Shown here one piece after another: positions 1-64,000 of a DNA stretch of 64,000 bases. Made by a program: the position numbers and the translations under genes. The notes below the pieces were generated by a model. It was not told the origin of the DNA and made no database searches. It was given only the letters and a program-made list of their open reading frames with translations. Origin of the DNA: Desulfogranum japonicum DSM 18378 (lineage in GTDB: Bacteria > Desulfobacterota > Desulfobulbia > Desulfobulbales > Desulfobulbaceae); the NCBI RefSeq assembly GCF_000429945.1, contig NZ_KE386993.1, positions 71,943-135,942 of the forward strand, given 5' to 3'. Position 1 is the stretch's first letter, and each line of letters starts with the position of its first letter.

Positions 1-287
1 ATCTGTAATCTTTTTTAAATCCGAGTTATCAGGGGTGACGAAGAAAACTATGTAACCTGTTAAGACGATAAAAGAAAGTAGACTATTTGCTTGAGTATAG
101 GTTATTACCCATGCGATTGCCCTGGCAATGCGGCATAATCAATGCCAGGTCTTCAAAAATTAACCTTGCCATCTGAAACCTCAATGACCTTGAGGTTCAC
201 TCAAAATTAAGATTACTTCTATCAAGGCAACTTGTGGCCGATTATAGAGCTGAAAAATAAGGAAAAACAATCGTTTCTGCCCCTTCT
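1..287. other. Left-end intergenic region, no gene seen
   Basis: I see no convincing coding sequence here. Two short inverted repeats are visible: a 7-bp pair at 121-127 and 143-149, and an 8-bp stem with a 5-base loop at 177-197. Both lie downstream of the minus-strand gene that ends at 288 and could act in its 3' untranslated region. Neither is followed by a clear T-run on the minus strand, so I do not call a terminator. Confidence 0.4.
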
Positions 288-1715
288 TTACTCTTTTATT
301 TTGTCGCGCGCTTGGCTGTTCCCCTCACCGCTTAGAAAAAGTATGAGGTCGGTTTCACTATCACCACCATTGTCATCACCATCCGGTCCAACACTCCAGA
401 GTAAGCCCTTTTCGACAGAATAGTGAAAAGGGCCGGCAGCAAATAGATCCTGCGGTAGATCCAAAAGTATTTTAGTATCAACAAGGTGTTGTAATTGTTG
501 TGGCCATTTTCCCAGACGTTGTTCATAGAGTAGAATAGCTGCTAAATTTTTTAGCCGATTGAGACTTGTTCGTACCATGATCGAACGTTCATAGTACGGG
601 CTGAAATCACTGACTTCACCAACAAGCAGATACCGCCCAACAACATTATTCATCTCTCGAGTATACTTCTCAAGCCTCTGCCATGCCTTAACATGTTCAA
701 CATTTTGAAGATCAAAATCCGTAAAATGCAGTTTTTGGCCTATATCATCGCCAAATATATTTTTTTCTATACTCAAATCCTTAATCAATTTCTCTCGTAA
801 TTGAGAAATTTCTTTCTCATGCTCTCGCCATTCTTTAGGTGGCCAGATTTGCCGTTTCGCCCAAGGGCATTTCGCATTTTCGATGAAGAAAGAAAACTGC
901 AAGTTTATAATCTTCTTCGATTCCTCTATATCAAAAATGGGTTGATAAGGCATATCCAGTTGATCCAAAACGGCATAAATCTCTTTCTTTAATTTCTCTG
1001 TGATTGGTAAAGCGAAATTATCCCGCTCACCACGCACAGCTTTGATGAACTGATCATCAGGTTGTTTCTGTACAGGAATAAAATTTAAAATTTTTACTAA
1101 TACTGCCTCGTTGGGAGAATAATTGATGCAGACATCCTCCAGTCCGTTCAAAGCAGTTTTTTGTATGGCAATACCTATCATCATTGATACGAGATTACCT
1201 CGTTCAAAATCACGGAACCGGTTTCCATAGGTAACAACTGAAAGAAAATCATTCACTCCTTGAGATAAATTTCCTTTTTCTATGGCTAAACGTCCATGAG
1301 CCATTTTTATCCGTGCAAGATTTCGAGCCTTTGTAAAGCTTGGAATCGAGTTAAGGGTTTCCAGATTAACGACTGGGTGGATCCATTGTTTTTTCTGCAA
1401 GGCCTGATCAAAGATCTGCAATGACTCCTGATTGTCATTTACCCAAATTTCTAAATCGGCCAATTCTTTTTTCGTTAACCCCAGCGGTTTGACCCAGTCC
1501 TTGTGAAAAATTTCCTCTACGCCAGCATCCTCCTCTGAAGTAACCTTTTCAAATGCATTTAATATTAAATCATAACCATTTGTTTCCCCAGCAAAACCGA
1601 TTGAAACACAACAAATCATATAAAACAGTACAATACAGCTGAGCATTACTCCGTTTTTACCGTAAATAGATATTCCTTGGTGTGAGGAGCTTTTTTGTGT
1701 GTTCTTTTTACTCAT
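288..1715 (-). CDS. Membrane-anchored protein of unknown function with pseudopilin-like tail
   Basis: The 475-residue product has one hydrophobic segment at about residues 23-42, after a basic N-terminus, so it is probably exported or anchored in the inner membrane with most of the chain outside. The last 70 residues carry a pattern seen in secreted and pseudopilin-like proteins: a leucine pair after GKWPQQL, then DLPQDLF, then SVGPDGDDNGGD, which resembles the acidic calcium-loop end of type II secretion major pseudopilins. The middle is charged and helical without a family I recognise. The start has a GGAAG ribosome site 6 bases upstream. It stands alone on the minus strand downstream of hipA, separated by 160 bases. 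The pseudopilin comparison is inference. Confidence 0.75.
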   Translation of the reverse strand: MSKKNTQKSSSHQGISIYGKNGVMLSCIVLFYMICCVSIGFAGETNGYDLILNAFEKVTSEEDAGVEEIFHKDWVKPLGLTKKELADLEIWVNDNQESLQIFDQALQKKQWIHPVVNLETLNSIPSFTKARNLARIKMAHGRLAIEKGNLSQGVNDFLSVVTYGNRFRDFERGNLVSMMIGIAIQKTALNGLEDVCINYSPNEAVLVKILNFIPVQKQPDDQFIKAVRGERDNFALPITEKLKKEIYAVLDQLDMPYQPIFDIEESKKIINLQFSFFIENAKCPWAKRQIWPPKEWREHEKEISQLREKLIKDLSIEKNIFGDDIGQKLHFTDFDLQNVEHVKAWQRLEKYTREMNNVVGRYLLVGEVSDFSPYYERSIMVRTSLNRLKNLAAILLYEQRLGKWPQQLQHLVDTKILLDLPQDLFAAGPFHYSVEKGLLWSVGPDGDDNGGDSETDLILFLSGEGNSQARDKIKE

Positions 1716-1875
1716 CTATCTTCCACTTAATCTCGCATGATGACAGTCATGTCCTTGGTACATGTAATGTCGAACGCTCGATATTTCTATTTTGTGTTGA
1801 TATAACAGTGAATTGCAATACTTTTTGGCATTTGGCAACAGGTACAATAAAATCAATTTTTAGTGACACACATAA

Positions 1876-3207
1876 TTATCGCATTGACAATCCTTGATCC
1901 AAATCCTGTTCAGAAAACATTTCATCTGCGATAAGCTGAGAAACCTCTTTTGATACACCGGCCTGTTCTGCATATCTCGGCCATCTTGATATACAGGATA
2001 AAACCTGGCTTATTACAGCCTCAGGATTTTTAATTTCCACGTTATATGCGACATCGATGAAATCATCGTATACAAAGTCCTCTCGCTGGCCATTGATTGA
2101 TAGTTTGTGGCATTCCCCAAGCGGGTTATCCTGGTCCACAGAATACGTAATATCGTAGGCTGGAGCGAGGCGCCAGTTTCCGCTCGAGTCCATGGCATAA
2201 CCAATATTTTTCACATGATCGTCAACGTTTCTGGTTAGCGCGTTGAACACCATACGAAGGTACAATTGTTCATGATCTGAATAGGGTAAATTCAGCATGC
2301 GGGATGTTTCAAAGGCCATTTCATAACTGACTGAGTTCACCGGGTTCCAGCCAAGGTGACCTATACAAGCTAGTGACAGACAATGTTTTTTGATATTGTG
2401 ATCCCGGTCAAAACGCTTTGTCATGAAATGAGCTCTTCCACTTTCTTCCAATAACCTGCAGTCCTCCATTTCTATTCCTGCATCCTTCGCCATGAGGTAA
2501 TAGGCGTACTCCACTCTGCAGTTGTTAGTGGATTTTCCAGTCAAATTATTCTCCTGGGATATGCCGTCAAATTTGATCAGCCAGTGGTCATAATCTTCCG
2601 GAACATTTGTCTGGCCTGAAATCACGTTACCCTGGCCGTTAATTGCAATTACCGCTTTAGGGACTGCGCCGCCGGCTGATACGCCTATCCGTAAAATATC
2701 CAGCAATGCAGCATCATTTTCTTTTTTGTTATCATTAAGATATACATTTAAGCGAGAACGATCCTGTAAAACAGCGCTTGCCAGGTTGACCAGTTTATCC
2801 ACGTCTATCCGTGTTGTCTTATCTAAATCAGCAGGACCTAGAGCAGGAAAATATTCAAGAGCGCCCATCCCCCTGGTGCCGATATAGCAAAGTCTTTCTA
2901 CTGGATTGAAAGCTGATGGTTTTCGATTCGTTCGGGTCAGCCAGGAATTAATGACGCTATTCCCGAAATCATCGGGCAGAGAATAGGCCAGCATGCCTGG
3001 CAATCCTTTAAATGTTTGCCAGTCCAATTGAGGAAATGCAAAGACTGCTCCTCTACGGGCATCTGCAAGACTCAAATGAATCGGAGACAATTCAAGCCCT
3101 TTTTTCAAGAAGTTCGGGGTGAACTCAAAAACAGCAAAATTTTTGCCTTTGATCCAGTGTACTGCACCGACAGTATCGCCCCAGAGTTTTACTGTTGCTG
3201 TGGTCAT
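1876..3207 (-). CDS. hipA: HipA-family serine/threonine kinase toxin
   Basis: HipA kinases are toxins of type II toxin-antitoxin systems; the E. coli prototype phosphorylates glutamyl-tRNA synthetase and blocks translation. The 443-residue length fits the family. Visible kinase features are the GGAVPKA glycine-rich loop near residue 178, the catalytic-loop motif RNVDDHVKN near 324-332, and the metal-binding LAPAYD segment near 348-353. All expected catalytic residues are present, so the protein looks active. Its start overlaps the stop of the upstream HTH gene by 4 bases, the usual hipBA arrangement. The cellular target cannot be read from the sequence. Confidence 0.93.
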   Translation of the reverse strand: MTTATVKLWGDTVGAVHWIKGKNFAVFEFTPNFLKKGLELSPIHLSLADARRGAVFAFPQLDWQTFKGLPGMLAYSLPDDFGNSVINSWLTRTNRKPSAFNPVERLCYIGTRGMGALEYFPALGPADLDKTTRIDVDKLVNLASAVLQDRSRLNVYLNDNKKENDAALLDILRIGVSAGGAVPKAVIAINGQGNVISGQTNVPEDYDHWLIKFDGISQENNLTGKSTNNCRVEYAYYLMAKDAGIEMEDCRLLEESGRAHFMTKRFDRDHNIKKHCLSLACIGHLGWNPVNSVSYEMAFETSRMLNLPYSDHEQLYLRMVFNALTRNVDDHVKNIGYAMDSSGNWRLAPAYDITYSVDQDNPLGECHKLSINGQREDFVYDDFIDVAYNVEIKNPEAVISQVLSCISRWPRYAEQAGVSKEVSQLIADEMFSEQDLDQGLSMR

Positions 3208-3521
3208 GATGTAGAGCCGCTCCGTTTTCCAGTTGCCTTTTTTCTTCTATTCTTTTCCTTCTTGACCAGAAGAAGTGGGCTCTCCTCAACTTCGGGTAAA
3301 AATAATTCCAGCGCATCCACTTCCCGGAACACACGTAATATTTTGATGATCGTCAGTAGTGTGGTTTCTCCCTTTTCTGCGCCCTGGACCGCAGTTATGG
3401 AAATTCCTGCTATCTCTGCAACTTCGCGTTGGCTGATATTTTTGTTCAACCTGCGCTGTTTAAGTCGTCCACCAATTTCTTTGGCAATAGCACGGTTGGT
3501 CAGAGCTAGATTGATAGCCAT
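3204..3521 (-). CDS. hipB: HipB-like XRE-family antitoxin and repressor
   Basis: This small protein (105 residues from this start) carries a Cro/C1-type helix-turn-helix: NISQREVAEIAGIS is the first helix pair and the recognition helix follows. It ends in a basic lysine/arginine tail. In hipBA systems the antitoxin neutralises the kinase and represses its own operon. I chose the ATG at 3521, which has AAGG five bases upstream; a longer in-frame start at 3560 would put an operator-like palindrome inside the gene. The gene overlaps hipA by 4 bases, so the two are translationally coupled. Confidence 0.88.
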   Translation of the reverse strand: MAINLALTNRAIAKEIGGRLKQRRLNKNISQREVAEIAGISITAVQGAEKGETTLLTIIKILRVFREVDALELFLPEVEESPLLLVKKEKNRRKKATGKRSGSTS

Positions 3522-3526
3522 GTTTA

Positions 3527-3541
3527 CCTTAAAATTAAGTT
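3527..3541. promoter_or_regulatory. Operator-like palindrome overlapping the hipB ribosome site
   Basis: CTTAAAATTAAG is a near-perfect palindrome lying between 3527 and 3541, immediately before the hipB start and overlapping its AAGG ribosome site. A second copy of the same palindrome (one base longer at its centre) lies at 3568-3580. Paired palindromes upstream of a hipB-type gene are the usual binding sites for autorepression; binding here is inferred. Confidence 0.55.
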
Positions 3542-3567
3542 GTTCACGGTATATTAACAAGTCATAA

Positions 3568-3580
3568 CTTTAATTTTAAG
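3568..3580. promoter_or_regulatory. Second operator-like palindrome upstream of hipBA
   Basis: CTTTAATTTTAAG repeats the palindrome found at 3527-3541, with the two centres about 40 bases apart, close to four helical turns. A TTGACT hexamer on the minus strand overlaps it and could be a -35 element, so bound HipB would block transcription. I could not place a matching -10 with standard spacing. Confidence 0.5.
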
Positions 3581-3660
3581 TCAATTTGTAAGGTTGTAAA
3601 GGGGAGGGAGGTGTAATAAGGGGCGAAAGTGCCACCTTTGACGATATATAAAACAATCGG

Positions 3661-3722
3661 CTCCTCGGCGTTTCGTGTGGATTTGATTAATAAAGATCAA
3701 CTTCACACGAAACGTCGAGGAG
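3661..3722. repeat. Long inverted repeat, 19-bp arms with a 24-bp spacer
   Basis: The left arm at 3661-3679 (CTCCTCGGCGTTTCGTGTG) pairs with the right arm at 3704-3722 with one mismatch. The spacer is AT-rich. There is no T-run after the hairpin. It lacks the AAC...GTT core ends of an integron attC site. It lies between hipBA and a possible integrase remnant, so it may be a recombination or mobile-element scar, but nothing proves this. Confidence 0.6.
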
Positions 3723-3769
3723 TCAAAATATTCAGAACTTAAGGTGCTAATTTCATTCTCTTGAAGATA

Positions 3770-3877
3770 TTTTGCGCTTAATAGGCAGGCAGCCCATCCA
3801 TTTATTATTCCCAGATAACGCTGGGTTGTTGGGGAAAGGTCTGCATGTCGTAGATGTTGATGTCGAAATTTTTTCAA
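3770..3877 (-). pseudogene. Possible tyrosine-recombinase C-terminal remnant
   Basis: On the minus strand this stretch reads RHADLSPTTQRYLG, which resembles the segment before the catalytic tyrosine of phage-type integrases (typical form H-A-D-x-S-T-T-Q-x-Y). The rest of a recombinase is absent: no upstream R-H-R-H box is seen, and the frame continues downstream without similarity through the inverted repeat at 3661-3722 to a stop near 3581. If real, this is a decayed fragment of an integrase that may have brought in the hipBA module. The match is short and could be chance. Confidence 0.3.
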
Positions 3878-3970
3878 GAACCTTTCGTTGTGAGAATCAA
3901 TCAGTTAAGCGTTATGTAGAGGTGAGAGGAATTTGCTGAACCCGATTCAGGGATTCCATCCTAAAAAAAA

Positions 3971-4246
3971 ATGAAAAACTCAGCTCAAGCAGAGCGGCTC
4001 TATGATATGACAATCAATTTTGGAGGTCGAAGATCGACAAAATATGTGCTGAAATATTTCTGCGGGCTTCTGTTGGCTGGAAGAGAAGACTCTAGCTATT
4101 ATGAGGTATCTGTTAAAAAGAAGTATAGATATTGGAAATCATCTTCGAAGTATCCCAAAATGACTGAAGGCTCAGCTGTAGCCAATTGTAGTGATGAAAT
4201 TAAAATATTAAGAGAGATGTTCTTCGATGAACGACAAAAGCAATGA
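3971..4246 (+). CDS. Small hypothetical protein, uncertain
   Basis: A 91-residue open frame rich in lysine, serine and tyrosine, with no membrane segment and no domain I recognise. It begins after a run of A residues without a clear ribosome site. It lies in a gene-poor stretch between the hipBA module and the DUF3592 gene. It may be a real accessory gene or chance. Confidence 0.3.
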   Translation: MKNSAQAERLYDMTINFGGRRSTKYVLKYFCGLLLAGREDSSYYEVSVKKKYRYWKSSSKYPKMTEGSAVANCSDEIKILREMFFDERQKQ

Positions 4247-4421
4247 TTTCAGTTAACAACGGACCAGAAAAGGCGACATTCATAATTAGATGGTAAGAAG
4301 AAAGGTATCTTGTTTAATGTGCATCTGATCTTCTTCTGCTTTCTCTTTAGTGCTCCCTTGCGGGCGGTTGAATCATACTCTGGTGTTGGTAATGAAAAGA
4401 GCGTAAAACGGAATTCTCTAT

Positions 4422-4883
4422 CTATTGCATAAAATCCCGCAAAAAATAAAGGCTACCAAAAAAGAGTACGCAACACAGTATCCAGGCGTATAAATGCCAG
4501 TCTTGCAAACCGGGTTTGACGACGGCAATTTTGGGTGTATTTGGATTTACAAAGACATCTATTTCTCTGCCAAGATAATAGGCCTGTGTGAGAAGCAATG
4601 CATCCTCTTTGCTAAGATCGTCTATTAAAAAGTTGAAATTTTCACACTCATAGGTCTGTCCTTGAAAGGTGTACCTGTAGCGTATAGTGGGGCGATAATA
4701 TTTTTTTGAACCACTTCTTGTCCAACCAGTGCCTATTTCCGATTCTATAATCTCGGCAGATATTTTTTTCCATGAGCATGATTGTTTGGCAAACATCATG
4801 TTCCTGGTAGTGACGACGACACCAATAGCGCTGATACAAGCGAAAAAAGAAATAATATAGAGCAAGTAGACGACCTTCAGCAA
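4422..4883 (-). CDS. DUF3592 membrane protein
   Basis: The 153-residue protein has a transmembrane helix at about residues 4-26, a central soluble part, and a second helix at about 129-148. The central part matches the DUF3592 pattern: a WKKISAEIIESEIG strand, then RPTIRYRYTFQGQTYEC, then a segment giving YYLGREIDVFVNPNTPK before the last helix. DUF3592 proteins are bacterial membrane proteins of unknown function. The gene is monocistronic on the minus strand, with repeat copy R1-A between it and the carboxylase operon. Confidence 0.8.
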   Translation of the reverse strand: MLKVVYLLYIISFFACISAIGVVVTTRNMMFAKQSCSWKKISAEIIESEIGTGWTRSGSKKYYRPTIRYRYTFQGQTYECENFNFLIDDLSKEDALLLTQAYYLGREIDVFVNPNTPKIAVVKPGLQDWHLYAWILCCVLFFGSLYFLRDFMQ

Positions 4884-4955
4884 ATCGTTTCATATTGCAC
4901 CAGCGTCAATTATATCCGTGACAAATTCAGGCTGGTGAGCGATTACTTAAATCAA

Positions 4956-5116
4956 GGGTCATGGAAAGAATAAAGTATCCCATCTTGCTTGTCTCTCAAC
5001 ACAGTAACGTCATCGCGTCAATGGTTCCATACGGCCAGTATGGAGCCATTGACGCGATGACGTTACCAAACCGATATCCTACGCAATTTTTGGATATTTA
5101 TTATTTTCCGTGACCC
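4956..5116 (+). repeat. R1 palindromic repeat, copy A (161 bp)
   Basis: This element begins GGGTCA and ends TGACCC, so it has short inverted ends. Its centre is an almost perfect hairpin: the arm from about 5007 (TAACGTCATCGCGTCAATGG) pairs with a second arm ending near 5067 around the loop GGCCA. It has the same 161-bp length as copy B (22808-22968); an internally deleted copy C is at 12858-12927 and a diverged copy D at 35727-35880. It lies just downstream of the carboxylase gene that ends at 5191. All four copies are intergenic and in the same orientation in this window. Confidence 0.88.
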
Positions 5117-5146
5117 TTAACAGGCTACAGATATGTGTGAGGTCTT

Positions 5147-5182
5147 CTTCTCCCTCCCGGAAGAGTCGCCGGGAGGGAGAAG
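5147..5182. terminator. Strong hairpin after the carboxylase operon
   Basis: A perfect 14-bp stem (5147-5160 with 5169-5182) encloses an 8-base loop and starts 9 bases past the stop codon of the biotin carboxylase gene on the minus strand. The T-run (CCTTTTTAG) is on the plus-strand side, so it is a canonical terminator only for plus-strand transcripts. Its position makes it the likely end of the minus-strand operon as well. Confidence 0.7.
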
Positions 5183-5190
5183 GGGCCTTT

Positions 5191-7203
5191 TTAGACCTCG
5201 AAACGAATAAGAACCTGTTCGGTTTCCACGGCCTGTCCGCTTTCAACCATTACTTCAGCCACGACACCGTCTATGGGGGAGGCAACACCGCTTTCCATTT
5301 TCATGGATTCCAGGATAACCAGATTCTGACCTTTGAATACCCGGTCACCTTTCTTGGCCTGGACATCTACGATCATGCCAGGCATGGGGCAGGTAAGGAG
5401 ATCGTTGCGAACCTTCTTTTCCTTTTTAGGCATGTAGCGCAGCATATCCCACTCCCCTGGGGTGTAGACTTCAAATATTCCGGAAATGCCATTAAAAGAC
5501 ATGTGCAGGAATGAGTGTTCCAGACGAAGCCGGAAGCGGTAGGGTTGTCCGTTGATAATCAATTTCAGGCGCCTGCGGAAAAATTCAAATACGGGCACGT
5601 TTACTTCATACACTGTTCCATCCACTTCAATGGTCATGGTTTTACCACTGATAATCGGTCCTTTAAGGATAACCTCAAAGGAGTCATCACCTTTTCGAAC
5701 TGTGTAGGTATGGAGAACACCGATGTCGTCCTTGCCGCCGATATCTGAAACCATGGGGCGAAGCGATTCCCTCACCGCAACTGTTCGAACGTGGTAGATC
5801 AGCGCTGCTGTGAGTGCACAGAGTCGAAGATGTGATTGTGACGGGGAGCGTTTGCAAATACCGCCCTCAAAGTGCTGGCTGATGAAGTTGGTGTTGAGTT
5901 CGCCTTCGGCAAATTCCTGCAGGCAGACAACGCTTGTGACAAAATCAATGTTATTTGATACGCCTTCGATATGATAGCCATTCAGCGCTTCGATTAAATT
6001 GTGGCGGGCGTCCTCACGGGTTTTTCCATAACAGATAAGTTTTGCGAGCATGGAGTCGTAATACACATCCACCCTGCTGCCGATATTCACGCCGCTGTCC
6101 ACGCGTACACCAGTACCCCTGGGAGCAAAATAGCGGGTAATCAGACCTGTCGATGGCATAAAATCCCGATTTGGTTCTTCAGCGCATATTCTGGCTTCAA
6201 TGGCCCATCCATTCAGTTTTACCTGATCCTGGGCCAAAGGCAGTTTCTCTCCTGCGGCAATACGCAGCTGCCATTCCACCAGGTCCAGGCCAGTGACCAT
6301 CTCTGTAACAGGATGTTCCACCTGAAGCCTGGTATTCATTTCCAGGAAATAGAAGTTGTGCTGGTTGTCCATCACATACTCAACCGTACCAGCACTCACA
6401 TAACCTGCCTGCCGTGCAAGGTCACAGGCTGCTTTTCCCATCTTCTCCCGAAGTTCGGGGGTGACAGCAGGAGAAGGGGACTCTTCTATCACCTTCTGGT
6501 AGCGCCGCTGCACAGAGCATTCCCGTTCACCCAGATGGATGACGTTACCGTGAGAATCAGCCAGGATTTGTATTTCTATGTGGCGGGGATTTTCAATGAA
6601 GCGTTCAACAAAAATGCGAGTGTCATTAAAGGCTTTTTGGGTCTCCTGTCTTGCTGCAGCCAGAGCATCAGACATTTCTTCGGGCTTATGAACAATACGC
6701 ATGCCCTTGCCTCCACCACCTGCTGCAGGTTTAAGCAGGACCGGATAACCGATGTCTTCTGCAATTCTCAGCGCTTCTTTGTCATCTTTCAGCGCTTCAA
6801 TGTGCCCGGGGATAACAGGAACCCCTGCATTTTTTGCCAATTCCTTGGAGGTGATCTTGTCTCCCATCACGTCCACCGCTTCAGCACCAGGGCCGATGAA
6901 CACCATGCCGGCTGCAGCCACAGCCTTGGCAAATTCAGCGTTTTCAGACAAAAAACCATAGCCGGGATGAATAGCTTCGCAACCCGTTGATTTTGCAGCG
7001 TCGATGATTTTGTCAATCACCAGATAAGACTTTTGAGAGGCAGACTCTCCAATATGCACAGCTTCATCCGCGAGTTGGCGATGCAGGCTGCGCGTATCGG
7101 CATCGGAATAGACAGCTACTGTGTCTATTCCCAGCCGGTTGCAGGTGCGAATGATACGAATGGCAATTTCGCCTCTGTTGGCGATAAGAATTTTACTGAA
7201 CAT
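5191..7203 (-). CDS. Acyl-CoA carboxylase biotin carboxylase/BCCP subunit
   Basis: This subunit carboxylates biotin with ATP and bicarbonate; the partner carboxyltransferase passes the carboxyl group to an acyl-CoA, most likely propionyl-CoA or acetyl-CoA. The N-terminal 450 residues are a full biotin carboxylase: ILIANRGEIAIRI at the start, the GGGGKGMRIV ATP-grasp loop near residue 165, and EMNTRLQVEHPVTE near 290. The C-terminus is a biotinyl domain with the ESMKMES motif, the lysine near residue 635 of 670. The ATG at 7203, eight bases after GTGAGG, is better supported than the in-frame GTG at 7215, which would overlap the upstream stop. The fused BC-BCCP layout is that of propionyl-CoA carboxylase alpha chains; substrate is inferred. 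Confidence 0.93.
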   Translation of the reverse strand: MFSKILIANRGEIAIRIIRTCNRLGIDTVAVYSDADTRSLHRQLADEAVHIGESASQKSYLVIDKIIDAAKSTGCEAIHPGYGFLSENAEFAKAVAAAGMVFIGPGAEAVDVMGDKITSKELAKNAGVPVIPGHIEALKDDKEALRIAEDIGYPVLLKPAAGGGGKGMRIVHKPEEMSDALAAARQETQKAFNDTRIFVERFIENPRHIEIQILADSHGNVIHLGERECSVQRRYQKVIEESPSPAVTPELREKMGKAACDLARQAGYVSAGTVEYVMDNQHNFYFLEMNTRLQVEHPVTEMVTGLDLVEWQLRIAAGEKLPLAQDQVKLNGWAIEARICAEEPNRDFMPSTGLITRYFAPRGTGVRVDSGVNIGSRVDVYYDSMLAKLICYGKTREDARHNLIEALNGYHIEGVSNNIDFVTSVVCLQEFAEGELNTNFISQHFEGGICKRSPSQSHLRLCALTAALIYHVRTVAVRESLRPMVSDIGGKDDIGVLHTYTVRKGDDSFEVILKGPIISGKTMTIEVDGTVYEVNVPVFEFFRRRLKLIINGQPYRFRLRLEHSFLHMSFNGISGIFEVYTPGEWDMLRYMPKKEKKVRNDLLTCPMPGMIVDVQAKKGDRVFKGQNLVILESMKMESGVASPIDGVVAEVMVESGQAVETEQVLIRFEV

Positions 7204-7211
7204 AAGCGGCC

Positions 7212-8765
7212 TCACAGGGGAATGTTACCATGTTTACGATTGGGACCATCGACCCGTTTACTATCCAGCATCTGCAGGGTACGGATGAGATGGGAGCGTG
7301 TATCGCGGGGGAAGATAACGTCATCAATATACCCGCGCTGGGCAGCCAGAAATGGATTTGAAAAAGCTTCCCTGTATTCTTCCATTTTTTGATTCAGCAC
7401 CTGTTCAGGATCTGCTGCCTGGGCAATTTCCCTGCGATAGATGAGTTCAGCAGCGCCTTTAGGTCCAAGTACCGCGATTTCTGCTGTGGGCCAGGCATAG
7501 TTGACATCGCAGCGAATATGTTTGGAGTTCATGACCAGATATGCACCTCCGTATGCTTTACGGATGATAACCGATATACGGGGTACAGTTGCTTCGGTGA
7601 AGGCATAGAGCAGCTTGGCACCGTGACGGATGATGCCGCCGTGCTCTTGATCCGGACCTGGCATAAATCCGGGGACATCAACCAGGGAGATCAGTGGAAT
7701 ATTGAACGAATCGCAGAACCGTACAAATCGTCCGGCTTTGGAAGATGCATCGTTATCCAGTACACCGGCAAGCACTGCGGGCTGATTGGCTACCAAGCCA
7801 ACAGTCTGTCCGCCGAGGCGACCAAAACCGCAGATGATGTTGCGGGCGAAACTTGCGTGAACTTCCATGAATTCCGCGCCATCCAAAATAGAATGGATGA
7901 CCACATTCATATCATAACTTTCAGTGGAGTTCGCCGGGATCAGGTAATCCAGAGCCGGGTCTGTCCGTTTGGGGGAATCACTCAGGTCCAGGATGGGCGC
8001 TTTCTGCTGGTTATTGGATGGCAGATAGCTGAAGAGCTGGCGGATTTTTCGCAAGCAGAGTACGTCGTTGGGCATCTTGAAGTGGGCCACACCGCTTTTT
8101 TCCGCATGCATCTGCGCGCCGCCAAGGTCTTCTGCTGTGATATCCTGGTGGGTTACGGTTTTCACCACATTTGGCCCGGTGACAAACATATACGAAGAGT
8201 CTTCAACCATGAAGACAAAATCGGTGATGGATGGGCTGTATACGGCACCTCCGGCACAGGGCCCCATGATACAGGAGATCTGGGGAACAACTCCACTGGC
8301 GCGTACGTTGCGGTGAAAAATTTCACCATAAGATCCGAGTCCATCCACGCCTTCCTGAATACGGGCGCCGCCTGAATCGTTCAGTCCGATGATTGGTGCT
8401 CCAACCTTTGTTGCAAGATCCATGACTTTGCAGATCTTTTGGGCATGGGCTTCTCCAAGGGAACCGCCGATAACGGTGAAATCCTGGCTGAAGACAAATA
8501 CTTCCCTTCCGTCAATGGTTCCATGGCCAGTGATAACACCATCACCCAGGTACTTTTTTTTATCTCCGATATTTCCGCCATGGCCGATCTTGAGGGCATC
8601 AAATTCTTCAAAGGAATTTTCGTCCAGAAGAAGATGCAACCTTTCTCTGGCAGTAAGTTTACCACGATTATGTTGAGCTTCCTTTTTCTCTTTTCCTCCG
8701 GCAGCAATGGATTCTGCTCTGAGCTGCTCCAAAGTTTCAAGGGTAGCTTGGTTGTGTGTGTACAT
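7212..8765 (-). CDS. Acyl-CoA carboxylase carboxyltransferase subunit (PccB/MmdA type)
   Basis: The 517-residue protein is a complete acyl-CoA carboxyltransferase. It has two crotonase-fold halves: the first includes LNDSGGARIQEGVDGLGSYG near residues 125-145, the second GFMPGPDQEHGGIIRHGAKL near 370-390 and IRKAYGGAYLVMNSKHI near 400-420. This length and pattern fit propionyl-CoA carboxylase beta chains and methylmalonyl-CoA decarboxylase/transcarboxylase subunits. It is first in a two-gene minus-strand operon, 8 bases from the biotin carboxylase start. In deltaproteobacteria such pairs serve propionate metabolism or CO2 transfer in the methylmalonyl-CoA route; the exact acyl-CoA is not readable here. 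Confidence 0.93.
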   Translation of the reverse strand: MYTHNQATLETLEQLRAESIAAGGKEKKEAQHNRGKLTARERLHLLLDENSFEEFDALKIGHGGNIGDKKKYLGDGVITGHGTIDGREVFVFSQDFTVIGGSLGEAHAQKICKVMDLATKVGAPIIGLNDSGGARIQEGVDGLGSYGEIFHRNVRASGVVPQISCIMGPCAGGAVYSPSITDFVFMVEDSSYMFVTGPNVVKTVTHQDITAEDLGGAQMHAEKSGVAHFKMPNDVLCLRKIRQLFSYLPSNNQQKAPILDLSDSPKRTDPALDYLIPANSTESYDMNVVIHSILDGAEFMEVHASFARNIICGFGRLGGQTVGLVANQPAVLAGVLDNDASSKAGRFVRFCDSFNIPLISLVDVPGFMPGPDQEHGGIIRHGAKLLYAFTEATVPRISVIIRKAYGGAYLVMNSKHIRCDVNYAWPTAEIAVLGPKGAAELIYRREIAQAADPEQVLNQKMEEYREAFSNPFLAAQRGYIDDVIFPRDTRSHLIRTLQMLDSKRVDGPNRKHGNIPL

Positions 8766-9404
8766 ATTTTTTCCTCGTTAGTACCTCTTCAGAAAGGCGG
8801 CTTGTTATTCATGCTGTATGTATGGAAAAACATTACAGGCATCTGTTTGATAGCATGAGGGTAAATTAGGGCATTTGTAAAAATGGCCCAAGAGCATTCC
8901 TGGAAAGATACTTGTTGCGGAATATTGGCCTATTGGTCTTACAAGCTAATATTCACTGTGAATACCTCTTTTCAATGCACAGATTTCGCTACACTAAGTT
9001 CGGATAGCCTAATTGGCAATACCTGGCAATGCAAAATCATAATATTAGCCATCTTTTACATTATCAATTGTAATGCTGAACTCGGTTTTTATGTTGACGT
9101 GCTAAAAGGACGTATTTGCAAGAGGTTGTAAGGCGTTCGTTTTCGAGCTCTTTGTACTGCCCTTGAGGGATAATCAAGCAGCCTATATCAGCTTTTTGTA
9201 AAGATTATAGCCTGTTGTCGTGTAGGAAAGGAGATGTTGCTTGCTATGTGTAAGGATGAGGCTGTTGGTTGTGTGCAGGAATGTTGTTCTGTTCTAGTTT
9301 TCTGTTATTTTGTTTGTATTGGTCGAGCAAGGAGTAAATTTTTTATTTTTTGTCTGACAAATTTACAGAAAGCGTTTATAGGCGCCTTTGCATGGCTACT
9401 GCCA
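8766..9404. other. 640-bp intergenic region upstream of the carboxylase operon
   Basis: No gene is supported here. The region is AT-rich in its middle. It must hold the promoter of the carboxylase operon (minus strand from 8765) and the 3' end of the lut-mobB operon. I could not identify a specific promoter, riboswitch or terminator. Confidence 0.4.
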
Positions 9405-9908
9405 TTATAGTTTCCTGAGCTGAAAAAACTCAATAATAAAATCAGCAATCTGGCTGACCTGGTCCCGGGAAAAGATTTTGGGGTGTTGAATGGCAACATC
9501 AGCAGCAACCGCGACAACCCCGGGGACAGATTGAAACAGTGGTGTCTCATCGTCGGAACAGACTTCGATCTTCGGTATATCCGGATTGTGTTTGAATCCT
9601 TCGGCAATGACCAGGTCCATTTGGGGAAACCTGGTATCTGCCATGGTTTGAATATCAAGTCTTGAGGGCGGAGAAAAGGTTGCCATTTGATCCGGGGCAA
9701 TCAACGTAACATTGTCCGCGCCGGCCTGAAGGTAGGCATGCGTATCGGTACCTGGCGGATTAAAAGGGATTCCCGTCTCCTTGGTGGATTTTATCACTGC
9801 GACCGCATAACCACGCTGTTTTAGATGGTGAACCACCTTGGCGGCCAAGGTGGTTTTTCCTGAATTGTGCCAGCCTATAAAACTGATGATCGGTGTTGTT
9901 GTTTGCAT
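9405..9908 (-). CDS. mobB: Molybdopterin-guanine dinucleotide biosynthesis adaptor MobB
   Basis: MobB is a GTP-binding protein that assists MobA in attaching GMP to molybdopterin. The protein (167 residues from this start) opens with a strand and the P-loop GWHNSGKTTLA, and later has DLVIAEGFKHNPDIPKIEV, the typical MobB switch region. Length fits the family. The stop of the LutC-like gene lies 4 bases upstream of the ATG at 9908; another in-frame ATG at 9923 overlaps lutC. Neither start has a strong ribosome site. It is the last gene of the lutABC-mobB operon, an unusual neighbour for lactate oxidation genes. Confidence 0.9.
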   Translation of the reverse strand: MQTTTPIISFIGWHNSGKTTLAAKVVHHLKQRGYAVAVIKSTKETGIPFNPPGTDTHAYLQAGADNVTLIAPDQMATFSPPSRLDIQTMADTRFPQMDLVIAEGFKHNPDIPKIEVCSDDETPLFQSVPGVVAVAADVAIQHPKIFSRDQVSQIADFIIEFFQLRKL

Positions 9909-9912
9909 GGGT

Positions 9913-10638
9913 TTATTTGACATCCGATTTGACGAGTACGAGATGCATTTCCCTGGGACCGTGAGCTCCATGGACCATTTGTGCCTCAATATCAGCAGTT
10001 TTTGAAGGGCCGCTGATGAATACCAATGCATTGGGCAATTCCATTGTACTGAGCTGATCATAGACCGTATCCAGTGAGGGGACGAGTTGGGAACAGGTTG
10101 CCACTGCGATATGAATGCTGGGAACAAGAGATGTTGAGCGTGGCAGCTGTGGTTCTGATAATTGCACAATGGCTGCTGTGTCAGCAATTACAAAGCTTGG
10201 AAAGGTGATGCCTATATAACTTTGGATGGTTAGTTCCCGCAAGTCTATATCAGGAGAATCAGTCAGTGTGCATGGAAGATTATGCTCTGTAAGAAGTGCA
10301 GCCAGGCCCATCTGTTTCTCTGCTGGAGAAGGGTGGCAGATAATCTGTTTTTTTCTGGTGAATTCCAATGGTGCAGAGAGTGCCAGGTCAACAATATTCT
10401 GTGCTGCACCATGCCAGTGATCTGTTATATGCAGGTTCAGGTTAAGTGGCACACAGTTGTCTGCTAATGTCTTAAGCAGATCTGCTTGTGTTGTTGAATC
10501 TTGTGTACCTGCTACGGACAGTGGGGGGGTATGTGCGCGTGACTGCACAAGCTCCTTAAATGATGGAAGCCGCTTTCCCTGGCTTGAGCTTTCGCAGGAA
10601 AAGCGCAAATGATTAATAAAAGAAGTCTGGTTATTCAT
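9913..10638 (-). CDS. lutC: LutC-like LUD-domain lactate utilization protein
   Basis: LutC with LutA and LutB forms the non-flavin L-lactate oxidation complex that turns lactate into pyruvate. The protein (241 residues from this start) is variable at its N-terminus and has a LUD/YkgG domain over its second half: SYIGITFPSFVIADTAAIVQ, then STSLVPSIHIAVA, then FISGPSKTADIEAQMVHGAHG near the C-terminus, ending in LVLVK. The ATG at 10638 overlaps the lutB stop by 8 bases and follows GGAG at good spacing. A longer open frame to 10803 lies inside lutB and is not used. The N-terminal region is poorly conserved. Confidence 0.9.
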   Translation of the reverse strand: MNNQTSFINHLRFSCESSSQGKRLPSFKELVQSRAHTPPLSVAGTQDSTTQADLLKTLADNCVPLNLNLHITDHWHGAAQNIVDLALSAPLEFTRKKQIICHPSPAEKQMGLAALLTEHNLPCTLTDSPDIDLRELTIQSYIGITFPSFVIADTAAIVQLSEPQLPRSTSLVPSIHIAVATCSQLVPSLDTVYDQLSTMELPNALVFISGPSKTADIEAQMVHGAHGPREMHLVLVKSDVK

Positions 10639-12097
10639 GCTGGTCTCCACTTTGCTGTCTGCTTGCCTTGCTTTTTGATAACTTTTCTTGCCATCGTTTT
10701 CTGAACGTTTTTTGGGCAACAGCTGGGAGAAGCCTTGTTCTGGTCCATTTGGATGCAGGACCTGGAAGGTTATCCAGCATTCCTGCACGGTTACTCCAGG
10801 CATGCTGTAAATGGCCCATCAGGGAAATAGTCGCATGATATATTCGAGGGTGCTGTATGAGCCATGCCCAGAGTGTAAACATCGTACGTTCTTGGAGCGA
10901 GGAAGGTTGTACGTCCCAGTTTTTGTCTCCATGGGCAAGCTTCTCGCGTAGAAGGGACAGCATTCTGGGCAGATCGTTTTCCACTGGGCAGATATCCTTA
11001 CATGCACCGCAGAGGGTTTCCCCTTTGCAGAGGTCAGCATGTTTATTAATGCCGTCGAGCAGGGGAGTAATGACTGCGCCAATGGGACCGCTATACGGAG
11101 AATTGTATGCATGGCCGCCAATTCGACCATATACAGGGCATATGTTGAGACAAGCTCCGCAGCGGATACAGGCCAGAACTTCTTTGAAGTCCGGATCAGC
11201 CAGAATACGCGAACGGCCGTTATCCAGAATCACTAAGTGGAATTCTTCAGGACCGTCAGGACCATCCGAGGCAGCAGGACCACCCTGGAAACTCACATAG
11301 GTGGAAAGCTTTTGCAGGGATGCCCCCCGAGTGAGAAGTTGCAGCAGGGTTTTGTGTTCATCAAGGGTTGCCACAACCCGTTCCATGCCCATGATAGCAA
11401 CATGAACAGGTGGCATGGTTGTGGCCATACGTATGTTACCCTCATTGGAAACCAAGGTAATATGGCCGGTTTCTGCACACGCAAGGTTGCATCCGGTCAA
11501 CCCCATGTCTGCAGAGAGAAGTTTTTTGCGCAGGGTTGTGCGAGCTGCCTGGGTAAGGGTAGGGGGATCCGTGGATGCTGGAATGCCGAGTTTTTGAGTA
11601 AATAACTCACTGATCTGGTACCTGTCCATGTGGATACAGGGCGCAATAATATGGGAGGGTGTGTCTTCCGCGAGTTGGACAATATACTCACCAAGGTCTG
11701 TCTCCACCACCTCGATACCCTGGTCTTCTAGAACTTTGTCAATGCCGATCTCCGCTGAGGTCATGGATTTCCCTTTGACCACGGTTTGTACATTATGTTG
11801 TCTGGCCACTTTGGATATGTAGTCGTTGGCCTGTTCAGCTGTTGAGGCAAAGAAGACCTTACCGCCTCTGGCTTGTATTTTTTTAGCGAGTTCTTCCAGT
11901 ACAAGGTCCAGGTGTTCCAGAGTCTGCATCCTGTTCTCTTTTGCCCTGGCTCTGAGCTGTTGGTCCGGCAGCTGATTCCAAAGGTTCAGGGCACCCTTTC
12001 CCAGGCGCTGCTGCAGTCCCTGCAGACTGTGTTGCAGACATTGGTTGTTGATACCGTCATTGGCCAGTTTTTTGTACAGGCTATTTATTTCCGGCAT
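10631..12097 (-). CDS. lutB: LutB-like iron-sulfur lactate utilization protein
   Basis: The 488-residue protein joins an N-terminal LUD domain to a C-terminal ferredoxin-like domain. The LUD part includes KGKSMTSAEIGIDKVLEDQG and GLTGCNLACAETGHI. The ferredoxin part has two cysteine clusters for [4Fe-4S] centres: CIRCGACLNICPVY and CGACKDICPVEN. The order and length match LutB (YkgF). I chose the ATG at 12097, which follows GGGGAG and overlaps the end of lutA by 17 bases; the overlap with lutC at the other end is 8 bases, so the three genes are translationally coupled. The complex is cytoplasmic; electrons probably pass to the quinone pool, which is inference. Confidence 0.94.
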   Translation of the reverse strand: MPEINSLYKKLANDGINNQCLQHSLQGLQQRLGKGALNLWNQLPDQQLRARAKENRMQTLEHLDLVLEELAKKIQARGGKVFFASTAEQANDYISKVARQHNVQTVVKGKSMTSAEIGIDKVLEDQGIEVVETDLGEYIVQLAEDTPSHIIAPCIHMDRYQISELFTQKLGIPASTDPPTLTQAARTTLRKKLLSADMGLTGCNLACAETGHITLVSNEGNIRMATTMPPVHVAIMGMERVVATLDEHKTLLQLLTRGASLQKLSTYVSFQGGPAASDGPDGPEEFHLVILDNGRSRILADPDFKEVLACIRCGACLNICPVYGRIGGHAYNSPYSGPIGAVITPLLDGINKHADLCKGETLCGACKDICPVENDLPRMLSLLREKLAHGDKNWDVQPSSLQERTMFTLWAWLIQHPRIYHATISLMGHLQHAWSNRAGMLDNLPGPASKWTRTRLLPAVAQKTFRKRWQEKLSKSKASRQQSGDQHE

Positions 12098-12839
12098 GGT
12101 CGGCCTCCCCTTGGTGCGAGAGAATTTCGGCAATGTGCACGACCTGTACTGGCAAGTTGCGCTTTTGGGCACGCCCTTGTATGTGCATCAGGCAGCTGAT
12201 ATCACATCCTGTAACGTATTCAGCCCCTGTGGCCAATATGGTACGAAGTTTTTCATCCACCATGGCTGTGGATATTTCAGGGTAATGAATAGAAAATGTG
12301 CCGCCAAATCCGCAGCAGGTGTCGCTGTTTTCCATCTCGATCAATTCCAGGCCGGCAACTTTGGAGAGGAGGGCGCGGGGTTGGCGGCGGATACCAAGTG
12401 AACGGCTGAGGTGGCAGGAATCGTGATAGGTTGTTTTGGCGTGAAAAGAGGCTCCAAGGTCTGTGACCCCCAGAACGTCGACCAAATATTCAGTCAGTTC
12501 GTAAGTTCTGTCGCCGATACGTTCTGCCATCTGCATGAGATCCGGTTCATCTTTGAAAAGCTGCGGATAATGATGGCGTACCATGTGTACGCAACTACCG
12601 GAAGGGCAGATAATTACTTCACTATCCCGAAATACCTGAAGAAAATGCAAGGCAGCCTTGCGGGCCGATTGACGATGGCCGCTGTTAAAGGCCGGTTGTC
12701 CGCAGCATGTTTGTCCATCGGGGTAGGTAACCGGAATATCCAATCTGTCAAAGAGGTTCACCATGGCTTCTCCGACATGGGGGTACATGTGATCCACCAG
12801 ACATTGTATAAAAAGGGAAACTGTGGGTTGCTGTGTCAT
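12081..12839 (-). CDS. lutA: LutA-like CCG-domain lactate utilization protein
   Basis: LutA belongs to the cysteine-rich CCG family related to heterodisulfide reductase subunit B and glycolate oxidase GlcF. Both CCG repeats are visible in the 252 residues: TCCGQPAFNSGH near residue 60 and DSCHLSR...CCGFGGTFS between about residues 140 and 185. It is first in the operon lutA-lutB-lutC-mobB. Repeat copy R1-C ends at 12927, within 90 bases of the start, so the repeat may lie in the promoter region or leader. Confidence 0.94.
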   Translation of the reverse strand: MTQQPTVSLFIQCLVDHMYPHVGEAMVNLFDRLDIPVTYPDGQTCCGQPAFNSGHRQSARKAALHFLQVFRDSEVIICPSGSCVHMVRHHYPQLFKDEPDLMQMAERIGDRTYELTEYLVDVLGVTDLGASFHAKTTYHDSCHLSRSLGIRRQPRALLSKVAGLELIEMENSDTCCGFGGTFSIHYPEISTAMVDEKLRTILATGAEYVTGCDISCLMHIQGRAQKRNLPVQVVHIAEILSHQGEADHAGNK

Positions 12840-12857
12840 AAAGATATAAATGGTTCA

Positions 12858-12927
12858 GGGCCTCAGAAAAGATGGATTATCCAATCTTACTTGTCTCTCC
12901 TTGGATAATTGTTATTTTCTGCGACCC
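12858..12927 (+). repeat. R1 palindromic repeat, copy C (70 bp, internally deleted)
   Basis: This copy keeps both ends of R1. The left part holds the shared segment ATTATCCAATCTTACTTG and the right part GGATAATTGTTATTTTC followed by GCGACCC. It lacks about 91 bp that form the central hairpin in copies A and B. The remaining ATTATCCAA and TTGGATAAT arms form a shorter palindrome. It sits just upstream of lutA, whose start is at 12839 on the minus strand. Confidence 0.8.
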
Positions 12928-13087
12928 TTAGCTGGAAATATTCGTTGTCTCTGTTCGAGAATGAGTATTAGAATTTAAGGTTTAGGTGTTTAAAACTTAC
13001 TCCAGAGGTATACCTGATATCCAAGTTTACGCTTAGCTTCAAGAGTACATTTGCATGTATACCATAAAAATTACCAGAAGAGATCAT

Positions 13088-15394
13088 TTATGCAGAGGAA
13101 CTCGTTAAACCATGCTTGAGGATGTGTGCAAAGGTCATTGCAGGGACGGGCTTGCTAAACAAGTAGCCCTGGTAGATATTGCAACCTTGTTCATAGAGAT
13201 AGACCACTTCCTGTTCTCTCTCAACTCCTTCGGCAATAACATCCATGCCAAGGTTCTGGGCGAGCATGATAATGGAATCAACCAGTACAGCGCGTTGGCC
13301 CTGTTTGCCGATTTCCTGTACAAATGAACGATCAATTTTCAGGGTGCTCAGAGGAAGCTTGTTGAGATATCCCAGGGAGGAATAGCCTGTACCGAAATCA
13401 TCAAGCGAAACCTTCATTCCTAACTCTCGCAGGGCCATTATTTTTTGCACATTGGTGAAGTCCGTGGAGATAATTCCACCTTCGGTTATTTCCAGGCCCA
13501 AGTGGTAAGCCGGAGCTTTGGTTTCCTGTAGAATTCGTTCAATTGTCTCCAAGAGATATGGGCTTGAAAACTCTTTGCTACTGATATTGACGGTGAAAAA
13601 CTGGTTCTTTTTGATAATGCCGAGTTCATGCCAGTGTTTAACCTGGGTGCAGGCTGTACGAAATACCCATTGATCTATCTCGCTCTGCATACCTTTTTCT
13701 TCAGCGATCGGTAAGAAGTCAGATGGGGGAATCTGGCCTCTTTCGGGATGTATCCATCTGAGGAGAGCCTCACCCCCTACCAGTGAACCATCTATTGTTA
13801 CCTGGGGCTGATAGTGCAGGGCAAACTCTTCAGCCTTTAGCGCATTACGGATTTCCATGTTAAGGCGTAACCTTTTATCTGCCGCATCCTGCATGCTGGG
13901 CATGAAAAAGCGGATCTCGTTTCGACCGGAGGCTTTTGCTTTGTACATCGCCGTGTCTGCCTGTTTGAGTATATCTTCAGACTGGGCATCGGCTTTGGGA
14001 AATATGGAAACACCTATGCTTGGGGTGATGTGGATGTCGTGTCCTTCAATTCGGCAGGGAAGGGAGAGCTTGGAACTGAGTTTTTCAGCAATTAATTTCG
14101 CATTGGATGCTGCTGCTGTAGCAGTTGCACCGAGCTCTGTCAGGATTAGAATGAATTCATCGCCACCCATGCGTGAAGCTGTGTCTTCATTGCGAATGTT
14201 TTCCTGTATTCTGTCTGCAACGAGTTTTAGCAGGGCATCGCCTGCGCTGTGTCCCAGGGAATCATTGATGGTTTTAAAGTTATCCAGATCAATAAACAGC
14301 AGGGCGCCAAAGGAATGATATCTTTCAGCACGTGTAATTTCATTTTCCAGGTTATGAAGCAACAGACGCCTATTTGGGAGTCCTGTCAGGGTATCATAGG
14401 TAGTGTGGTATTGGATTTGGGCTTCAGATATTTTTCTTTCCGTGAGATCCTCTATAATCCCCATACCCCCTCTGATCTTTCCGTTTCTCCCGGTGATGGC
14501 TTTCATGATGACACGGATAGGAAGTTTTTTTCGTGAAAGAATGCTCGTATACTCTCCTTCAAAGTAGCCATCGCCTTTACGGAGTGAATCCTTTACAGCA
14601 TTCAGCATGCCTTGCTGGCTAATACCCGTAAACATATTTATACCAATAATTTCTGTTTTTCCGGCATTGAGCATGTGGGCCAAGGTTTCATTGCAATCAA
14701 CAACGACAGCGTTGCTGTCGTATTGGAACAACCCCAATGGCGCATGGTTGAATAGGTGACGATACCGTTCCTCACTTACGCGCATTGTGCGTTCACGTTC
14801 TTCGCTGATGATCTTCAGCTCTATGTTTTCCCTCATGTTTTGGTTTATGCTATGGGAACTGACATAGGTGGAGATGTAGAAAATTACAGTCAGCAATGCC
14901 ATGAACAATGCGTGGGGCGTGGCGACGAGTACCAGCTTCAACGCCAATGGGAGGAGAATCAAGGTTTGAAAAATCAGTAGTGCTTTCAGGTTGGAACTAA
15001 GCCATGTCACTGCTCCTGCAACCAGACCTGTCTGGAGCAGCATGAACACAACCATGTCCGCATCAAATTGGGGTGGTAAAAATATAAATGATGTTGATGC
15101 CCACATACTTGCAGCAGCAGCTGTGCCGATCAGAAAGCGCCTGTACCATACAATAGGCTCTGCTACGGGACTGTTGCGTCTGTATGCAAGGGTAAGGAAA
15201 AAACGGCCAAGGGTAATCAGTTGAAAAAGGCCCAGCCAGGACACAAGCAGAAGGGAAGAGAGGCTTTTGTATTTGGGCCAGCAGATCAAAACGCTGATAA
15301 TAACAGAGATGAGTAAAGCAGATGGTGATTTGGCATACAAGGACTCAACTTGTTCTGCCAGGATTTTTTTTTCAAATGAAGCGTTTTTCAGCAT
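13088..15394 (-). CDS. Membrane PAS-GGDEF-EAL c-di-GMP enzyme
   Basis: This 768-residue protein can make and break c-di-GMP. The first 180 residues hold about six hydrophobic segments (near 27-38, 48-70, 88-106, 113-133, 139-157, 161-180). A PAS domain spans about 205-320. The GGDEF domain has an intact GGDEF at 410-414, with an RxxD inhibitory site (R401-D404) five residues before it. The EAL domain has EAL at 542-544 and DDFGTGYSS from 665. Both catalytic signatures look intact, so net activity cannot be decided by reading. It is a single gene, near two c-di-GMP-binding PilZ proteins. Confidence 0.95.
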   Translation of the reverse strand: MLKNASFEKKILAEQVESLYAKSPSALLISVIISVLICWPKYKSLSSLLLVSWLGLFQLITLGRFFLTLAYRRNSPVAEPIVWYRRFLIGTAAAASMWASTSFIFLPPQFDADMVVFMLLQTGLVAGAVTWLSSNLKALLIFQTLILLPLALKLVLVATPHALFMALLTVIFYISTYVSSHSINQNMRENIELKIISEERERTMRVSEERYRHLFNHAPLGLFQYDSNAVVVDCNETLAHMLNAGKTEIIGINMFTGISQQGMLNAVKDSLRKGDGYFEGEYTSILSRKKLPIRVIMKAITGRNGKIRGGMGIIEDLTERKISEAQIQYHTTYDTLTGLPNRRLLLHNLENEITRAERYHSFGALLFIDLDNFKTINDSLGHSAGDALLKLVADRIQENIRNEDTASRMGGDEFILILTELGATATAAASNAKLIAEKLSSKLSLPCRIEGHDIHITPSIGVSIFPKADAQSEDILKQADTAMYKAKASGRNEIRFFMPSMQDAADKRLRLNMEIRNALKAEEFALHYQPQVTIDGSLVGGEALLRWIHPERGQIPPSDFLPIAEEKGMQSEIDQWVFRTACTQVKHWHELGIIKKNQFFTVNISSKEFSSPYLLETIERILQETKAPAYHLGLEITEGGIISTDFTNVQKIMALRELGMKVSLDDFGTGYSSLGYLNKLPLSTLKIDRSFVQEIGKQGQRAVLVDSIIMLAQNLGMDVIAEGVEREQEVVYLYEQGCNIYQGYLFSKPVPAMTFAHILKHGLTSSSA

Positions 15395-16007
15395 GTGGGT
15401 ATTGTCGTGAGGTTCGGATATTGTTTCGATATGGATGTGTCGGTTTTTAGAGAACGTGTAATTGTGATATACTTATGAATAAACGCTTGCATAACGAATC
15501 TTCCCTGCGTTGTATTCTTCATGGCTAACGTTTTTGGGTTCATTGTATGAATGTGCTACGATATGGTTGAGCCCAGGGACTAACAGAGCTGCATAATGAA
15601 ATGTAGCTCTTGGTGTCTCGGGATTTCATTACTGATATAAAAGTATATCACATTCTATACTTTACCCGGTGTCATACTATATTCCCAAGGTCTGTGGGAA
15701 AAAAAATTATTTTGTGAAGTCTGTAGGATATTGCTCAAAAGGTGGATATCGCCCCAGGAAGTTTCTGGTGCTCCTGGAAAGTATGATTTTATAGGTGTTT
15801 GACAATAATTTCGGTTTGATCCTATAATAATATTTAAGAATTATTCTTGCTTGTTGGAAGTCGCCCGGTTGATATTGTCGTAAAAGCAACAGAGAGATAA
15901 AGCCCTGCAGTGGAGAATGCTACTCCATACGTGTTCATATTTCAGCACTACATCTATGGAGGGGCTTATACCCGCTGAGACGAGAATTCTTGAAAGTGTG
16001 AGGCATC
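15395..16007. other. 610-bp divergent intergenic region
   Basis: This lies between the divergently transcribed GGDEF-EAL gene and the chemoreceptor gene and must contain both promoters. An imperfect inverted repeat at about 15571-15629 (CCCAGGGACTAACAGAGCT on the left) could form a hairpin. I compared the region with the c-di-GMP GEMM riboswitch pattern and found no convincing match. No gene is supported. Confidence 0.4.
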
Positions 16008-18455
16008 ATGAAACTGAGGACTAAACTTTTTGCTATCGGTATTGGTGGGATCACAATCACGGCCCTTTGCTCTATAGCGGCTACGTTGTATTTTTTAAAG
16101 ATACAAAAAAATCAAATAATCCTCAGAACCGTAGAGACGGCCAGGCACAATTTCCAAGTGGCCATGGAGGCAAAGAAAAAGGTCTGGCAGACCAATGCAC
16201 TGCAGGTTGCAAGTAATCAGAAAATTATATCAGCTTTGGTTGATGGGGACAGAGAATTAGCCCATGAGGTACTCAGTAATTTGGGGAAGGTGTTTAAAGA
16301 GAATACAGGATTCAAGAATGTGCAGGTACATCTTATCGACAGTGATCTGCGTTCTTTTTATAAGTCGTGGAATAAAGACAGCTTTGGAGAATCGTTAAAT
16401 TATTCAAAGGGGTATGCTGAGGTGAAAACCACAGGAACATCTCAGGTCGCCATGGAGATGTCTTCTAAGGGCCTCAGGTTAAAGGGATTGTTCCCTGTTA
16501 CATATCAGGGGAAATTTCTGGGTATTGCGAATTTTGAAGGCGGGTTGAATTCAATAAAAAGGACACTGGAACCATATCATATTGATTTCGTATATTTCAT
16601 GGAGGAAAGCAAACTGAATATTGCCCCTTCCATGAAAAATAAACAAAAAATAGGCAGGTACATACTCAACCAAAAGGATGTGGATGAGCAATTTTTTAGC
16701 TATCTGCAGCGAGATGGAGTTATTGATAAGATTCTGGAAAATGATTATTTGATAGACGATGCTTATTTGACTGTCAGTGATAAATTTCAAGGATTTGGTG
16801 GAGAAGAGGTTGGCTTGTATATGGTTGCAATGCCTAGTGATATTGTGATGGATGATACATATCAATTACGTAATACAATTTTGAAATTGTGTGTTGGTAT
16901 ATTTATACTATTCTTCTTTCTTCTTGCATTTATAATATTATTTGTAGATAGAAAAGTTATAAGGTTGATCAGTAAGATTACCGAAAAAACAAATGATCTT
17001 GCTGTAGGTGATGGTGATTTGACGCAAAGGATACCTGTGCTTAGCAGAGATGAAATTGGATCGCTTGCTGAAAACTTCAATCTGTTTATGAAAAAACTCA
17101 ATGATATAATAGCAAATATTGGTAAGAATTATGAAGTTCTTACTGCTGAATCTCATGAATTATTTTCAATTTCTAAACAAGTTATGGATGATTCAGAAAA
17201 TCTCACCGGAAAATCGAATACTGTTGCTGTGGCTGCTGAAGAGATGAGCTCAAATATGAATTCAGTTGCCGCCGCAAGTGAACAAGTGTCTACGAATGTC
17301 GCAACTGTTAACGATGCGGCAACTGTTATGCAGAAGGGGCTGCAAGGGGTAGTTCTCCATTGTGAAAAAGCACGAGATGTGACCAACGAAGCGGGTGTGC
17401 AGGTAACTGTAACCTCTGAGCGGGTGACTTTGCTTGGTCAAGCTGCCCGGGAAATATCTCATATAACCGAAGTGATCACCGAAATCGCTGATCAGACAAA
17501 TCTGCTTGCACTCAATGCAACCATAGAGGCGGCCAGGGCTGGAGAGGCTGGAAAAGGCTTTGCTGTTGTTGCCAATGAAATTAAGGAGCTAGCTGGCCAG
17601 ACATCTGGGGCAACCAGCGAGATTCGCCAGAAAATAGAAGAGATACAACGATCAACCAATACAACTGTTGAAGATGTACAAAAGGTGGAATCTGTTTTTA
17701 GTGAAGTGCAAAATGTTATACAGAGCATTGTTGAATCCATCGAAGAGCAGTCTGCCAATGCTCAAGAAGTTGCAGGAAATATTGAACAGGCTGCTTCAGG
17801 ACTCCAGGAAGTGAATTTGAATGTTTCGCAGAGCTCACAGGTCTCCATTGGAATTGCTCAAGATATTGCAGATGTGAGGGCTTATGCTGATAATATGTAT
17901 GAGAAAAGTACTATCATGCAAAGAAGCGTTCAAGGCCTGTCCGAACTTTCCGGAAAACTCAGAGAGATGATTTCTCTGTTTAAGGTAGTGGATGAATCTG
18001 CTGAGGAGAATAAGAAACAGCTTGCAGAAAAAAGGGGATCATTGCCTGATCTCGTACCGTGGGGTAAAAATCTGCAACTGGGTATTCGTGAGATTGATGA
18101 GCAGCATAAAGTACTCGTGGAGCTGATTAACAAGCTGTATCGTGCCATGAAAGTGCAGAGCGGACGTGAAGTCGTTGCCGAAGTTATAGATGAATTAACC
18201 GAATATACCAAATATCATTTCAGCTTTGAAGAAAAACAATTCCATGCATACAACTATTCGGAAAAGGATGAACATGTACGGGATCATAAAAAATTAATTC
18301 ATCAAGTGACCGATTTGCAGAAGCAAATGGCTAGCGGCAAGGCAAATGTCACCATGGACTTAATGGATGTTCTTGTCGACTGGTTACAAACGCACATTCT
18401 TAAAACGGACAAACGATATGTGTCCTTGCTCAAGGATAAAAAGTTGGATAAATGA
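16008..18455 (+). CDS. Methyl-accepting chemotaxis protein with C-terminal hemerythrin domain
   Basis: An 815-residue chemoreceptor. Domains in order: transmembrane helix at about 8-30, a periplasmic Cache-like sensor at about 35-285, a second helix near 290-315, a HAMP domain to about 370, a cytoplasmic signalling domain whose tip [18 protein letters not shown] lies near 492-510, and a hemerythrin domain from about 682 to the end. The hemerythrin iron ligands are visible as IDEQHKVL, the HFSFEE pattern, [10 protein letters not shown] and WLQTHI. A DcrH-like oxygen or redox sensing role is established for such fusions in sulfate reducers. The start follows GTGAGG. The gene is monocistronic, ending in a hairpin shared with a convergent PilZ gene. 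Confidence 0.95.
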
Positions 18456-18470
18456 GGGGGATTTGTGGGG

Positions 18471-18499
18471 CAACAAGAAAACCTGGAGTTTTCTTGTTG
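18471..18499. terminator. Hairpin between convergent genes
   Basis: A perfect 12-bp stem, CAACAAGAAAAC at 18471-18482 with its complement at 18488-18499, encloses the 5-base loop CTGGA. It lies 16 bases past the chemoreceptor stop and 23 bases past the stop of the PilZ gene on the other strand. A bidirectional terminator is the simplest reading, though no long T-run follows on either strand. Confidence 0.6.
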
Positions 18500-18521
18500 T
18501 CAGGCCAATCTTGCTTTCTGG

Positions 18522-19004
18522 TTATTGTTTGAGGAAAAAATATATTTCTTTATCCTGACCGCCTGTGAAATGATCAACAAATTCGGCCCCGATGTTTCGT
18601 TTACCTACGTGCGTCACTTTGGCCTTTTTTTCAACCAGGGTATGTTTCTTGTTATCCAGGTGAAAACGGACTAGGATGGTCTCTTCTTCTCGTAACTGGG
18701 GTCCTGTAAAAACTTCAATGCCAACCCCATTCTGTGACAAGTTGTTGATTCTACATGTCGTAATGACTTTGCCATTCTGGGGGATTGCGTGCATGAGTTC
18801 CCCTATGAAATTGGTCTGTTTACGATAATTTTTACGGTGTTCAATTTCCGTGGTAAAGGTTTCACCACATGTACATTTGACTTTGAATTTCCGCTTGTTT
18901 GCAGGGAGTTTATCTGCACTGATCTGCTTGACTCGCCTGCAGTGTGGGCATTCTAAGGGGATGCAACCTGTTTGGTTGATATAAGACTTTGTTATTGCTG
19001 CCAT
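18522..19004 (-). CDS. PilZ-domain protein with N-terminal zinc ribbon
   Basis: A 160-residue soluble protein. Two cysteine pairs, CPHC at about residue 19 and CTC at about 44-46, suggest a zinc-ribbon at the N-terminus. The C-terminal PilZ domain has both c-di-GMP contacts: R57-x-x-x-R61 and N88-x-S90-x-x-G93. A c-di-GMP effector role is therefore likely; the partner is unknown. A GGAG ribosome site precedes the ATG, and a perfect 14-bp palindrome lies just upstream at 19021-19034. The gene converges on the chemoreceptor gene. Confidence 0.9.
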   Translation of the reverse strand: MAAITKSYINQTGCIPLECPHCRRVKQISADKLPANKRKFKVKCTCGETFTTEIEHRKNYRKQTNFIGELMHAIPQNGKVITTCRINNLSQNGVGIEVFTGPQLREEETILVRFHLDNKKHTLVEKKAKVTHVGKRNIGAEFVDHFTGGQDKEIYFFLKQ

Positions 19005-19536
19005 ATTTGAGTCTCCTGGATGAAAACGTTTTCAAAGGCAGAAAATATACATGGATAACTGTTAATACTGATGATCTGACGGAGATATATCCATGTGTAT
19101 AAGTATAAAGCTACTCATAAAAGACCAGGTTGTCGAGTATTATTTCAGAAAACTGGAAAAATTAGTATTTGCTTGTGGTTAGATATAGTTTTGCTTTTAC
19201 AGTGCCTTGGTCAGGATTTGATCTGTGAACCCGCTTTCGTTACAATTCCAGTTATAGCGGTTGGGTATTTATAACTGTCTGTCATAGTGGACTGTTTATG
19301 TGGCTGGCCTTTAGAGGTTTGAGAATTTACGAAAATTGAAAATCCGGAGTTTTTGTTGCTTTAAGGGGACATTGCTTCGTGTCTTTGACTCAGCATATCG
19401 ATATTCTTCGAAAACCTAAGTGTTTACGACTGAAAAAACGTTCATTTTCCAAAAAAATCAGAAGACTGGTCAACGCGGTATAATGGCTGACGATAAGCTT
19501 TCCTTCCATGATTATGGTTACTGACAAGTTTCTGAT
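19005..19536. other. 530-bp intergenic region between PilZ and the large membrane protein
   Basis: No gene is supported. The part next to the PilZ gene holds a perfect palindrome (19021-19034) and a longer imperfect inverted repeat whose arms are TACATGGATA near 19048 and TATCCATGTGTA near 19088. The rest holds nothing I can identify. Confidence 0.4.
19021..19034. promoter_or_regulatory. LacI-type operator-like palindrome upstream of a PilZ gene
   Basis: TGAAAACGTTTTCA is a perfect 14-bp palindrome with the central AACGTT typical of LacI/GalR-family operators. It is 16 bases before the ATG of the PilZ-zinc-ribbon gene on the minus strand. A repressor bound here would cover the start region. 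No LacI-family gene is in this window, so the regulator is unknown. Confidence 0.4.
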
Positions 19537-22500
19537 TTATTTTTGGGAGAGTTTTTGCAAATCCTTTAAGTAGATATCATATCGGCCAAGGTAGAAACTG
19601 AGTGCTTTTGAAAAATTTTTCCCTATTAAGCCATCCACTATGATTTCACTGATTTTTCTGTAACGTTTGAGAATAAACTGCGAGCGGTAAAAGATCAGCC
19701 ATTCTTCATTTGTTAATTCCTGGCGTATTTTTATAAGAGCCCTGCGGGATCTCGGTTGGTACATCCAAAAATACATACAGTCCAAAGAATTGAGGATGAA
19801 GATATTTTCCAGTTCCTGAGCTTCTTTCCCCATGGTTTTCAGCAGTTTTTTGGGTGATTGGAGCATGTCAAGGGCATCCTCGTCTGGAAAGAGCACATCC
19901 AGTTTTGAAAAGGCTGCAAAAAGCTGATGCAGTTTGGCCCTGTAATCATCAAGACGCATACGGGTGTTGGTTTGCCGATCTGCAAGGCCCTCAATTATTG
20001 CCGCGATACAGTCAGATGCAAATTTTGAAATTACAGCAGCCCATTTCTGTAAAATTATTTCAACCTGGAGGACACCGCCAGTCTGCAAACCCCAGCCAAT
20101 GCCAGCATTGAACAGCATGGCAAGCGGAATGCTGAGAAGGGAACGGAACAGGTTGCCGATGGCTGCACTGCGTGGAAGGCCTCGAAACATGTTGTGACTG
20201 AAAATATAGATTCCGTTCGCAAGGGCCATGACTGAGTAGAGTATTAAAGGGCTTGTGGATGTGGTGATTCCCAGCCCTTGATCAAGAAGGAGTGTTTTAA
20301 CCAGAAAATCCAGCAAAGGAACCGAGAAGCCTGTATAAAAGAGGGAATCTGCAATGCGGCTCCAGCTGATGAGAGAATTCCATGGAAGAAGGGGCGAGCG
20401 CCGAAGCCCTCCTCCACCCAAAACGGCTTGGATGATGTTGCGAATCCCGGTAATGCTGAACCATATAAAAGCGCCCAAATAGGCCAGTACCCACCAGTCT
20501 TTGGTGAGACTGAAAGTGAGAAAAGCAGGGATGAAGCCGGCAGCCACCTTGAGGACGTTATTGATGTGGGTATTGATATATCTCTTCGCTTTCAGTTTGC
20601 CTTTGTGGCCGTTGGTGTCGGTGGATGACTTTTTATCACGGAGAATTCCCAGTGTGATGATATTGCCCTGGGGTTCAGCGACCAGCTCTGTGGAGTCAAG
20701 CTTCCATTCCTGGCGTTCGTTATTCCTTTTTTGAAAGAAACCATATATTCGGTGCAGAAGTCCGTTCAGAGGTCCCGTCGAATGTCGATTTGAAAAAGTA
20801 GCGTAACGATGGTGAGTAAGGTGAGCAAATAGAGGAAGCCGTGTTCGTATTCCTTTTTCGATTTCCAGCTTGGCAGATTGCTGTTCCCTTGACGGTAATG
20901 TGTCTGTGACCACCAGACCCATGCCGAATCGATGGGTATACAGGCCCGTGGAGCCTGTACCAATGCGTGATTTTAACTCACGCTTGCGGTAGAAACCGTG
21001 GAATTCCTCAAGGTGATGAAGAATATCGACCAGTACTTCCTTTCGTTCCTCCATTTCCGACATTTCAGCCCTGAGGTCGTCCAGCGGTTTTTGTTCTTCT
21101 GCGTGACGTTGTAACTGACGGACAAGGTCAAGTCTTGCTGCCTCGAAATCCCAGATGATTGCTCTCACTGAGGCTTTAAGTGCAATCACATTATCTGTGT
21201 TTAAGGCTTTTTGCAGGTCATTTATCAGTGCATAACTTTTCAGGGGGCTGACGATGTCGACTGCTTCACCTGCAAAACCATGATTTTTGCTGGTCGCTGC
21301 AGACGTGAGTCCGTGGCCCACGTCTTTAAGGTTAAATATTTCCATATGCGTGATATGGCCACGACCAATATACAAGAGTTGTAACGTGTCCTGTACAGAG
21401 AGGTTGGACAGGTTGAGAGTTACATTGGCTCCTGCATGGATATCCTGTAACTTTGCGAGAAGTTCCTGAACGGTAAGTTGCAATAAAGAGGGTACGTCGG
21501 CACTGTCACTGGGAATCCGTGGATCTGTCAACTTCGGGTTTTGGGTGGGGAGCAGGTATTCCTGAATAATTGTTTCTGGGGAGATTTCGTTTTCAGTCTT
21601 TCCAGAGGATTGCTGGGGCTGGTCTGCTGGCAAGTCGTCTGTGCCCGCTGTGTGGAGGGTGTCATGTGCTGAACTGCTGATCTGTTGGTGGATAAAACGC
21701 GCCAGATGAAGCAATGAGGGCTGGCCACTTCCTACAAAGTTCAGGAAAGCTTCGGCTGTTATCCGGGTAAGACGCAGGTTATATTTCTTGTTGATGGTAT
21801 CCAGGTGGGTGGAGTTGAACTCTTCTAGAACATCAAAGACATATTGTTGTTGATAGCGCGAAACCGTACCACCCTGAGACATCATTTCCTGCATGGGTCT
21901 TTCATGCAGAAAGTCCAGCAGGGATTGCGTCTCTGGAAAACCGCAGAGTTCCCAGGTAAATTTCACGTACTTTTGCCTGAAACGCGCTGAAAGTTCAATG
22001 CCTATTGTGGTTTGAATGCCCAACAGATCACCGGCCTCGAGAAGTTCCTCTGCTACCTGGTTGTCAATAAAATTGTAATAGACAACAGTGAGAGAACGGA
22101 TGCCTTTTATCCACGCGTCCATGAGCAGGTGCGATGGAGATTTACGTCCTTTGGTGTAGGCATCATGCACTCGATCGTCAAAGGTGAGTTGATTCCATTC
22201 TTCAGGCATTTCAAAAAGATGGTACTTTTTCAACTCTTCTCTGATGAGGGCTGGACGGCCTGTGGATGCCATACGAAAATCGTGGGCAAGCCGTAGTTGT
22301 TCCTGTTCTTTTCCCTGGTGCCTGATCAGTTCTTTCATGATCTGGATCAGCACCCTGGCTGTATTCATCTTGAAATATGCAGATGAGGAAAACAGCACCT
22401 CGTCACGAAGGGCACGCAGATTGGACAATCGTTCTTCTGATGTTCCTGTTTCAAATGATTCCAACAGGTTTACTACTGCAAAGGCAATACGGAGTCCCCT

Positions 22501-22659
22501 GGGGGCTGACAATTCCTTAATGCCATGGGGGTGCATGTAGGCTGCCGTCAGAGTACTGATCGAGTCTGGCATTTTTCTACGCCCGAGAACCTCATTCACC
22601 ATTTCCAGGAGTTCATAATCGTTCTTATCGAAAAAAATGACTGAAGGCTTTTCTTTCAT
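19537..22659 (-). CDS. Large membrane protein of unknown function (1040 residues)
   Basis: I do not recognise the family. The N-terminal ~650 residues look soluble; early motifs such as AYMHPHGIKELSAPRGLRIA and the later GIQTTIGIELSA have the flavour of a PHP or TIM-barrel hydrolase, but clear metal-binding histidine clusters are missing. From about residue 695 to 860 there are roughly five membrane segments, then about 150 charged helical residues to the C-terminus. The ATG at 22659 follows AGGAG; a longer frame to 22719 lacks a better ribosome site. It is transcribed alone, with mgsA and repeat R1-B upstream. Confidence 0.85.
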   Translation of the reverse strand: MKEKPSVIFFDKNDYELLEMVNEVLGRRKMPDSISTLTAAYMHPHGIKELSAPRGLRIAFAVVNLLESFETGTSEERLSNLRALRDEVLFSSSAYFKMNTARVLIQIMKELIRHQGKEQEQLRLAHDFRMASTGRPALIREELKKYHLFEMPEEWNQLTFDDRVHDAYTKGRKSPSHLLMDAWIKGIRSLTVVYYNFIDNQVAEELLEAGDLLGIQTTIGIELSARFRQKYVKFTWELCGFPETQSLLDFLHERPMQEMMSQGGTVSRYQQQYVFDVLEEFNSTHLDTINKKYNLRLTRITAEAFLNFVGSGQPSLLHLARFIHQQISSSAHDTLHTAGTDDLPADQPQQSSGKTENEISPETIIQEYLLPTQNPKLTDPRIPSDSADVPSLLQLTVQELLAKLQDIHAGANVTLNLSNLSVQDTLQLLYIGRGHITHMEIFNLKDVGHGLTSAATSKNHGFAGEAVDIVSPLKSYALINDLQKALNTDNVIALKASVRAIIWDFEAARLDLVRQLQRHAEEQKPLDDLRAEMSEMEERKEVLVDILHHLEEFHGFYRKRELKSRIGTGSTGLYTHRFGMGLVVTDTLPSREQQSAKLEIEKGIRTRLPLFAHLTHHRYATFSNRHSTGPLNGLLHRIYGFFQKRNNERQEWKLDSTELVAEPQGNIITLGILRDKKSSTDTNGHKGKLKAKRYINTHINNVLKVAAGFIPAFLTFSLTKDWWVLAYLGAFIWFSITGIRNIIQAVLGGGGLRRSPLLPWNSLISWSRIADSLFYTGFSVPLLDFLVKTLLLDQGLGITTSTSPLILYSVMALANGIYIFSHNMFRGLPRSAAIGNLFRSLLSIPLAMLFNAGIGWGLQTGGVLQVEIILQKWAAVISKFASDCIAAIIEGLADRQTNTRMRLDDYRAKLHQLFAAFSKLDVLFPDEDALDMLQSPKKLLKTMGKEAQELENIFILNSLDCMYFWMYQPRSRRALIKIRQELTNEEWLIFYRSQFILKRYRKISEIIVDGLIGKNFSKALSFYLGRYDIYLKDLQKLSQK

Positions 22660-22807
22660 ACTGCGTAAACTCCTGTTTGGCTTTTTGCCATGTACAAAAA
22701 AACACTGCTTTGCGATCATCCCGCATTTCTTATGTTTTCTTTATAGGCAGGCACGAGGCAACTGGTGCCGAACACGTTGCTGACATCAGACCGCGATTGG
22801 TACTATA

Positions 22808-22968
22808 GGGTCACCAAATAAATAAATTATCCAATCTTGCTTGTCTCTCAACTCGGTAACGTCGTCGCATCAATGGCTCAATAGGGCCAGTATGGAACCG
22901 TTGATATGACGACGTTACCAAACCGATATCCTACGCAAATTTTGGATATGTATTATCTTCCGCGACCC
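22808..22968 (+). repeat. R1 palindromic repeat, copy B (161 bp)
   Basis: Same length and orientation as copy A at 4956-5116, with GGGTCAC at the left end and GCGACCC at the right. The central arms begin GTAACGTCGTCGC on the left and end GACGACGTTAC on the right. Where copy A has GTCATC paired with GATGAC, copy B has GTCGTC paired with GACGAC, a compensatory change that keeps the stem. It lies between mgsA (ends 23008) and the large membrane protein gene (starts 22659). Confidence 0.88.
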
Positions 22969-23007
22969 ATATATCTCTTGCTACTGAAAAGATGATGCCC
23001 TGTTCCT

Positions 23008-23472
23008 CTAAAATATTTTCCTTTCCGTGTAATTTGAATGGTCTATGACTTTACGTTCATAGCCGCCTTCCAAAAGAGGGGAAGATATGAGAAAGTCTGC
23101 AGAAGAACGGTTGGATGCTGTGGGAATGTTGCATAACACTGCTATGCGTAGCAGAGCTTTCACATCAACGTCATGGGGTTGTGGCTCCATGGGATCCCAG
23201 AAAAAGATAAGCATATCTACTTTGCCTTCTGCTATGAGTGCTCCGAGTTGCTGGTCTCCTCCCAGGGGGCCCGATTTGAGTCTTGTTACTTGCGGCCTTT
23301 CTTCACCTGCCTGCCTTTTTTCTTCCATTAATTCTTTGATGAGTTTTCCGGTTGTTCCGGTACAGACCAGGTGGTGAGGAAGAAGAATCTGGAAGTTCCA
23401 GTCCACCCACTCCATAAGATCCTTTTTTCTGTTATCGTGAGCAACAAGCGCGATTGTATTGATAGTATTCAT
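23008..23472 (-). CDS. mgsA: Methylglyoxal synthase
   Basis: MgsA converts dihydroxyacetone phosphate to methylglyoxal and phosphate, a glycolytic bypass. The 154-residue length matches the E. coli enzyme (152). Catalytic features are visible: LVAHDNRK near the start (substrate-binding His), TGTTGKLI, SGPLGGDQQ containing the catalytic aspartate, and FFWDPMEPQPHDVD with the conserved His and Asp. I chose the ATG at 23472 from the family length; there is no clear ribosome site before it, and the frame is open for a further 49 codons upstream. Confidence 0.93.
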   Translation of the reverse strand: MNTINTIALVAHDNRKKDLMEWVDWNFQILLPHHLVCTGTTGKLIKELMEEKRQAGEERPQVTRLKSGPLGGDQQLGALIAEGKVDMLIFFWDPMEPQPHDVDVKALLRIAVLCNIPTASNRSSADFLISSPLLEGGYERKVIDHSNYTERKIF

Positions 23473-23721
23473 TTTATTTTTTTGCAATGTTGAGTAAGCG
23501 TAACCAGTTACAAATATGAGGCGTGCCAATAGTTTCACACCTTGGTGAACGGTTACTTTCACAGTGGATATCCACAGAGGGCCGTCCAGCATTATATGTG
23601 GGGTGGCTGCAACCGTCAAGTGAGGAGCTGTAGGTTGAGTCTAGGTCGTTTCATGGAGGGTAAGAGTCGCTATGCCCCCTGTAATGCTGAAATATTGGCC
23701 ACTTTCAAAATATAATTGTTT

Positions 23722-23982
23722 TCAGAGGTGTGCCGGTTGAGGTGTAGAGTAAGGGGGTTGTATCTCTTTATTGGATGTATTCTGAACGGTTGCCTGCATT
23801 AGTTGTTTTATCGAGTACCTGTCTGTGAATTTTCTTGGGGCAATCGGGTGGTTTTCCATGAGGAGAAAAGGGGAACCTGGCAGCATGGGCAGCTTACCTC
23901 CCATGATAATTCTGTAATCGTTTACGAAAAAACGGTGAGCTGGAATGTACTCACGGAGGTGTATTCGTAATCCAGAAAACAT
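23722..23982 (-). CDS. Doubtful small open reading frame
   Basis: An 86-residue frame with no membrane segment, no domain I recognise and only a weak GGA before the ATG. It may be chance or the remains of a gene. It is listed because it is the only open frame of note in a 1-kb gap. Confidence 0.15.
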   Translation of the reverse strand: MFSGLRIHLREYIPAHRFFVNDYRIIMGGKLPMLPGSPFLLMENHPIAPRKFTDRYSIKQLMQATVQNTSNKEIQPPYSTPQPAHL

Positions 23983-24345
23983 ATGAGAAATCCAAGCAAT
24001 AAGGGCTGCAGAAACAATAAGTTATTCGAAACTGATCACAAGCACTCCACAGAGTCTAGCGCTGATCGCTTATCTGCTCAAAATCGCGCTTGCCCAAATA
24101 TGAACACCTGTGTCAGTTACAGTTCGGAGGTGAGTGAAACCAAGAAGATACATACACTGTGATTAGTTACATCTATTCAATCGTATTTTTCTCTCAATTC
24201 ATTTTTCGCAAAGCATGATCACCCATGGAAACCTGTACATCCTGCTACTGGAATGATAGAAAATACAGTAGGTGCTGCTGATATTAAACATGTAGTCTAT
24301 ACAGAAAAAAAATCAATTGTTACAATACATAAGTAACGATACCTG

Positions 24346-24489
24346 GGAGGCTGGCCGAGAATACCATTTCTGCCCAGAGATCTTTGTTGAATATGAAAAA
24401 ATATTATCTGCATATCAAGTGTATGTCTGTGGTATTTTTAGGTTTGCCTCGTTCTGAACGAAAATACCTGTTCCCGGACAGCCTCCTGG
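24346..24489 (+). repeat. R3 inverted-end repeat, copy 1 (~144 bp)
   Basis: The element opens GGAGGCTGGCCGAGAATA and closes with GGACAGCCTCC, so its ends are inverted relative to each other. A related element in the opposite orientation is at 50637-50779, sharing CTGTGGTATTTTT, TTTGCCT and CTGAACGAAAAT in the same order. It ends 45 bases before the start of the Alg44-like gene, so it lies in that gene's leader or promoter. There is no coding capacity. The size and inverted ends resemble a MITE. Confidence 0.75.
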
Positions 24490-24534
24490 CAGAGCAGTCT
24501 GGTTTGACAGTGTGATTTTCAGGAGACTATTTTT

Positions 24535-26010
24535 ATGTCAATGTTGACTCGTGAGTATAATTACTTGCGAAAATCACAGAGGGTGGATGTCCCTCTTTTG
24601 ATCCAGGTCGGAACCAAAGTCTATAAAAGTTCGGACTGGTCCATGACCGGAGTGGGCATTCTCGGCTATGAGGAGGAGATCCATAAGGGGGACATTCTTG
24701 AAGGGAAACTCATTCTGATGAGTTCCGGTGCATCCATTCATGTGGATGTTGTATTGGTCTGCAGAAATATTCGCGATGATATTGTCGGTTTTGAACTGCA
24801 GAATATCACTGATCGCCACAAACGAATCCTGCGCCATTATCTTGAACTGTCCCTGGAAGGAAAAATTGATAACATTGAAGACCTCATGTCAGATTTTTCC
24901 GCTCCTCTCATTGAATCTCCCATTCAAGAAGCCATCAGTATCACGGCAGAAGAACAGGTCTCTCTGCTGAAGAAATTTCGAAGCCGGGCATTTTTGGCAC
25001 TGACCGCTGGTTTTCTACTGATGGGGTATATTATTTTCACGGTGGTTTATAACCTTGTTTTTGTATATGAAACCGTTGGGGTAACTTCGACTAATTTGCT
25101 CCAGATTAAATCTGGTGTACGTGGCACTGTGAAAAAAACGCATGTCCATGAAGGCGATATAGTGCATGCGGGAGATATCTTGTTTGATTTGGATGAAGGG
25201 CGTTTACTTGAAGAATTACAGGTGAACTCCAAAAAACTTGCCCAGCAGAACAGGCTGCTTGACAATCTGGAAGGAGAACAGCCTTTTTCCACCGGCCAAA
25301 AGTCATTGTTGGTGCAACTACTTAATGAAGAATACCTGAATAAGAGCGAGGAGTATCAAAGGGCCCAGGAACTTTTCAAACAGAAGATCATTTCCATTAA
25401 GGATTATGAGTTTGTTGAAACAAGTTTTCGCCGGGCGCGTATCAACTATTTTAGAGAGCTTGAAACCGCCCAGAATAAGCGTGAACTTATCCAAGAAAAG
25501 AAAAATTTTCAGGAATTGCAAAAGGATATTCTCCTGGCTGAAAAAGAAAGCCTCCTTCAGAATCTGGAAGCCATGCGTGTTCGTGCTCCTGTGCCTGGGG
25601 TGGTGTACACTGTTGATCATTTTGCCGGTGAATTCGTTTTGGCAAGCGATACGGTTATTACCCTTGCAACCGATCAGAAACCCTTTGTCCTTTTTAAAAT
25701 TCCCTCCAGGCAGAGTGGCAAGGCAAAACTGGGAATGCCTGTCAAAGTGTATTCTTTTGAGCTGGATACCGACTATGAGGGGAAAATCAGCTCTATAGGC
25801 TATAGTGCCATCAACCCCAGGGCTACTCTTCTGCAGGAGGTCAGTTTGGATCAGACTGTAATTAAAGTTGATATGCCTGATATAGCAAGAAAAATACCCC
25901 TCAACAGCAGGGTGAGAATATGGGTGAAAAAAGAAAGTGCCTCTGTGGATAGGATTTCTGAATTCTTTATGAATGTATTTGGAAAAGAGCATGCTGAAGC
26001 GATTCGGTAG
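24535..26010 (+). CDS. Alg44-like PilZ and membrane-fusion (HlyD-like) protein
   Basis: A 491-residue protein with the Alg44 layout: N-terminal cytoplasmic PilZ domain (about 10-115), one transmembrane helix (about 151-177) and a periplasmic HlyD-like part with a coiled coil (about 220-345). The PilZ domain keeps both c-di-GMP motifs, R12-x-x-x-R16 and D34-x-S36-x-x-G39. The barrel-sandwich halves are visible as SGVRGTVKKTHVHEGDIVHAGD and VRAPVPGVVYTV. In Pseudomonas, Alg44 binds c-di-GMP to switch on alginate polymerisation by Alg8. The start follows CAGGAG. The 3' end overlaps the glycosyltransferase start, so the two are coupled. An Alg44-type activator role here is inference. Confidence 0.92.
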   Translation: MSMLTREYNYLRKSQRVDVPLLIQVGTKVYKSSDWSMTGVGILGYEEEIHKGDILEGKLILMSSGASIHVDVVLVCRNIRDDIVGFELQNITDRHKRILRHYLELSLEGKIDNIEDLMSDFSAPLIESPIQEAISITAEEQVSLLKKFRSRAFLALTAGFLLMGYIIFTVVYNLVFVYETVGVTSTNLLQIKSGVRGTVKKTHVHEGDIVHAGDILFDLDEGRLLEELQVNSKKLAQQNRLLDNLEGEQPFSTGQKSLLVQLLNEEYLNKSEEYQRAQELFKQKIISIKDYEFVETSFRRARINYFRELETAQNKRELIQEKKNFQELQKDILLAEKESLLQNLEAMRVRAPVPGVVYTVDHFAGEFVLASDTVITLATDQKPFVLFKIPSRQSGKAKLGMPVKVYSFELDTDYEGKISSIGYSAINPRATLLQEVSLDQTVIKVDMPDIARKIPLNSRVRIWVKKESASVDRISEFFMNVFGKEHAEAIR

Positions 26011-28669
26011 AAAAGAGGGTGCTCTGTCCGTTATTGGGCCTGCTGTTTTTTATCTTGCCATTGCCTTTGCCATCGGACTCAGCAGCTGGCCCTATTTCTA
26101 TTATGTGAAAAACGAAACCCTGATCACCATTGGCTTGTTTGCCGCCTGGCGATATTCATGGCAGGCAACACATTACTGCAGAGCATTGTTGTACGGTTTA
26201 TTTGTTTATCCGCGACTTCGAAAGCAGGCACATCATGCTGCCCGCCAAGGGTGTTTCCCAGAACATATTTTTTTTATAATTCCCTCCTACAACGAAGAAC
26301 CCTGGGTGAGTGTGGAGACCTTTTTTTCCATTCTCTCGGAACTGAATGGAATTCCATGTTCTGCGTCGCTGATTGTAGCCACCGGCTCGGACCGGGACGA
26401 TGCTGTTATCAGCGAGGCGTATCGTGCTCATCCGGCATCTGAAAAGGTCGAACTGGTTCTTCAACGACAGTCACAGGGAAAACGGATAGCCATGGGGCAC
26501 GCACTCAGGGCTGTTGCAAGGCGTTACAACGATAAAAGAATAAATGATGCCAATAGCGTTACCGTATTTATGGATGGCGACAGTTACCTTGAGCCAGGCA
26601 TACTGGCCAAGACAATACCCTTGTTCTTTTTGAAAAAGAATTTGGGGGCTGTAACCACAAACGAACTTGCCTATATCAACACTACATCTCAGTGGTATAA
26701 AGATTGGTTTAATCTTAAATTCGGCCAGCGGCATATTTTGTTTCAGTCCCATTCCTTATCTCATAAGGTATTAACTCTGACCGGGCGCTTCTCCATTTTT
26801 AGAACAGAAATCGTTGTCCGTGAAGAGTTCATCCGTTTCCTTGAAAATGATATCCTTCTGCACTCCTTGCATGGTAAATTTCGTTTTCTTATGGGGGACG
26901 ATAAAAGCAGCTGGTTCTATTTATTGCGTGATGGCTGGGAAATGTTGTACGTGCCCGACGCCATTTGTTACTCTCTGGAAAGTCGTGATGCCAGCTTTCT
27001 GGATTTGAGCACCAGCCTGCCATATCGCTGGTATGGGAATACCTTACGAAATAATGGCAGGGCTCTGGCACTGGGATGGAAAAAAACCGGAGTTTTCATC
27101 TGGTTCTGCATCCTTGATCAACGTATATCAATGTGGACATCTCTTGTTGGGATAACCGGCACCCTGATTCTCTCGATATTTAAAAACCTGGTTTATTTCC
27201 CAATATTTATAGCATGGGTGCTGATTGTGCGTACAATTCAGATGCTTGTTATCGCTTTGAACGGCCACCCTGTAAGTCTTATCACCATCCCGCTTATGCT
27301 TTTTAATCAATGGGTTGGGGCTGTAATTAAAATACGCGCGTATTTCTTTCTTTCCGATCAAAAATGGTCAAAAGGAGGTGTTATGCAAGACGCAACACAA
27401 GATAAAATCCCCATACCCCATGTGTTGGCTCGTTATATGCCGCGCTATCTTATGTTTGTTTCATATGGATTGTTTTTTTTCACGCTCTTGGTAACTGAAC
27501 AGGTCATTCGGCTTCCTGATGTGTATGCTCTGCAGGCCGCTGCAGCCGGTAAGCAGGACCATGATTTTTTGGATGCACGGGATTATGGTGTTCAACCTGA
27601 CGATGGCAGGGACGACAGTGTTGCGCTGAATACGTTGATCAGAGAAGTGGTGGATGGAACTGTTATCAGACTTCCTCAAGGAAAATTGGATCTCATGCAT
27701 CCTCTTGTAATTGATCGATCCAACATTACCCTTGAAGGGAGCGGCCAGGAAAGAACTATTCTGCAGAGCATGGTAAAGTCTCCTGATGAAGCTGTGCTGC
27801 ACATCCACGGCAGATTTGGAAAGAAACTAGGTTTTTTACAGACAGATGCCGGGGCAGGTAACTCTGTAATTGAGTTTGACGATGCGAAGAAAATGCTGCG
27901 AGCTGGCGATATATTGCTGCTGAGACAGGCAAATGACGAGGCATTTTTCGATAGTATCGGCAGTTTACGTTGGCGCGAAAAGAGTCCGATTATCAGACAG
28001 AGTATGTTTCATGTTGTAGATAAGCACAATGCCAATCTGTTTTACCTGGATAGGACCTTGGATATCGATTATAGCGCGCAAAGTACACAGCTTATACGGC
28101 CAGAGTTAGTGCAGCATGTTACAGTGCGGGATCTGACTCTTATTCAATCTGTTCCCAATGCCGATATTGAGAATGTCAGATTCAGGTATGAGAACCTCTT
28201 TCCCGAATATAGGGTGGATCTCCTGAGATGTATCTGGACTGCCTTCATTACCATCGAAAATGTGTCCCTGTTACAGGCGGGGAATCATTCCCTTGTTTTT
28301 GAAAATTCCTACGCAAATACAGCAAAGGGCGTCACCATTGTAGGTGCCTGGAACAAAGGGAAAAAAGGGAGCGGATACCTCAGGGTTGCCAGAGCGTTTA
28401 AATGTGTCCTGAAAGATTTATTTGTCAAAGACATTCGACATATTACCCTGCAGTGGAGTTCTGCACATAATACGTTTGCCAACATTTATTCCACAGTGGA
28501 CTTTAATGTCCACGGTGGCTATCCCCATCACAACATAATCAATAATATTCAGTTTGCCATTCCCCCTGAGCACAAATGGCAGGCTATTACCCTGGCTCCG
28601 GATGATGCCTCCTGGGCTCCGCCAAATGGTCCGGAGAACAGTTTCAGTCAAGTGCAAATAGATCAGTAA
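25991..28669 (+). CDS. Alg8-like family 2 glycosyltransferase fused to a pectate-lyase-like beta-helix
   Basis: This 892-residue protein (from the ATG at 25991, which follows GGAAAAGAG) joins two modules. The first ~490 residues are a membrane GT2 synthase of the Alg8 type: two N-terminal helices, IIPSYNEEPW, the metal motif FMDGDSYLEPG, MGDDKSSWFYLL for the acceptor site, LPYRWYGNTLRNNGR in place of QxxRW, and several C-terminal helices. After the last helix (about 480-500) comes DARDYGVQPDDGRDDSVALN, the hallmark start of a pectate-lyase-3 type right-handed beta-helix, running to the end. By topology this beta-helix should be periplasmic, where alginate epimerases and lyases act. I see no intact DPHD-type epimerase motif. 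Polymer identity is unknown. Confidence 0.9.
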   Translation: MLKRFGRKEGALSVIGPAVFYLAIAFAIGLSSWPYFYYVKNETLITIGLFAAWRYSWQATHYCRALLYGLFVYPRLRKQAHHAARQGCFPEHIFFIIPSYNEEPWVSVETFFSILSELNGIPCSASLIVATGSDRDDAVISEAYRAHPASEKVELVLQRQSQGKRIAMGHALRAVARRYNDKRINDANSVTVFMDGDSYLEPGILAKTIPLFFLKKNLGAVTTNELAYINTTSQWYKDWFNLKFGQRHILFQSHSLSHKVLTLTGRFSIFRTEIVVREEFIRFLENDILLHSLHGKFRFLMGDDKSSWFYLLRDGWEMLYVPDAICYSLESRDASFLDLSTSLPYRWYGNTLRNNGRALALGWKKTGVFIWFCILDQRISMWTSLVGITGTLILSIFKNLVYFPIFIAWVLIVRTIQMLVIALNGHPVSLITIPLMLFNQWVGAVIKIRAYFFLSDQKWSKGGVMQDATQDKIPIPHVLARYMPRYLMFVSYGLFFFTLLVTEQVIRLPDVYALQAAAAGKQDHDFLDARDYGVQPDDGRDDSVALNTLIREVVDGTVIRLPQGKLDLMHPLVIDRSNITLEGSGQERTILQSMVKSPDEAVLHIHGRFGKKLGFLQTDAGAGNSVIEFDDAKKMLRAGDILLLRQANDEAFFDSIGSLRWREKSPIIRQSMFHVVDKHNANLFYLDRTLDIDYSAQSTQLIRPELVQHVTVRDLTLIQSVPNADIENVRFRYENLFPEYRVDLLRCIWTAFITIENVSLLQAGNHSLVFENSYANTAKGVTIVGAWNKGKKGSGYLRVARAFKCVLKDLFVKDIRHITLQWSSAHNTFANIYSTVDFNVHGGYPHHNIINNIQFAIPPEHKWQAITLAPDDASWAPPNGPENSFSQVQIDQ

Positions 28670-29984
28670 CAGATTCTGCCTGGGTTATCGCCATGCTCTC
28701 TTGAATGATTTGATACAATTTCAGCCGTGTTTTATGTGCCTCGGTCTGGGTGTCGAGCAGGTCCAGCTTCAGAAGATTCAGTTCTCTGGCTGGGTCTGTG
28801 TCCAGATTCTGAATAACATGTTCTTGTTTTGTTTGTGTTTTTTTTAGCTGGTACAACAAGAAATGTAAATCATCCTGCTGTTCTGTAAGCCTTTCCTGAT
28901 GAAAAGCATATAGAGAGGAGAGCTTTTCAAGACGCTGGCGTATTCTGTGGTTGATTGCCTGTTTTTGATATCCGTAAACCCGTTTTTGAGTTTGAATGAG
29001 AGTTGAACGTTTCAAGTCCCAGGTTAAGGGAATTTCCAGCTCTATTCCTACAACAGATCGTTCCCGTTCGTAGAATTCATCTTTATATTCCGCATGCAGG
29101 TTCAGAGATGCATCATCAAGCCAGGCTGGAAGGAAATCAGCTCTTTTATTAAATATGTCTTGAATGGCAAGATCGTGTGAATGTATCTGGGCCAGTGAAG
29201 CCAGATCATCTGTTGGCCGAAGCCGGACAGCTTCCAGTTTGTTGCACAGTTCACGTTCGGGTTTTGAAAAGCCGACGTGGTCGCTTTGCTGGTAAAAAGC
29301 TGTTCTTCTCCGGGCCTTGGTCAGCTTTCTTTCAATGTCGATGACATCATCCCGGGTAACATATCCATGGGCAAGCTGTTGTTCGCGGGCAAGCAAAATT
29401 TCCTTAAGTAGTTGAGCTCGTTCAGAATGGTAATGGAGTTCAATGTGATTCTCCAGGGTAAATATCCGGTACATCTCGTCCGCCAGTTGCCGGTCAAGCA
29501 TGTCGCGTCTGAGTTGGTAAAATTCGAGTTGTGTTTGCAGTATTTTTTTGGCATCTTCACGGATGGTCTCATAATAGCCGTTATTAAGGAGTTTCCATCG
29601 AACACCGGCAAGATAACGATCTTCAGCGTGCATGGAATCGTAGTCATATTCTCCTGCAGCATATAGCCCATAGGAAGATCTATGGCTTTGGAGCTGGTCC
29701 AGATATTCTGCTTCTACCTCTTTTATACCCTCAAGTATTGCCTGAATGGAAGACCTGCTCTGTTCCGGGGAGTCGCCTTCAAGGAAATCTGGCCCAAATT
29801 GTGACAGGTTAATGGTAAGCTCTGGCAGGCCATGCATAGTATATGCAGAGGCAGCTTTGTCCTCAGAAAGTTTGGAATGAATTTCTCCTGCCAGGCTGTT
29901 TGCCCCAGCATTAAACAGGGCCAATCCCATTAGGGAAATGGATATCAGAATACGATGGCGAGTTGTCCATTGTGCTTTTGACAT
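28644..29984 (-). CDS. TolC-family outer membrane protein
   Basis: A 446-residue exported protein: basic N-terminus, hydrophobic signal at about 10-30 ending in SLAG, then long amphipathic helices rich in Gln, Glu, Arg and Leu. Two repeat halves are visible, each ending in a beta segment: YGLYAAGEYDYDS and DRYLAGVRWKLL in the first, DDASLNLHAEYKDEF and VVGIELEIPL in the second. This is the TolC/OEP pattern. Alginate systems normally use AlgE/AlgK, so a TolC-type channel next to a HlyD-like Alg44 homologue is unusual. Its 3' end overlaps the glycosyltransferase gene tail to tail by 26 bases. It follows the MshEN gene by 4 bases and is probably its operon partner. Confidence 0.85.
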   Translation of the reverse strand: MSKAQWTTRHRILISISLMGLALFNAGANSLAGEIHSKLSEDKAASAYTMHGLPELTINLSQFGPDFLEGDSPEQSRSSIQAILEGIKEVEAEYLDQLQSHRSSYGLYAAGEYDYDSMHAEDRYLAGVRWKLLNNGYYETIREDAKKILQTQLEFYQLRRDMLDRQLADEMYRIFTLENHIELHYHSERAQLLKEILLAREQQLAHGYVTRDDVIDIERKLTKARRRTAFYQQSDHVGFSKPERELCNKLEAVRLRPTDDLASLAQIHSHDLAIQDIFNKRADFLPAWLDDASLNLHAEYKDEFYERERSVVGIELEIPLTWDLKRSTLIQTQKRVYGYQKQAINHRIRQRLEKLSSLYAFHQERLTEQQDDLHFLLYQLKKTQTKQEHVIQNLDTDPARELNLLKLDLLDTQTEAHKTRLKLYQIIQESMAITQAESVTDLFALD

Positions 29985-29988
29985 AGGC

Positions 29989-30789
29989 TTACCTGTTGTT
30001 AATTACCCAGTGCAGCCATGCTGTCTGTTCCTGGGAAAGATTATTTTTTTGGGTGCTGATAAAGCCGGTTAACCCTTGGATAGAAGAAAAAGTGACGTTG
30101 TATGCTCCCTCTGCATGAGCACCGTGACCGGTGAGTGTTGTCATCCCAGACTTCCCGACTTCTACGTTCAAATGATGATGGCTGTAGATGGTTGACTGGC
30201 CGGTAATGATGGTTTGCCCGTATTTTGCAGCATGATACAGGGAATAATTAGCCCACAGCAGGGCAGCAATGATACAAATAATGACAATTGAGGTAGCTCT
30301 GCCAGAGGCGTGGTACGTTCTGGGGGTAAAGAAGCCCCTCCAGGAAAATGTACTGTGTTGCCGTATGGCGGATATGATGTCGTCCTGTGTGGCCAGACAG
30401 GGCTGTACAGCTTTGCCTGTTATTCTTTCTACGTATTCAATGGCTTCACTGTCTGACGGGTCAGACATGGCGAGGCGAAGCACACCGTTTTGGGGTGAGT
30501 GCAAAGGGAATATGCAATACTTCAGATAGTGATGTCTGGGTAAAAGTGCACAGTTATCTCTGGATATTTCGTTGCTGATATCAATGATAGGTAAGTTGAA
30601 CTGTCTGGAAAGCGCCTTCAGGAGTTGATCGTTTGTTACCAGTCCCATACGCAGGAATATTTTTCCTATTCGCCGTCCCCCACCCATTTGCATGGATAAT
30701 GCCTGTTCGCATTGTTCCCTTGTGATTGCCTTATCTTCAACGAGGAGCTGTCCTAAATGTTTTCTTGAGGTGGTCATGGTTTTGTCCAT
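29989..30789 (-). CDS. MshEN-domain membrane protein
   Basis: A 266-residue protein. The first ~140 residues form an MshEN domain (the GspE N-terminal c-di-GMP/ATP-binding fold) with its two tandem motifs: HLGQLLVEDKAITREQ and RIGKIFLRMGLVTNDQL, each followed by an AL...Q helix. A transmembrane helix lies at about 173-195, followed by a ~70-residue periplasmic tail. There is no ATPase domain, so this is a stand-alone sensor rather than a secretion ATPase. The ATG at 30789 follows GGGA; a longer frame to 30909 overlaps ychJ. It is upstream of the TolC gene, 4 bases apart. c-di-GMP binding is likely but the first-motif arginine is replaced by His. Confidence 0.82.
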   Translation of the reverse strand: MDKTMTTSRKHLGQLLVEDKAITREQCEQALSMQMGGGRRIGKIFLRMGLVTNDQLLKALSRQFNLPIIDISNEISRDNCALLPRHHYLKYCIFPLHSPQNGVLRLAMSDPSDSEAIEYVERITGKAVQPCLATQDDIISAIRQHSTFSWRGFFTPRTYHASGRATSIVIICIIAALLWANYSLYHAAKYGQTIITGQSTIYSHHHLNVEVGKSGMTTLTGHGAHAEGAYNVTFSSIQGLTGFISTQKNNLSQEQTAWLHWVINNR

Positions 30790-30811
30790 TGAAATATTCC
30801 CAGGGTGCCTG

Positions 30812-31294
30812 TCAGCGTGCGCAACATTTTTTATATTTTTTTCCGCTTCCGCAGGGACAGGGCTTGTTTCTTCCTGGCTTTTTACTCTCAGCCTGGGACG
30901 TGAGATCACCTGAATGATACACCCATTGGCTGTCGATTTTTACAAAACGACTCTTTTCGTGCAGATCAATTGATTGGTTATGTATTGTCCGGGCCAAGGC
31001 CAGGAATTCCACAGTACCATGTTCATCTTCGGCGTTTCCATTGTTTGTCGCAAGAATTTGCAGATCATACCAGTGGGGAATGGTTTCTTTGTCTATGCTT
31101 GTTGGCCGTGTTTCAGGGTGCCAGGTTTTCAGCAGATAGTCTGTGTCAGCACGTGTATATGCTGTAAAGCGTGATCGCATGAGGGCTTCAGCGGTGGGAG
31201 CATTTTCCCTGCCTTCAAGGTATGGTTCGCAGCACTGTGCATAGGAACTGGCAGAACCGCAGGGACAGGAAAGAAGGGGAGTCGTTTTACTCAT
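30812..31294 (-). CDS. ychJ: YchJ-family SEC-C motif protein
   Basis: A 160-residue protein with the YchJ/UPF0225 layout: [13 protein letters not shown] at the N-terminus, the central signature [18 protein letters not shown], and a second zinc-binding SEC-C motif [13 protein letters not shown] at the very end. SEC-C motifs bind zinc and are also found at the tail of SecA. The biochemical role of YchJ is not established. It lies 22 bases upstream of the MshEN gene on the same strand and may share its transcript. Confidence 0.92.
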
Positions 31295-31339
31295 TATGTG
31301 TTTAGACCTTTGATTTCATTTGCAATAGTAAGTATTCGT

Positions 31340-32287
31340 TTACGAGCAGGTCGGTATGGACTCAGACTTTTTAGTCTTTTTTATACATAAATTTTCAGCT
31401 TCTATATAGATACGATTGACAATGGGCAAGGCGGTTTTTATTTGAGATTCGATACGGTCAATGGCCTGTTCGATTTCATCCGGACAAAGGTCGTCTTTGA
31501 AGTGAACATCCAGGTTAACCAAGACCTGTCGGGGGCCTAGATATAGACTGAGTGGTCTGGAGAAATCTGTTATGCAGTCTTCGTTTCGCAAGATCTCCAT
31601 AATAATTTCAACTCGTTCAGGCAATAATCCTTCCCCTATCAACAACCCTTTGCATTCTATGGCAAAAAACATGGAGACTGAAACAAGAAGTAGGCCAATG
31701 AGGATAGATCCCAATCCGTCAAAGATGTGAAGACCGGTTACCTGCCCTAAAAAGACAGCCATTGCTGCAATCGTAAGTCCCAGTAGGGCGGCGCTATCTT
31801 CTATAACGACGGCAAGAAGAGAGGAATCTTTACTATCCCTGAATGCCTGAAGAAATGGTTTGTCGCCTCGGTAGCGGTTGAACTGTTGTAAAGCGATCCT
31901 AAGGGCGCTGCCTTCGAAGGCCATGGCAAGGATTATAACGGCATAATTCCATACAGGAGAGACAAGGGGAGTCGGATGGCGGAGATGTTTGAATCCTTCG
32001 TATAGAGCGAACCCTCCTCCCAAAGCAAAAATCAGAATAGCTACGACAAAACTCCAAAAGAAAACTTCCTTGCCAAATCCAAAAGGGTGTAGATCATCGG
32101 CTGGTTTTTTGCTTTGTTGTATGCCTACAAGGAGGAGAATTCCGTTACCTGTATCAACCAGGGAGTGTACTCCTTCTGAAAACATAGCAGAAGAACCTGT
32201 AAAAAAAGCGGCGATGAATTTGCAGATGGCAATGGCGATATTTGCTGCTATTGCTCCATATATTGCTATATTTGAAGAAGTTTCCAT
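31340..32287 (-). CDS. Cation diffusion facilitator (FieF/CzcD-type) metal exporter
   Basis: An inner-membrane divalent metal/proton antiporter of the CDF family. Six transmembrane segments are visible over about residues 6-215, followed by a cytoplasmic metal-binding C-terminal domain (IMEILRNEDCITDFSRPL onward). TM2 has the metal site H-x-x-x-D in FSEGVHSLVDTGNG, and TM5 has EDSAALLG. The HPFGFGKE loop before TM3 is typical of the family. I chose the ATG at 32287, which has AAGGA upstream at slightly long spacing; an in-frame ATG at 32311 is also possible. Metal specificity (zinc, iron, manganese) cannot be read. Confidence 0.9.
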   Translation of the reverse strand: METSSNIAIYGAIAANIAIAICKFIAAFFTGSSAMFSEGVHSLVDTGNGILLLVGIQQSKKPADDLHPFGFGKEVFFWSFVVAILIFALGGGFALYEGFKHLRHPTPLVSPVWNYAVIILAMAFEGSALRIALQQFNRYRGDKPFLQAFRDSKDSSLLAVVIEDSAALLGLTIAAMAVFLGQVTGLHIFDGLGSILIGLLLVSVSMFFAIECKGLLIGEGLLPERVEIIMEILRNEDCITDFSRPLSLYLGPRQVLVNLDVHFKDDLCPDEIEQAIDRIESQIKTALPIVNRIYIEAENLCIKKTKKSESIPTCS

Positions 32288-32385
32288 GTATAAAGTGTTC
32301 CTTGCGCGCATTTATTGCCAGCTGCTGTACTGTTTACACGTGAGTCGGGAAATTACTGGCGATTGTTTCAGTTGCAAACGGAGGA

Positions 32386-32530
32386 GTTTTTCAGAGTCTC
32401 GCTCCTGGCTTTACCTCCCCAATTTTTACGTTATGCTCAAAATTTTATCCTCGAGATATCAGCTGGATGTCTGCGATAAAATATATCGCATGCCTCGGAG
32501 TCTACGTTTACCTAAACTTGAGCAAAAATC
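32386..32530 (+). repeat. R2 repeat, copy a (~145 bp)
   Basis: Shares ordered blocks with 50804-50962 (opposite strand) and 41555-41680: AGAGTCTCGCTCCT, CAATTTTTACGTTATGCTCA, AATTTTATCCTCGA, then GATATCAGCTGGATGTCTG, TATCGCATGCCTCGGAGTC and TTACCTAAACTTGAGCAAAAA. It lies in the 420-bp gap between the CDF gene and the solute-binding gene, where no other gene is supported. Confidence 0.75.
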
Positions 32531-32708
32531 CATGGTTCTGGACGGATACTGAGAGCCTGGGGGAGAAAGCTCTTTTATCTATATTTGTGTTGTTTCCAGA
32601 AAATCAATACGTGCAATATCAAATATATGGCTGTGCTTGATTTCTTGAAAATGCCTTGATCTGAGAAAAAAAGCAATTCGCCGACAGACTCCTGGCGTAC
32701 TCAATTGA

Positions 32709-33602
32709 TCATTGGGTAATTTTAAGAAAAACATTTTCATACAACTTGCGAAATCCTTCCAAGCTGCTTTCATCAAGCCACCGTTCATAGGTAGAACGAT
32801 ATTGTTCCGAAGGTCTTTGGGCTCGTAGTACCTCATTGATTTCTGATATGACCTTTTTACCCCAGGCATTTTTTGAGCAGGCCACGTAGGTGAGCATGGC
32901 ATCGTATTCATTTTGGTTCTCTTCTATCGTCAGGGTCATTATCTGATCCCGAAGATCAAGAGTTTCGGCCAGGTACATAGCCTCTTCAGGAAGACCGGGC
33001 AGGGCGTCTATACGGCCGGCAATCAGCATTTTGAACATGTTCAGCGACAGTTGAGAACCTTCATAGGAGTAGATATTGCGTGAATTTCCATAGGTGTTGA
33101 GAATGGTATCGATTGTATTCCCGTAGGAGCGGTGTTCAGGCCTGCCAATGAGATGTTGTGCTTCCTTGAGGACTTTGGTGAGATTGACAACTTTTTTGCC
33201 TCCGAAGTATTTAAAATGGTCTTTCCTTATAATAAGCACAGGAGGAAGGGTCAGCATGCTGGGAATTGAAAAAAAAGCAAATTCTTCACGTTCAGGAGTT
33301 TTATACATGGCCAGACTACATGCAGGTTCTCCATCTTGCCATTGCCGATAATGTCTCGAAATATTTGCAACTATGTGGATATGTTCATACTGGGGCAAAT
33401 ATTGCTTTACAATAGCTGTAATCTGATCTTCATATCCCTGTCCCTTATATTTTCCTTCATGGATGAAAAATGGAGGGGCGTCCGCTTCCATCCAGTAGAT
33501 TTTTTCGCCAGCCAATGCAGCATGGGCTGTGAAAATCAGAAGTATACACAAGAAGACAGGTAAACGATGCCAGGTAACAAAAGGGGATCTCAGAAAAATC
33601 AT
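32709..33602 (-). CDS. Periplasmic solute-binding-like protein (SBP family 3)
   Basis: About 297 residues from the ATG at 33602, with a signal peptide (hydrophobic stretch ending AALAGEK). The mature part starts KIYWMEADAPPFFIHEGKYKGQGYED, the typical opening of family-3 solute-binding proteins, and later GRIDALPGLPEEAMYLAE. It resembles the TIGR02285 group, often found beside sensors rather than ABC transporters. No transporter genes are adjacent; the gene follows a hybrid histidine kinase by 22 bases, so it may feed a ligand signal to that kinase. The ligand is unknown. Confidence 0.82.
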   Translation of the reverse strand: MIFLRSPFVTWHRLPVFLCILLIFTAHAALAGEKIYWMEADAPPFFIHEGKYKGQGYEDQITAIVKQYLPQYEHIHIVANISRHYRQWQDGEPACSLAMYKTPEREEFAFFSIPSMLTLPPVLIIRKDHFKYFGGKKVVNLTKVLKEAQHLIGRPEHRSYGNTIDTILNTYGNSRNIYSYEGSQLSLNMFKMLIAGRIDALPGLPEEAMYLAETLDLRDQIMTLTIEENQNEYDAMLTYVACSKNAWGKKVISEINEVLRAQRPSEQYRSTYERWLDESSLEGFRKLYENVFLKITQ

Positions 33603-33624
33603 TCTTCTCTTTGTTTGAGCTTGG

Positions 33625-35685
33625 TTACGAAAGTTGGAGTGCGCCGTATATGGCCTCACGTATCTGGTTCAGGGTATACGGTTTGGGGACAAAACCAGAC
33701 GCACCCATATTCAAGGTGGCGACAATGTCTTCATGGTCAGCAAAACCACTGGTAATGACCGCCCGTTGTGCAGGGAATTCTGTAACGATCTGCCGGAATA
33801 CTTCTTTGCCATTGGGCTGATCGTGTTCCAGCAGCATATCAAGCAGGATAAGGTCTGCCGGTTGTTTACGCAGCCTTTGCACAGCTTCATCTCCAGACGA
33901 GACAGCGTATGCCTTGAAACCGAGGGTCTGTAATATTTTTGTGGCGAGTTGCCTCTGTCCCGGTTCATCGTCAATTACCAGGATTGATCGGTCTGAAACC
34001 TCAACGGGAAGAAGTTCCTGTTGCTTTTTCGTTTGAGGAATGGGGCAAAGTGCGCTGGGAAAGAGCAGGGTAAATGTTGATCCTGATGTTGTACTGTGAA
34101 CTTTTACCGCGCCTCCGTGATCCAGCATGGTGTTCCAGACAATAGCAAGTCCAAGGCCTGTTCCGCTTTTTCCCATGACTTTTTTTGAGAAAAATGGTTC
34201 AAAAATATGTTCTTTGATTTCAGCAGGAATGCCCGGGCCTGTGTCCTCTATAGTTATTTGAACATAGTTTCCGGGGGCGAGGGTGTAGTCCTTTCCAGTC
34301 TCTTTTTCCGCAATTTCTATATTGGAGCTGGTAATGCATATGGTACCTTCATACGGAATTGCCTCTATTCCGTTGTTTGTAAGGTTCATTAGACACTTGC
34401 GAAAATGGATAGGTGAACAGTTAATGTGGTGCACGTTTGGACATAGAGAGGTCGTAAAGGTAATGTTGTCAGCTTCCTTTTGTTGCTCTTTAAATTCAGG
34501 TGACGTTAAATACTCATAAATGAGTTCATTGGGAGAGCAGATTTCCTTTTCAATCACTACGCCCCGTGCAACGGTCAAAAGATCTGCAACAACTTCCCTG
34601 GCATTGAATCCCGCCTTACGAATTTCTTCCAGTGGTTCCCGTAAGGGACTGTCTTGCGGCAAGTCCAGGAGGATAAGATCCGGGTAACTAACTATTCCCG
34701 AGAGGATGTTGTTCAGGTCGTGTGCAACGCCACCCGCCATGAGACCTATGCTTTTCATTTTCTGGTCCCGTCGCAGTTTTTCCTCTAGTTGCTTACGTTC
34801 AGTTATGTCAACACCAATAGCTCTCATCCCCTTGAGTGTTCCTTGATGGGTTATGGGAGCACTTTTCAGTAGAAGCGGGAATTTTTCTCCGTTTTTATCA
34901 ATTGCCGTATATTCAAACAGGGGAAGACTTTCATTGGTGATGCGTTTGTTCATGACCTCCCGAGCCCTGTCACGGTCTTCGGGTTGCATAAGGTTGAATA
35001 TGTTTATGCTTGAATGTAACGGGTCTAGAGCAAATTTTTGGCAGGCCCGTTGGTTGGCATATTGAATAGTCCCGTCAGAAGTAAATTCGAAAATCATTTC
35101 AGGGAGTAGCTCAACCAGGTCCTGGAAGCGTCGTTCACTGTCAACAAGACTCTGCGAGGTGGTTGCCACTTCTTTTTCCAGAAACCGGCGTCTTTGAAAC
35201 TGATGGTCGATTAGAAGAGTGAGCAACGCCAGGAGTATGTGGAGCATCAGGATATTGAGCAACGGAAAAATCACGGTCACGTATTTTTTTCCCTGCAGAG
35301 TCCCTATGCGGAGATTGTTATACATGATCTTGGCATGCATCTCTCTGGTCCAGATTAAGCCAAAGTGTTGCATAATTCTGGCCAGTCTTCCGGAGAGGTG
35401 TCCTGTAATACTCAGGAATTCCTGATTTTCGGGAATGGTCACGAGAAGAGACTGAAATTCCTCGGCATTTCTTGCGAGTTGCAGGTATGATTGAACAGCA
35501 AGCTGATCAAGGGCCCAGACGTCATTTGCCAGGATAAGGGCGTGGTTTTTAAAAGAATTCTCTTCCTCTTGTGCGTGGTTGTGGAGGTAGATTGATGAAT
35601 TGATAATGTAAAATATGAAAAAAATGAGCAGATAGGTCAGATGTCGTCTGTTAAATGTATGTCTAAAAAATTTGGCGTGGCGCAT
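33625..35685 (-). CDS. Hybrid sensor histidine kinase with PAS and receiver domains
   Basis: A 686-residue inner-membrane kinase. Membrane helices at about 18-32 and 139-160 enclose a short periplasmic sensor. A PAS domain spans about 185-305 (ends [12 protein letters not shown]). The dimerisation/phosphoacceptor segment is [16 protein letters not shown] near 317-332. The ATPase domain has [20 protein letters not shown] and [10 protein letters not shown] receiver domain fills 568-686, with IDDEPG, the phosphorylatable LILLDMLL and SGFADHED. It is followed at 22 bases by the solute-binding gene, with which it probably forms a signalling pair. The output partner is not in the window. Confidence 0.93.
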
Positions 35686-35726
35686 AACATGTAAACAAAA
35701 GCACTTGATTGTCTAACTGGCTGAGT

Positions 35727-35880
35727 GGTTCGAAAAAACTATCTACGTTTGCCGGTTTCGCCACTGATTCTCATGACCGTCTCACTGGATCAATACAGCC
35801 AGTATGGCACCATTGAAAGCGTCATGAGAATGCGCCGATATCCTGCGATTTGTTTGGATAATTATTGTTTTACGTAACCC
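35727..35880 (+). repeat. R1 palindromic repeat, copy D (~154 bp, diverged)
   Basis: This copy shares with A and B the middle block CAGCCAGTATGG, CGATATCCT and GGATAATTATTGTTTTACG before the terminal AACCC. Its outer arms have changed in sequence to ATTCTCATGAC on the left and GTCATGAGAAT on the right, yet they still pair. The left boundary is uncertain. It lies between the cysteine-cluster gene (ends 35956) and the histidine kinase gene (starts 35685). Confidence 0.75.
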
Positions 35881-35955
35881 TAGGGAATGTATTCTGCGTT
35901 ACTGCTCACAAGGGAGTATTCCCTGTTATTTCTTGCCTTCAAATGTAGAAAATCG

Positions 35956-36336
35956 TCACAGCGTAAGACCCATGCTGTGTTCTATTTTGGGCTGTATTAT
36001 CGATAAGAGGTCGTCACTTTCCAGATATGGACATGATTTATTGTAAGGGAATTCTCTGCATTGACGAGGCCTTACGGTGTGTATTGAACAGCGTGCCCGC
36101 ATTTTGCCATTGATTAAAAATATGCATGAGCCATCTTCCCGTACACGGAAAGTATTTCTTCCTTCAATATATCTGCTTCGAACCTCGCCATCTGAAATGT
36201 TAAAATATCTTGCTATTCGGTTTATGTCGTCATTGTCAAGATACAGGGTCGATCCAGGAAGCCGGTAGCAGCAATATCCAGGGCAGAAGTTACAGTATTG
36301 CTTGTTTCTTGAAAGGCTGTAATGTCCGGTATTCAT
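35956..36336 (-). CDS. YkgJ-type cysteine-cluster protein
   Basis: About 126 residues from the ATG at 36336, which follows GAGAGG. The pattern YCNFCPGYCCYRL near the N-terminus, with ARCSIHTVRPRQCREFPY further on, is that of the YkgJ/CxxCxxCC (UPF0153) family, thought to bind zinc or an iron cluster. Function is not established. It is a single gene, divergent from a small membrane peptide gene. Confidence 0.85.
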   Translation of the reverse strand: MNTGHYSLSRNKQYCNFCPGYCCYRLPGSTLYLDNDDINRIARYFNISDGEVRSRYIEGRNTFRVREDGSCIFLINGKMRARCSIHTVRPRQCREFPYNKSCPYLESDDLLSIIQPKIEHSMGLTL

Positions 36337-36424
36337 GAAACCTCTCAAATACGGAAAGAGTAATGTTCAAAGACCCATCTATATTGTTATGTACACGTAA
36401 AACGGCGCCAAGGAAAGAAAGAAT

Positions 36425-36646
36425 ATGCGCAAAATGCAAAATAGAAAAATCTTCCCTCCATGGGCCATATGCTTGTTGTCTCTATTTTTAACCGGCGCAG
36501 TCGTGTCTTCAGTTTGTTTTTATTTTTATATCAATATCTTGACAGAGGATGCTCCGGAGTGCAGTAAAGAGTGTTGCAAAACAGTTTGTCGGGAAGATGT
36601 TTTTGGAGGCAAGGGGCTATATGTTTGTAATTATTTTACTGTTTAG
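36425..36646 (+). CDS. Small membrane-anchored cysteine-rich protein
   Basis: A 73-residue protein with one transmembrane helix (about 12-35) and a short tail holding five cysteines, including CSKECCKTVC. AAGGAAAG lies upstream of the ATG at usable spacing. No family is recognised. The gene is divergent from the YkgJ-type gene and convergent with modB. It may be a real small secreted or membrane protein; length and isolation make this uncertain. Confidence 0.5.
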   Translation: MRKMQNRKIFPPWAICLLSLFLTGAVVSSVCFYFYINILTEDAPECSKECCKTVCREDVFGGKGLYVCNYFTV

Positions 36647-36692
36647 CAGAAATGTGGAAGGAAATGACATCCAGCTATAGTTTCCTGTAAAC

Positions 36693-37385
36693 TCACTCGC
36701 ATCTGGCCAGGATCCTGGTAAGGGAAATGAGAAGGAGAGAGAGGGCGCCTAAAATGGCAACCAATACATACGCGCGTTCATATTCTCCTGTAAAAACAGC
36801 ATTGTAAACTTCAAGGGAAATGGTGTTGGTTTTACCGCTGATGTTCCCGCCCAGCATAAGTGTTACTCCGACTTCACCCAATGAACGGGCAAAGGCTAAG
36901 GAAAGGCCGATAACGATACTGGTACGTATGGAAGGAAGTACAACCTGAATAAAGGTGGTGCATGGCGATTTGCCGAGAACGTAGGCTGACTCAATCAATT
37001 TTTTGGTATCCCGGCGGATGGCTGCCTGCACCTGTTTTACGATAAGGGGGAGGCCGGCAATAAAGGATGCCAGTACCACACTCCAAAAGCTGAATATCAT
37101 ATCCAACCCCAGAGTATGGTGAAGAAATCCACCAACTATGCTGCGACGTCCAAGCAGCATGAGCAGTATGAAGCCTGAGGCAATGGGAGGAAAAACCAGG
37201 GGAAGGGTGATGATGAAATCTAAAACGGAAATAAACCGTCCCTGGAATCGGCCCAATACATAACCAAGAATTACGCCCCATAATGCAAGAAGTGGTAAGA
37301 CGACCAAAGCCGCCTTACCACTAAGACAGAGTGCAGCCAGTGTGGCCGGTTGTTGAATAACTGTACAGACTGTTTGCAAGAGCAT
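36693..37385 (-). CDS. modB: Molybdate ABC transporter permease ModB
   Basis: A 230-residue inner-membrane permease with about five hydrophobic helices. The cytoplasmic coupling loop is AYVLGKSPCTTFIQVVLP, followed by SLAFARSLGEVGVTLMLGG, which is characteristic of ModB/TupB permeases. It is the third gene of a minus-strand operon (ATPase, ModA, ModB), 4 bases after modA. Molybdate is the likely substrate; tungstate or sulfate is possible from sequence alone. Confidence 0.9.
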   Translation of the reverse strand: MLLQTVCTVIQQPATLAALCLSGKAALVVLPLLALWGVILGYVLGRFQGRFISVLDFIITLPLVFPPIASGFILLMLLGRRSIVGGFLHHTLGLDMIFSFWSVVLASFIAGLPLIVKQVQAAIRRDTKKLIESAYVLGKSPCTTFIQVVLPSIRTSIVIGLSLAFARSLGEVGVTLMLGGNISGKTNTISLEVYNAVFTGEYERAYVLVAILGALSLLLISLTRILARCE

Positions 37386-37389
37386 GGTG

Positions 37390-38127
37390 TCACAACCCGT
37401 GTTTATGACTTATTTCAGCTGCTTTGGGTGTTTTCAGGAATGTCAGAAAGCTCTTGGTAATGTCTTTTTCTTCATTGTGGTTGAGTTGTTTGGCTACTAT
37501 GAGAATTGGAGAATAATCTTCCTGATTCACAGGAATCAGTTGAGCAACTTTGCCCTGAAGTGCCAGTGCTTCTGTTGAGTTGATAAATCCCACGTCTACT
37601 TCACCACTGAGCACATAGGCTGAAACCTGGGGAACGGTACCTACCATCAACAATTTTTGAGCTAACTGCTCTTGATAATTGTGGCGTTCCAGAAATTGAT
37701 GTGCAGCTTTTCCATATATGGCCTTTTGGGCATCAGGGTAGGCTATACGTGATATGTGGGGAGCATTGAGTGCCTCAAGTCGTACTGGTTGAACTCCTCT
37801 GGCAACGGCAGCTATCAGTTTTCCCTGGCCAATAATTACTTCTCCTTTGAATGGTAGCGCAGAGACATCTAGAATGGTTTTATCGCCAATAATACAGTCA
37901 ATTTGGTCACTGGCCTTTGCCTGTGCTGTGACTTGTCCCATGTTACCGAATATTTGTTGAACTTCTCCGCCTTGTAAAGTCGAAAAGGTGGCACAGAGTT
38001 CTTTAACTAACCGTTTATAGCCTGCACCGGCTGCTATGGTGAGTTCTTCTCCAGCTGAAGCTGGCTGAAGATGATAAATCTGTGCTGCAATGAGCAACAT
38101 AAGGATAAGTGTACTTTTACGTTTCAT
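37390..38127 (-). CDS. modA: Molybdate ABC transporter substrate-binding protein ModA
   Basis: About 245 residues from the ATG at 38127, which follows CAGGAG. A signal peptide (ILMLLIAAQIYHLQPASAG) leads to ELTIAAGAGYKRLVKELC, the ModA opening; the anion-contacting part GNMGQVTAQ and the later VGTVPQVSAYVLSGEVDVGF are family features. The protein binds molybdate (or tungstate) in the periplasm and delivers it to ModB. The open frame continues 40 codons upstream into the ATPase gene, but the internal start is well supported. Confidence 0.9.
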   Translation of the reverse strand: MKRKSTLILMLLIAAQIYHLQPASAGEELTIAAGAGYKRLVKELCATFSTLQGGEVQQIFGNMGQVTAQAKASDQIDCIIGDKTILDVSALPFKGEVIIGQGKLIAAVARGVQPVRLEALNAPHISRIAYPDAQKAIYGKAAHQFLERHNYQEQLAQKLLMVGTVPQVSAYVLSGEVDVGFINSTEALALQGKVAQLIPVNQEDYSPILIVAKQLNHNEEKDITKSFLTFLKTPKAAEISHKHGL

Positions 38128-38140
38128 GATATCACTCCTG

Positions 38141-38881
38141 TCATGCAGATTCTTCCACAGGGGATTTCTGCTTAAAGTGGTTAATGGGAAAAATAGCTCT
38201 GTATCGTTCAAACTCCGCGTATTGTGTTGGTAGCCATAGCGGGTCAACCGTGCCTTGATTAATGGCTACCACATGTGCGGATTGCAAAAGGGGGTCGTGG
38301 AGGTCATGGGTGATTTGAATAACCGGTAGATTTTCTGAGTGTTGAATGGTGGTGACCAGGTTTTGAAGGATCCTTTTGTTTTCCAGATCAAGGGCTGAAA
38401 AAGGTTCATCCAGCAAAAGTGCTCTGGGGCATCTGGCAAATGTCTGGGCCAGCGCAAAACGTTGTCTTTCACCACCGGAAAGCTGGTGAGGCTTTTTATC
38501 CGCCAGGTGTGATATTTTCAGAATATCCAGGAATTGATGGGCTTTACTTTTTGATTTTGCCGCAAACATTACGTTTTCCAAACCGCTCATATGGGGAAAC
38601 AAAGGATAATCCTGGGCCAGGAACCCGATCTGACGACATTGGGGGGAAAGAGACTTATGGTTGCTCTGATTGTACCAACATTCCTCTTCGAACTGGATAT
38701 ATCCGGTGTCGGCACTCTCCAGGCCGGCAAGGCAACGGAGGAGGGTAGATTTTCCCGAACCTGAAGGGCCTACCAGAAGTGTCGTTTCACCTGGTGGGCA
38801 ATGAAAAGAGACCTGCAGGACAAAGGCAGAAAGCTGTTTTTCTATAGAACAGCTCAAGCCATGGTGGTGAAAATATTTCAT
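38141..38881 (-). CDS. modC: Molybdate ABC transporter ATP-binding protein (short ModC)
   Basis: A 246-residue ABC ATPase with Walker A GPSGSGKSTLLRC, signature LSGGERQRFALAQ, Walker B RALLLDEPFSALD and the switch His in QITHDLHD. It stops soon after the ATPase core, so it lacks the ~110-residue C-terminal TOBE (Mop) domain of E. coli ModC, which senses molybdate. It is first in the operon, with a strong AAGGAG before the ATG. A gene remnant lies 17 bases upstream. Confidence 0.88.
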   Translation of the reverse strand: MKYFHHHGLSCSIEKQLSAFVLQVSFHCPPGETTLLVGPSGSGKSTLLRCLAGLESADTGYIQFEEECWYNQSNHKSLSPQCRQIGFLAQDYPLFPHMSGLENVMFAAKSKSKAHQFLDILKISHLADKKPHQLSGGERQRFALAQTFARCPRALLLDEPFSALDLENKRILQNLVTTIQHSENLPVIQITHDLHDPLLQSAHVVAINQGTVDPLWLPTQYAEFERYRAIFPINHFKQKSPVEESA

Positions 38882-38897
38882 GAATATCTCCTTAGGC

Positions 38898-39056
38898 TTA
38901 AAGGAGCTCTGCTAAAAGCTTTGCAGTCTTTTCCGGGTAGGTAATCATAGGGTAACGTCCGGATGGGATAGAATACAGTGGCCAGTCATTTGTTTTCGTC
39001 TTTTTAAGAAAAGAAATGAATTCATGAAGTTCTCCTGATGTATATTTGAGCGGGGT
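38898..39056 (-). pseudogene. Alpha/beta-hydrolase gene remnant (C-terminal ~52 codons)
   Basis: The minus strand has a stop-free frame from 39056 down to a TAA at 38898 that reads as the end of an alpha/beta-hydrolase: LHEFISFLKKTKTNDWPLYS, then IPSGRYPMITYPEKTAKLLAELL, where SGRYPM stands where such enzymes carry SGHxPM with the catalytic histidine. Here that histidine is replaced by Arg. Upstream a TAG interrupts the frame, and no nucleophile-elbow region is found. It is probably a truncated relic deleted when the present modC upstream region formed. Confidence 0.5.
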
Positions 39057-39585
39057 CTAGACAGAAAGTGATGCTGTTTGACTATGTCCTGCTCTAAGTC
39101 ATTGCCGTTACTGTTATTGAACCAGCGAGTTCCCTATTCCGTTGTTTGAATAAGGAATAACGCGTACAGTGATTCTCCTGTTTCTGATTCACTGCATATA
39201 TGAAGAGGAAAGAGAAAGAATGAGAAGGGAACAATCACAAGGAAAATTAATGCACGACCGCAATTGCAAGCTGTGTTCAATGTGTATTTTACGCATAATA
39301 GACAATTTTTCCTCGTTGTTCAACTTCAGAATAACGGTGGCTGCTATTTCTTGCACTTCATAGAGAAATACATTTCTCAGATTTTGAGAGTGGATCTACG
39401 GCCTGTTATCAGTTACGGTTCTTCGGATTTGAAAGGGATAAGAAAAGTAATCTGCTCTCCTCACCCTTGTCCTTTTTCCCTTTTTCAGGGAAATTGCTAT
39501 AATGACTTCGTAGGCATGGCAAATTGCTTTCAATTTGATTTGATCCATCGGAAATATCGTTTTTAAACGAGGATGATTCTCGCTA
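39057..39585. other. 530-bp divergent intergenic region
   Basis: This separates the mod operon and its hydrolase remnant from the FapA-like gene. A TATAAT at 39498-39503 could be the -10 of the fapA promoter, but I see no matching -35. I looked for a molybdenum-cofactor riboswitch or ModE box before modC and cannot claim one. The small open frames here look like chance. Confidence 0.35.
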
Positions 39586-41334
39586 ATGGTTTTACCACCC
39601 GACTCACATTTCTCTTCAGCAGATTGTATTGAACCAACGCTTTGTTTTACCACTAAAAAGATGAAGATTGGCGAAAAGTATCCTCTTGAAAGATTGCCGA
39701 TATCAGAATTGATAAAGGCAGATCACGTTTTGGTTGAGTTTACAGACGAGAATCTTCCTGAATCTGAACATTTCACGCGCAGGCATGTTATCAGCGGGCC
39801 TAATACATATTTTTCTGAAGACAATAACCAAATTTTTGCCTCTGTGATTGGCTATCCCCATGTAGATTTTGTGCAGGTTCAGGAAAACAGTGCCCTTGCC
39901 CTGCATGTCTGGGTCGAGCCCCTGTTTGAGTTGTCAAAGGATCGGATGAAGGCGTACCTTGTTGTGAAGCCGTTGCTTTTTAATTATGCTATTCTTTCAA
40001 GTGAAGATTTGTACAATGTGATTACAAAATCTGGAATTGTTGTTGGGGTTGACTATAAACAACTCAATGTTGCCAAAAAATGTTTGCAAAGCAAAGCTCT
40101 TGATAATGACAAGATACTTGTCGCACAGGGAAGAAAGCCACTTACTGGGAATAACGCCTATCTCAAATTTAAATTTGAAATCGGCCCCATTGCCGGTCAG
40201 TTGCTTGAAGACGGCAGAATTGATTTTCGTGAACGCAAAATAATGGTCCCTGTCTTTAAAAATCAAATTATTGCTACAAAAATGCCCCCTACCAGAGGCA
40301 AACCAGGACTGACTGTTCTTGGTGAAAGAATAGCTCAAAAACAGGGAACTGATATTACCGTTGAAACCGACGGTGATGTTGCGTATGACCCTGAACGAAA
40401 CCAGGTCTGCGCTACCAGTGATGGTGTGTTGTCAGTGGTCGGCGATAACGTTATCAAGGTTTCTTCCAAACTGGAGATTTTCGGAGATATAGACTATTCA
40501 ACAGGAAATATTGAATCCAGAAACAGTATTGTTGTTCACGGGTCGGTTCTGCCTGGGTTTCTTGTGAAAGCAGGAGGTGATCTGGAAATCAGGGGAAGCG
40601 TTATGTCTACGCAGGTTGCCAGCCTTGCCAATATTGTTGTCAAAGGAGGAATTACCGGAAATGTGAGTTCCTTAAGCAGTTCTGGTGATTGTGATATCCA
40701 TTTTATTGAGCAGGGAATAATACACTGCCATGGTAATTGTGTGGTACGTAAACAATCCTATTACAGTAAAATCTATGCTGGCGGCAGTATTCGTTGTAAA
40801 GAGAACAGTGCTGTGGTCGGTGGAGAATTAATAGCTGAAGGGAGTATTACACTCGGAGATACAGGTGGTATTGGAGCAGAACCTGTTTTCATAGCAGCAG
40901 GTGTAGTTGCACAACGGATTTTTCATTCCAGAAATCTTGTGCAACGCTTAACTGATTATAAAAAATCAATCACACAACGCCTGAAAGAGTATAGAGGGAT
41001 TACCCGGACGAAAAAACTTAAAATTTTTCAAGGGAATCTTGAAGATATGAAGTTGAGAAATTTACGGATTAATATGATACCAGGGACCGGCTTGTTTTCC
41101 AGGCCGGTGGAAGAGAATGGCAACGCTTCTTCTCCTCAGGTTGTCATTCAGGAGAGGACAGAACAGATGGGTATTGATATTAGCGCTATTGCCATTGAAG
41201 TATACGGAACCGTATTTGCCGGAACCTTACTCCAGATTGGTAATCAGACGTTGAAAATCAGTGAGAATATGTCTGGCCAGAGGTTTATGCTTGATGATAC
41301 ACTCAACCATATTACTGCAATCCCGCTTAAGTGA
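39586..41334 (+). CDS. FapA (DUF342) beta-solenoid protein
   Basis: A 582-residue DUF342/FapA-family protein. The N-terminal part is variable. The FapA core begins GIVVGVDYKQLNVAKKC and includes GRKPLTGNNAYLKFKF, VFKNQIIATKMPPTRGKPG and DGDVAYDPERNQVCATSDG. The second half is a right-handed beta-solenoid of short glycine-rich repeats, for example VHGSVLPGFLVKAGGDLEI. Family members have been linked to flagellar assembly or polar localisation. No flagellar genes are in this window. The upstream ribosome site (GAGGA) is rather far, and an in-frame ATG at 39661 is an alternative. Confidence 0.88.
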   Translation: MVLPPDSHFSSADCIEPTLCFTTKKMKIGEKYPLERLPISELIKADHVLVEFTDENLPESEHFTRRHVISGPNTYFSEDNNQIFASVIGYPHVDFVQVQENSALALHVWVEPLFELSKDRMKAYLVVKPLLFNYAILSSEDLYNVITKSGIVVGVDYKQLNVAKKCLQSKALDNDKILVAQGRKPLTGNNAYLKFKFEIGPIAGQLLEDGRIDFRERKIMVPVFKNQIIATKMPPTRGKPGLTVLGERIAQKQGTDITVETDGDVAYDPERNQVCATSDGVLSVVGDNVIKVSSKLEIFGDIDYSTGNIESRNSIVVHGSVLPGFLVKAGGDLEIRGSVMSTQVASLANIVVKGGITGNVSSLSSSGDCDIHFIEQGIIHCHGNCVVRKQSYYSKIYAGGSIRCKENSAVVGGELIAEGSITLGDTGGIGAEPVFIAAGVVAQRIFHSRNLVQRLTDYKKSITQRLKEYRGITRTKKLKIFQGNLEDMKLRNLRINMIPGTGLFSRPVEENGNASSPQVVIQERTEQMGIDISAIAIEVYGTVFAGTLLQIGNQTLKISENMSGQRFMLDDTLNHITAIPLK

Positions 41335-41554
41335 TGTACGTTGTCTTACATGTAATTCTTTTTGCCTTCCCGAGAAAAATACTGCTGATAAAATAGGCCA
41401 GCAGGCATACCTGCAGGAAAGGGCCATGAGCTGCCCAGGAGAGGACACCAGTCGTTTGCTCTATCCAGCAGGTCCGCTTCTACTGTCAAAAAAGTATCTT
41501 TATGGAGTACCTAGGTTTTACCGTATTTGCTTTGTTAGTGCCTCTGTATAAATG

Positions 41555-41680
41555 GTCTTTTCGGAGTCCCGCTCCTCGCCTGGCTCCCCAATTTTTGTGT
41601 TATGCTCATAATTTTATCCTCGAAGGGAAGCATAGGCACCGATATCAGCTGTATGTTTTGGGTAAAAGGCATTGCATGCC
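41555..41680 (+). repeat. R2 repeat, copy c, overlapping a coding gene
   Basis: Shares with copy a GTCTTTTCGGAGTC-type opening, CGCTCCTCGCCTGGCTCCCC, CAATTTTTGTGTTATGCTCA, AATTTTATCCTCGAAGG and GATATCAGCTGTATG. It supplies the last ~20 codons and stop of the pentapeptide-repeat gene. Similarity to repeat fragment d at 43381-43488 extends a further ~50 bases to about 41735. Confidence 0.7.
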
Positions 41681-42372
41681 CGGTACCCAGCATCTTTTGC
41701 AAAGTACATTTTTGAAAAATCCGGTGTAGAATCATCACCGAGATTCCGGGTGGTGGTCTGCAGGTTATTTATCAGAACCAACTGGATTTCAGAGTCAGCG
41801 GTATATATATCTGTAGCAGGAGGCACAGCCGCATTTTTCATTTTTGTGTATTTGCAGCCAGTTTTAGTAAAATCAGAAAGTCTCCGGTTAGCCAGGTCCA
41901 GGTCTACAGCTGTGAGATCAGCTCTGTAGAGGAAAGCCCAGAGATCGGTGCCGCTAAAATTTGCGCCACGCAGCTTGGTCCAGCTCAAATTTGTATAATA
42001 GAGATACGCTCTGCTGAAATCAGCACCGCTGAGGTTTGCTCCTCGCAAGTCTGTTCCGCAGAGATCAGCCTCTCTAAAATCTGCTCCCGATAAATTCGCC
42101 CATAGCCTGCCAGTGTTGCCACGTTTGGCCCCACTCAGGTCCAGTCCGCGTAGATTAGCGCCGCGAAAATCAGCCTTGTGAAGGTCTGCTCCCCTGAGGT
42201 AGGCGTTTTTTATATCTGCATTTCGGAACCGTACAGGTATCTTGGGGTTACGCTTTCTCCACTCGTTCCATTCGGTCATATCCTGGCTTGCAGAACACTT
42301 CATGAGAAGATCGTACTGTTCGAGGCTAAAGTGAGTGTTAAGTTTTGATCTGTGGATTTCTCTTGTAGTCAT
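41614..42372 (-). CDS. Pentapeptide-repeat protein
   Basis: A 252-residue cytoplasmic protein. Between about residues 50 and 155 lie consecutive A(D/N)LxX repeats such as GADLHKADFRGANLRGLDLS and LSGADFREADLCGTDLRGAN, which fold into a four-sided beta-helix. Some members inhibit DNA gyrase or mimic DNA; no specific role can be assigned here. AAGGAG precedes the ATG at good spacing. The last ~40 residues, after the repeats, read into repeat element R2 (copy c), so the natural C-terminus was probably replaced by the repeat. Confidence 0.85.
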   Translation of the reverse strand: MTTREIHRSKLNTHFSLEQYDLLMKCSASQDMTEWNEWRKRNPKIPVRFRNADIKNAYLRGADLHKADFRGANLRGLDLSGAKRGNTGRLWANLSGADFREADLCGTDLRGANLSGADFSRAYLYYTNLSWTKLRGANFSGTDLWAFLYRADLTAVDLDLANRRLSDFTKTGCKYTKMKNAAVPPATDIYTADSEIQLVLINNLQTTTRNLGDDSTPDFSKMYFAKDAGYRACNAFYPKHTADIGAYASLRG

Positions 42373-42443
42373 TTCAAATCTCCTTGAAAGGTTAACGTGT
42401 TACTTTTAAAACAAATTTGCTTCGCCGACAGTTTCTCTGTTCG

Positions 42444-42797
42444 TTAATAATGACGAGCCCTTTCTTCCAGAATGGAAAGCCAGATTGGTTCAAACTGCTT
42501 CCAATATGTTGAGACCATCTGCGCACCATACGGGGTGAGGGAGGCATGATCATCCGGGGCAGCTACCTGTGGATAGGAAACAAGGGGCTTGGTAAAGCAG
42601 CGATTCATTTCGCGGATAAGTTCCTGAGCGTGGGAATGTTCTATTTTTGATACCCTTGCAGCCTGTTTTACGGAGCCGAGAGCTTCAATCTCCTGCAATA
42701 AAACCGCTTTGCGAAAGCCGAGCCGGGCACCTTTTTCCATTTCTATCACCACGCAACATTCCGGTGGCACCATGCATGACGATCTGAGTTTTTTCAT
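42444..42797 (-). CDS. ModE-like single-domain molybdenum regulator
   Basis: A 117-residue protein built on the ModE N-terminal winged helix-turn-helix: LLQEIEALGSVKQAARVSKI, then AQELIREMNRCF and a conserved LTPYGAQMVSTYWK wing. There is no C-terminal molybdate-binding (Mop) domain. Such single-domain ModE proteins are common in anaerobes. It is close to the modABC operon (ends 36693) but separated from it by fapA and the pentapeptide gene, both on the intervening 6 kb. It probably regulates molybdenum uptake or molybdoenzyme genes; target sites were not found. Confidence 0.8.
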   Translation of the reverse strand: MKKLRSSCMVPPECCVVIEMEKGARLGFRKAVLLQEIEALGSVKQAARVSKIEHSHAQELIREMNRCFTKPLVSYPQVAAPDDHASLTPYGAQMVSTYWKQFEPIWLSILEERARHY

Positions 42798-43603
42798 ACC
42801 TTACTCCTTTGTCTGTTTGTCCATAGTCATTGAAAATCAATGTGGATTCGCTCACTTTAAAAAGACAGCCCAGCTGGAAATGAGTGAAATGATTTCCCGT
42901 TGTTCTTTTTTGGAATAACGTTATTTAAGAATTTTCAAGAATGGTGCCAGTGTCTATGTTTTTGTTATTTTTGCGTGTTTTCAGGTTTTTAGGCCTGTGA
43001 AATGTTGGGGGGGAAAGGGTACAATGGTGGTGAATTGTTCGAAAATGAAAGGTTTTATACTTAAATGTTTCTGTCTGGACAGCGCTTGATGGTGATCATG
43101 CGCTCTTGTTGAAACGATTATGAGTTCTCAGAACATAGAAACCAATATTGTTTCAAAAAATCATTTTATCTTTTTTCGGTTGCCTTCCATACTGATCCTT
43201 TGGTATGCAATGCTGATAAAAGGGTATGCACTTGCCAAAAGCCTGTATTTCTCATGACTTTTTGAATTAATACTTAACTTGTTGAAATGATAGTATTTGT
43301 CAGGCATGTGTAAGATGCTGCTTGTTTTCAGTCACCCTGCAGGGCCGAGCAGGTTGTATACTATCTACATGGTTACCGAACAGTTGCAGGTAAGCGCAGA
43401 CTCCTCTAGATTACCACGGCTGCATGTCCGGTACCTTGCATCTACTGCGAAATATATCCGTGAAAAGTCCGGAATAGGGTAATACTTGCCAATCAATGAG
43501 AATACCTGTTCCTGGCAAAGGTGGATTCTTTCTTTTCGAAGTTTGTCTTTTCCACTGCAAAGCACAGGGCTCTCTGCTCAACCAGCTATATTATTTCAAT
43601 ACC
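42798..43603. other. 800-bp intergenic region
   Basis: No gene is supported. It contains repeat fragment R2-d at 43381-43488 and an unusual run of G around 43000-43015. It should hold the promoters of the modE-like gene (minus) and the DUF2332 gene (plus); I cannot place them. Confidence 0.35.
43381..43488 (-). repeat. R2 repeat, fragment d (rearranged)
   Basis: The left part GGTAAGCGCAGACTCC matches the edge of R2 copy b at 50820 (GGTAAGCATAGACTCC). The right part (CATGTCCGGTACC, then AAGTCCGGAATAG) matches the segment following copy c at 41675-41735. On the minus strand both this fragment and the end of the pentapeptide-repeat gene encode similar peptides (PDFS..YFA.DA.YR.C). It appears to be a broken composite of the family. 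Confidence 0.5.
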
Positions 43604-44773
43604 ATGTCCAACTCACCTGCCTATTCATTTGCCGAAAAGCTTTGCTATCGTTTCTGTAAACAGAGTTCATTTTGTCTGGAGTATTCACCACTATATGCTA
43701 GTATCTTTGGATGCATTGGCCGATGGTTGCAGAAGCAGACTGATTGTGGTCAATGGCTGATCAGAGCCGCACAATCCCGCACTCCATTTGAAACTCCCAT
43801 GCTTATCGCTTCCGGGTTGCATTACCTGGTGCTTGAGGGGCGGTGTACTGATGGGTTAGCTTCCTTTTTCCCCACAGTTGGAGGACTAAAACTCCCCACA
43901 GAGGAAGTTTTGGATGTCATGTTGATTGAGACGGTTCAGGAAAACAGAGAGTTTCTCGAGCAATGGATCGCGACTGTGTCGGTGCAGACCAATGAAACCG
44001 GAAGAGGTCTCGGGTGGGTTCTCCCTCTTCTTTACACTCCCTGGAAATCTGTTGTCATAGTTGATCTCGGGGCAAGTGCAGGATTGAATCTGGTTGCAGA
44101 GAAACGCTCGTATCTTCTCGAATCTGACATGGCGGATACATCAGCCGTTAAGGTGGGAACAGCTGATTCTGAACAATTCATTTTTACTTGTCACGGGTGT
44201 TGGACCCCACCGCAAAGAACGACGTTTCCTGCTGTCAGTGCGCGGATTGGCTGTGACCGATTCCCTCTCCCTGTGAATGATCTTCATGATGAACGATTGC
44301 TGTGCTCTTTTGTGTGGGGTGATCAACCCCAGCGAATGCTACGTCTCCAAGAGGGGATTGCGGCTTTTCGAGAATGTTGTATGGAGAAAGGACAAATTCC
44401 AATATACAGGATAGAGCTTCCAGGGGAACTTGCTGTCTTTCTAAAGACAATTCAGGACGAAGAAGTGGCAGATCCGATGGTTTTATTCTCAAGTTATATT
44501 ACAACCTATCTGCACGATAAGGGAAAATCTCTTTTTGAAATCATTCAACAGTGGGCAACCGGGCAGCAGCGTGCTATCGTATGGTTCCAGCAGGATCTGG
44601 CTGCACCGGATATAGTAGCGTGCAAACCACCGGATCTTGGCTGGGTTTTATGGAGTGCGAATGTGTGGCAGGCCGCAACACATATCTCTTTTCATTTGGC
44701 CTGGTGCCACCCCCACGGAACACAGATACAGTGGTTGCCAGGTATCAGACAGTGGCAGAAATATTGGCAATGA
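43604..44773 (+). CDS. DUF2332 family protein
   Basis: About 389 residues from the ATG at 43604. The N-terminal segment SFAEKLCYRFCKQSSFCLEYSPLYASI and the core IVDLGASAGLNLVAEKRSYLLE are DUF2332 features; the latter looks like an S-adenosylmethionine-binding glycine loop, so a methyltransferase-like fold is possible. The function of the family is unknown. The frame is open 36 codons further upstream to 43496 without a ribosome site. The next gene on the same strand, a DMT transporter, starts 130 bases later. Confidence 0.8.
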   Translation: MSNSPAYSFAEKLCYRFCKQSSFCLEYSPLYASIFGCIGRWLQKQTDCGQWLIRAAQSRTPFETPMLIASGLHYLVLEGRCTDGLASFFPTVGGLKLPTEEVLDVMLIETVQENREFLEQWIATVSVQTNETGRGLGWVLPLLYTPWKSVVIVDLGASAGLNLVAEKRSYLLESDMADTSAVKVGTADSEQFIFTCHGCWTPPQRTTFPAVSARIGCDRFPLPVNDLHDERLLCSFVWGDQPQRMLRLQEGIAAFRECCMEKGQIPIYRIELPGELAVFLKTIQDEEVADPMVLFSSYITTYLHDKGKSLFEIIQQWATGQQRAIVWFQQDLAAPDIVACKPPDLGWVLWSANVWQAATHISFHLAWCHPHGTQIQWLPGIRQWQKYWQ

Positions 44774-44902
44774 GAAAGCAAGATGCTACTTGTGTTGCTG
44801 TCAGCACAGGTAGAATTGCAAGTTTTGAATATATGCAGTTTGAGTTCTTTTAATTTAACCCGCTGTTGAACAGAAGATTTTTCCTCGTCGGCAGACGCAT
44901 TT

Positions 44903-45790
44903 ATGGATTTCCAGCACCCGTCCTTTATTCGTTATCAAAAAATCCTTGGTTGGCTGGCCGTTTTCGGGTCGGCTTTTTTTTTCTATCTCGCTACGGCGAT
45001 AATCCGATGGGCACAACCCTATGTAAACCTTGATACTTCATTTTATGTCTTTAGTCGTTTTCTTCTCGGATTCCTGGTGGTTTGCTGCACCATGCTGGTT
45101 AACAGGCAACACCTTAAACCAAGACGGTATCATTATCTGCTTGGCAGAACAATTGCTAACAGTATCGCTGTGTTCTGTTTTTATAAAGCTGTTGATGTTA
45201 CCAGTGTGGCTGAAGCCAATATTCTGAATATGACATATCCGCTCTTTGTTGCCCTGGTTTCGTGGGTATGGATCAAGGAACAGCGAGATACCGTGGCCCT
45301 GGGCATTGTAGGTGTCGCCTTTGTAGGAGTCTGGCTGATTTTGAATCCTGGGAGTCTGACGATGGTGAATGTCCATAATCTCTGGGGACTTGCTTCAGGC
45401 GGAACTGCAGCTTTTGCCATTGTGTATTTAAATATCAGTCGACGGTACCATGATTCCCAAACTATTCTCTTTTTTATGTTTGGATTGGGAGCTCTGCTGA
45501 TGCTGCTCGTTTTTCACAAACAGTTGTTCTGGCCAGACCCTTTGGAGTTGTTTTTTTTAGTCGCCTGTTCCATTGCAGGCGTTATCGGTCAGTATTGTCT
45601 AACTTTCGGGTTTCTCTATGTAACGGCTTTGGAAGGTGCTATTATTTCATCAACGCGCATTTTGCTCGCGGCGCTGCTGGGGCCTCTTTTGGTGGCAGAG
45701 CCTGCCTTACACCTGTTCGGCTGGATTGGAGCCAGCCTCCTTTTCGGAGCAAATGTAGGACTTGCCTGGCGCAGGAAATACCTTAAATAG
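44903..45790 (+). CDS. EamA/DMT-family inner membrane transporter
   Basis: A 295-residue protein with ten predicted hydrophobic helices arranged as two EamA repeats. The first repeat includes GRTIANSIAVFCFYKAVD and ILNMTYPLFVALVSWVWI; the second FLYVTALEGAIISSTRILLAALLGP and ASLLFGANVGLAWRR. Such transporters export amino acids, nucleobases or other metabolites; no substrate can be assigned. Weak ribosome site. Confidence 0.9.
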   Translation: MDFQHPSFIRYQKILGWLAVFGSAFFFYLATAIIRWAQPYVNLDTSFYVFSRFLLGFLVVCCTMLVNRQHLKPRRYHYLLGRTIANSIAVFCFYKAVDVTSVAEANILNMTYPLFVALVSWVWIKEQRDTVALGIVGVAFVGVWLILNPGSLTMVNVHNLWGLASGGTAAFAIVYLNISRRYHDSQTILFFMFGLGALLMLLVFHKQLFWPDPLELFFLVACSIAGVIGQYCLTFGFLYVTALEGAIISSTRILLAALLGPLLVAEPALHLFGWIGASLLFGANVGLAWRRKYLK

Positions 45791-45872
45791 TGCCTGTCCT
45801 CGATATAATAATAACAGACGGCGTTTCTTCCGGTACGTCAGTCTTTGAACATTTCAATTGTATGGAGCAGCA

Positions 45873-47045
45873 ATGATTTGCAATGGTCTCGAACAACTAG
45901 TTGCATCCCCACCTGGATGGATGAGGGGAAAACGTCTGGGATTACTTGCCAACCAGGCATCCACGGACAGAAATTTTATCCATGCCAGGGATCTGATAGC
46001 AGCCTCCTTTCCAGGGCAGCTGCGTTGCCTGTTTTCACCACAACACGGTTTCTTTAGTGAAAAACAGGATAATATGGTGGAATCCGGACATGTCACAGAT
46101 ACGATAACCGGTCTTCCCATATATTCTTTATATGGAGAAACCAGAAAACCGTATCCGGAAATGTTTGCTGATATCGACATTCTCCTGATTGACTTGATAG
46201 ATGTCGGTACCAGGGTGTACACTTTTATCTGGACAGTGGTGTATTGTATGCAGGTTGCAGCTGACACCGGCGTCAGGGTCGTTATCCTTGACAGACCAAA
46301 TCCTATTGGGGGAAATCTGGTTGAGGGTAATCTCCTGGAACCTGAATACAGCTCTTTTGTCGGCCTGTGTTCCATTCCCATGCGTCACGGTATGACCATA
46401 GGAGAGCTCGCCATATACTGTCGTCGGGAGTTACATATAGAGGTCGACTGCGAAGTCATTACCATGGCAGGCTGGAAACGATCCATGCAATTTGCCGACA
46501 CTGGATTTCCCTGGGTTTTTCCTTCTCCCAATATGCCTGCAGCGTCAACAGCACTCGTATATCCTGGTCAGGTTATATGGGAAGGGACTTCTTTGTCAGA
46601 AGGAAGAGGAACAACTCTGCCTTTTGAAATTTTTGGTGCCCCTTATCTTGACCATCAGCATGTGTTGGACTTTTTACGTGCAGATGACTGCATAGGATGC
46701 AGGCTGCGTCCCCTTATTTTTGAACCCTGTTCAGGGAAATGGGCCGGGCATGCGTGTACAGGGTTCCAAATTCACGTTCATCAACCAGAGCTGTATAACA
46801 GTTATCGGACCAGTCTGGCTCTGCTTCAGGCCTGTATGTTGCTGTATCCTGTTGATTTTTCTTATAAGGAGCCACCCTATGAATATGAATTCGAGCGATT
46901 GCCCATGGATTTGATTTTGGGGAGTAAAGCTGTGCGTAAGGCCTTGGAGGAGGGCACTCCTGTTCAGGAATTGGAGTCGGAGTGGAGTCAGGAGTTAGAT
47001 GAGTTTCATCAAAAACGTTCTGCTGTTTTACTTTACGGAGAATGA
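45873..47045 (+). CDS. NamZ-like exo-N-acetylmuramidase (DUF1343), apparently without signal peptide
   Basis: A 390-residue DUF1343 protein. Family hallmarks are GKRLGLLANQAS, LFSPQHGFFSEKQ, LPIYSLYG, IDLIDVGTRVYTFIWT, DRPNPIGGNLVEGN and PSPNMPAASTALVYPG. Characterised members (NamZ) remove terminal N-acetylmuramic acid from peptidoglycan fragments. Those are usually exported, but here the N-terminus starts directly in the enzyme with no hydrophobic signal, suggesting a cytoplasmic enzyme acting on imported fragments. The ATG at 45873 has GGAG five bases upstream; a TTG at 45858 is less likely. It lies upstream of the lpxD gene, 180 bases away. Confidence 0.88.
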   Translation: MICNGLEQLVASPPGWMRGKRLGLLANQASTDRNFIHARDLIAASFPGQLRCLFSPQHGFFSEKQDNMVESGHVTDTITGLPIYSLYGETRKPYPEMFADIDILLIDLIDVGTRVYTFIWTVVYCMQVAADTGVRVVILDRPNPIGGNLVEGNLLEPEYSSFVGLCSIPMRHGMTIGELAIYCRRELHIEVDCEVITMAGWKRSMQFADTGFPWVFPSPNMPAASTALVYPGQVIWEGTSLSEGRGTTLPFEIFGAPYLDHQHVLDFLRADDCIGCRLRPLIFEPCSGKWAGHACTGFQIHVHQPELYNSYRTSLALLQACMLLYPVDFSYKEPPYEYEFERLPMDLILGSKAVRKALEEGTPVQELESEWSQELDEFHQKRSAVLLYGE

Positions 47046-47223
47046 GAAATGCGCTATGGTCGAGCCGCCTGCAGGTCGGGATCGCACAGTATAGATACCA
47101 CCTGAATTCGAGCAAAAAACATGTGTTTATAGACAGAAATTGCTCTGATTCGCAAAGAATAAATCTCAATACAGACGCGGAACCTGGAATCAGAAAAGAC
47201 ATATTTATCATGGGAGAATAGTT

Positions 47224-48279
47224 GTGTCACGTTCATACTCTCTTCAGGAGTTGGCTGAATATGTCGGAGGGGTCGTTGTTGGTGACCCTCTGCAACAGAT
47301 TAGTGGTCTTAACGGCTTCGATCTCGCTGGCCCTGGTGAAATAACATATTTGAATACAGCCAGGCAGGTGGATGAAAAGATGCATCTTTGTCAGGCTGGA
47401 GCATGTATCATTCCAGTTGAAAGGGATTCACCACCTGTAAGCTGTATCATTATTGATCCGGTGGACATTGCTGCCGCCCGAATCCACAATCTCTTGTTGG
47501 AAACACCTTTTCAGGCAAAAGGTATTCATCCTCAAGCAGTGTTGGGAAGCGATTGTGAGGTTGCCGATGAAGTCACTATCGGCCCCATGGTGGTTGTCGG
47601 TGACAGGGTACGAATCGGCAAACGGGTGACTCTGTATCCGGGAGTGGTTCTCGGCGATGATGTGATTATCGGCGATGATACGACCCTTCATGCAAATGTG
47701 ACAGTGGCAGACGGATGTACCATAGGAAAACGAGTTGTTCTTTATCATGGAGCAGTTGTTGGCAGTGATGGGTTCGGCTTTGTGACCGACAGGACAACAG
47801 GTTCCCATATCACCAAACCGCAGGTGGGGACCGTTCGTATCGACGATGATGTGCAGATAGGAGCAAACAGCTGTGTGGATCGGGCCGCTTTTGGGGTAAC
47901 GTGGATTAAGTCCGGTACGCGCATCGACAACCTCGTTCAGGTTGCTCATAATGTGGAAATTGGAGAAAATTCCATTTTGGTTGCGCAGGTTGGCATTGCT
48001 GGCAGCACACGTCTCGGTCGAAATGTCGTTTTGGGTGCCAAAGTAGGTATCAATGGTCATATACATCTTGATGACGGTGTTATGGTGGCAGCCATGGGAG
48101 GGGTACATAACAGCCAGCCCAAGGGAGCCATGGTTGGTGGAGTCCCTGCCATTGAGGTAAAAAAATGGGGCAGGTCTGCCGCAGCTTACAGCCGTTTACC
48201 GGAGATGGTTAAGGAAGTGCGTCGGCTGAGAAAGGAAGTGGATCAATTAAAAGCTACCGTGAGCAGAAAGGAAAAGTAA
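47224..48279 (+). CDS. lpxD: UDP-3-O-acylglucosamine N-acyltransferase LpxD
   Basis: LpxD adds the second acyl chain from acyl-ACP to UDP-glucosamine in lipid A synthesis. The 351 residues begin with the uridine-binding domain (SRSYSLQELAEYVGG), pass into the left-handed beta-helix of hexapeptide repeats (for example VTIGPMVVVGDRVRIGKRV), with the catalytic His in VQVAHNVEIGENS, and end in an alpha-helical arm. The start is a GTG with GGAG upstream. fabZ follows 6 bases later. Confidence 0.95.
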   Translation: MSRSYSLQELAEYVGGVVVGDPLQQISGLNGFDLAGPGEITYLNTARQVDEKMHLCQAGACIIPVERDSPPVSCIIIDPVDIAAARIHNLLLETPFQAKGIHPQAVLGSDCEVADEVTIGPMVVVGDRVRIGKRVTLYPGVVLGDDVIIGDDTTLHANVTVADGCTIGKRVVLYHGAVVGSDGFGFVTDRTTGSHITKPQVGTVRIDDDVQIGANSCVDRAAFGVTWIKSGTRIDNLVQVAHNVEIGENSILVAQVGIAGSTRLGRNVVLGAKVGINGHIHLDDGVMVAAMGGVHNSQPKGAMVGGVPAIEVKKWGRSAAAYSRLPEMVKEVRRLRKEVDQLKATVSRKEK

Positions 48280-48285
48280 TATATT

Positions 48286-48741
48286 ATGAAAGCGGAAAAT
48301 GACATTCAACTCCCCATAGATATTCAGAAAATTATGCAACTTATCCCTCATAGGTATCCTTTTATCCTGGTTGACCGGGTGACGGATATCGTGTTGGGGC
48401 AAAGTATTGTAGCCTTGAAAAATGTATCCATGGGAGAACCATATTTTCAAGGACATTTTCCACAGGAACCGGTCATGCCAGGAGTTTTGATTCTTGAAGG
48501 AATGGCACAGGCAGGAGGTATACTGGCGTATCTTTCTGATCCTGAAATGATAGGTGAAAAGCTGGTGTACTTTGCCGGTATCGATAAAGTTAGATTTCGT
48601 AAGGTTGTGCGTCCTGGAGATCAGTTAATCTTCAAACTTGAGCTTATCAAGCATAAGGCCAGGTTGACGAAGATGGCCGGTAAAGCCTATGTGAATGATG
48701 AACTGGTTACTGAGGCTGAACTCATGGCAACCTTCGCCTGA
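48286..48741 (+). CDS. fabZ: (3R)-hydroxyacyl-ACP dehydratase FabZ
   Basis: FabZ dehydrates beta-hydroxyacyl-ACP in fatty acid elongation and competes with lipid A synthesis for hydroxyacyl chains. The 151-residue length is normal. The catalytic His is in LIPHRYPFILVDRV and the catalytic Glu in FPQEPVMPGVLILEGMAQ. It sits 6 bases after lpxD in the widespread lpxD-fabZ-lpxA order, with lpxA 206 bases further on. Confidence 0.95.
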   Translation: MKAENDIQLPIDIQKIMQLIPHRYPFILVDRVTDIVLGQSIVALKNVSMGEPYFQGHFPQEPVMPGVLILEGMAQAGGILAYLSDPEMIGEKLVYFAGIDKVRFRKVVRPGDQLIFKLELIKHKARLTKMAGKAYVNDELVTEAELMATFA

Positions 48742-48947
48742 CGCTAACCTCCTGTATTCTGTTTACCTTTTTTATATCTGGTTCCAATCCATGGACACTT
48801 GCGTTTCTATATGTATTCCATGATATGGTGGCACCAGATGCAAAATTTCCGGTACAGTAAGTATATCAACATTTCATCATCGACGTAACACCAGCAGTTT
48901 TAACAAACCGGATATATAACAACTAGAATCCGGCAACAGGATTTAAT
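48742..48947. other. 206-bp spacer inside the lpx cluster
   Basis: fabZ and lpxA are usually close together; here they are separated by non-coding DNA. The segment TATCAACATTTCATCATCGACGT at about 48868-48890 recurs with a few changes at about 59534-59556 in another intergenic region. No gene is supported. The spacer may carry an insertion of a short repeat or an internal promoter for lpxA-lpxI. Confidence 0.4.
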
Positions 48948-49745
48948 ATGAGTATACACACCACCGCTATAGTTGATCCCAGGGCCCAGATAGACAGTTC
49001 CGTAATTTTAGAGCCGTATGTGACCATTGATGGGCCTGTAAGCATTGGGGCCAATACCAGAGTATGCGCACATGCGGTTGTCTCCGGTAAAACCACCATT
49101 GGATCAGGCAATGTCATCGGTTCTTTTACCTCTGTCGGTGCTCCTCCCCAGGATCTGCATTACAAAGGGGAAGAGACTGAACTGATCATTGGTGATGACA
49201 ATCAGATTCGTGAATACGCTTCTATCCATCGAGGTACCAATAAAGGTGGTGGAAAGACTGTTATCGGCGACCGCAATATGATAATGGCGTATAGTCATAT
49301 TGCCCATGACTGTATTATCGGCAACAATGTCATCATGGCCAATGTAGCCACCCTTGCCGGTCATGTGGAGATCGGTAACCATGCCAACCTTGGCGGTCTG
49401 GTGGCGGTACATCAGTTTTGCAGGATTGGAGCCCATGCTTACGTTGGCGGCATGTCAGGCATTTCTCTGGATGTTCCTCCCTTTGTCATTATGGAGGGAA
49501 CCAGAAACAGGATGAGGATTGCAGGTATAAACAAGATCGGTTTACGCAGAGCAGGTATGGACCGTGATACCATAAAACAACTGGACGCAGCCTTTAAACT
49601 GCTTTTTCGTTCACCTCATTTGCTTTTAAAAGATGCACTTGCACAGATTGAAGAAGATATGGCTGATTGTGCGGAAGTGCAGACGCTGGCGGCTTTCTTT
49701 CAGACAAGCAAACGCGGTGTAGTTAAACGAACCATTGATGATTGA
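48948..49745 (+). CDS. lpxA: UDP-N-acetylglucosamine acyltransferase LpxA
   Basis: LpxA performs the first committed step of lipid A synthesis. The 265 residues form a hexapeptide-repeat beta-helix (SIHTTAIVDPRAQIDSSVIL onward) with the catalytic His in YSHIAHDCIIGNNVIMAN and the C-terminal helical domain starting GINKIGLRRAGMDRD. The stop overlaps the start of lpxI, so the two are translationally coupled. Confidence 0.96.
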   Translation: MSIHTTAIVDPRAQIDSSVILEPYVTIDGPVSIGANTRVCAHAVVSGKTTIGSGNVIGSFTSVGAPPQDLHYKGEETELIIGDDNQIREYASIHRGTNKGGGKTVIGDRNMIMAYSHIAHDCIIGNNVIMANVATLAGHVEIGNHANLGGLVAVHQFCRIGAHAYVGGMSGISLDVPPFVIMEGTRNRMRIAGINKIGLRRAGMDRDTIKQLDAAFKLLFRSPHLLLKDALAQIEEDMADCAEVQTLAAFFQTSKRGVVKRTIDD

Positions 49746-50604
49746 AAGTGACTCTTCTGTCCCTATGTGCAATACAGATCCCATAGGACTCATCGCTGGA
49801 GGGGGCCAGTTTCCCATTCTTTTTGCCCAGGCAGCAAAAGCCAAGGGACGGAAAGTAATAGCCATTGCCCATGGTGGTGAAACAGACGCAGAAATCGATA
49901 AGTATGCTGATGTGGTTCATTGGGTCAAACTTGGGCAACTTGGCAAGGTAATCAAGTATTTTAAGCAGGAAGGTGTCAGAGAAACGGTTTTCTGCGGAAC
50001 CATTACCAAAACCAGAATATTTAGAGATGTTCTTCCGGATATCAGGGGGCTGACGCTTTGGAACAAGATTGACCGGAGACTTGATGACGCAATTCTTAGA
50101 GCTGTAGCCGGGGAGTTGGAACAGGAAGGAATTCAAGTTGTCGCTTCAACCTGCTATTTGGAACACCTGCTCTTTCCCGCAGGTCTTCTCACCAGAAAAA
50201 AACCAAGCAAGGAACAGATAGAAGATATTCGTTTTGGCTGGGCTATGGCTCGGGAAGTGGGAAGGTTAGATATCGGTCAGTGTGTAATCGTACAGGGAAG
50301 AACCGTACTGGCAGTGGAGGCCATTGAAGGAACGGATGCGGCAATCCGCAGAGGTGGTTCCCTTTCGCGCCATGGTGCTGTGGTCGTTAAACTTCGAAAA
50401 CCTGGCCAGGATTTTCGCTTTGATCTTCCTGCAACAGGGGAACAAACCATTATATCAATGAGAGAAGTGGGAGCTACTGTCCTTGCTGTGGAGGCCGGAC
50501 AATCATTGCTTTTTGATCCGCAACAGATGATACAGACTGCTAACCAGGCAGGTATTGTCGTGATAGGGATCAGGGAGGATGAACATGGTGAAATCAGTTT
50601 TTGA
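49738..50604 (+). CDS. lpxI: UDP-2,3-diacylglucosamine pyrophosphatase LpxI
   Basis: LpxI hydrolyses UDP-2,3-diacylglucosamine to lipid X, replacing LpxH in many alpha- and deltaproteobacteria. Features are PIGLIAGGGQFPILFAQAA at the N-terminus, GQLGKVIKYFKQEGVRETVFCG, and the catalytic region AIEGTDAAIRRGG plus VVVKLRKPGQDFRFDLPATG. The ATG at 49738 overlaps the lpxA stop by 8 bases; another at 49765 starts closer to the conserved region and is a fair alternative. lpxB is not in the window. Confidence 0.93.
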   Translation: MIESDSSVPMCNTDPIGLIAGGGQFPILFAQAAKAKGRKVIAIAHGGETDAEIDKYADVVHWVKLGQLGKVIKYFKQEGVRETVFCGTITKTRIFRDVLPDIRGLTLWNKIDRRLDDAILRAVAGELEQEGIQVVASTCYLEHLLFPAGLLTRKKPSKEQIEDIRFGWAMAREVGRLDIGQCVIVQGRTVLAVEAIEGTDAAIRRGGSLSRHGAVVVKLRKPGQDFRFDLPATGEQTIISMREVGATVLAVEAGQSLLFDPQQMIQTANQAGIVVIGIREDEHGEISF

Positions 50605-50636
50605 GGGTGGTCTGGCTAACCCGGAAATGCGCACTA

Positions 50637-50779
50637 TGAGGTTGTCCGAGAATAGAAATTTTCGTTCAGCTCAAGGCAAGCCTGAAAAAATACCACAGGC
50701 ATATATATGATATTCCGAGGATATTTTTTCAAGTTTAACGAAGATATGGGCGGAAATAGCATTCTTGGACAGCCTCCTA
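50637..50779 (-). repeat. R3 inverted-end repeat, copy 2 (~143 bp)
   Basis: Reverse-oriented relative to copy 1 (24346-24489). The outer ends are GAGGTTGTCCGAGAATA (left) and ATTCTTGGACAGCCTCCTAG (right); read on the minus strand the shared blocks occur in the same order as in copy 1. It begins 33 bases after the lpxI stop and abuts R2 copy b, forming a compound repeat block. Confidence 0.75.
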
Positions 50780-50803
50780 GCTAGTGTCTATCCATAAGTG
50801 AAG

Positions 50804-50962
50804 TTTTTTGTTCAAGTGTAGGTAAGCATAGACTCCGAGGCGTGCGATAAATTTTACCACAGACATAGAGTTGATATCGGAGTTTTCGCTGACCTTCGAG
50901 GGAAAATTTTGAGCAGAAGACAAAAGTTGGGCAGATAAGCGAGGAACGAGACTCCCAAAAGA
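50804..50962 (-). repeat. R2 repeat, copy b (~159 bp)
   Basis: Minus-strand copy of the R2 family. Read on the minus strand it runs GTCTTTTGGGAGTCTCG, TCTGCTCAAAATTTTCCCTCG, CGATATCAACTCTATGTCTG, ATCGCACGCCTCGGAGTC, TTACCTACACTTGAACAAAAA. It fills the space between R3 copy 2 and the kinase-fold gene that ends at 50973 on the minus strand. Confidence 0.75.
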
Positions 50963-50972
50963 CTAGACAGGC

Positions 50973-51956
50973 CTAACTAAGTTCTTCCCAGGCACGTAAC
51001 AGGTCGTCGTAAAACTCCTTTGTACTTTCATAGAAAACATTGGCAGAAGTACTGAAGTGGAGCAGAATGTTATTGAGACTATCCGGTATATAGGGAAAGA
51101 TTTTTTTGAGATTGACGACCCTGGTTTTTACCAATAATCCCATGTCATCTGGAGTGATACTCGGCAAGGCTGTCGGATAATTTTGGGATAGGTCGCTCAG
51201 GGTATAATGTTCCCTTCCTGTAAGGTACAACAGGATATTTCCAAGTTCAAAAAGATCCAGGGCAAAGGGCCGTTCAGGCAGATAAAAGTCATAGTCATAG
51301 TCTATCCAGGAAAACTCTCCACTTTTACGGTCAACAAAGATATGGTCTCGTCTGATATCGCCATGACGAAATCCCTTACTGTGTAGATAAATAATCCCTT
51401 CAACACATTTAAGGTAACGTTCCAGGATTGAAGGCAATTCATAGTAGAAGTACTCTTCATGGCTGGAACCGCTCCGGTGAATATATTTATCCAGCCGGTA
51501 GCCATTGATGGGTTCAATGACCCTTACCAGGTTGCCTACTGCATCCAGAAGCGGTCTGCCCTGCATGAAGTGCGGACGTCCTTCCACCAATTCCAGTATT
51601 TGTGCTTCTTTTTCCGGGTTACGGTAACAGGTGACCACAAACTGGCCCATACGCATATCAAATCTTTCGTGAAACACCAGCTTCACAATATATCGGCGGC
51701 TGCTTGTCAGTTCTTCAACCTTTGGGACCCATGGCTTTATTTGTTCATCAACACCAAAACGTCCCTCTTTGGTAAAAGATGTTACAAGGAAATACTCGTT
51801 TTCGATGTTGATGACATCTCCATAATCAATGGCTGTAAAATCCGTGGTATCTGAAAAAACTTTGGGTGTTCTCCTGAGCCCGTTTAAAACACGATGCTTT
51901 TTTAGACGCTCCAGTATGATCGGGGGCAGTGTTGTGATCGGAGCATGGGCAACCAT
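50973..51956 (-). CDS. Protein kinase-fold protein paired with UspA
   Basis: A 327-residue protein with a kinase-like fold. The catalytic loop is GFRHGDIRRDHIFV and the metal-binding loop, normally DFG, reads WIDYDYDFYLPERP. The catalytic Asp is kept, but the usual Asn is His. An N-terminal region with INIENEYFLVTSFTKEGRFG may be the nucleotide-binding glycine-rich strand pair. The protein could be a Ser/Thr kinase, a small-molecule kinase or an inactive relative. Its ATG overlaps the UspA stop (TGATG), so the pair is co-translated. Confidence 0.7.
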   Translation of the reverse strand: MVAHAPITTLPPIILERLKKHRVLNGLRRTPKVFSDTTDFTAIDYGDVINIENEYFLVTSFTKEGRFGVDEQIKPWVPKVEELTSSRRYIVKLVFHERFDMRMGQFVVTCYRNPEKEAQILELVEGRPHFMQGRPLLDAVGNLVRVIEPINGYRLDKYIHRSGSSHEEYFYYELPSILERYLKCVEGIIYLHSKGFRHGDIRRDHIFVDRKSGEFSWIDYDYDFYLPERPFALDLFELGNILLYLTGREHYTLSDLSQNYPTALPSITPDDMGLLVKTRVVNLKKIFPYIPDSLNNILLHFSTSANVFYESTKEFYDDLLRAWEELS

Positions 51957-52408
51957 CAGCCAATAACCCAGACAGCGATGTCTTTTCCATTATGGATCAG
52001 GGCACTGGAAATAGAGCCGAAAAGAAATTCTTCTGATCTGGATATCCCTCTTTTTCCAACAACTATGGTCCCGTACCCATACTCCGTCTGCAGTGCCAGG
52101 ATAGCCTCACTTATGGTTTTATTTTCTGCCATAACACATTGTTGCTGGATTGATTCTGGCGAGATTCCGCAAGTTTGCAGATATTCCTGCGCCTTCTGCA
52201 GTACGGGTTGAGCTTTTGTGTTTTCCAGCTCCTTATACCCAGGAAGCAAGCCTCCTGTACTGTAGAAATCTGGAGGCGGTTCTGGGTAAATATGGAGTAG
52301 ACAGAGTTGGATGCCTTCCAGTCGGCCAACCATGCTCCCCACATAATGAACGGCATTTTCAGACATCGGGGAATCATCGATGGCAACAATGATTCGTTTC
52401 CACTCCAT
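51956..52408 (-). CDS. UspA-family universal stress protein
   Basis: About 150 residues from the ATG at 52408, which has AAAGGAG upstream. It begins RIIVAIDDSPMSENAVHY and ends with the ATP-binding motif G-x-x-G-(9x)-G-S in VVGKRGISRSEEFLFGSISS, so it is an ATP-binding type UspA. Co-transcribed with a kinase-fold gene whose start overlaps its stop. Confidence 0.92.
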   Translation of the reverse strand: MEWKRIIVAIDDSPMSENAVHYVGSMVGRLEGIQLCLLHIYPEPPPDFYSTGGLLPGYKELENTKAQPVLQKAQEYLQTCGISPESIQQQCVMAENKTISEAILALQTEYGYGTIVVGKRGISRSEEFLFGSISSALIHNGKDIAVWVIG

Positions 52409-52510
52409 GGGGCACTCCTTTCTCATAAACAGACGTGGCGTCGTTTTTTATACAAAAAGAATGTTCTTAGCGTCGCGCAAAAAAGCTTTGTGACATATTC
52501 CCGTTTAGGC

Positions 52511-53005
52511 TTATTGGGCAGGCTGACAACGGTTGAGAAATGAAAGCCATTTTTCAGAGCTGTTTAAAATTCGTGCGCCGATACGTTTGCCGCTGTGCTC
52601 TTTACGTTCCCATTGCGGACGGACATGCAAAACAGGTAATTCATCGCCTGTCTGAGAAAACAAGGTCAGATTTTCTGAATTTCTGTACAGGGTGTCCGGG
52701 AGATTCTTAAGACAGACACCGTATGCTGAGATGTTGTCAAGCAACGCTGTACAGAAAATATACCCGTCTGTGACATTTATGGTTGTATTGGGAAGAGGGA
52801 TGCGTTCATGTGCTCTTTTTTCCATTTCTCGTTGTTCTTTTGAGAGAGAGATTGTTGTATCCATTTGGTCGCTCCCTCCTTTGGATCTAAAGAGAAGTTT
52901 AAAGCTTTCAGGAAATCCAATGATAACAAGAATAAGTGCTATCATAAGGGCAATCGCGAGGAGGGCAATTACGAAAAATAGATGATTGTTTAACGGGTAA
53001 ACCAT
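52511..53005 (-). CDS. Membrane-anchored PilZ-domain protein
   Basis: A 164-residue protein with one N-terminal transmembrane helix (about 9-30) and a cytoplasmic PilZ domain from about 60. Both c-di-GMP motifs are present: R64-x-x-x-R68 and N91-x-S93-x-x-G96. It is the third PilZ protein with both motifs in this window. It stands alone, 250 bases from the his gene, and its partner is unknown. Confidence 0.85.
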   Translation of the reverse strand: MVYPLNNHLFFVIALLAIALMIALILVIIGFPESFKLLFRSKGGSDQMDTTISLSKEQREMEKRAHERIPLPNTTINVTDGYIFCTALLDNISAYGVCLKNLPDTLYRNSENLTLFSQTGDELPVLHVRPQWERKEHSGKRIGARILNSSEKWLSFLNRCQPAQ

Positions 53006-53206
53006 CTGTATCCTCCTGTAAGCTTAAAAGTGTTGGTATACGAGGTCTATACGAGGAGACACGCTTCTGATACCTGATGTTTTTTTACCCTGGTATCCGT
53101 TGATAATCGTTGTGGTGCGGACAGGATAAAAAAAGTTCACTTCCTGTATAAAGTATATATGCGTGGAGAAAGGAAGTACAGGAGAAAGAGGTGGAAAAGG
53201 AGATGG

Positions 53207-53239
53207 ACAGGGTGTGATCCAATTCGGATAACACCCTGT
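53207..53239. terminator. Hairpin downstream of the hisHF gene
   Basis: ACAGGGTGT at 53207-53215 pairs with ACACCCTGT at 53231-53239, extended inward by ATCC/GGAT with a bulge. It lies 14 bases past the hisHF stop on the minus strand. A T-rich run after the hairpin is weak (CATCTCCTTTTCC), so terminator activity is likely but not certain. Confidence 0.55.
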
Positions 53240-53252
53240 ATGCGTGATGTTT

Positions 53253-54827
53253 TTAGAGGGGTCTAATTTCTATCTTGCCCTCGAGAAAAGCTTTGACCTC
53301 TGAAATAGGTACTTCTTTACGATGGAAAATTCCAGCTGCGAGAGCTGCCTCGGCTTGGGTTTGTGAAAAAACTTCCATGAAGTGCTCCGCACAGCCGGCC
53401 CCACTTGAAGCTATTACGGGAATGGAAACCGCTGAGCGAACAGCATGTATCAATTCCAGGTCAAAGCCCGAATTTGTACCATCCCGATCAATGCAGTTCA
53501 GGAGTATTTCGCCTGCACCAAGCTGTTCACTGACTGCCGCAAGGGTTACTGCGTCCAATTCTCTCCCTTCACGTCCGCCTTTGATAGTACACTGATACCA
53601 GCAATATTTTTCACCCTCAGGGCCTGGGATGGAAGTGGCGATGACCTTGTGAGGGACATCATCGGGTGATTTGACATATACCCGTCGAGGATCAACGGAA
53701 ATAACCACAGCCTGATTGCCATATACGCGGGCGATTTGTTCGATGGAACTCATCCCTGTAGCTTTACCCCGCTTGATGACGTCTTCAACAATGAGCACGG
53801 CATCCGAGCCAATTGAAATTTTATCTGCACCGCTTCTGAAGTAGGCAGATGCAACTTCCAATGCAGAGTAAGTTTTGCCGTTTCTATCGGTAAAATCGCG
53901 TATTCCGCCGCCGATTGTTAAGGGGACGAAAACGTTTTTAGAAGTACGTTCAAGCACTTCCAGCATTGGCATGTCTTCAAGGGGGAAGTCCCTGAAGCCT
54001 GTGATATTGAGAAAGGTGACCTCGTCTGCTCCCTGTTCGTAATATTCTTCTGCCAGTTGTACAGGCTTCCCAAGGTTGCGGACTTCACCCTCATCACGCA
54101 CATCATACTGATCGCCCTTGGTGACCACCAGATCTCCCTGATCATTTGCACGAACGTCGAGACAGGCAATAATTCGTTTGGCAAGAGCTGTGGTGCTTGG
54201 ACAGTTGGCCGGAACAATTGACTGACGGTCTCCTGCAAGAAAATTTTCCAGGAGTTTCAGCCCGGCTTTACCACTTTTTTCAGGGTGGAATTGAGTTGCA
54301 ATGATATTTCCTTGTTGTATGGAACTGACAAACTCATAGCCATAGTCAGTTGTCGTCAGTGTTGTAGAATCATCTTGGGAGACAACGTGGTATGAATGTA
54401 CAAAATAGAGCTTTTCATCTCCCTTGAAGCCGGCGAACAGGGAAGAGGGCTGGTGAATTTTGATACCATTCCAGCCTATGTGGGGAACAGCCAGCTCTGT
54501 ATCAAAACGCTTTACGTGTCCAGGTAGATAACCAAGGCCAGGTTGATCCGGTGCTTCATCACTCCCTTCAAAAAGCGCCTGAAGCGCAACACAGATTCCA
54601 AAAAAAGGTTTCTGCGAATGCAGGTATCGCAATAATGGCTCGGTGAGGTGTTTTTCCTGCAGCACCTGCATCATTGCTCCAAAATTTCCAACTCCTGGAA
54701 AAACAAGTCTTTCAGCCCGGTCAATATCTTCCGGTTTGTTTACCAGGATAACGGTTTCACCAAGCCGTTCAATGGCATTTACCACTGAACGAACGTTACC
54801 AGCTCCGTAATCAAGAAGTGTAATCAT
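53253..54827 (-). CDS. Fused imidazole glycerol phosphate synthase HisH-HisF (HIS7 type)
   Basis: A 524-residue fusion of the glutaminase and cyclase halves of imidazole glycerol phosphate synthase, the step of histidine synthesis that makes IGP and AICAR. The HisH half has LDYGAGNVRSV, the nucleophile Cys79 in FFGICVALQALF, and H181/E183 in TQFHPEKSG. The HisF half starts near residue 217 with IIACLDVRAND (Asp224) and has VVISVDPRRV (Asp379) as the second catalytic Asp. Bacterial hisH and hisF are normally separate genes; this fusion, with insertions in HisF such as DFTDRNGKTYSALEVA, matches the eukaryotic HIS7 layout. Strand-isolated, divergent from murU. Confidence 0.95.
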   Translation of the reverse strand: MITLLDYGAGNVRSVVNAIERLGETVILVNKPEDIDRAERLVFPGVGNFGAMMQVLQEKHLTEPLLRYLHSQKPFFGICVALQALFEGSDEAPDQPGLGYLPGHVKRFDTELAVPHIGWNGIKIHQPSSLFAGFKGDEKLYFVHSYHVVSQDDSTTLTTTDYGYEFVSSIQQGNIIATQFHPEKSGKAGLKLLENFLAGDRQSIVPANCPSTTALAKRIIACLDVRANDQGDLVVTKGDQYDVRDEGEVRNLGKPVQLAEEYYEQGADEVTFLNITGFRDFPLEDMPMLEVLERTSKNVFVPLTIGGGIRDFTDRNGKTYSALEVASAYFRSGADKISIGSDAVLIVEDVIKRGKATGMSSIEQIARVYGNQAVVISVDPRRVYVKSPDDVPHKVIATSIPGPEGEKYCWYQCTIKGGREGRELDAVTLAAVSEQLGAGEILLNCIDRDGTNSGFDLELIHAVRSAVSIPVIASSGAGCAEHFMEVFSQTQAEAALAAGIFHRKEVPISEVKAFLEGKIEIRPL

Positions 54828-55053
54828 GGTATTATGTACTCAAGTTGTTGCAACGGGAAAAAGGACACTGTACAAGGTTGTGCAGGATGAAAGCAGGATG
54901 TATGGTAACTAGTCCGGTAAAGAAGATAACTTCCGGCACGGTGTTTACTCCGGTCATACCCGCTACAGTTCATGCCGGTTGGATGTGCTTCCTGCCTGAA
55001 GGGCAAATATTTAGAAAGGATTTATCCGCAAGTCAAGTTCAATATTGAGGAAT

Positions 55054-55950
55054 ATGCAGGCTATTATACTGGCAGCCGGTTTTGGGACCCGATTGCGTCC
55101 CTATACGGAACTGCGACCTAAACCCTTGTTTCCTGTTCTGAATCGGTCTCTGCTTGAGGTGCATCTTGCCACACTCACAGCACTGGGGTGTCATCCCATT
55201 GTGGTCAATGCCCATCACCTTTCCGACCAGATTGAAAAGGTTCTGCAACACTGGCCTGGTGTGTTTTTACAGTTGGAAGAGGAGATACTCGGCACTGGTG
55301 GCAGTCTACGCAAGGCGTTGCATGTTTTTGAAAATAAGCCCATACTTGTTATGAATGGTGACATTTTTCATAACATCGACCTGAATTTGCTGTATTATCA
55401 ACACAAACAGCACACATGTCCTGTAAGCATGGCTGTTCATGATCATTCTCGGTTTAACTGTATGACGGTGAGCAGAGGATTGGTCAATGATTTTTCCTGT
55501 GCACCGGATACGGCTGGGTTGGCTTTTACGGGTATTCACATAACCACTCCTGCTGTTTTGGAACGTATTCCCCAGGGATGTTTTCATCATATCATTGATC
55601 TGTATGCTGAATTGGCTGGACAACGGGAAATCGCAGCATTGAGGGTGGATGGCGCGTATTGGCATGATATGGGAACCCCTGAAGATTATCTGGATCTGCA
55701 CAGGTACCTTCTGGGCCGTAAAAAGGAAAAATATCGTTGGCTCATTGACCCGACAGCCCGTCTTATGCCAGGAGTGCTCCTGCAAGGATGGGGATGTATA
55801 GGGAAAAATGTCCTGGTCGGTAAGGGGGCTATTTTGAAAAATGCTGTTGTTTGGGACAATGCAGTTATTGCACCCGGCCAGAAATACGAAAATGCAATTG
55901 TGACAGGCGTTGATTTGGAACCATCAATACATATGGAAGGCAGGGCATGA
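55054..55950 (+). CDS. murU: N-acetylmuramate-1-phosphate uridylyltransferase-like protein MurU
   Basis: A 298-residue nucleotidyltransferase. The N-terminus is LAAGFGTRLRPYTELRPKPL, the sugar-nucleotide pyrophosphorylase signature. It is directly followed by an AmgK-like kinase, the pair that in Pseudomonas turns N-acetylmuramate into UDP-MurNAc for peptidoglycan recycling. The longer C-terminal part (GVLLQGWGCIGKNVLVGKGAILKNA) forms a few hexapeptide repeats, which suggests a related mannose-1-phosphate guanylyltransferase type as an alternative. The ATG at 55054 is preceded by GAGG at short spacing. Confidence 0.72.
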   Translation: MQAIILAAGFGTRLRPYTELRPKPLFPVLNRSLLEVHLATLTALGCHPIVVNAHHLSDQIEKVLQHWPGVFLQLEEEILGTGGSLRKALHVFENKPILVMNGDIFHNIDLNLLYYQHKQHTCPVSMAVHDHSRFNCMTVSRGLVNDFSCAPDTAGLAFTGIHITTPAVLERIPQGCFHHIIDLYAELAGQREIAALRVDGAYWHDMGTPEDYLDLHRYLLGRKKEKYRWLIDPTARLMPGVLLQGWGCIGKNVLVGKGAILKNAVVWDNAVIAPGQKYENAIVTGVDLEPSIHMEGRA

Positions 55951-56993
55951 GCAGGGATGCTAAACTGGAAATTTCTGAGCTGCTGAACGATACAGAAAAA
56001 TCCTGGACCCCAGAGCAGATTTCTGCAATGGAAACAGTTGTACCAGATGGATCAACACGGCAGTTCTACCGCATTGTCGGCCCGGATGACCAGTCGTTGA
56101 TGTGTGTCCGGCCACAGTGCCAGACCAGCAATGAACTGGCAGAAGCCAGAGCCTTCTATCAATTGGGGGTTCACCTTTGGACACGTTCCATACCTGTACC
56201 GAAAATATATGCCTTGCAACCTGAAACAGGCATGGTTATCTGTGAGGATCTTGGTCAGACAAGGCTTTATGATCTGGTTCACGATCCAAAAGTGTCAACA
56301 GCCACCTGTGAAGCGATGTACGAGAAAACCGTTCGGCTCCTGGCTGAAATGCAGGTGAAAGGCAGCCATGGTTTTCAAACGACATGGTGCTGGGATACCC
56401 CCAGATATGACAGACAGCTTATGATTGAACGGGAGTCAGAGTATTTTTTACATGCCTTTTGTGCAGAGCTTCTTTGTCTGGATTCAGGGTTGGATGACGC
56501 GAGAAATGATTGCTTTCTTCTTGCCACAAAGGCTGCAGAGGCACCGGCAACTTTTTTTCTGCACCGTGATTTTCAATCACGTAATATAATGATAACAGGC
56601 AGTGAGCCAAGATTTATTGATTTTCAGGGAGGCCGTCTGGGACCCCTTGGGTATGATTTGGCCTCTCTGCTTATTGATCCTTATTGTGGACTGACAGAAT
56701 CACAGCAGCAGCAACTTTTTGCTGTTTACCTTGATGCTCTGAGCCGGTCCATGAACTATGACGCAAAGCAGTTTGAGTATGAATATACCTTGTTGGCTCT
56801 ACAAAGAAATCTCCAGATTATCGGGGCTTTTGCTTTTCTCAGCAGGGTTCGCCAAAAACAATTTTTTGAACAATTTCTGATGACCTCAATAGGGTCGCTG
56901 GCAGACCTGCTTGCCAAACCCTGCGCTGCTGAGTATGCTGCCTTGCAAAAACTTACCCATATCTGTAGAGACAGGTTGGAATACTATATATGA
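55947..56993 (+). CDS. amgK: AmgK-like anomeric sugar kinase
   Basis: A 348-residue aminoglycoside-phosphotransferase-fold kinase. The catalytic loop is FFLHRDFQSRNIMI, followed by PRFIDFQGGRLGPLGYDLASLL, the AmgK (COG3178) signature. AmgK phosphorylates the anomeric carbon of MurNAc and GlcNAc for salvage into peptidoglycan synthesis. Its ATG overlaps the murU stop by 4 bases, and its stop overlaps the der start by 4 bases, so all three genes are translated together. Confidence 0.85.
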   Translation: MSRDAKLEISELLNDTEKSWTPEQISAMETVVPDGSTRQFYRIVGPDDQSLMCVRPQCQTSNELAEARAFYQLGVHLWTRSIPVPKIYALQPETGMVICEDLGQTRLYDLVHDPKVSTATCEAMYEKTVRLLAEMQVKGSHGFQTTWCWDTPRYDRQLMIERESEYFLHAFCAELLCLDSGLDDARNDCFLLATKAAEAPATFFLHRDFQSRNIMITGSEPRFIDFQGGRLGPLGYDLASLLIDPYCGLTESQQQQLFAVYLDALSRSMNYDAKQFEYEYTLLALQRNLQIIGAFAFLSRVRQKQFFEQFLMTSIGSLADLLAKPCAAEYAALQKLTHICRDRLEYYI

Positions 56994-58327
56994 ACGAACA
57001 TTTACACACACTTGTTGCCTTGATCGGACGTCCCAATGTCGGGAAATCAACACTATTCAACCGTATGACCAGAAGCAGAGATGCTTTGGTAGATCCAACC
57101 CCCGGAGTAACCAGGGATCGGCACTACGCCCAGGTGAACTATGAAGAACATGGTTTTATGCTTGTGGATACCGGCGGAATAGATGCTGAAAAAGACATCA
57201 TTACCGATCATATCCGGAAACAGGCTACCCAGGCCATGGAAGAGGCTGATATCATCTTTTTCCTTATGGATGGACGACAGGGGCTTACGCCTTCGGATAT
57301 GGATATTGTCAATATGTTGAGACGGCAGGAAAAACCTGTTTTCTACATTGTCAATAAAATCGATAGCCCCGAGATTGAAACAGAATTACTGACACCTTTC
57401 TGGGAGCTCGGTGTTGAACAGCTGTGGGCGCTTTCCGCAGATCATGGATATGGCTTTAAAACCTTGATGGAAGAGCTTATTCCTCACCTTGAACAAGGAG
57501 AAGTGGAAAGCGAATTGCCGGAAAACACCATTCGTCTGGCGTTTCTTGGCCGGCCCAATGTGGGAAAATCATCCATGGTAAATGCAATTATAGGACAGGA
57601 GAGGATGGTTGTTTCCAATATTTCGGGAACAACCCGCGATTCTGTAGACACACTGCTTTCCCGTGATGCACATAATTACCTCTTGATCGATACGGCAGGG
57701 ATACGTAGGAAAGGAAAAACAACAGATAAAATAGAAAAATTTTCTATCTTAAAGGCGTTAAAATCTCTGAGCCGTTGTGACATAGCTCTGGTGTTGATCG
57801 ATGCGGAAGAGGGGATAACGGAGCAGGATACCAAAATTATCGGTTATACCCAGGACCAGGGAAAAGCTCTGATTATACTGATAAACAAATGGGATCTTCT
57901 GTCCGGAGATAAAAAAAGACAAAATTTTCTTCTTGAAGAAGTGCAACGTGCAACCAATTTTATTCCCTTTGCTCCTGTATTCCGCGTCTCTGCGCTGACC
58001 GGGACCGGGATTAAACGTCTTTTTCCAGAAATAGGCAAGGTGTATCGTCAGTTTCATGAACGATTTCCAACCAGTGCTTTGAATCGCCTTCTTGAAGCAG
58101 CTGTTTCTCATCATGAGCCGCCCATGTATAGGGGAAGAAGACTGAAAATGTATTATACCACCCAGTTGGGAAGTTGCCCGCCAACCTTTGTTATTGTTAC
58201 CAATGCCCCAAAGGGTATCCATTTTTCCTATCAACGATACCTGACAAATCGTTTTCGGGAAGGTCTGGAACTGGATCGTGTACCGGTCAGATTGTTTTTC
58301 AGGGAACGAAGCGGGCGAAAAAAGTAG
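56990..58327 (+). CDS. der: Ribosome biogenesis GTPase Der
   Basis: Der (EngA) has two GTPase domains and a C-terminal KH-like domain and is essential for 50S assembly. In the 445 residues the two P-loops are LIGRPNVGKSTLFN and FLGRPNVGKSSMVN, each with a DTAG/DTGG switch and NKxD base motif (NKID, NKWD). The C-terminus, rich in basic residues (FFRERSGRKK), is typical. It is last in the murU-amgK-der operon. Confidence 0.97.
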   Translation: MNEHLHTLVALIGRPNVGKSTLFNRMTRSRDALVDPTPGVTRDRHYAQVNYEEHGFMLVDTGGIDAEKDIITDHIRKQATQAMEEADIIFFLMDGRQGLTPSDMDIVNMLRRQEKPVFYIVNKIDSPEIETELLTPFWELGVEQLWALSADHGYGFKTLMEELIPHLEQGEVESELPENTIRLAFLGRPNVGKSSMVNAIIGQERMVVSNISGTTRDSVDTLLSRDAHNYLLIDTAGIRRKGKTTDKIEKFSILKALKSLSRCDIALVLIDAEEGITEQDTKIIGYTQDQGKALIILINKWDLLSGDKKRQNFLLEEVQRATNFIPFAPVFRVSALTGTGIKRLFPEIGKVYRQFHERFPTSALNRLLEAAVSHHEPPMYRGRRLKMYYTTQLGSCPPTFVIVTNAPKGIHFSYQRYLTNRFREGLELDRVPVRLFFRERSGRKK

Positions 58328-58430
58328 TAATCACATAGCTGGTCAAGGAGCACGAGCGGCAAGGTGGTCTGGGGGCCTGCAGTGAAAAAAAATTATTATT
58401 CGTAATAGGAATTTCGCCCCGGAGCCCAAT

Positions 58431-58468
58431 TATCATGCGATGATCTATCTATCATGCGATGATCTATC
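58431..58468. repeat. Perfect tandem repeat, 2 x 19 bp
   Basis: TATCATGCGATGATCTATC occurs twice head to tail (58431-58449, 58450-58468). Each unit contains the palindrome ATCATGCGATGAT. It lies in the 315-bp gap between der and the convergent CYTH gene, just before the terminator-like hairpin at 58523. A protein binding site pair is possible. Confidence 0.7.
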
Positions 58469-58522
58469 GTTGCGTCCATAAAGAATGGTACGCATCGCAT
58501 GTATGCGAACATGACACCCATG

Positions 58523-58558
58523 GCCGGAATCTGCTCACAGGTAGGTTCCGGCTTTTTT
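58523..58558 (+). terminator. Rho-independent terminator downstream of der
   Basis: GCCGGAA at 58523-58529 pairs with TTCCGGC at 58546-58552, followed by a run of six T residues (58553-58558). It is 195 bases past the der stop on the plus strand and would end the murU-amgK-der transcript before the convergent CYTH gene. Confidence 0.8.
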
Positions 58559-58642
58559 AGTGATGGCTCAGTTGATTGCTGAGAGGGTGATTTCCGATTG
58601 AAAAGGTGTAGAAAATAGCGCAAAATCCAGCGAGAACTAGAG

Positions 58643-59170
58643 TCATTTCATTGTTGACATGATATTTTCGCTGGGCTGTATTTCCTGCACGGCAATTTCT
58701 TCCGGATTCCACTGGTTATAAGGATGTTGATGGAGACAGGCGTTGTAATAGCGAGGAATACCGGTAACTTCGGTGCCTATCCATTCAGGCTTGTTAAAAC
58801 TCTGGTTTTCGTGGGACAATTCTATTTCGGCTATTACAAGTCCTTCGTTTTCATCTAAAAACTGATCGACTTCCCATGTAAACCCGGCAACATAAATGTG
58901 ATAACGCTTTTTTACTATAATGGGTTTTTCACAGAGTTCTTCCAGCATTTCAAGCGCATCATCAAGAGGAATGGGGTATTCGTATTCACTGCGAGAAATA
59001 CCTTGGGTTGCGCCTTTAATCGTTAGAATACCTTTGTTCTCAACCACACGGACGCGGACCGTCTGCCCTTTTCCTGAGCAGATATATCCCTGACGATAAT
59101 GGATTCCTCTGGCAAGATGTTGCCACCCATCACTTGCCACCAGAAATTTTCGTTCAATTTCTTTTGCCAT
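58643..59170 (-). CDS. CYTH-domain phosphohydrolase-like protein
   Basis: A 175-residue protein of the CYTH superfamily (class IV adenylate cyclase / inorganic or thiamine triphosphatase). The defining ExExK motif is present as MAKEIERKFLV at the N-terminus, followed by VRVRVVENKGILTIKG and ISRSEYEYPIPLDDA, and WEVDQF...LVIAEIELS further on. Bacterial members of this short type are mostly tripolyphosphatases; the substrate here is unknown. The gene is convergent with der. Confidence 0.88.
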   Translation of the reverse strand: MAKEIERKFLVASDGWQHLARGIHYRQGYICSGKGQTVRVRVVENKGILTIKGATQGISRSEYEYPIPLDDALEMLEELCEKPIIVKKRYHIYVAGFTWEVDQFLDENEGLVIAEIELSHENQSFNKPEWIGTEVTGIPRYYNACLHQHPYNQWNPEEIAVQEIQPSENIMSTMK

Positions 59171-59819
59171 ACTTCCCCCTCAAAAGAAAAGATTCATGAA
59201 TAACGTTGTGATTTGAGTAGGTTTACAAATTTTATTTTGCCTTGAAAAGGAATATTTTTAATGAAATGCGATAAATAGTCTCTTTCTCTAAGAGAGAAAG
59301 ATTGACTTTCGCCAAAGCCTTGACTAGCTTCAACGCCTTATGCTCTGCATATTACAGAAGCATGGAGAATGGTGTCCCTGTGATGCTATGCTGATCGGTT
59401 GTCTCCGTAAACTCTTTTTCAGGTCGGGGAATTACACACTATGCGAATATGATTGTATATTGTATGTAGCATATGGGATGGCAAACACAGCAAGTGCCTC
59501 CTGAACAAGCACGGGTGAGACAACCCATACTATCAACATTTCATTATTGACGTTAAACAAGGTCCGTACTACTTATATCTTGTATATTTCCCGTCAGTCA
59601 AAGTCCGTTGGTGAAATACTGCACCGCATCATCGGAAAAAGCTGGTGCCATTGAAAGGACCGGCTGGTTTCCCGAATTCCGACCAGGGGGACGTTATGGA
59701 ACGATGTAAAAGTACCAATTTTCAAGGTGTTGGTGTGGAAATGATATCCTCTTGACAGGCTGGGTTCAGCTTGTTATCTGATGGGATATAGAGAACATTC
59801 ACTCCTCTTATGGTGAGCC
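59171..59819. other. 650-bp divergent intergenic region
   Basis: No gene is supported. A short perfect hairpin (TCTTTCTCT / AGAGAAAGA) lies at 59281-59301, and the segment TATCAACATTTCATTATTGACGT near 59534-59556 resembles one before lpxA. The rest holds nothing I can identify. Confidence 0.4.
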
Positions 59820-60419
59820 ATGTTTGCAAATAAAATTTCGTCGTTGGCAGTTATTACTGCATGCATTCTGACAACTCCACTGCTGGTCAGGGCTGATGAT
59901 ACGGTCCTGAAGACGATTGATGAGGCTGTAAAACAATATAAGGCCGGTGACTATGCTGAAGCCGCTTCGAATCTTGATTATGCTTCGCAACTTGTCAGGC
60001 AGCAGAAAAGTGAAAATATGAAAAAGTTGCTGCCTCCTCCTTTGTCTGGATGGAAAGCGGGTGAGACAAACGCACAGGCCATCGGATCTGCTGTTTTGGG
60101 TGGTGGGGTGACTGTCAGTCGTGATTATTATAAGGGAAATTCAAAACTCAGCCTTGAAATCGTATCCGATTCTCCAGTATTACAGTCAGTGTTGATGATG
60201 ATCAACAATCCCATGTTTGCCGGTGCAGGTGGTGGAAAGCTTGAGACTCTTAATGGCCAGCGATCCATCATCAAATATGACTCGGTTAAACGCAGCGGTG
60301 ATATCTATGTTGTCGTAGCAAGTAGATTTATGGTGACTGTTAAAGGCGATGGGATTGATCGAACCGATTTGATCAATCTTGCCAAGGCCGTAGATTATAA
60401 ACAGCTCAGTGAAAATTGA
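59820..60419 (+). CDS. Secreted protein of unknown function
   Basis: A 199-residue protein with a signal peptide (hydrophobic stretch ending PLLVRADD). After a helical TPR-like segment (YKAGDYAEAASNLDYASQLV), it has LPPPLSGWKAGETNAQAIGSAVLGGG and a C-terminal beta-rich part. It resembles a group of periplasmic proteins without assigned function. GGTGA precedes the ATG. It is followed by a terminator, so it is monocistronic. Confidence 0.8.
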   Translation: MFANKISSLAVITACILTTPLLVRADDTVLKTIDEAVKQYKAGDYAEAASNLDYASQLVRQQKSENMKKLLPPPLSGWKAGETNAQAIGSAVLGGGVTVSRDYYKGNSKLSLEIVSDSPVLQSVLMMINNPMFAGAGGGKLETLNGQRSIIKYDSVKRSGDIYVVVASRFMVTVKGDGIDRTDLINLAKAVDYKQLSEN

Positions 60420-60495
60420 CCTGTGAACATCACAAACAGTTATGATTGATCTCCCGGGAAGTGCTTGGCAGGTTTTTTCCGTGTGAGACAGAAGA

Positions 60496-60550
60496 CCCCT
60501 GTTGCTTCTGGTAAAGAATTGGCCTTCTTCCCGGTAACAGGGGTTTTTTT
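60496..60550 (+). terminator. Rho-independent terminator
   Basis: CCCCTGTT at 60496-60503 pairs with AACAGGGG at 60536-60543, followed by seven T residues (60544-60550). The 32-base loop can fold further. It ends the transcript of the secreted-protein gene and separates it from the small-protein/mpl operon. Confidence 0.85.
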
Positions 60551-60573
60551 ATGATCCGGTAAAGAGGTGTACA

Positions 60574-60759
60574 GTGAGTAATCAAGGAAAACAGCAGCAG
60601 GAGTCATTCAACAGACCCGTTACAGATGAGGCTATTTTTAAAGCAGCTAAAGAAGTGGTGGTGAAATTTATAGAGATGGGGCGGCTGACACCTGGCAACT
60701 TTGATGAGACTTTTGCAACTGTGTATAAAAGTATGCAGCGTTCGGTGCGTGATAAATGA
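60574..60759 (+). CDS. Small conserved protein upstream of mpl
   Basis: A 61-residue helical protein starting at GTG 60574, with AAGAGGTG a few bases upstream. It reads TDEAIFKAAKEVVVKFIEMG and FDETFATVYKSMQRSV, with no membrane segment. Its stop overlaps the start of mpl by 4 bases, so translation is coupled. The role is unknown. Confidence 0.75.
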   Translation: MSNQGKQQQESFNRPVTDEAIFKAAKEVVVKFIEMGRLTPGNFDETFATVYKSMQRSVRDK

Positions 60760-62225
60760 ATGACAACACAACACTTGATCCTTCATTGAACGTATGTCCT
60801 GATGAGGTGAATCATATTCATCTCATAGGTATTTGTGGAACAGGTATGGCAGCCCTGGCAGGAATGTTACACACCAGGGGGTATACTGTGACAGGTTCAG
60901 ATCAGAATGTGTATCCGCCTATGTCCGACTTCCTTGCTTCGCTTAAGATACCTGTGTGCGAGGGATTTCACGCTGACAATTTATCTCCGGCTCCCGACTT
61001 GGTTATAGTCGGTAATGTTGTCCGGGCGGTCAATCCTGAAGCTGTTGCTCTTGGAGAATTGAAAATCCCCTATCTCTCCATGCCCCAAGCCGTAGCACAA
61101 TTTTTTCTCACCGGAAGAAAATCAATGGTTGTTGCAGGTACCCATGGGAAAACAACAACTTCTTCTCTGCTTGCAACCACCCTCCATCGACTCGGGGATA
61201 CACCGGGGTTTCTTATCGGCGGGTTGGTGGAAGCCTTTCAAAGCAATTTCAATGTCAGTGAAAGTGAATATTTTGTGATTGAAGGAGATGAATACGACAC
61301 GGCTTTTTTCAATAAAGTGTCAAAATTTCATCATTATATGCCGAGGTATGTGCTGTTGACATCGGTAGAATTTGATCACGCGGATATTTTCCCTGACTTG
61401 CAGGCAATTGTTGATTCTTTTGCTCGATTTATCCAACAAATCCCTTCAGATGGTGCATTGGTAGCATGCATAGACGATCCAGTAATAAGAGACTTGATAC
61501 GGGATGCTCCGTGCCCGGTTATCAGTTACGGACAAAGACCGGAGGCTACCTGGAGAATTGAAAATATCCAGATAAAGGGGCACAATACGCAGGTAAGGGT
61601 AACGTATAGGCAGGAACAAGACCATTCTTTTTCACTCCCCATGCCCGGAGCGCACAATGCAGCAAATGCCACCGGAGTTATGGCTTTGCTCTCACATCTG
61701 GGATGGTCCCCTGAATCTGTTGGAAAGGCTCTTTCGACTTTTGAAGGGGTAAAAAGACGCCAGCAGATTCGTGGTAAAGTAAGCGGCGTTACTGTGATTG
61801 ATGATTTTGCCCATCATCCCACAGCAGTCCGGGAAACTGTCAAGGCATTACGGCAGGCCTGGAGTGAAAACCGGCTTCTTATTGTCTTTGAACCCAGAAC
61901 AAATACCAGTAGAAGAAAAGTATTTCAGCAAGATTATATGAGTGCGTTTCAGGGAGCGGATTATGTCCTGGTTCGTGAGCACGTTCCATTGGCCGATATA
62001 CCTGAAAGTGAACAATTCTCTTCAAGAAAACTTGTTGAGGATATGCAGCGTCAAGGGCAGGATGCCATGTATTTCCCGGATACTGAGGCTATTTTGGCAG
62101 CACTGCATGAAATATCACGTTCAGGTGACGTTATTGTAATTCTCTCCAATGGTGGATTTGATAATATTCATGAACGATTATTGACTCAACTTGGCAGTAT
62201 TTCTGAGCATATTGACAAAAGGTAA
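60756..62225 (+). CDS. mpl: UDP-N-acetylmuramate:tripeptide ligase Mpl
   Basis: Mpl joins the recycled tripeptide L-Ala-gamma-D-Glu-meso-DAP to UDP-MurNAc. The 489 residues have the Mur ligase layout: HLIGICGTGMAALAGMLH, the ATP loop AGTHGKTTTSSLLA, and the Mpl-specific VIEGDEYDTAFFNKVSKF plus LTSVEFDHADIFPDL. That last pattern separates Mpl from MurC. Upstream it is coupled to a 61-residue gene. Mpl complements the MurU/AmgK and NamZ-like genes elsewhere in this window. Confidence 0.93.
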   Translation: MNDNTTLDPSLNVCPDEVNHIHLIGICGTGMAALAGMLHTRGYTVTGSDQNVYPPMSDFLASLKIPVCEGFHADNLSPAPDLVIVGNVVRAVNPEAVALGELKIPYLSMPQAVAQFFLTGRKSMVVAGTHGKTTTSSLLATTLHRLGDTPGFLIGGLVEAFQSNFNVSESEYFVIEGDEYDTAFFNKVSKFHHYMPRYVLLTSVEFDHADIFPDLQAIVDSFARFIQQIPSDGALVACIDDPVIRDLIRDAPCPVISYGQRPEATWRIENIQIKGHNTQVRVTYRQEQDHSFSLPMPGAHNAANATGVMALLSHLGWSPESVGKALSTFEGVKRRQQIRGKVSGVTVIDDFAHHPTAVRETVKALRQAWSENRLLIVFEPRTNTSRRKVFQQDYMSAFQGADYVLVREHVPLADIPESEQFSSRKLVEDMQRQGQDAMYFPDTEAILAALHEISRSGDVIVILSNGGFDNIHERLLTQLGSISEHIDKR

Positions 62226-62256
62226 TCTTTTTCCATTCCAGCTAGAGGAGTTTTAT

Positions 62257-63393
62257 ATGAGGTTAGTGGTGATGAAAGAAGTCCATCCTGGGGAAACCCG
62301 TGTTCCTCTTGTACCAACGTCAGTAGCCAAACTGGTAAAACTTGGCGCTGATGTGGTTGTCGAAAGCGGAACAGGAGCAACCCTGGGCATTGAGGACTCA
62401 GAATACGCAGAGACCGGAGCTACTATCGGTACGAATAGAGAAGAAATGCTACAGACAGCCGATATCATTCTTCGGTTGCGCAAGCCACCAGCAGACGAAA
62501 TCAAGTTGATGAAGCGTGGCGCAATTCACGTAAGCTATCTTGATCCGTTTAATGAAAAACAACTTGTTGATGAGTTAGCTCAGGCAGGCGTCAATGCTTT
62601 TAGTCTCGAAATGCTTCCCAGAACGACCATTGCACAAAAAATGGATGTCCTCAGTTCCCAGGCTAATCTCGGCGGGTATGTTGCGGTAATTATAGCCGCA
62701 GAACAACTTGATCGCATTTTACCCATGATGACCACCCCGGCTGGAACAATAAAACCTGCCAGGGTTTTTATTATTGGTGTTGGCGTTGCCGGGCTGCAGG
62801 CAATAGCCACTGCAAAACGGCTGGGTGCCAGAGTTGAAGCCTTTGATACAAGGCCTGTGGTTGAAGAGCAGGTAAAGTCGTTGGGAGCCAAATTTGTCAA
62901 AGTGGATCTGGGTGAAACGGGACAAACCAAAGATGGATACGCGGTTCAACTCACGCCGGAACAATTGGAATTGCAAAAACAGGGGATGGCAAAAGCCTGT
63001 GCCCAGGCTGATATTGTTATTACTACAGCCCAGCTTTTTGGTCGACCTGCCCCTAGAATTATTGATCAGTCCATTCTTGACCAGATGCAACCTGGATCAA
63101 TCGTAGTGGATATGGCTGTGGAAACCGGAGGCAATGTTGAAGGTTCCGAGCTTGACAAAGTCATTAACAGCAATGGCGTAACCATCATGGGCATGGGCAA
63201 CCTTCCTGGACGAGTGGCACGCACAGCCAGTGAGATGTATTCTTCCAATATCTATAATTTTGTGGAACATTTTTGGGATAAAGAAGCTCAACGTTTTACG
63301 TTGAAACTCGAGGATGATCTTGTGAAAGGTGCATTGATCACCCATGAAGGTGAGATCTTCAGCACAATGTACAAATCCATAATGAACAAGTGA
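62257..63393 (+). CDS. pntAA: NAD(P) transhydrogenase subunit alpha part 1 (PntAA)
   Basis: The NAD(H)-binding subunit of the proton-translocating transhydrogenase that exchanges hydride between NADH and NADP+. The 378 residues include MKEVHPGETRVPLVPTSVAK, the substrate-binding region SSQANLGGYVAVIIAAEQL, the NAD fold IGVGVAGLQAIATAKRLGA and VVDMAVETGGNVEGSE. The ATG at 62257 follows GAGGAG. It is first in pntAA-pntAB-pntB; an open frame continuing back to 62191 overlaps mpl and is not used. Confidence 0.95.
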   Translation: MRLVVMKEVHPGETRVPLVPTSVAKLVKLGADVVVESGTGATLGIEDSEYAETGATIGTNREEMLQTADIILRLRKPPADEIKLMKRGAIHVSYLDPFNEKQLVDELAQAGVNAFSLEMLPRTTIAQKMDVLSSQANLGGYVAVIIAAEQLDRILPMMTTPAGTIKPARVFIIGVGVAGLQAIATAKRLGARVEAFDTRPVVEEQVKSLGAKFVKVDLGETGQTKDGYAVQLTPEQLELQKQGMAKACAQADIVITTAQLFGRPAPRIIDQSILDQMQPGSIVVDMAVETGGNVEGSELDKVINSNGVTIMGMGNLPGRVARTASEMYSSNIYNFVEHFWDKEAQRFTLKLEDDLVKGALITHEGEIFSTMYKSIMNK

Positions 63394-63401
63394 GGAATCC
63401 G

Positions 63402-63695
63402 ATGGAAGCTGTATATTTAACCTTTGTTTTCGTCCTGGCAATATTTCTTGGATTTGAACTGATCTCCAAGGTTCCTTCAACATTGCATACCCCGTTGATG
63501 TCCGGTTCAAATGCCATTTCCGGCATCACCTTGATTGGCGCCCTGGCTTCTTTGAAAATGGAAAATCCTGGTTTTGCCACTGTTCTTGGTACTCTTGCGG
63601 TCATATTTGCCACCATTAACGTGGTTGGCGGGTACGCCGTGACAAACAGGATGCTTGAGATGTTCAAGAAAAAAGACCAGGGGGAGGGTAAATAG
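63402..63695 (+). CDS. pntAB: NAD(P) transhydrogenase subunit alpha part 2 (PntAB)
   Basis: A 97-residue membrane subunit with three hydrophobic helices, including FVFVLAIFLGFELISKVPST and GFATVLGTLAVIFATINVVG. It corresponds to the membrane part of PntA in three-subunit transhydrogenases. The ATG at 63402 follows GAGG; an in-frame GTG at 63390 would overlap pntAA. Confidence 0.93.
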   Translation: MEAVYLTFVFVLAIFLGFELISKVPSTLHTPLMSGSNAISGITLIGALASLKMENPGFATVLGTLAVIFATINVVGGYAVTNRMLEMFKKKDQGEGK

Positions 63696-63697
63696 AA

Positions 63698-64000
63698 ATG
63701 GGTGCGCTTGGTATAAATTTTTCCTATGTCATTTCTGCCGGATTATTCATTTTCGGCTTAAAAATGCTGAGTTCTCCTGCAACTGCGCGCAAGGGGAATT
63801 TGTTATCAGCATTGGGAATGTTGATAGCTATAGTTGCAACCCTGCTTGCAACTGGTCTTGATTACAGATGGATTCTTCTGGGAATAGTTATTGGTACTGC
63901 CATCGGGTTATTTGCAGCCTATAAGGTTGAGATGACTTCTATGCCTGAGATGGTCGCGCTCTTTAATGGCTTTGGCGGGATTTCGAGCTTATTGCTGGCG
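63698..64000 (+). CDS. pntB: NAD(P) transhydrogenase subunit beta PntB (cut by window end)
   Basis: Only the first ~101 residues are in the window. They are hydrophobic and match the PntB start: several helices with GALGINFSYVISAGLFIFGL and the conserved loop MPEMVALFNGFGGISSLLLA at the edge. GGGGAGG lies upstream of the ATG, 2 bases after pntAB ends. PntB carries the NADP(H)-binding domain, which is beyond the window. Confidence 0.93.
   Translation, partial: MGALGINFSYVISAGLFIFGLKMLSSPATARKGNLLSALGMLIAIVATLLATGLDYRWILLGIVIGTAIGLFAAYKVEMTSMPEMVALFNGFGGISSLLLA

What the first reader, a model, noticed from the sequence alone, without database searches (positions are those of the whole stretch)
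24535..30789. c-di-GMP-controlled polysaccharide export locus with Alg8/Alg44-like synthase but a TolC-type exit
Seen: a PilZ-HlyD protein with both c-di-GMP motifs (24535-26010), an Alg8-like GT2 synthase (25991-28669), a TolC-family protein (28644-29984) and a membrane MshEN protein (29989-30789), adjacent and interlocked at their ends. Known: alginate systems pair Alg8/Alg44 with AlgK/AlgE, epimerase and acetylases; HlyD-type proteins pair with TolC in type I secretion and efflux. Inferred: this locus may be a hybrid export route, with an Alg44-like adaptor docking on a TolC channel, under two c-di-GMP sensors. None of AlgE, AlgK, AlgX, AlgF/I/J is present. I do not know of this exact set being described.
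Basis: partly seen in the sequence, partly recalled or inferred. Interest (0 to 1): 0.82.

Follow-up and report, generated by a model that had tools for sequence, protein, structure and literature searches.

The report
Polysaccharide synthase with TolC-type exit
A small, conserved gene set, seen in three bacterial phyla, seems to make an acidic slime polymer with an alginate-type enzyme but to send it out of the cell through a TolC-type tube instead of the alginate porin; the idea is well supported by comparison but untested at the bench.

Summary
The genes are real but the picture needs correcting. A PilZ-membrane-fusion (Alg44-like) gene and an Alg8-like synthase overlap on the + strand; the TolC-like and MshEN genes lie convergent on the minus strand. 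The set recurs in Desulfobulbaceae, Gammaproteobacteria and an anammox planctomycete: the TolC-like gene is beside 13 of 15 fused synthases, and the other two contigs end inside the synthase. In one draw of 369 gammaproteobacterial genomes, fused synthase and TolC-like family occur in the same 4. The TolC-like model has the TolC fold. All 15 readable adaptors of fused loci have L-x6-[S/T] (full RLS in the window) at the hairpin tip; five sister loci without the TolC-like gene have lost the tip. MshEN is in none of 21 related loci and its first c-di-GMP motif is degraded. The 12 fused-locus genomes examined show UDP-glucose-dehydrogenase-type enzymes and no AlgD-like one, so a glucuronate polymer is likelier than alginate. 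Best reading: a dedicated tripartite, synthase-driven polysaccharide exporter, a new variant of synthase-dependent secretion; function untested.

The parts
24535..26010 (+). PilZ - TM - membrane-fusion (HlyD/Alg44-like) adaptor, 491 aa
   Evidence: Pfam PilZ, HlyD_3, HlyD_D23; PDB profile hits EmrA (E 4.5e-14) and the Alg44 PilZ domain (E 1.5e-4); one strong TM segment, residues 153-171
25360..25395 (+). Hairpin-tip motif RAQELFKQKIIS (RxxxLxxxxxxS), adaptor residues 276-287
   Evidence: motif definition from PMC3391258 passages
25991..28669 (+). Alg8-like GT2 synthase with fused C-terminal beta-helix (ORF opens at 25973; residue numbers in this report count from 25973); overlaps the adaptor gene by 20 bp
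   Evidence: Pfam; alignment A2 of 13 rows; tree of 47 rows; DGD at 201, GDDK at 308, RW at 352
27518..28666 (+). Right-handed beta-helix domain, residues 516-898, probably periplasmic
   Evidence: AlphaFold model pLDDT 92.3, pTM 0.90; closest folds K1-capsule lyase Z 30.6, alginate epimerases/lyases Z 26.3-27.4; topology estimate
28644..29984 (-). TolC-like outer-membrane channel gene, convergent with the synthase, 26 bp overlap
   Evidence: model pLDDT 75.4, pTM 0.71; TolC Z 19.4, rmsd 5.2, 356 aligned; 13 homologues beside fused synthases
29989..30909 (-). MshEN-domain gene directly upstream of the TolC-like gene (4 bp gap); specific to this genome as far as seen, motif I degraded
   Evidence: PF05157 E 4.4e-17; NF053729 55.3 bits, cut-off 38; no match in 21 related loci; motif compared with PMC5013675 passages

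Best explanation
A dedicated tripartite exporter for a polysaccharide made by its own inner-membrane synthase. c-di-GMP binds the PilZ domain of the Alg44-like adaptor and switches on the Alg8-like GT2 synthase, which polymerises a uronic-acid chain (most likely from UDP-glucuronate) and extrudes it through the inner membrane. The beta-helix fused to the synthase trims or epimerises the emerging chain in the periplasm. The adaptor's hairpin docks by its RLS-type tip onto the TolC-like channel, which takes the place of AlgK/AlgE. Shown here: gene content, conservation, predicted folds, motifs, co-occurrence. Inferred: c-di-GMP binding, donor sugar, enzyme activity, docking, export.
For: TolC-like gene beside 13 of 15 fused synthases, the other two contigs ending inside the synthase. 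In one draw of 369 gammaproteobacterial genomes both families are in the same 4. TolC fold. L-x6-[S/T] in register at the hairpin tip in 15 of 15 readable adaptors of fused loci, absent in 5 of 5 sisters without TolC-like gene and beta-helix. Adaptor of the AlgE+Sel1 locus L076 has no hairpin. PilZ motifs invariant in 12 rows. Fused rows form one clade of 17 (98/93). No Alginate_exp in the genome.
Against: TolC-like gene is convergent, not in the same operon, in 13 of 14 loci. RLS/RLT-type tips also occur in 6 of 13 long-hairpin Alg44-like proteins from loci without this TolC-like family, so the tip alone does not point to this channel. The Arg of RLS is present in only 2 of the 15 (Asn 11, Gln 1, Asp 1). 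Most loci are MAGs; nothing has been tested at the bench.
Confidence: 0.72

Rival explanations
1. A degenerate alginate system: Alg8/Alg44 make polymannuronate, AlgK/AlgE were lost or replaced, and the neighbouring TolC-like gene is only a passenger with another job.
For: The synthase groups with Alg8-type synthases (34% identity to L030, whose locus holds AlgE and Sel1 genes); the Alg44 PilZ structure is a profile hit; atypical alginate operons without algKE are in print (PMC7112194, passages).
Against: TolC-like gene kept beside the fused synthase in 13 of 13 readable relatives; no AlgD-like dehydrogenase in the tree from 12 fused-locus genomes; no DPHD motif in the beta-helix.
Confidence: 0.13
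2. The adaptor and TolC-like channel form a c-di-GMP-gated efflux or protein-secretion route, and the synthase only shares the locus.
For: The best PDB sequence hits of the adaptor are EmrA and other efflux adaptors; TolC-like fold.
Against: In the readable loci the adaptor lies directly before the synthase (20 bp overlap in the window, L010 and L011); sister loci keep the adaptor-synthase pair without the TolC-like gene; no pump or ABC gene was recognised by name in the window locus (one search covered 8 genes only).
Confidence: 0.08
3. Same exporter, but the product is not a uronate: a neutral glucan or an amino-sugar polymer, and the beta-helix is a hydrolase or a binding domain.
For: The only NCBIfam glycosyltransferase hit is a weak one to NodC (E 3.4e-7); a UDP-glucose dehydrogenase gene is adjacent in only 4 of 15 fused loci, and such enzymes are common in general; the fold list also holds glycoside hydrolases, tailspikes and an adhesin.
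Against: Placement among Alg8-type synthases; a standalone homologue of the beta-helix (E 2.9e-90) lies in an Alg8/Alg44 locus with an alginate-lyase-family gene (L110); the top fold match is a lyase of a capsule that contains glucuronate (substrate recalled).
Confidence: 0.25

Closest known systems
Alginate machinery of Pseudomonas/Azotobacter (Alg8, Alg44, AlgG, AlgK, AlgX, AlgE)
   Same: Alg8-type GT2 synthase, PilZ-TM-membrane-fusion copolymerase, a periplasmic beta-helix enzyme on the polymer's way (PMC8461298 and PMC4444821, passages)
   Different: beta-helix fused to the synthase and without DPHD; adaptor with a long hairpin and TolC-type tip; TolC-like exit; no AlgE in the genome; no AlgD-like dehydrogenase in the surveyed genomes
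Rhizobial mixed-linkage glucan operon bgsBA
   Same: c-di-GMP-activated synthase next to a HlyD-domain protein thought to form a channel (PMC9495663, passages)
   Different: there c-di-GMP binds the synthase's C-terminus; the passages name no outer-membrane partner (0 occurrences of TolC); no beta-helix
Tripartite efflux pumps and type I secretion (AcrAB-TolC, MacAB-TolC, HlyBD-TolC)
   Same: membrane-fusion adaptor with hairpin and RLS-type tip, TolC-fold channel (PMC3391258, passages)
   Different: inner-membrane partner is a polysaccharide synthase, not an RND or ABC pump; the adaptor carries PilZ
Atypical alginate operons of deep-sea bacteria lacking algKE
   Same: Alg-type genes without the outer-membrane transport genes (PMC7112194, passages)
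   Different: the held main text has 0 occurrences of TolC and the passages seen tell of no such fusion; the figure was not seen, so overlap with this set is possible

Membership tests
Alginate biosynthesis/export system | Alg8-type GT2 synthase | tested here: met
   placement in a tree with Alg8-type rows from AlgE-bearing loci; DGD and GDDK motifs invariant
Alginate biosynthesis/export system | PilZ-TM-membrane-fusion copolymerase (Alg44) | tested here: met
   but with a 133-residue hairpin segment against 13 in the AlgE-locus protein of L076
Alginate biosynthesis/export system | AlgE porin (Alginate_exp) | tested here: not met
   0 matches in the window's genome; the same family was found in L030, L076 and L077
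Alginate biosynthesis/export system | AlgK lipoprotein scaffold | not tested
   Sel1 repeats are too general a model; not searched genome-wide
Alginate biosynthesis/export system | GDP-mannose dehydrogenase (AlgD) | tested here: not met
   the genome's two full-length matches are UDP-glucose type and TviB type
Alginate biosynthesis/export system | mannuronan epimerase with DPHD motif | tested here: not met
   beta-helix fold present but no DPHD/DPHE (motif from PMC4444821 passages)
TolC-family outer-membrane channel | fold: two pairs of barrel strands and long helices | tested here: met
TolC-family outer-membrane channel | OEP sequence signature (PF02321) | tested here: not met
   no Pfam hit at E 0.001; sequence is divergent, so membership rests on the predicted fold
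TolC-docking adaptors (AcrA/MacA/HlyD type) | RxxxLxxxxxx[S/T] at the hairpin tip | tested here: met
   complete in the window; L and S/T in all 15 readable adaptors of fused loci, Arg in 2
PilZ c-di-GMP receptors | RxxxR and [D/N]xSxxG motifs | tested here: met
   RKSQR, DWSMTG; key residues invariant in 12 rows
MshEN c-di-GMP receptors | two motifs RLGxx..xxG..xxxxLxxxLxxQ | tested here: inconclusive
   family model over cut-off, motif II nearly intact, motif I lacks the first Arg and the Gly (sequence against PMC5013675)
Polyuronate lyase/epimerase beta-helix enzymes | fold and catalytic residues of a named family | tested here: inconclusive
   fold met; catalytic residues not mapped; invariant candidates K795, R807, R822, H823, D843, H847, H852

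The most novel reading that the evidence does not exclude
A further way of getting a synthase-made polysaccharide across the Gram-negative envelope: a processive GT2 synthase takes the place of the pump in a type I-like tripartite duct (synthase, PilZ adaptor, dedicated TolC-like channel), with the processing enzyme fused to the synthase, making a glucuronate polymer on c-di-GMP command. More widely, Alg44-type adaptors may fall into two classes, hairpin-less ones for AlgE and hairpin ones with a TolC tip.
Probability: 0.45. Interest if true: 0.85.

Novelty: new variant of a known kind. Interest (0 to 1): 0.72.

Why it matters
The well-studied synthase-dependent exporters leave through beta-barrels such as AlgE (with AlgK) or BcsC. 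Here the exit looks like that of drug pumps and type I secretion, so one adaptor type would link the two. It makes a testable prediction about which Alg44-type adaptors use a TolC-type channel, and offers candidate genes for a c-di-GMP-controlled glucuronate polymer in sediment and deep-sea bacteria.

Tried and rejected
Treating the four genes as one operon was rejected on strand. MshEN as a conserved second sensor was rejected on conservation. AlgG/AlgE identity of the beta-helix by motif was rejected. PDB sequence search found nothing for the synthase alone at E 0.1; its profile hit only the N-terminal cap of some beta-helix enzymes, and the TolC-like profile gave two chance hits. The fold list holds many kinds of beta-helix protein, so the activity cannot be read from it, and families not listed are not excluded.

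Hairpin length or tip motif alone as a sign of this TolC-like gene was rejected: of 21 more distant Alg44-like proteins 13 have 166-169 residue hairpin segments, and 6 of these 13 (L073, L074, L113, L116, L119, L124) have a full RxxxLxxxxxx[S/T] in register, with no gene of this TolC-like family in the stretches read. They may use another channel: L112 has an RND pump and a PF02321 channel gene just upstream of the synthase on the same strand, although its own tip lacks the motif. Tip-like strings that the pattern reported in L026 and L029 lie outside the aligned tip. Of the 5 hairpin-less adaptors, one lies beside AlgE and Sel1 genes (L076), one beside a Sel1 gene (L115); for the other three (L117, L126, L127) no exit gene was identified and most neighbours were not scanned.

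The hydropathy scan did not flag a second N-terminal TM helix, so the helix count is unsure; the periplasmic side of the beta-helix rests on the basic loop before the last helix and on published Alg8 topology (PMC8461298, passage). Promoter-like sites were no more than in shuffles (12 against 13.5), terminator-like ones somewhat more (13 against 7.3); neither was used.

Literature: 8 searches of open-licence PMC papers; I saw listings, and passages of PMC4594306, PMC9495663, PMC8461298, PMC7112194, PMC5013675, PMC3391258 and PMC4444821. No listed title or passage described an Alg44/TolC polysaccharide exporter; figures and supplements were not seen, and most listed papers were not opened. One search found no paper for Alg8 K297. 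In cyanobacteria no PilZ+HlyD_3 proteins were found by others (PMC4594306, passage).

Rows dropped: one search left out L061 (no frame extracted), a match of G303 without a locus, and the weak partial matches; the genome of L030 was not held. The 12-row adaptor alignment left out L015 and L017 (cut at the contig start), L019 (no adaptor on the contig) and L023 (near copy of L018); L015, L017 and L023 were looked at afterwards. L078 is the same sequence as L015 and is counted in the tree only. For one search (109 genomes of one order, 5 with the fused synthase) no TolC-like search was run.

Full report
What is there. The window lies in a 5.8 Mb genome; at this locus its nearest relatives are two Desulfobulbaceae MAGs. 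On the + strand a PilZ-HlyD gene (24535-26010) overlaps by 20 bp an Alg8-like GT2 synthase (25991-28669). On the minus strand, convergent and overlapping the synthase's end by 26 bp, lies a 446-residue gene (28644-29984), and 4 bp upstream of it a MshEN-domain gene (29989-30909).

The missed domain. Residues of about 516-898 of the synthase (numbered from 25973) give a confident right-handed beta-helix (pLDDT 92.3, pTM 0.90). The closest solved structures are a Klebsiella K1-capsule lyase (Z 30.6, rmsd 2.8, 312 aligned), then phage proteins and alginate epimerases/lyases (Z 26.3-27.4, rmsd 1.8-1.9, 238-239 aligned). A basic loop (453-493, 7 K+R against 3 D+E) precedes the last hydrophobic segment (494-512), so the domain is most likely periplasmic. 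It lacks the DPHD motif of AlgG and AlgE. Its invariant residues include K795, R807, R822, H823, D843, H847 and H852 (13 rows).

The exit gene. It has no Pfam hit. Its model (pLDDT 75.4; residues 1-51 poor) has two strand pairs and long helices in TolC order. The first 44 Foldseek rows and the first 29 VIA rows (best Z 19.4, rmsd 5.2, 356 aligned) are TolC/OprM-type channels.

Conservation. One scan of genome contigs gave 21 relatives: 15 with the fused beta-helix (Desulfobulbaceae, Gammaproteobacteria, one Candidatus Anammoxibacter), 5 alphaproteobacterial ones without it, one distant Alg8-type. The TolC-like gene is beside 13 of the 15 fused synthases; the other two contigs end inside the synthase. 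With the window that makes 14 loci, 13 convergent and one (L022) co-directional. The convergent coding ends overlap by 15, 26 or 47 bp, except L011 with a 1 bp gap. None of the 21 loci has a match to the MshEN protein at E 0.001. None of the 5 alphaproteobacterial loci has a TolC-like or beta-helix profile match.

Co-occurrence both ways. In a draw of 369 genomes (class of G300) the synthase profile matched 10 genomes at E 1e-40, 4 of them with the fused form; the TolC-like profile, in a search of 369 genomes drawn the same way, matched the same 4 at E 1e-5. These 4 are genomes already known or identical to them, so what is new is the absence elsewhere in the draw. In 297 genomes of the window's phylum only its own matched at E 1e-60. 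In one gammaproteobacterial order 5 of 109 matched, all fused. In 240 alphaproteobacterial genomes 18 had an Alg8-type match; one stretch was read for each of the 18 and none held the TolC-like family at E 0.001. One of them (L110) holds a standalone homologue of the beta-helix (E 2.9e-90) in an Alg8/Alg44 locus with an alginate-lyase-family gene.

The docking tip. The published TolC-docking motif is RxxxLxxxxxxS, with T in HlyD (PMC3391258, passages). The window's adaptor has RAQELFKQKIIS at residues 276-287. In 15 of 15 adaptors of fused loci in which the place can be read (window, L010-L018, L020-L024), L and S/T stand in register; the first residue is Arg in 2, Asn in 11, Gln in 1, Asp in 1. 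In the 5 alphaproteobacterial sisters the place holds other sequence without the motif. Among 21 more distant Alg44-like proteins 5 have only 12-13 residues between the lipoyl halves, 13 have 166-169, and 3 lie between. Six of the 13 have a full RLS/RLT in register though no gene of this TolC-like family was found by them. So the tip points to some TolC-type partner, not to this one alone.

Tree. The GT part of 47 synthases puts the 17 fused rows (two of them identical) in one clade (98/93), sister to the 5 alphaproteobacterial ones (100/100 together), with the other 25 outside. This fits one origin of the fusion.

Donor. In a dehydrogenase tree, no protein of the 12 fused-locus genomes falls in the clade of the dehydrogenases that sit beside other Alg8 genes; each of the 12 has one on the UDP-glucose side, that of G304 with a long branch. 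The window's genome has two full-length matches: one best hit by the UDP-glucose model TuaD (560.6 bits, below its cut-off of 700) and one TviB-type (611.6 bits, over its cut-off of 592). A UDP-glucose-type gene is adjacent in 4 of 15 fused loci, in two pairs of close relatives, upstream in one pair and downstream in the other (three of the four typed). MAG incompleteness limits this, and the glucuronate reading is inference.

Sensors. PilZ key residues are invariant in 12 rows. In MshEN, motif I reads HLGQLLVEDKAI and motif II RIGKIFLRMGLV; the published motif starts RLG and has a Gly (PMC5013675, passages). Binding is doubtful, though the family model passes its cut-off.

Known work. Alg44 is described as PilZ-TM-membrane-fusion working with Alg8 and with AlgK, AlgE, AlgG and AlgX (PMC8461298, passages). 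Rhizobial BgsB is a HlyD-domain partner of a c-di-GMP-activated synthase (PMC9495663, passages). Atypical alginate operons without algKE were noted in deep-sea bacteria (PMC7112194, passages) and may include relatives of this set. Eight searches listed no Alg44/TolC polysaccharide exporter.

Verdict. The finding is real and more than a chance neighbourhood, with strand, beta-helix and MshEN corrected. It is a new variant of synthase-dependent secretion whose export step is well supported by comparison and untested by experiment.

Noticed in passing
L110:5843-14124 (unnamed alphaproteobacterial genome G792): A standalone homologue of the fused beta-helix in a locus with unfused Alg8-like and Alg44-like genes and an alginate-lyase-family gene: a possible unfused forerunner.
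   Followed up: partly
L112:7597-16747 and L125:7358-14865: Alg8-like and Alg44-like genes directly downstream, same strand, of an RND pump and its adaptor; in L112 with a PF02321 outer-membrane channel between.
   Followed up: partly
G000:C16:39161-39703 (L083): ALGX-family match (95.9 bits) on another contig, next to a protein that reads like an MBOAT acyltransferase (not scanned): an acetylation module elsewhere in the genome.
   Followed up: no
19537-22719 minus: A 1060-residue protein without any Pfam hit at E 0.001.
   Followed up: no
18522-19004 minus: A further small PilZ-domain protein, 5.5 kb upstream of the adaptor gene.
   Followed up: no
L072:6956-13853: The nearest outgroup synthase (G626) has a polysaccharide lyase 14 gene and an arylsulfotransferase gene close by.
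   Followed up: no
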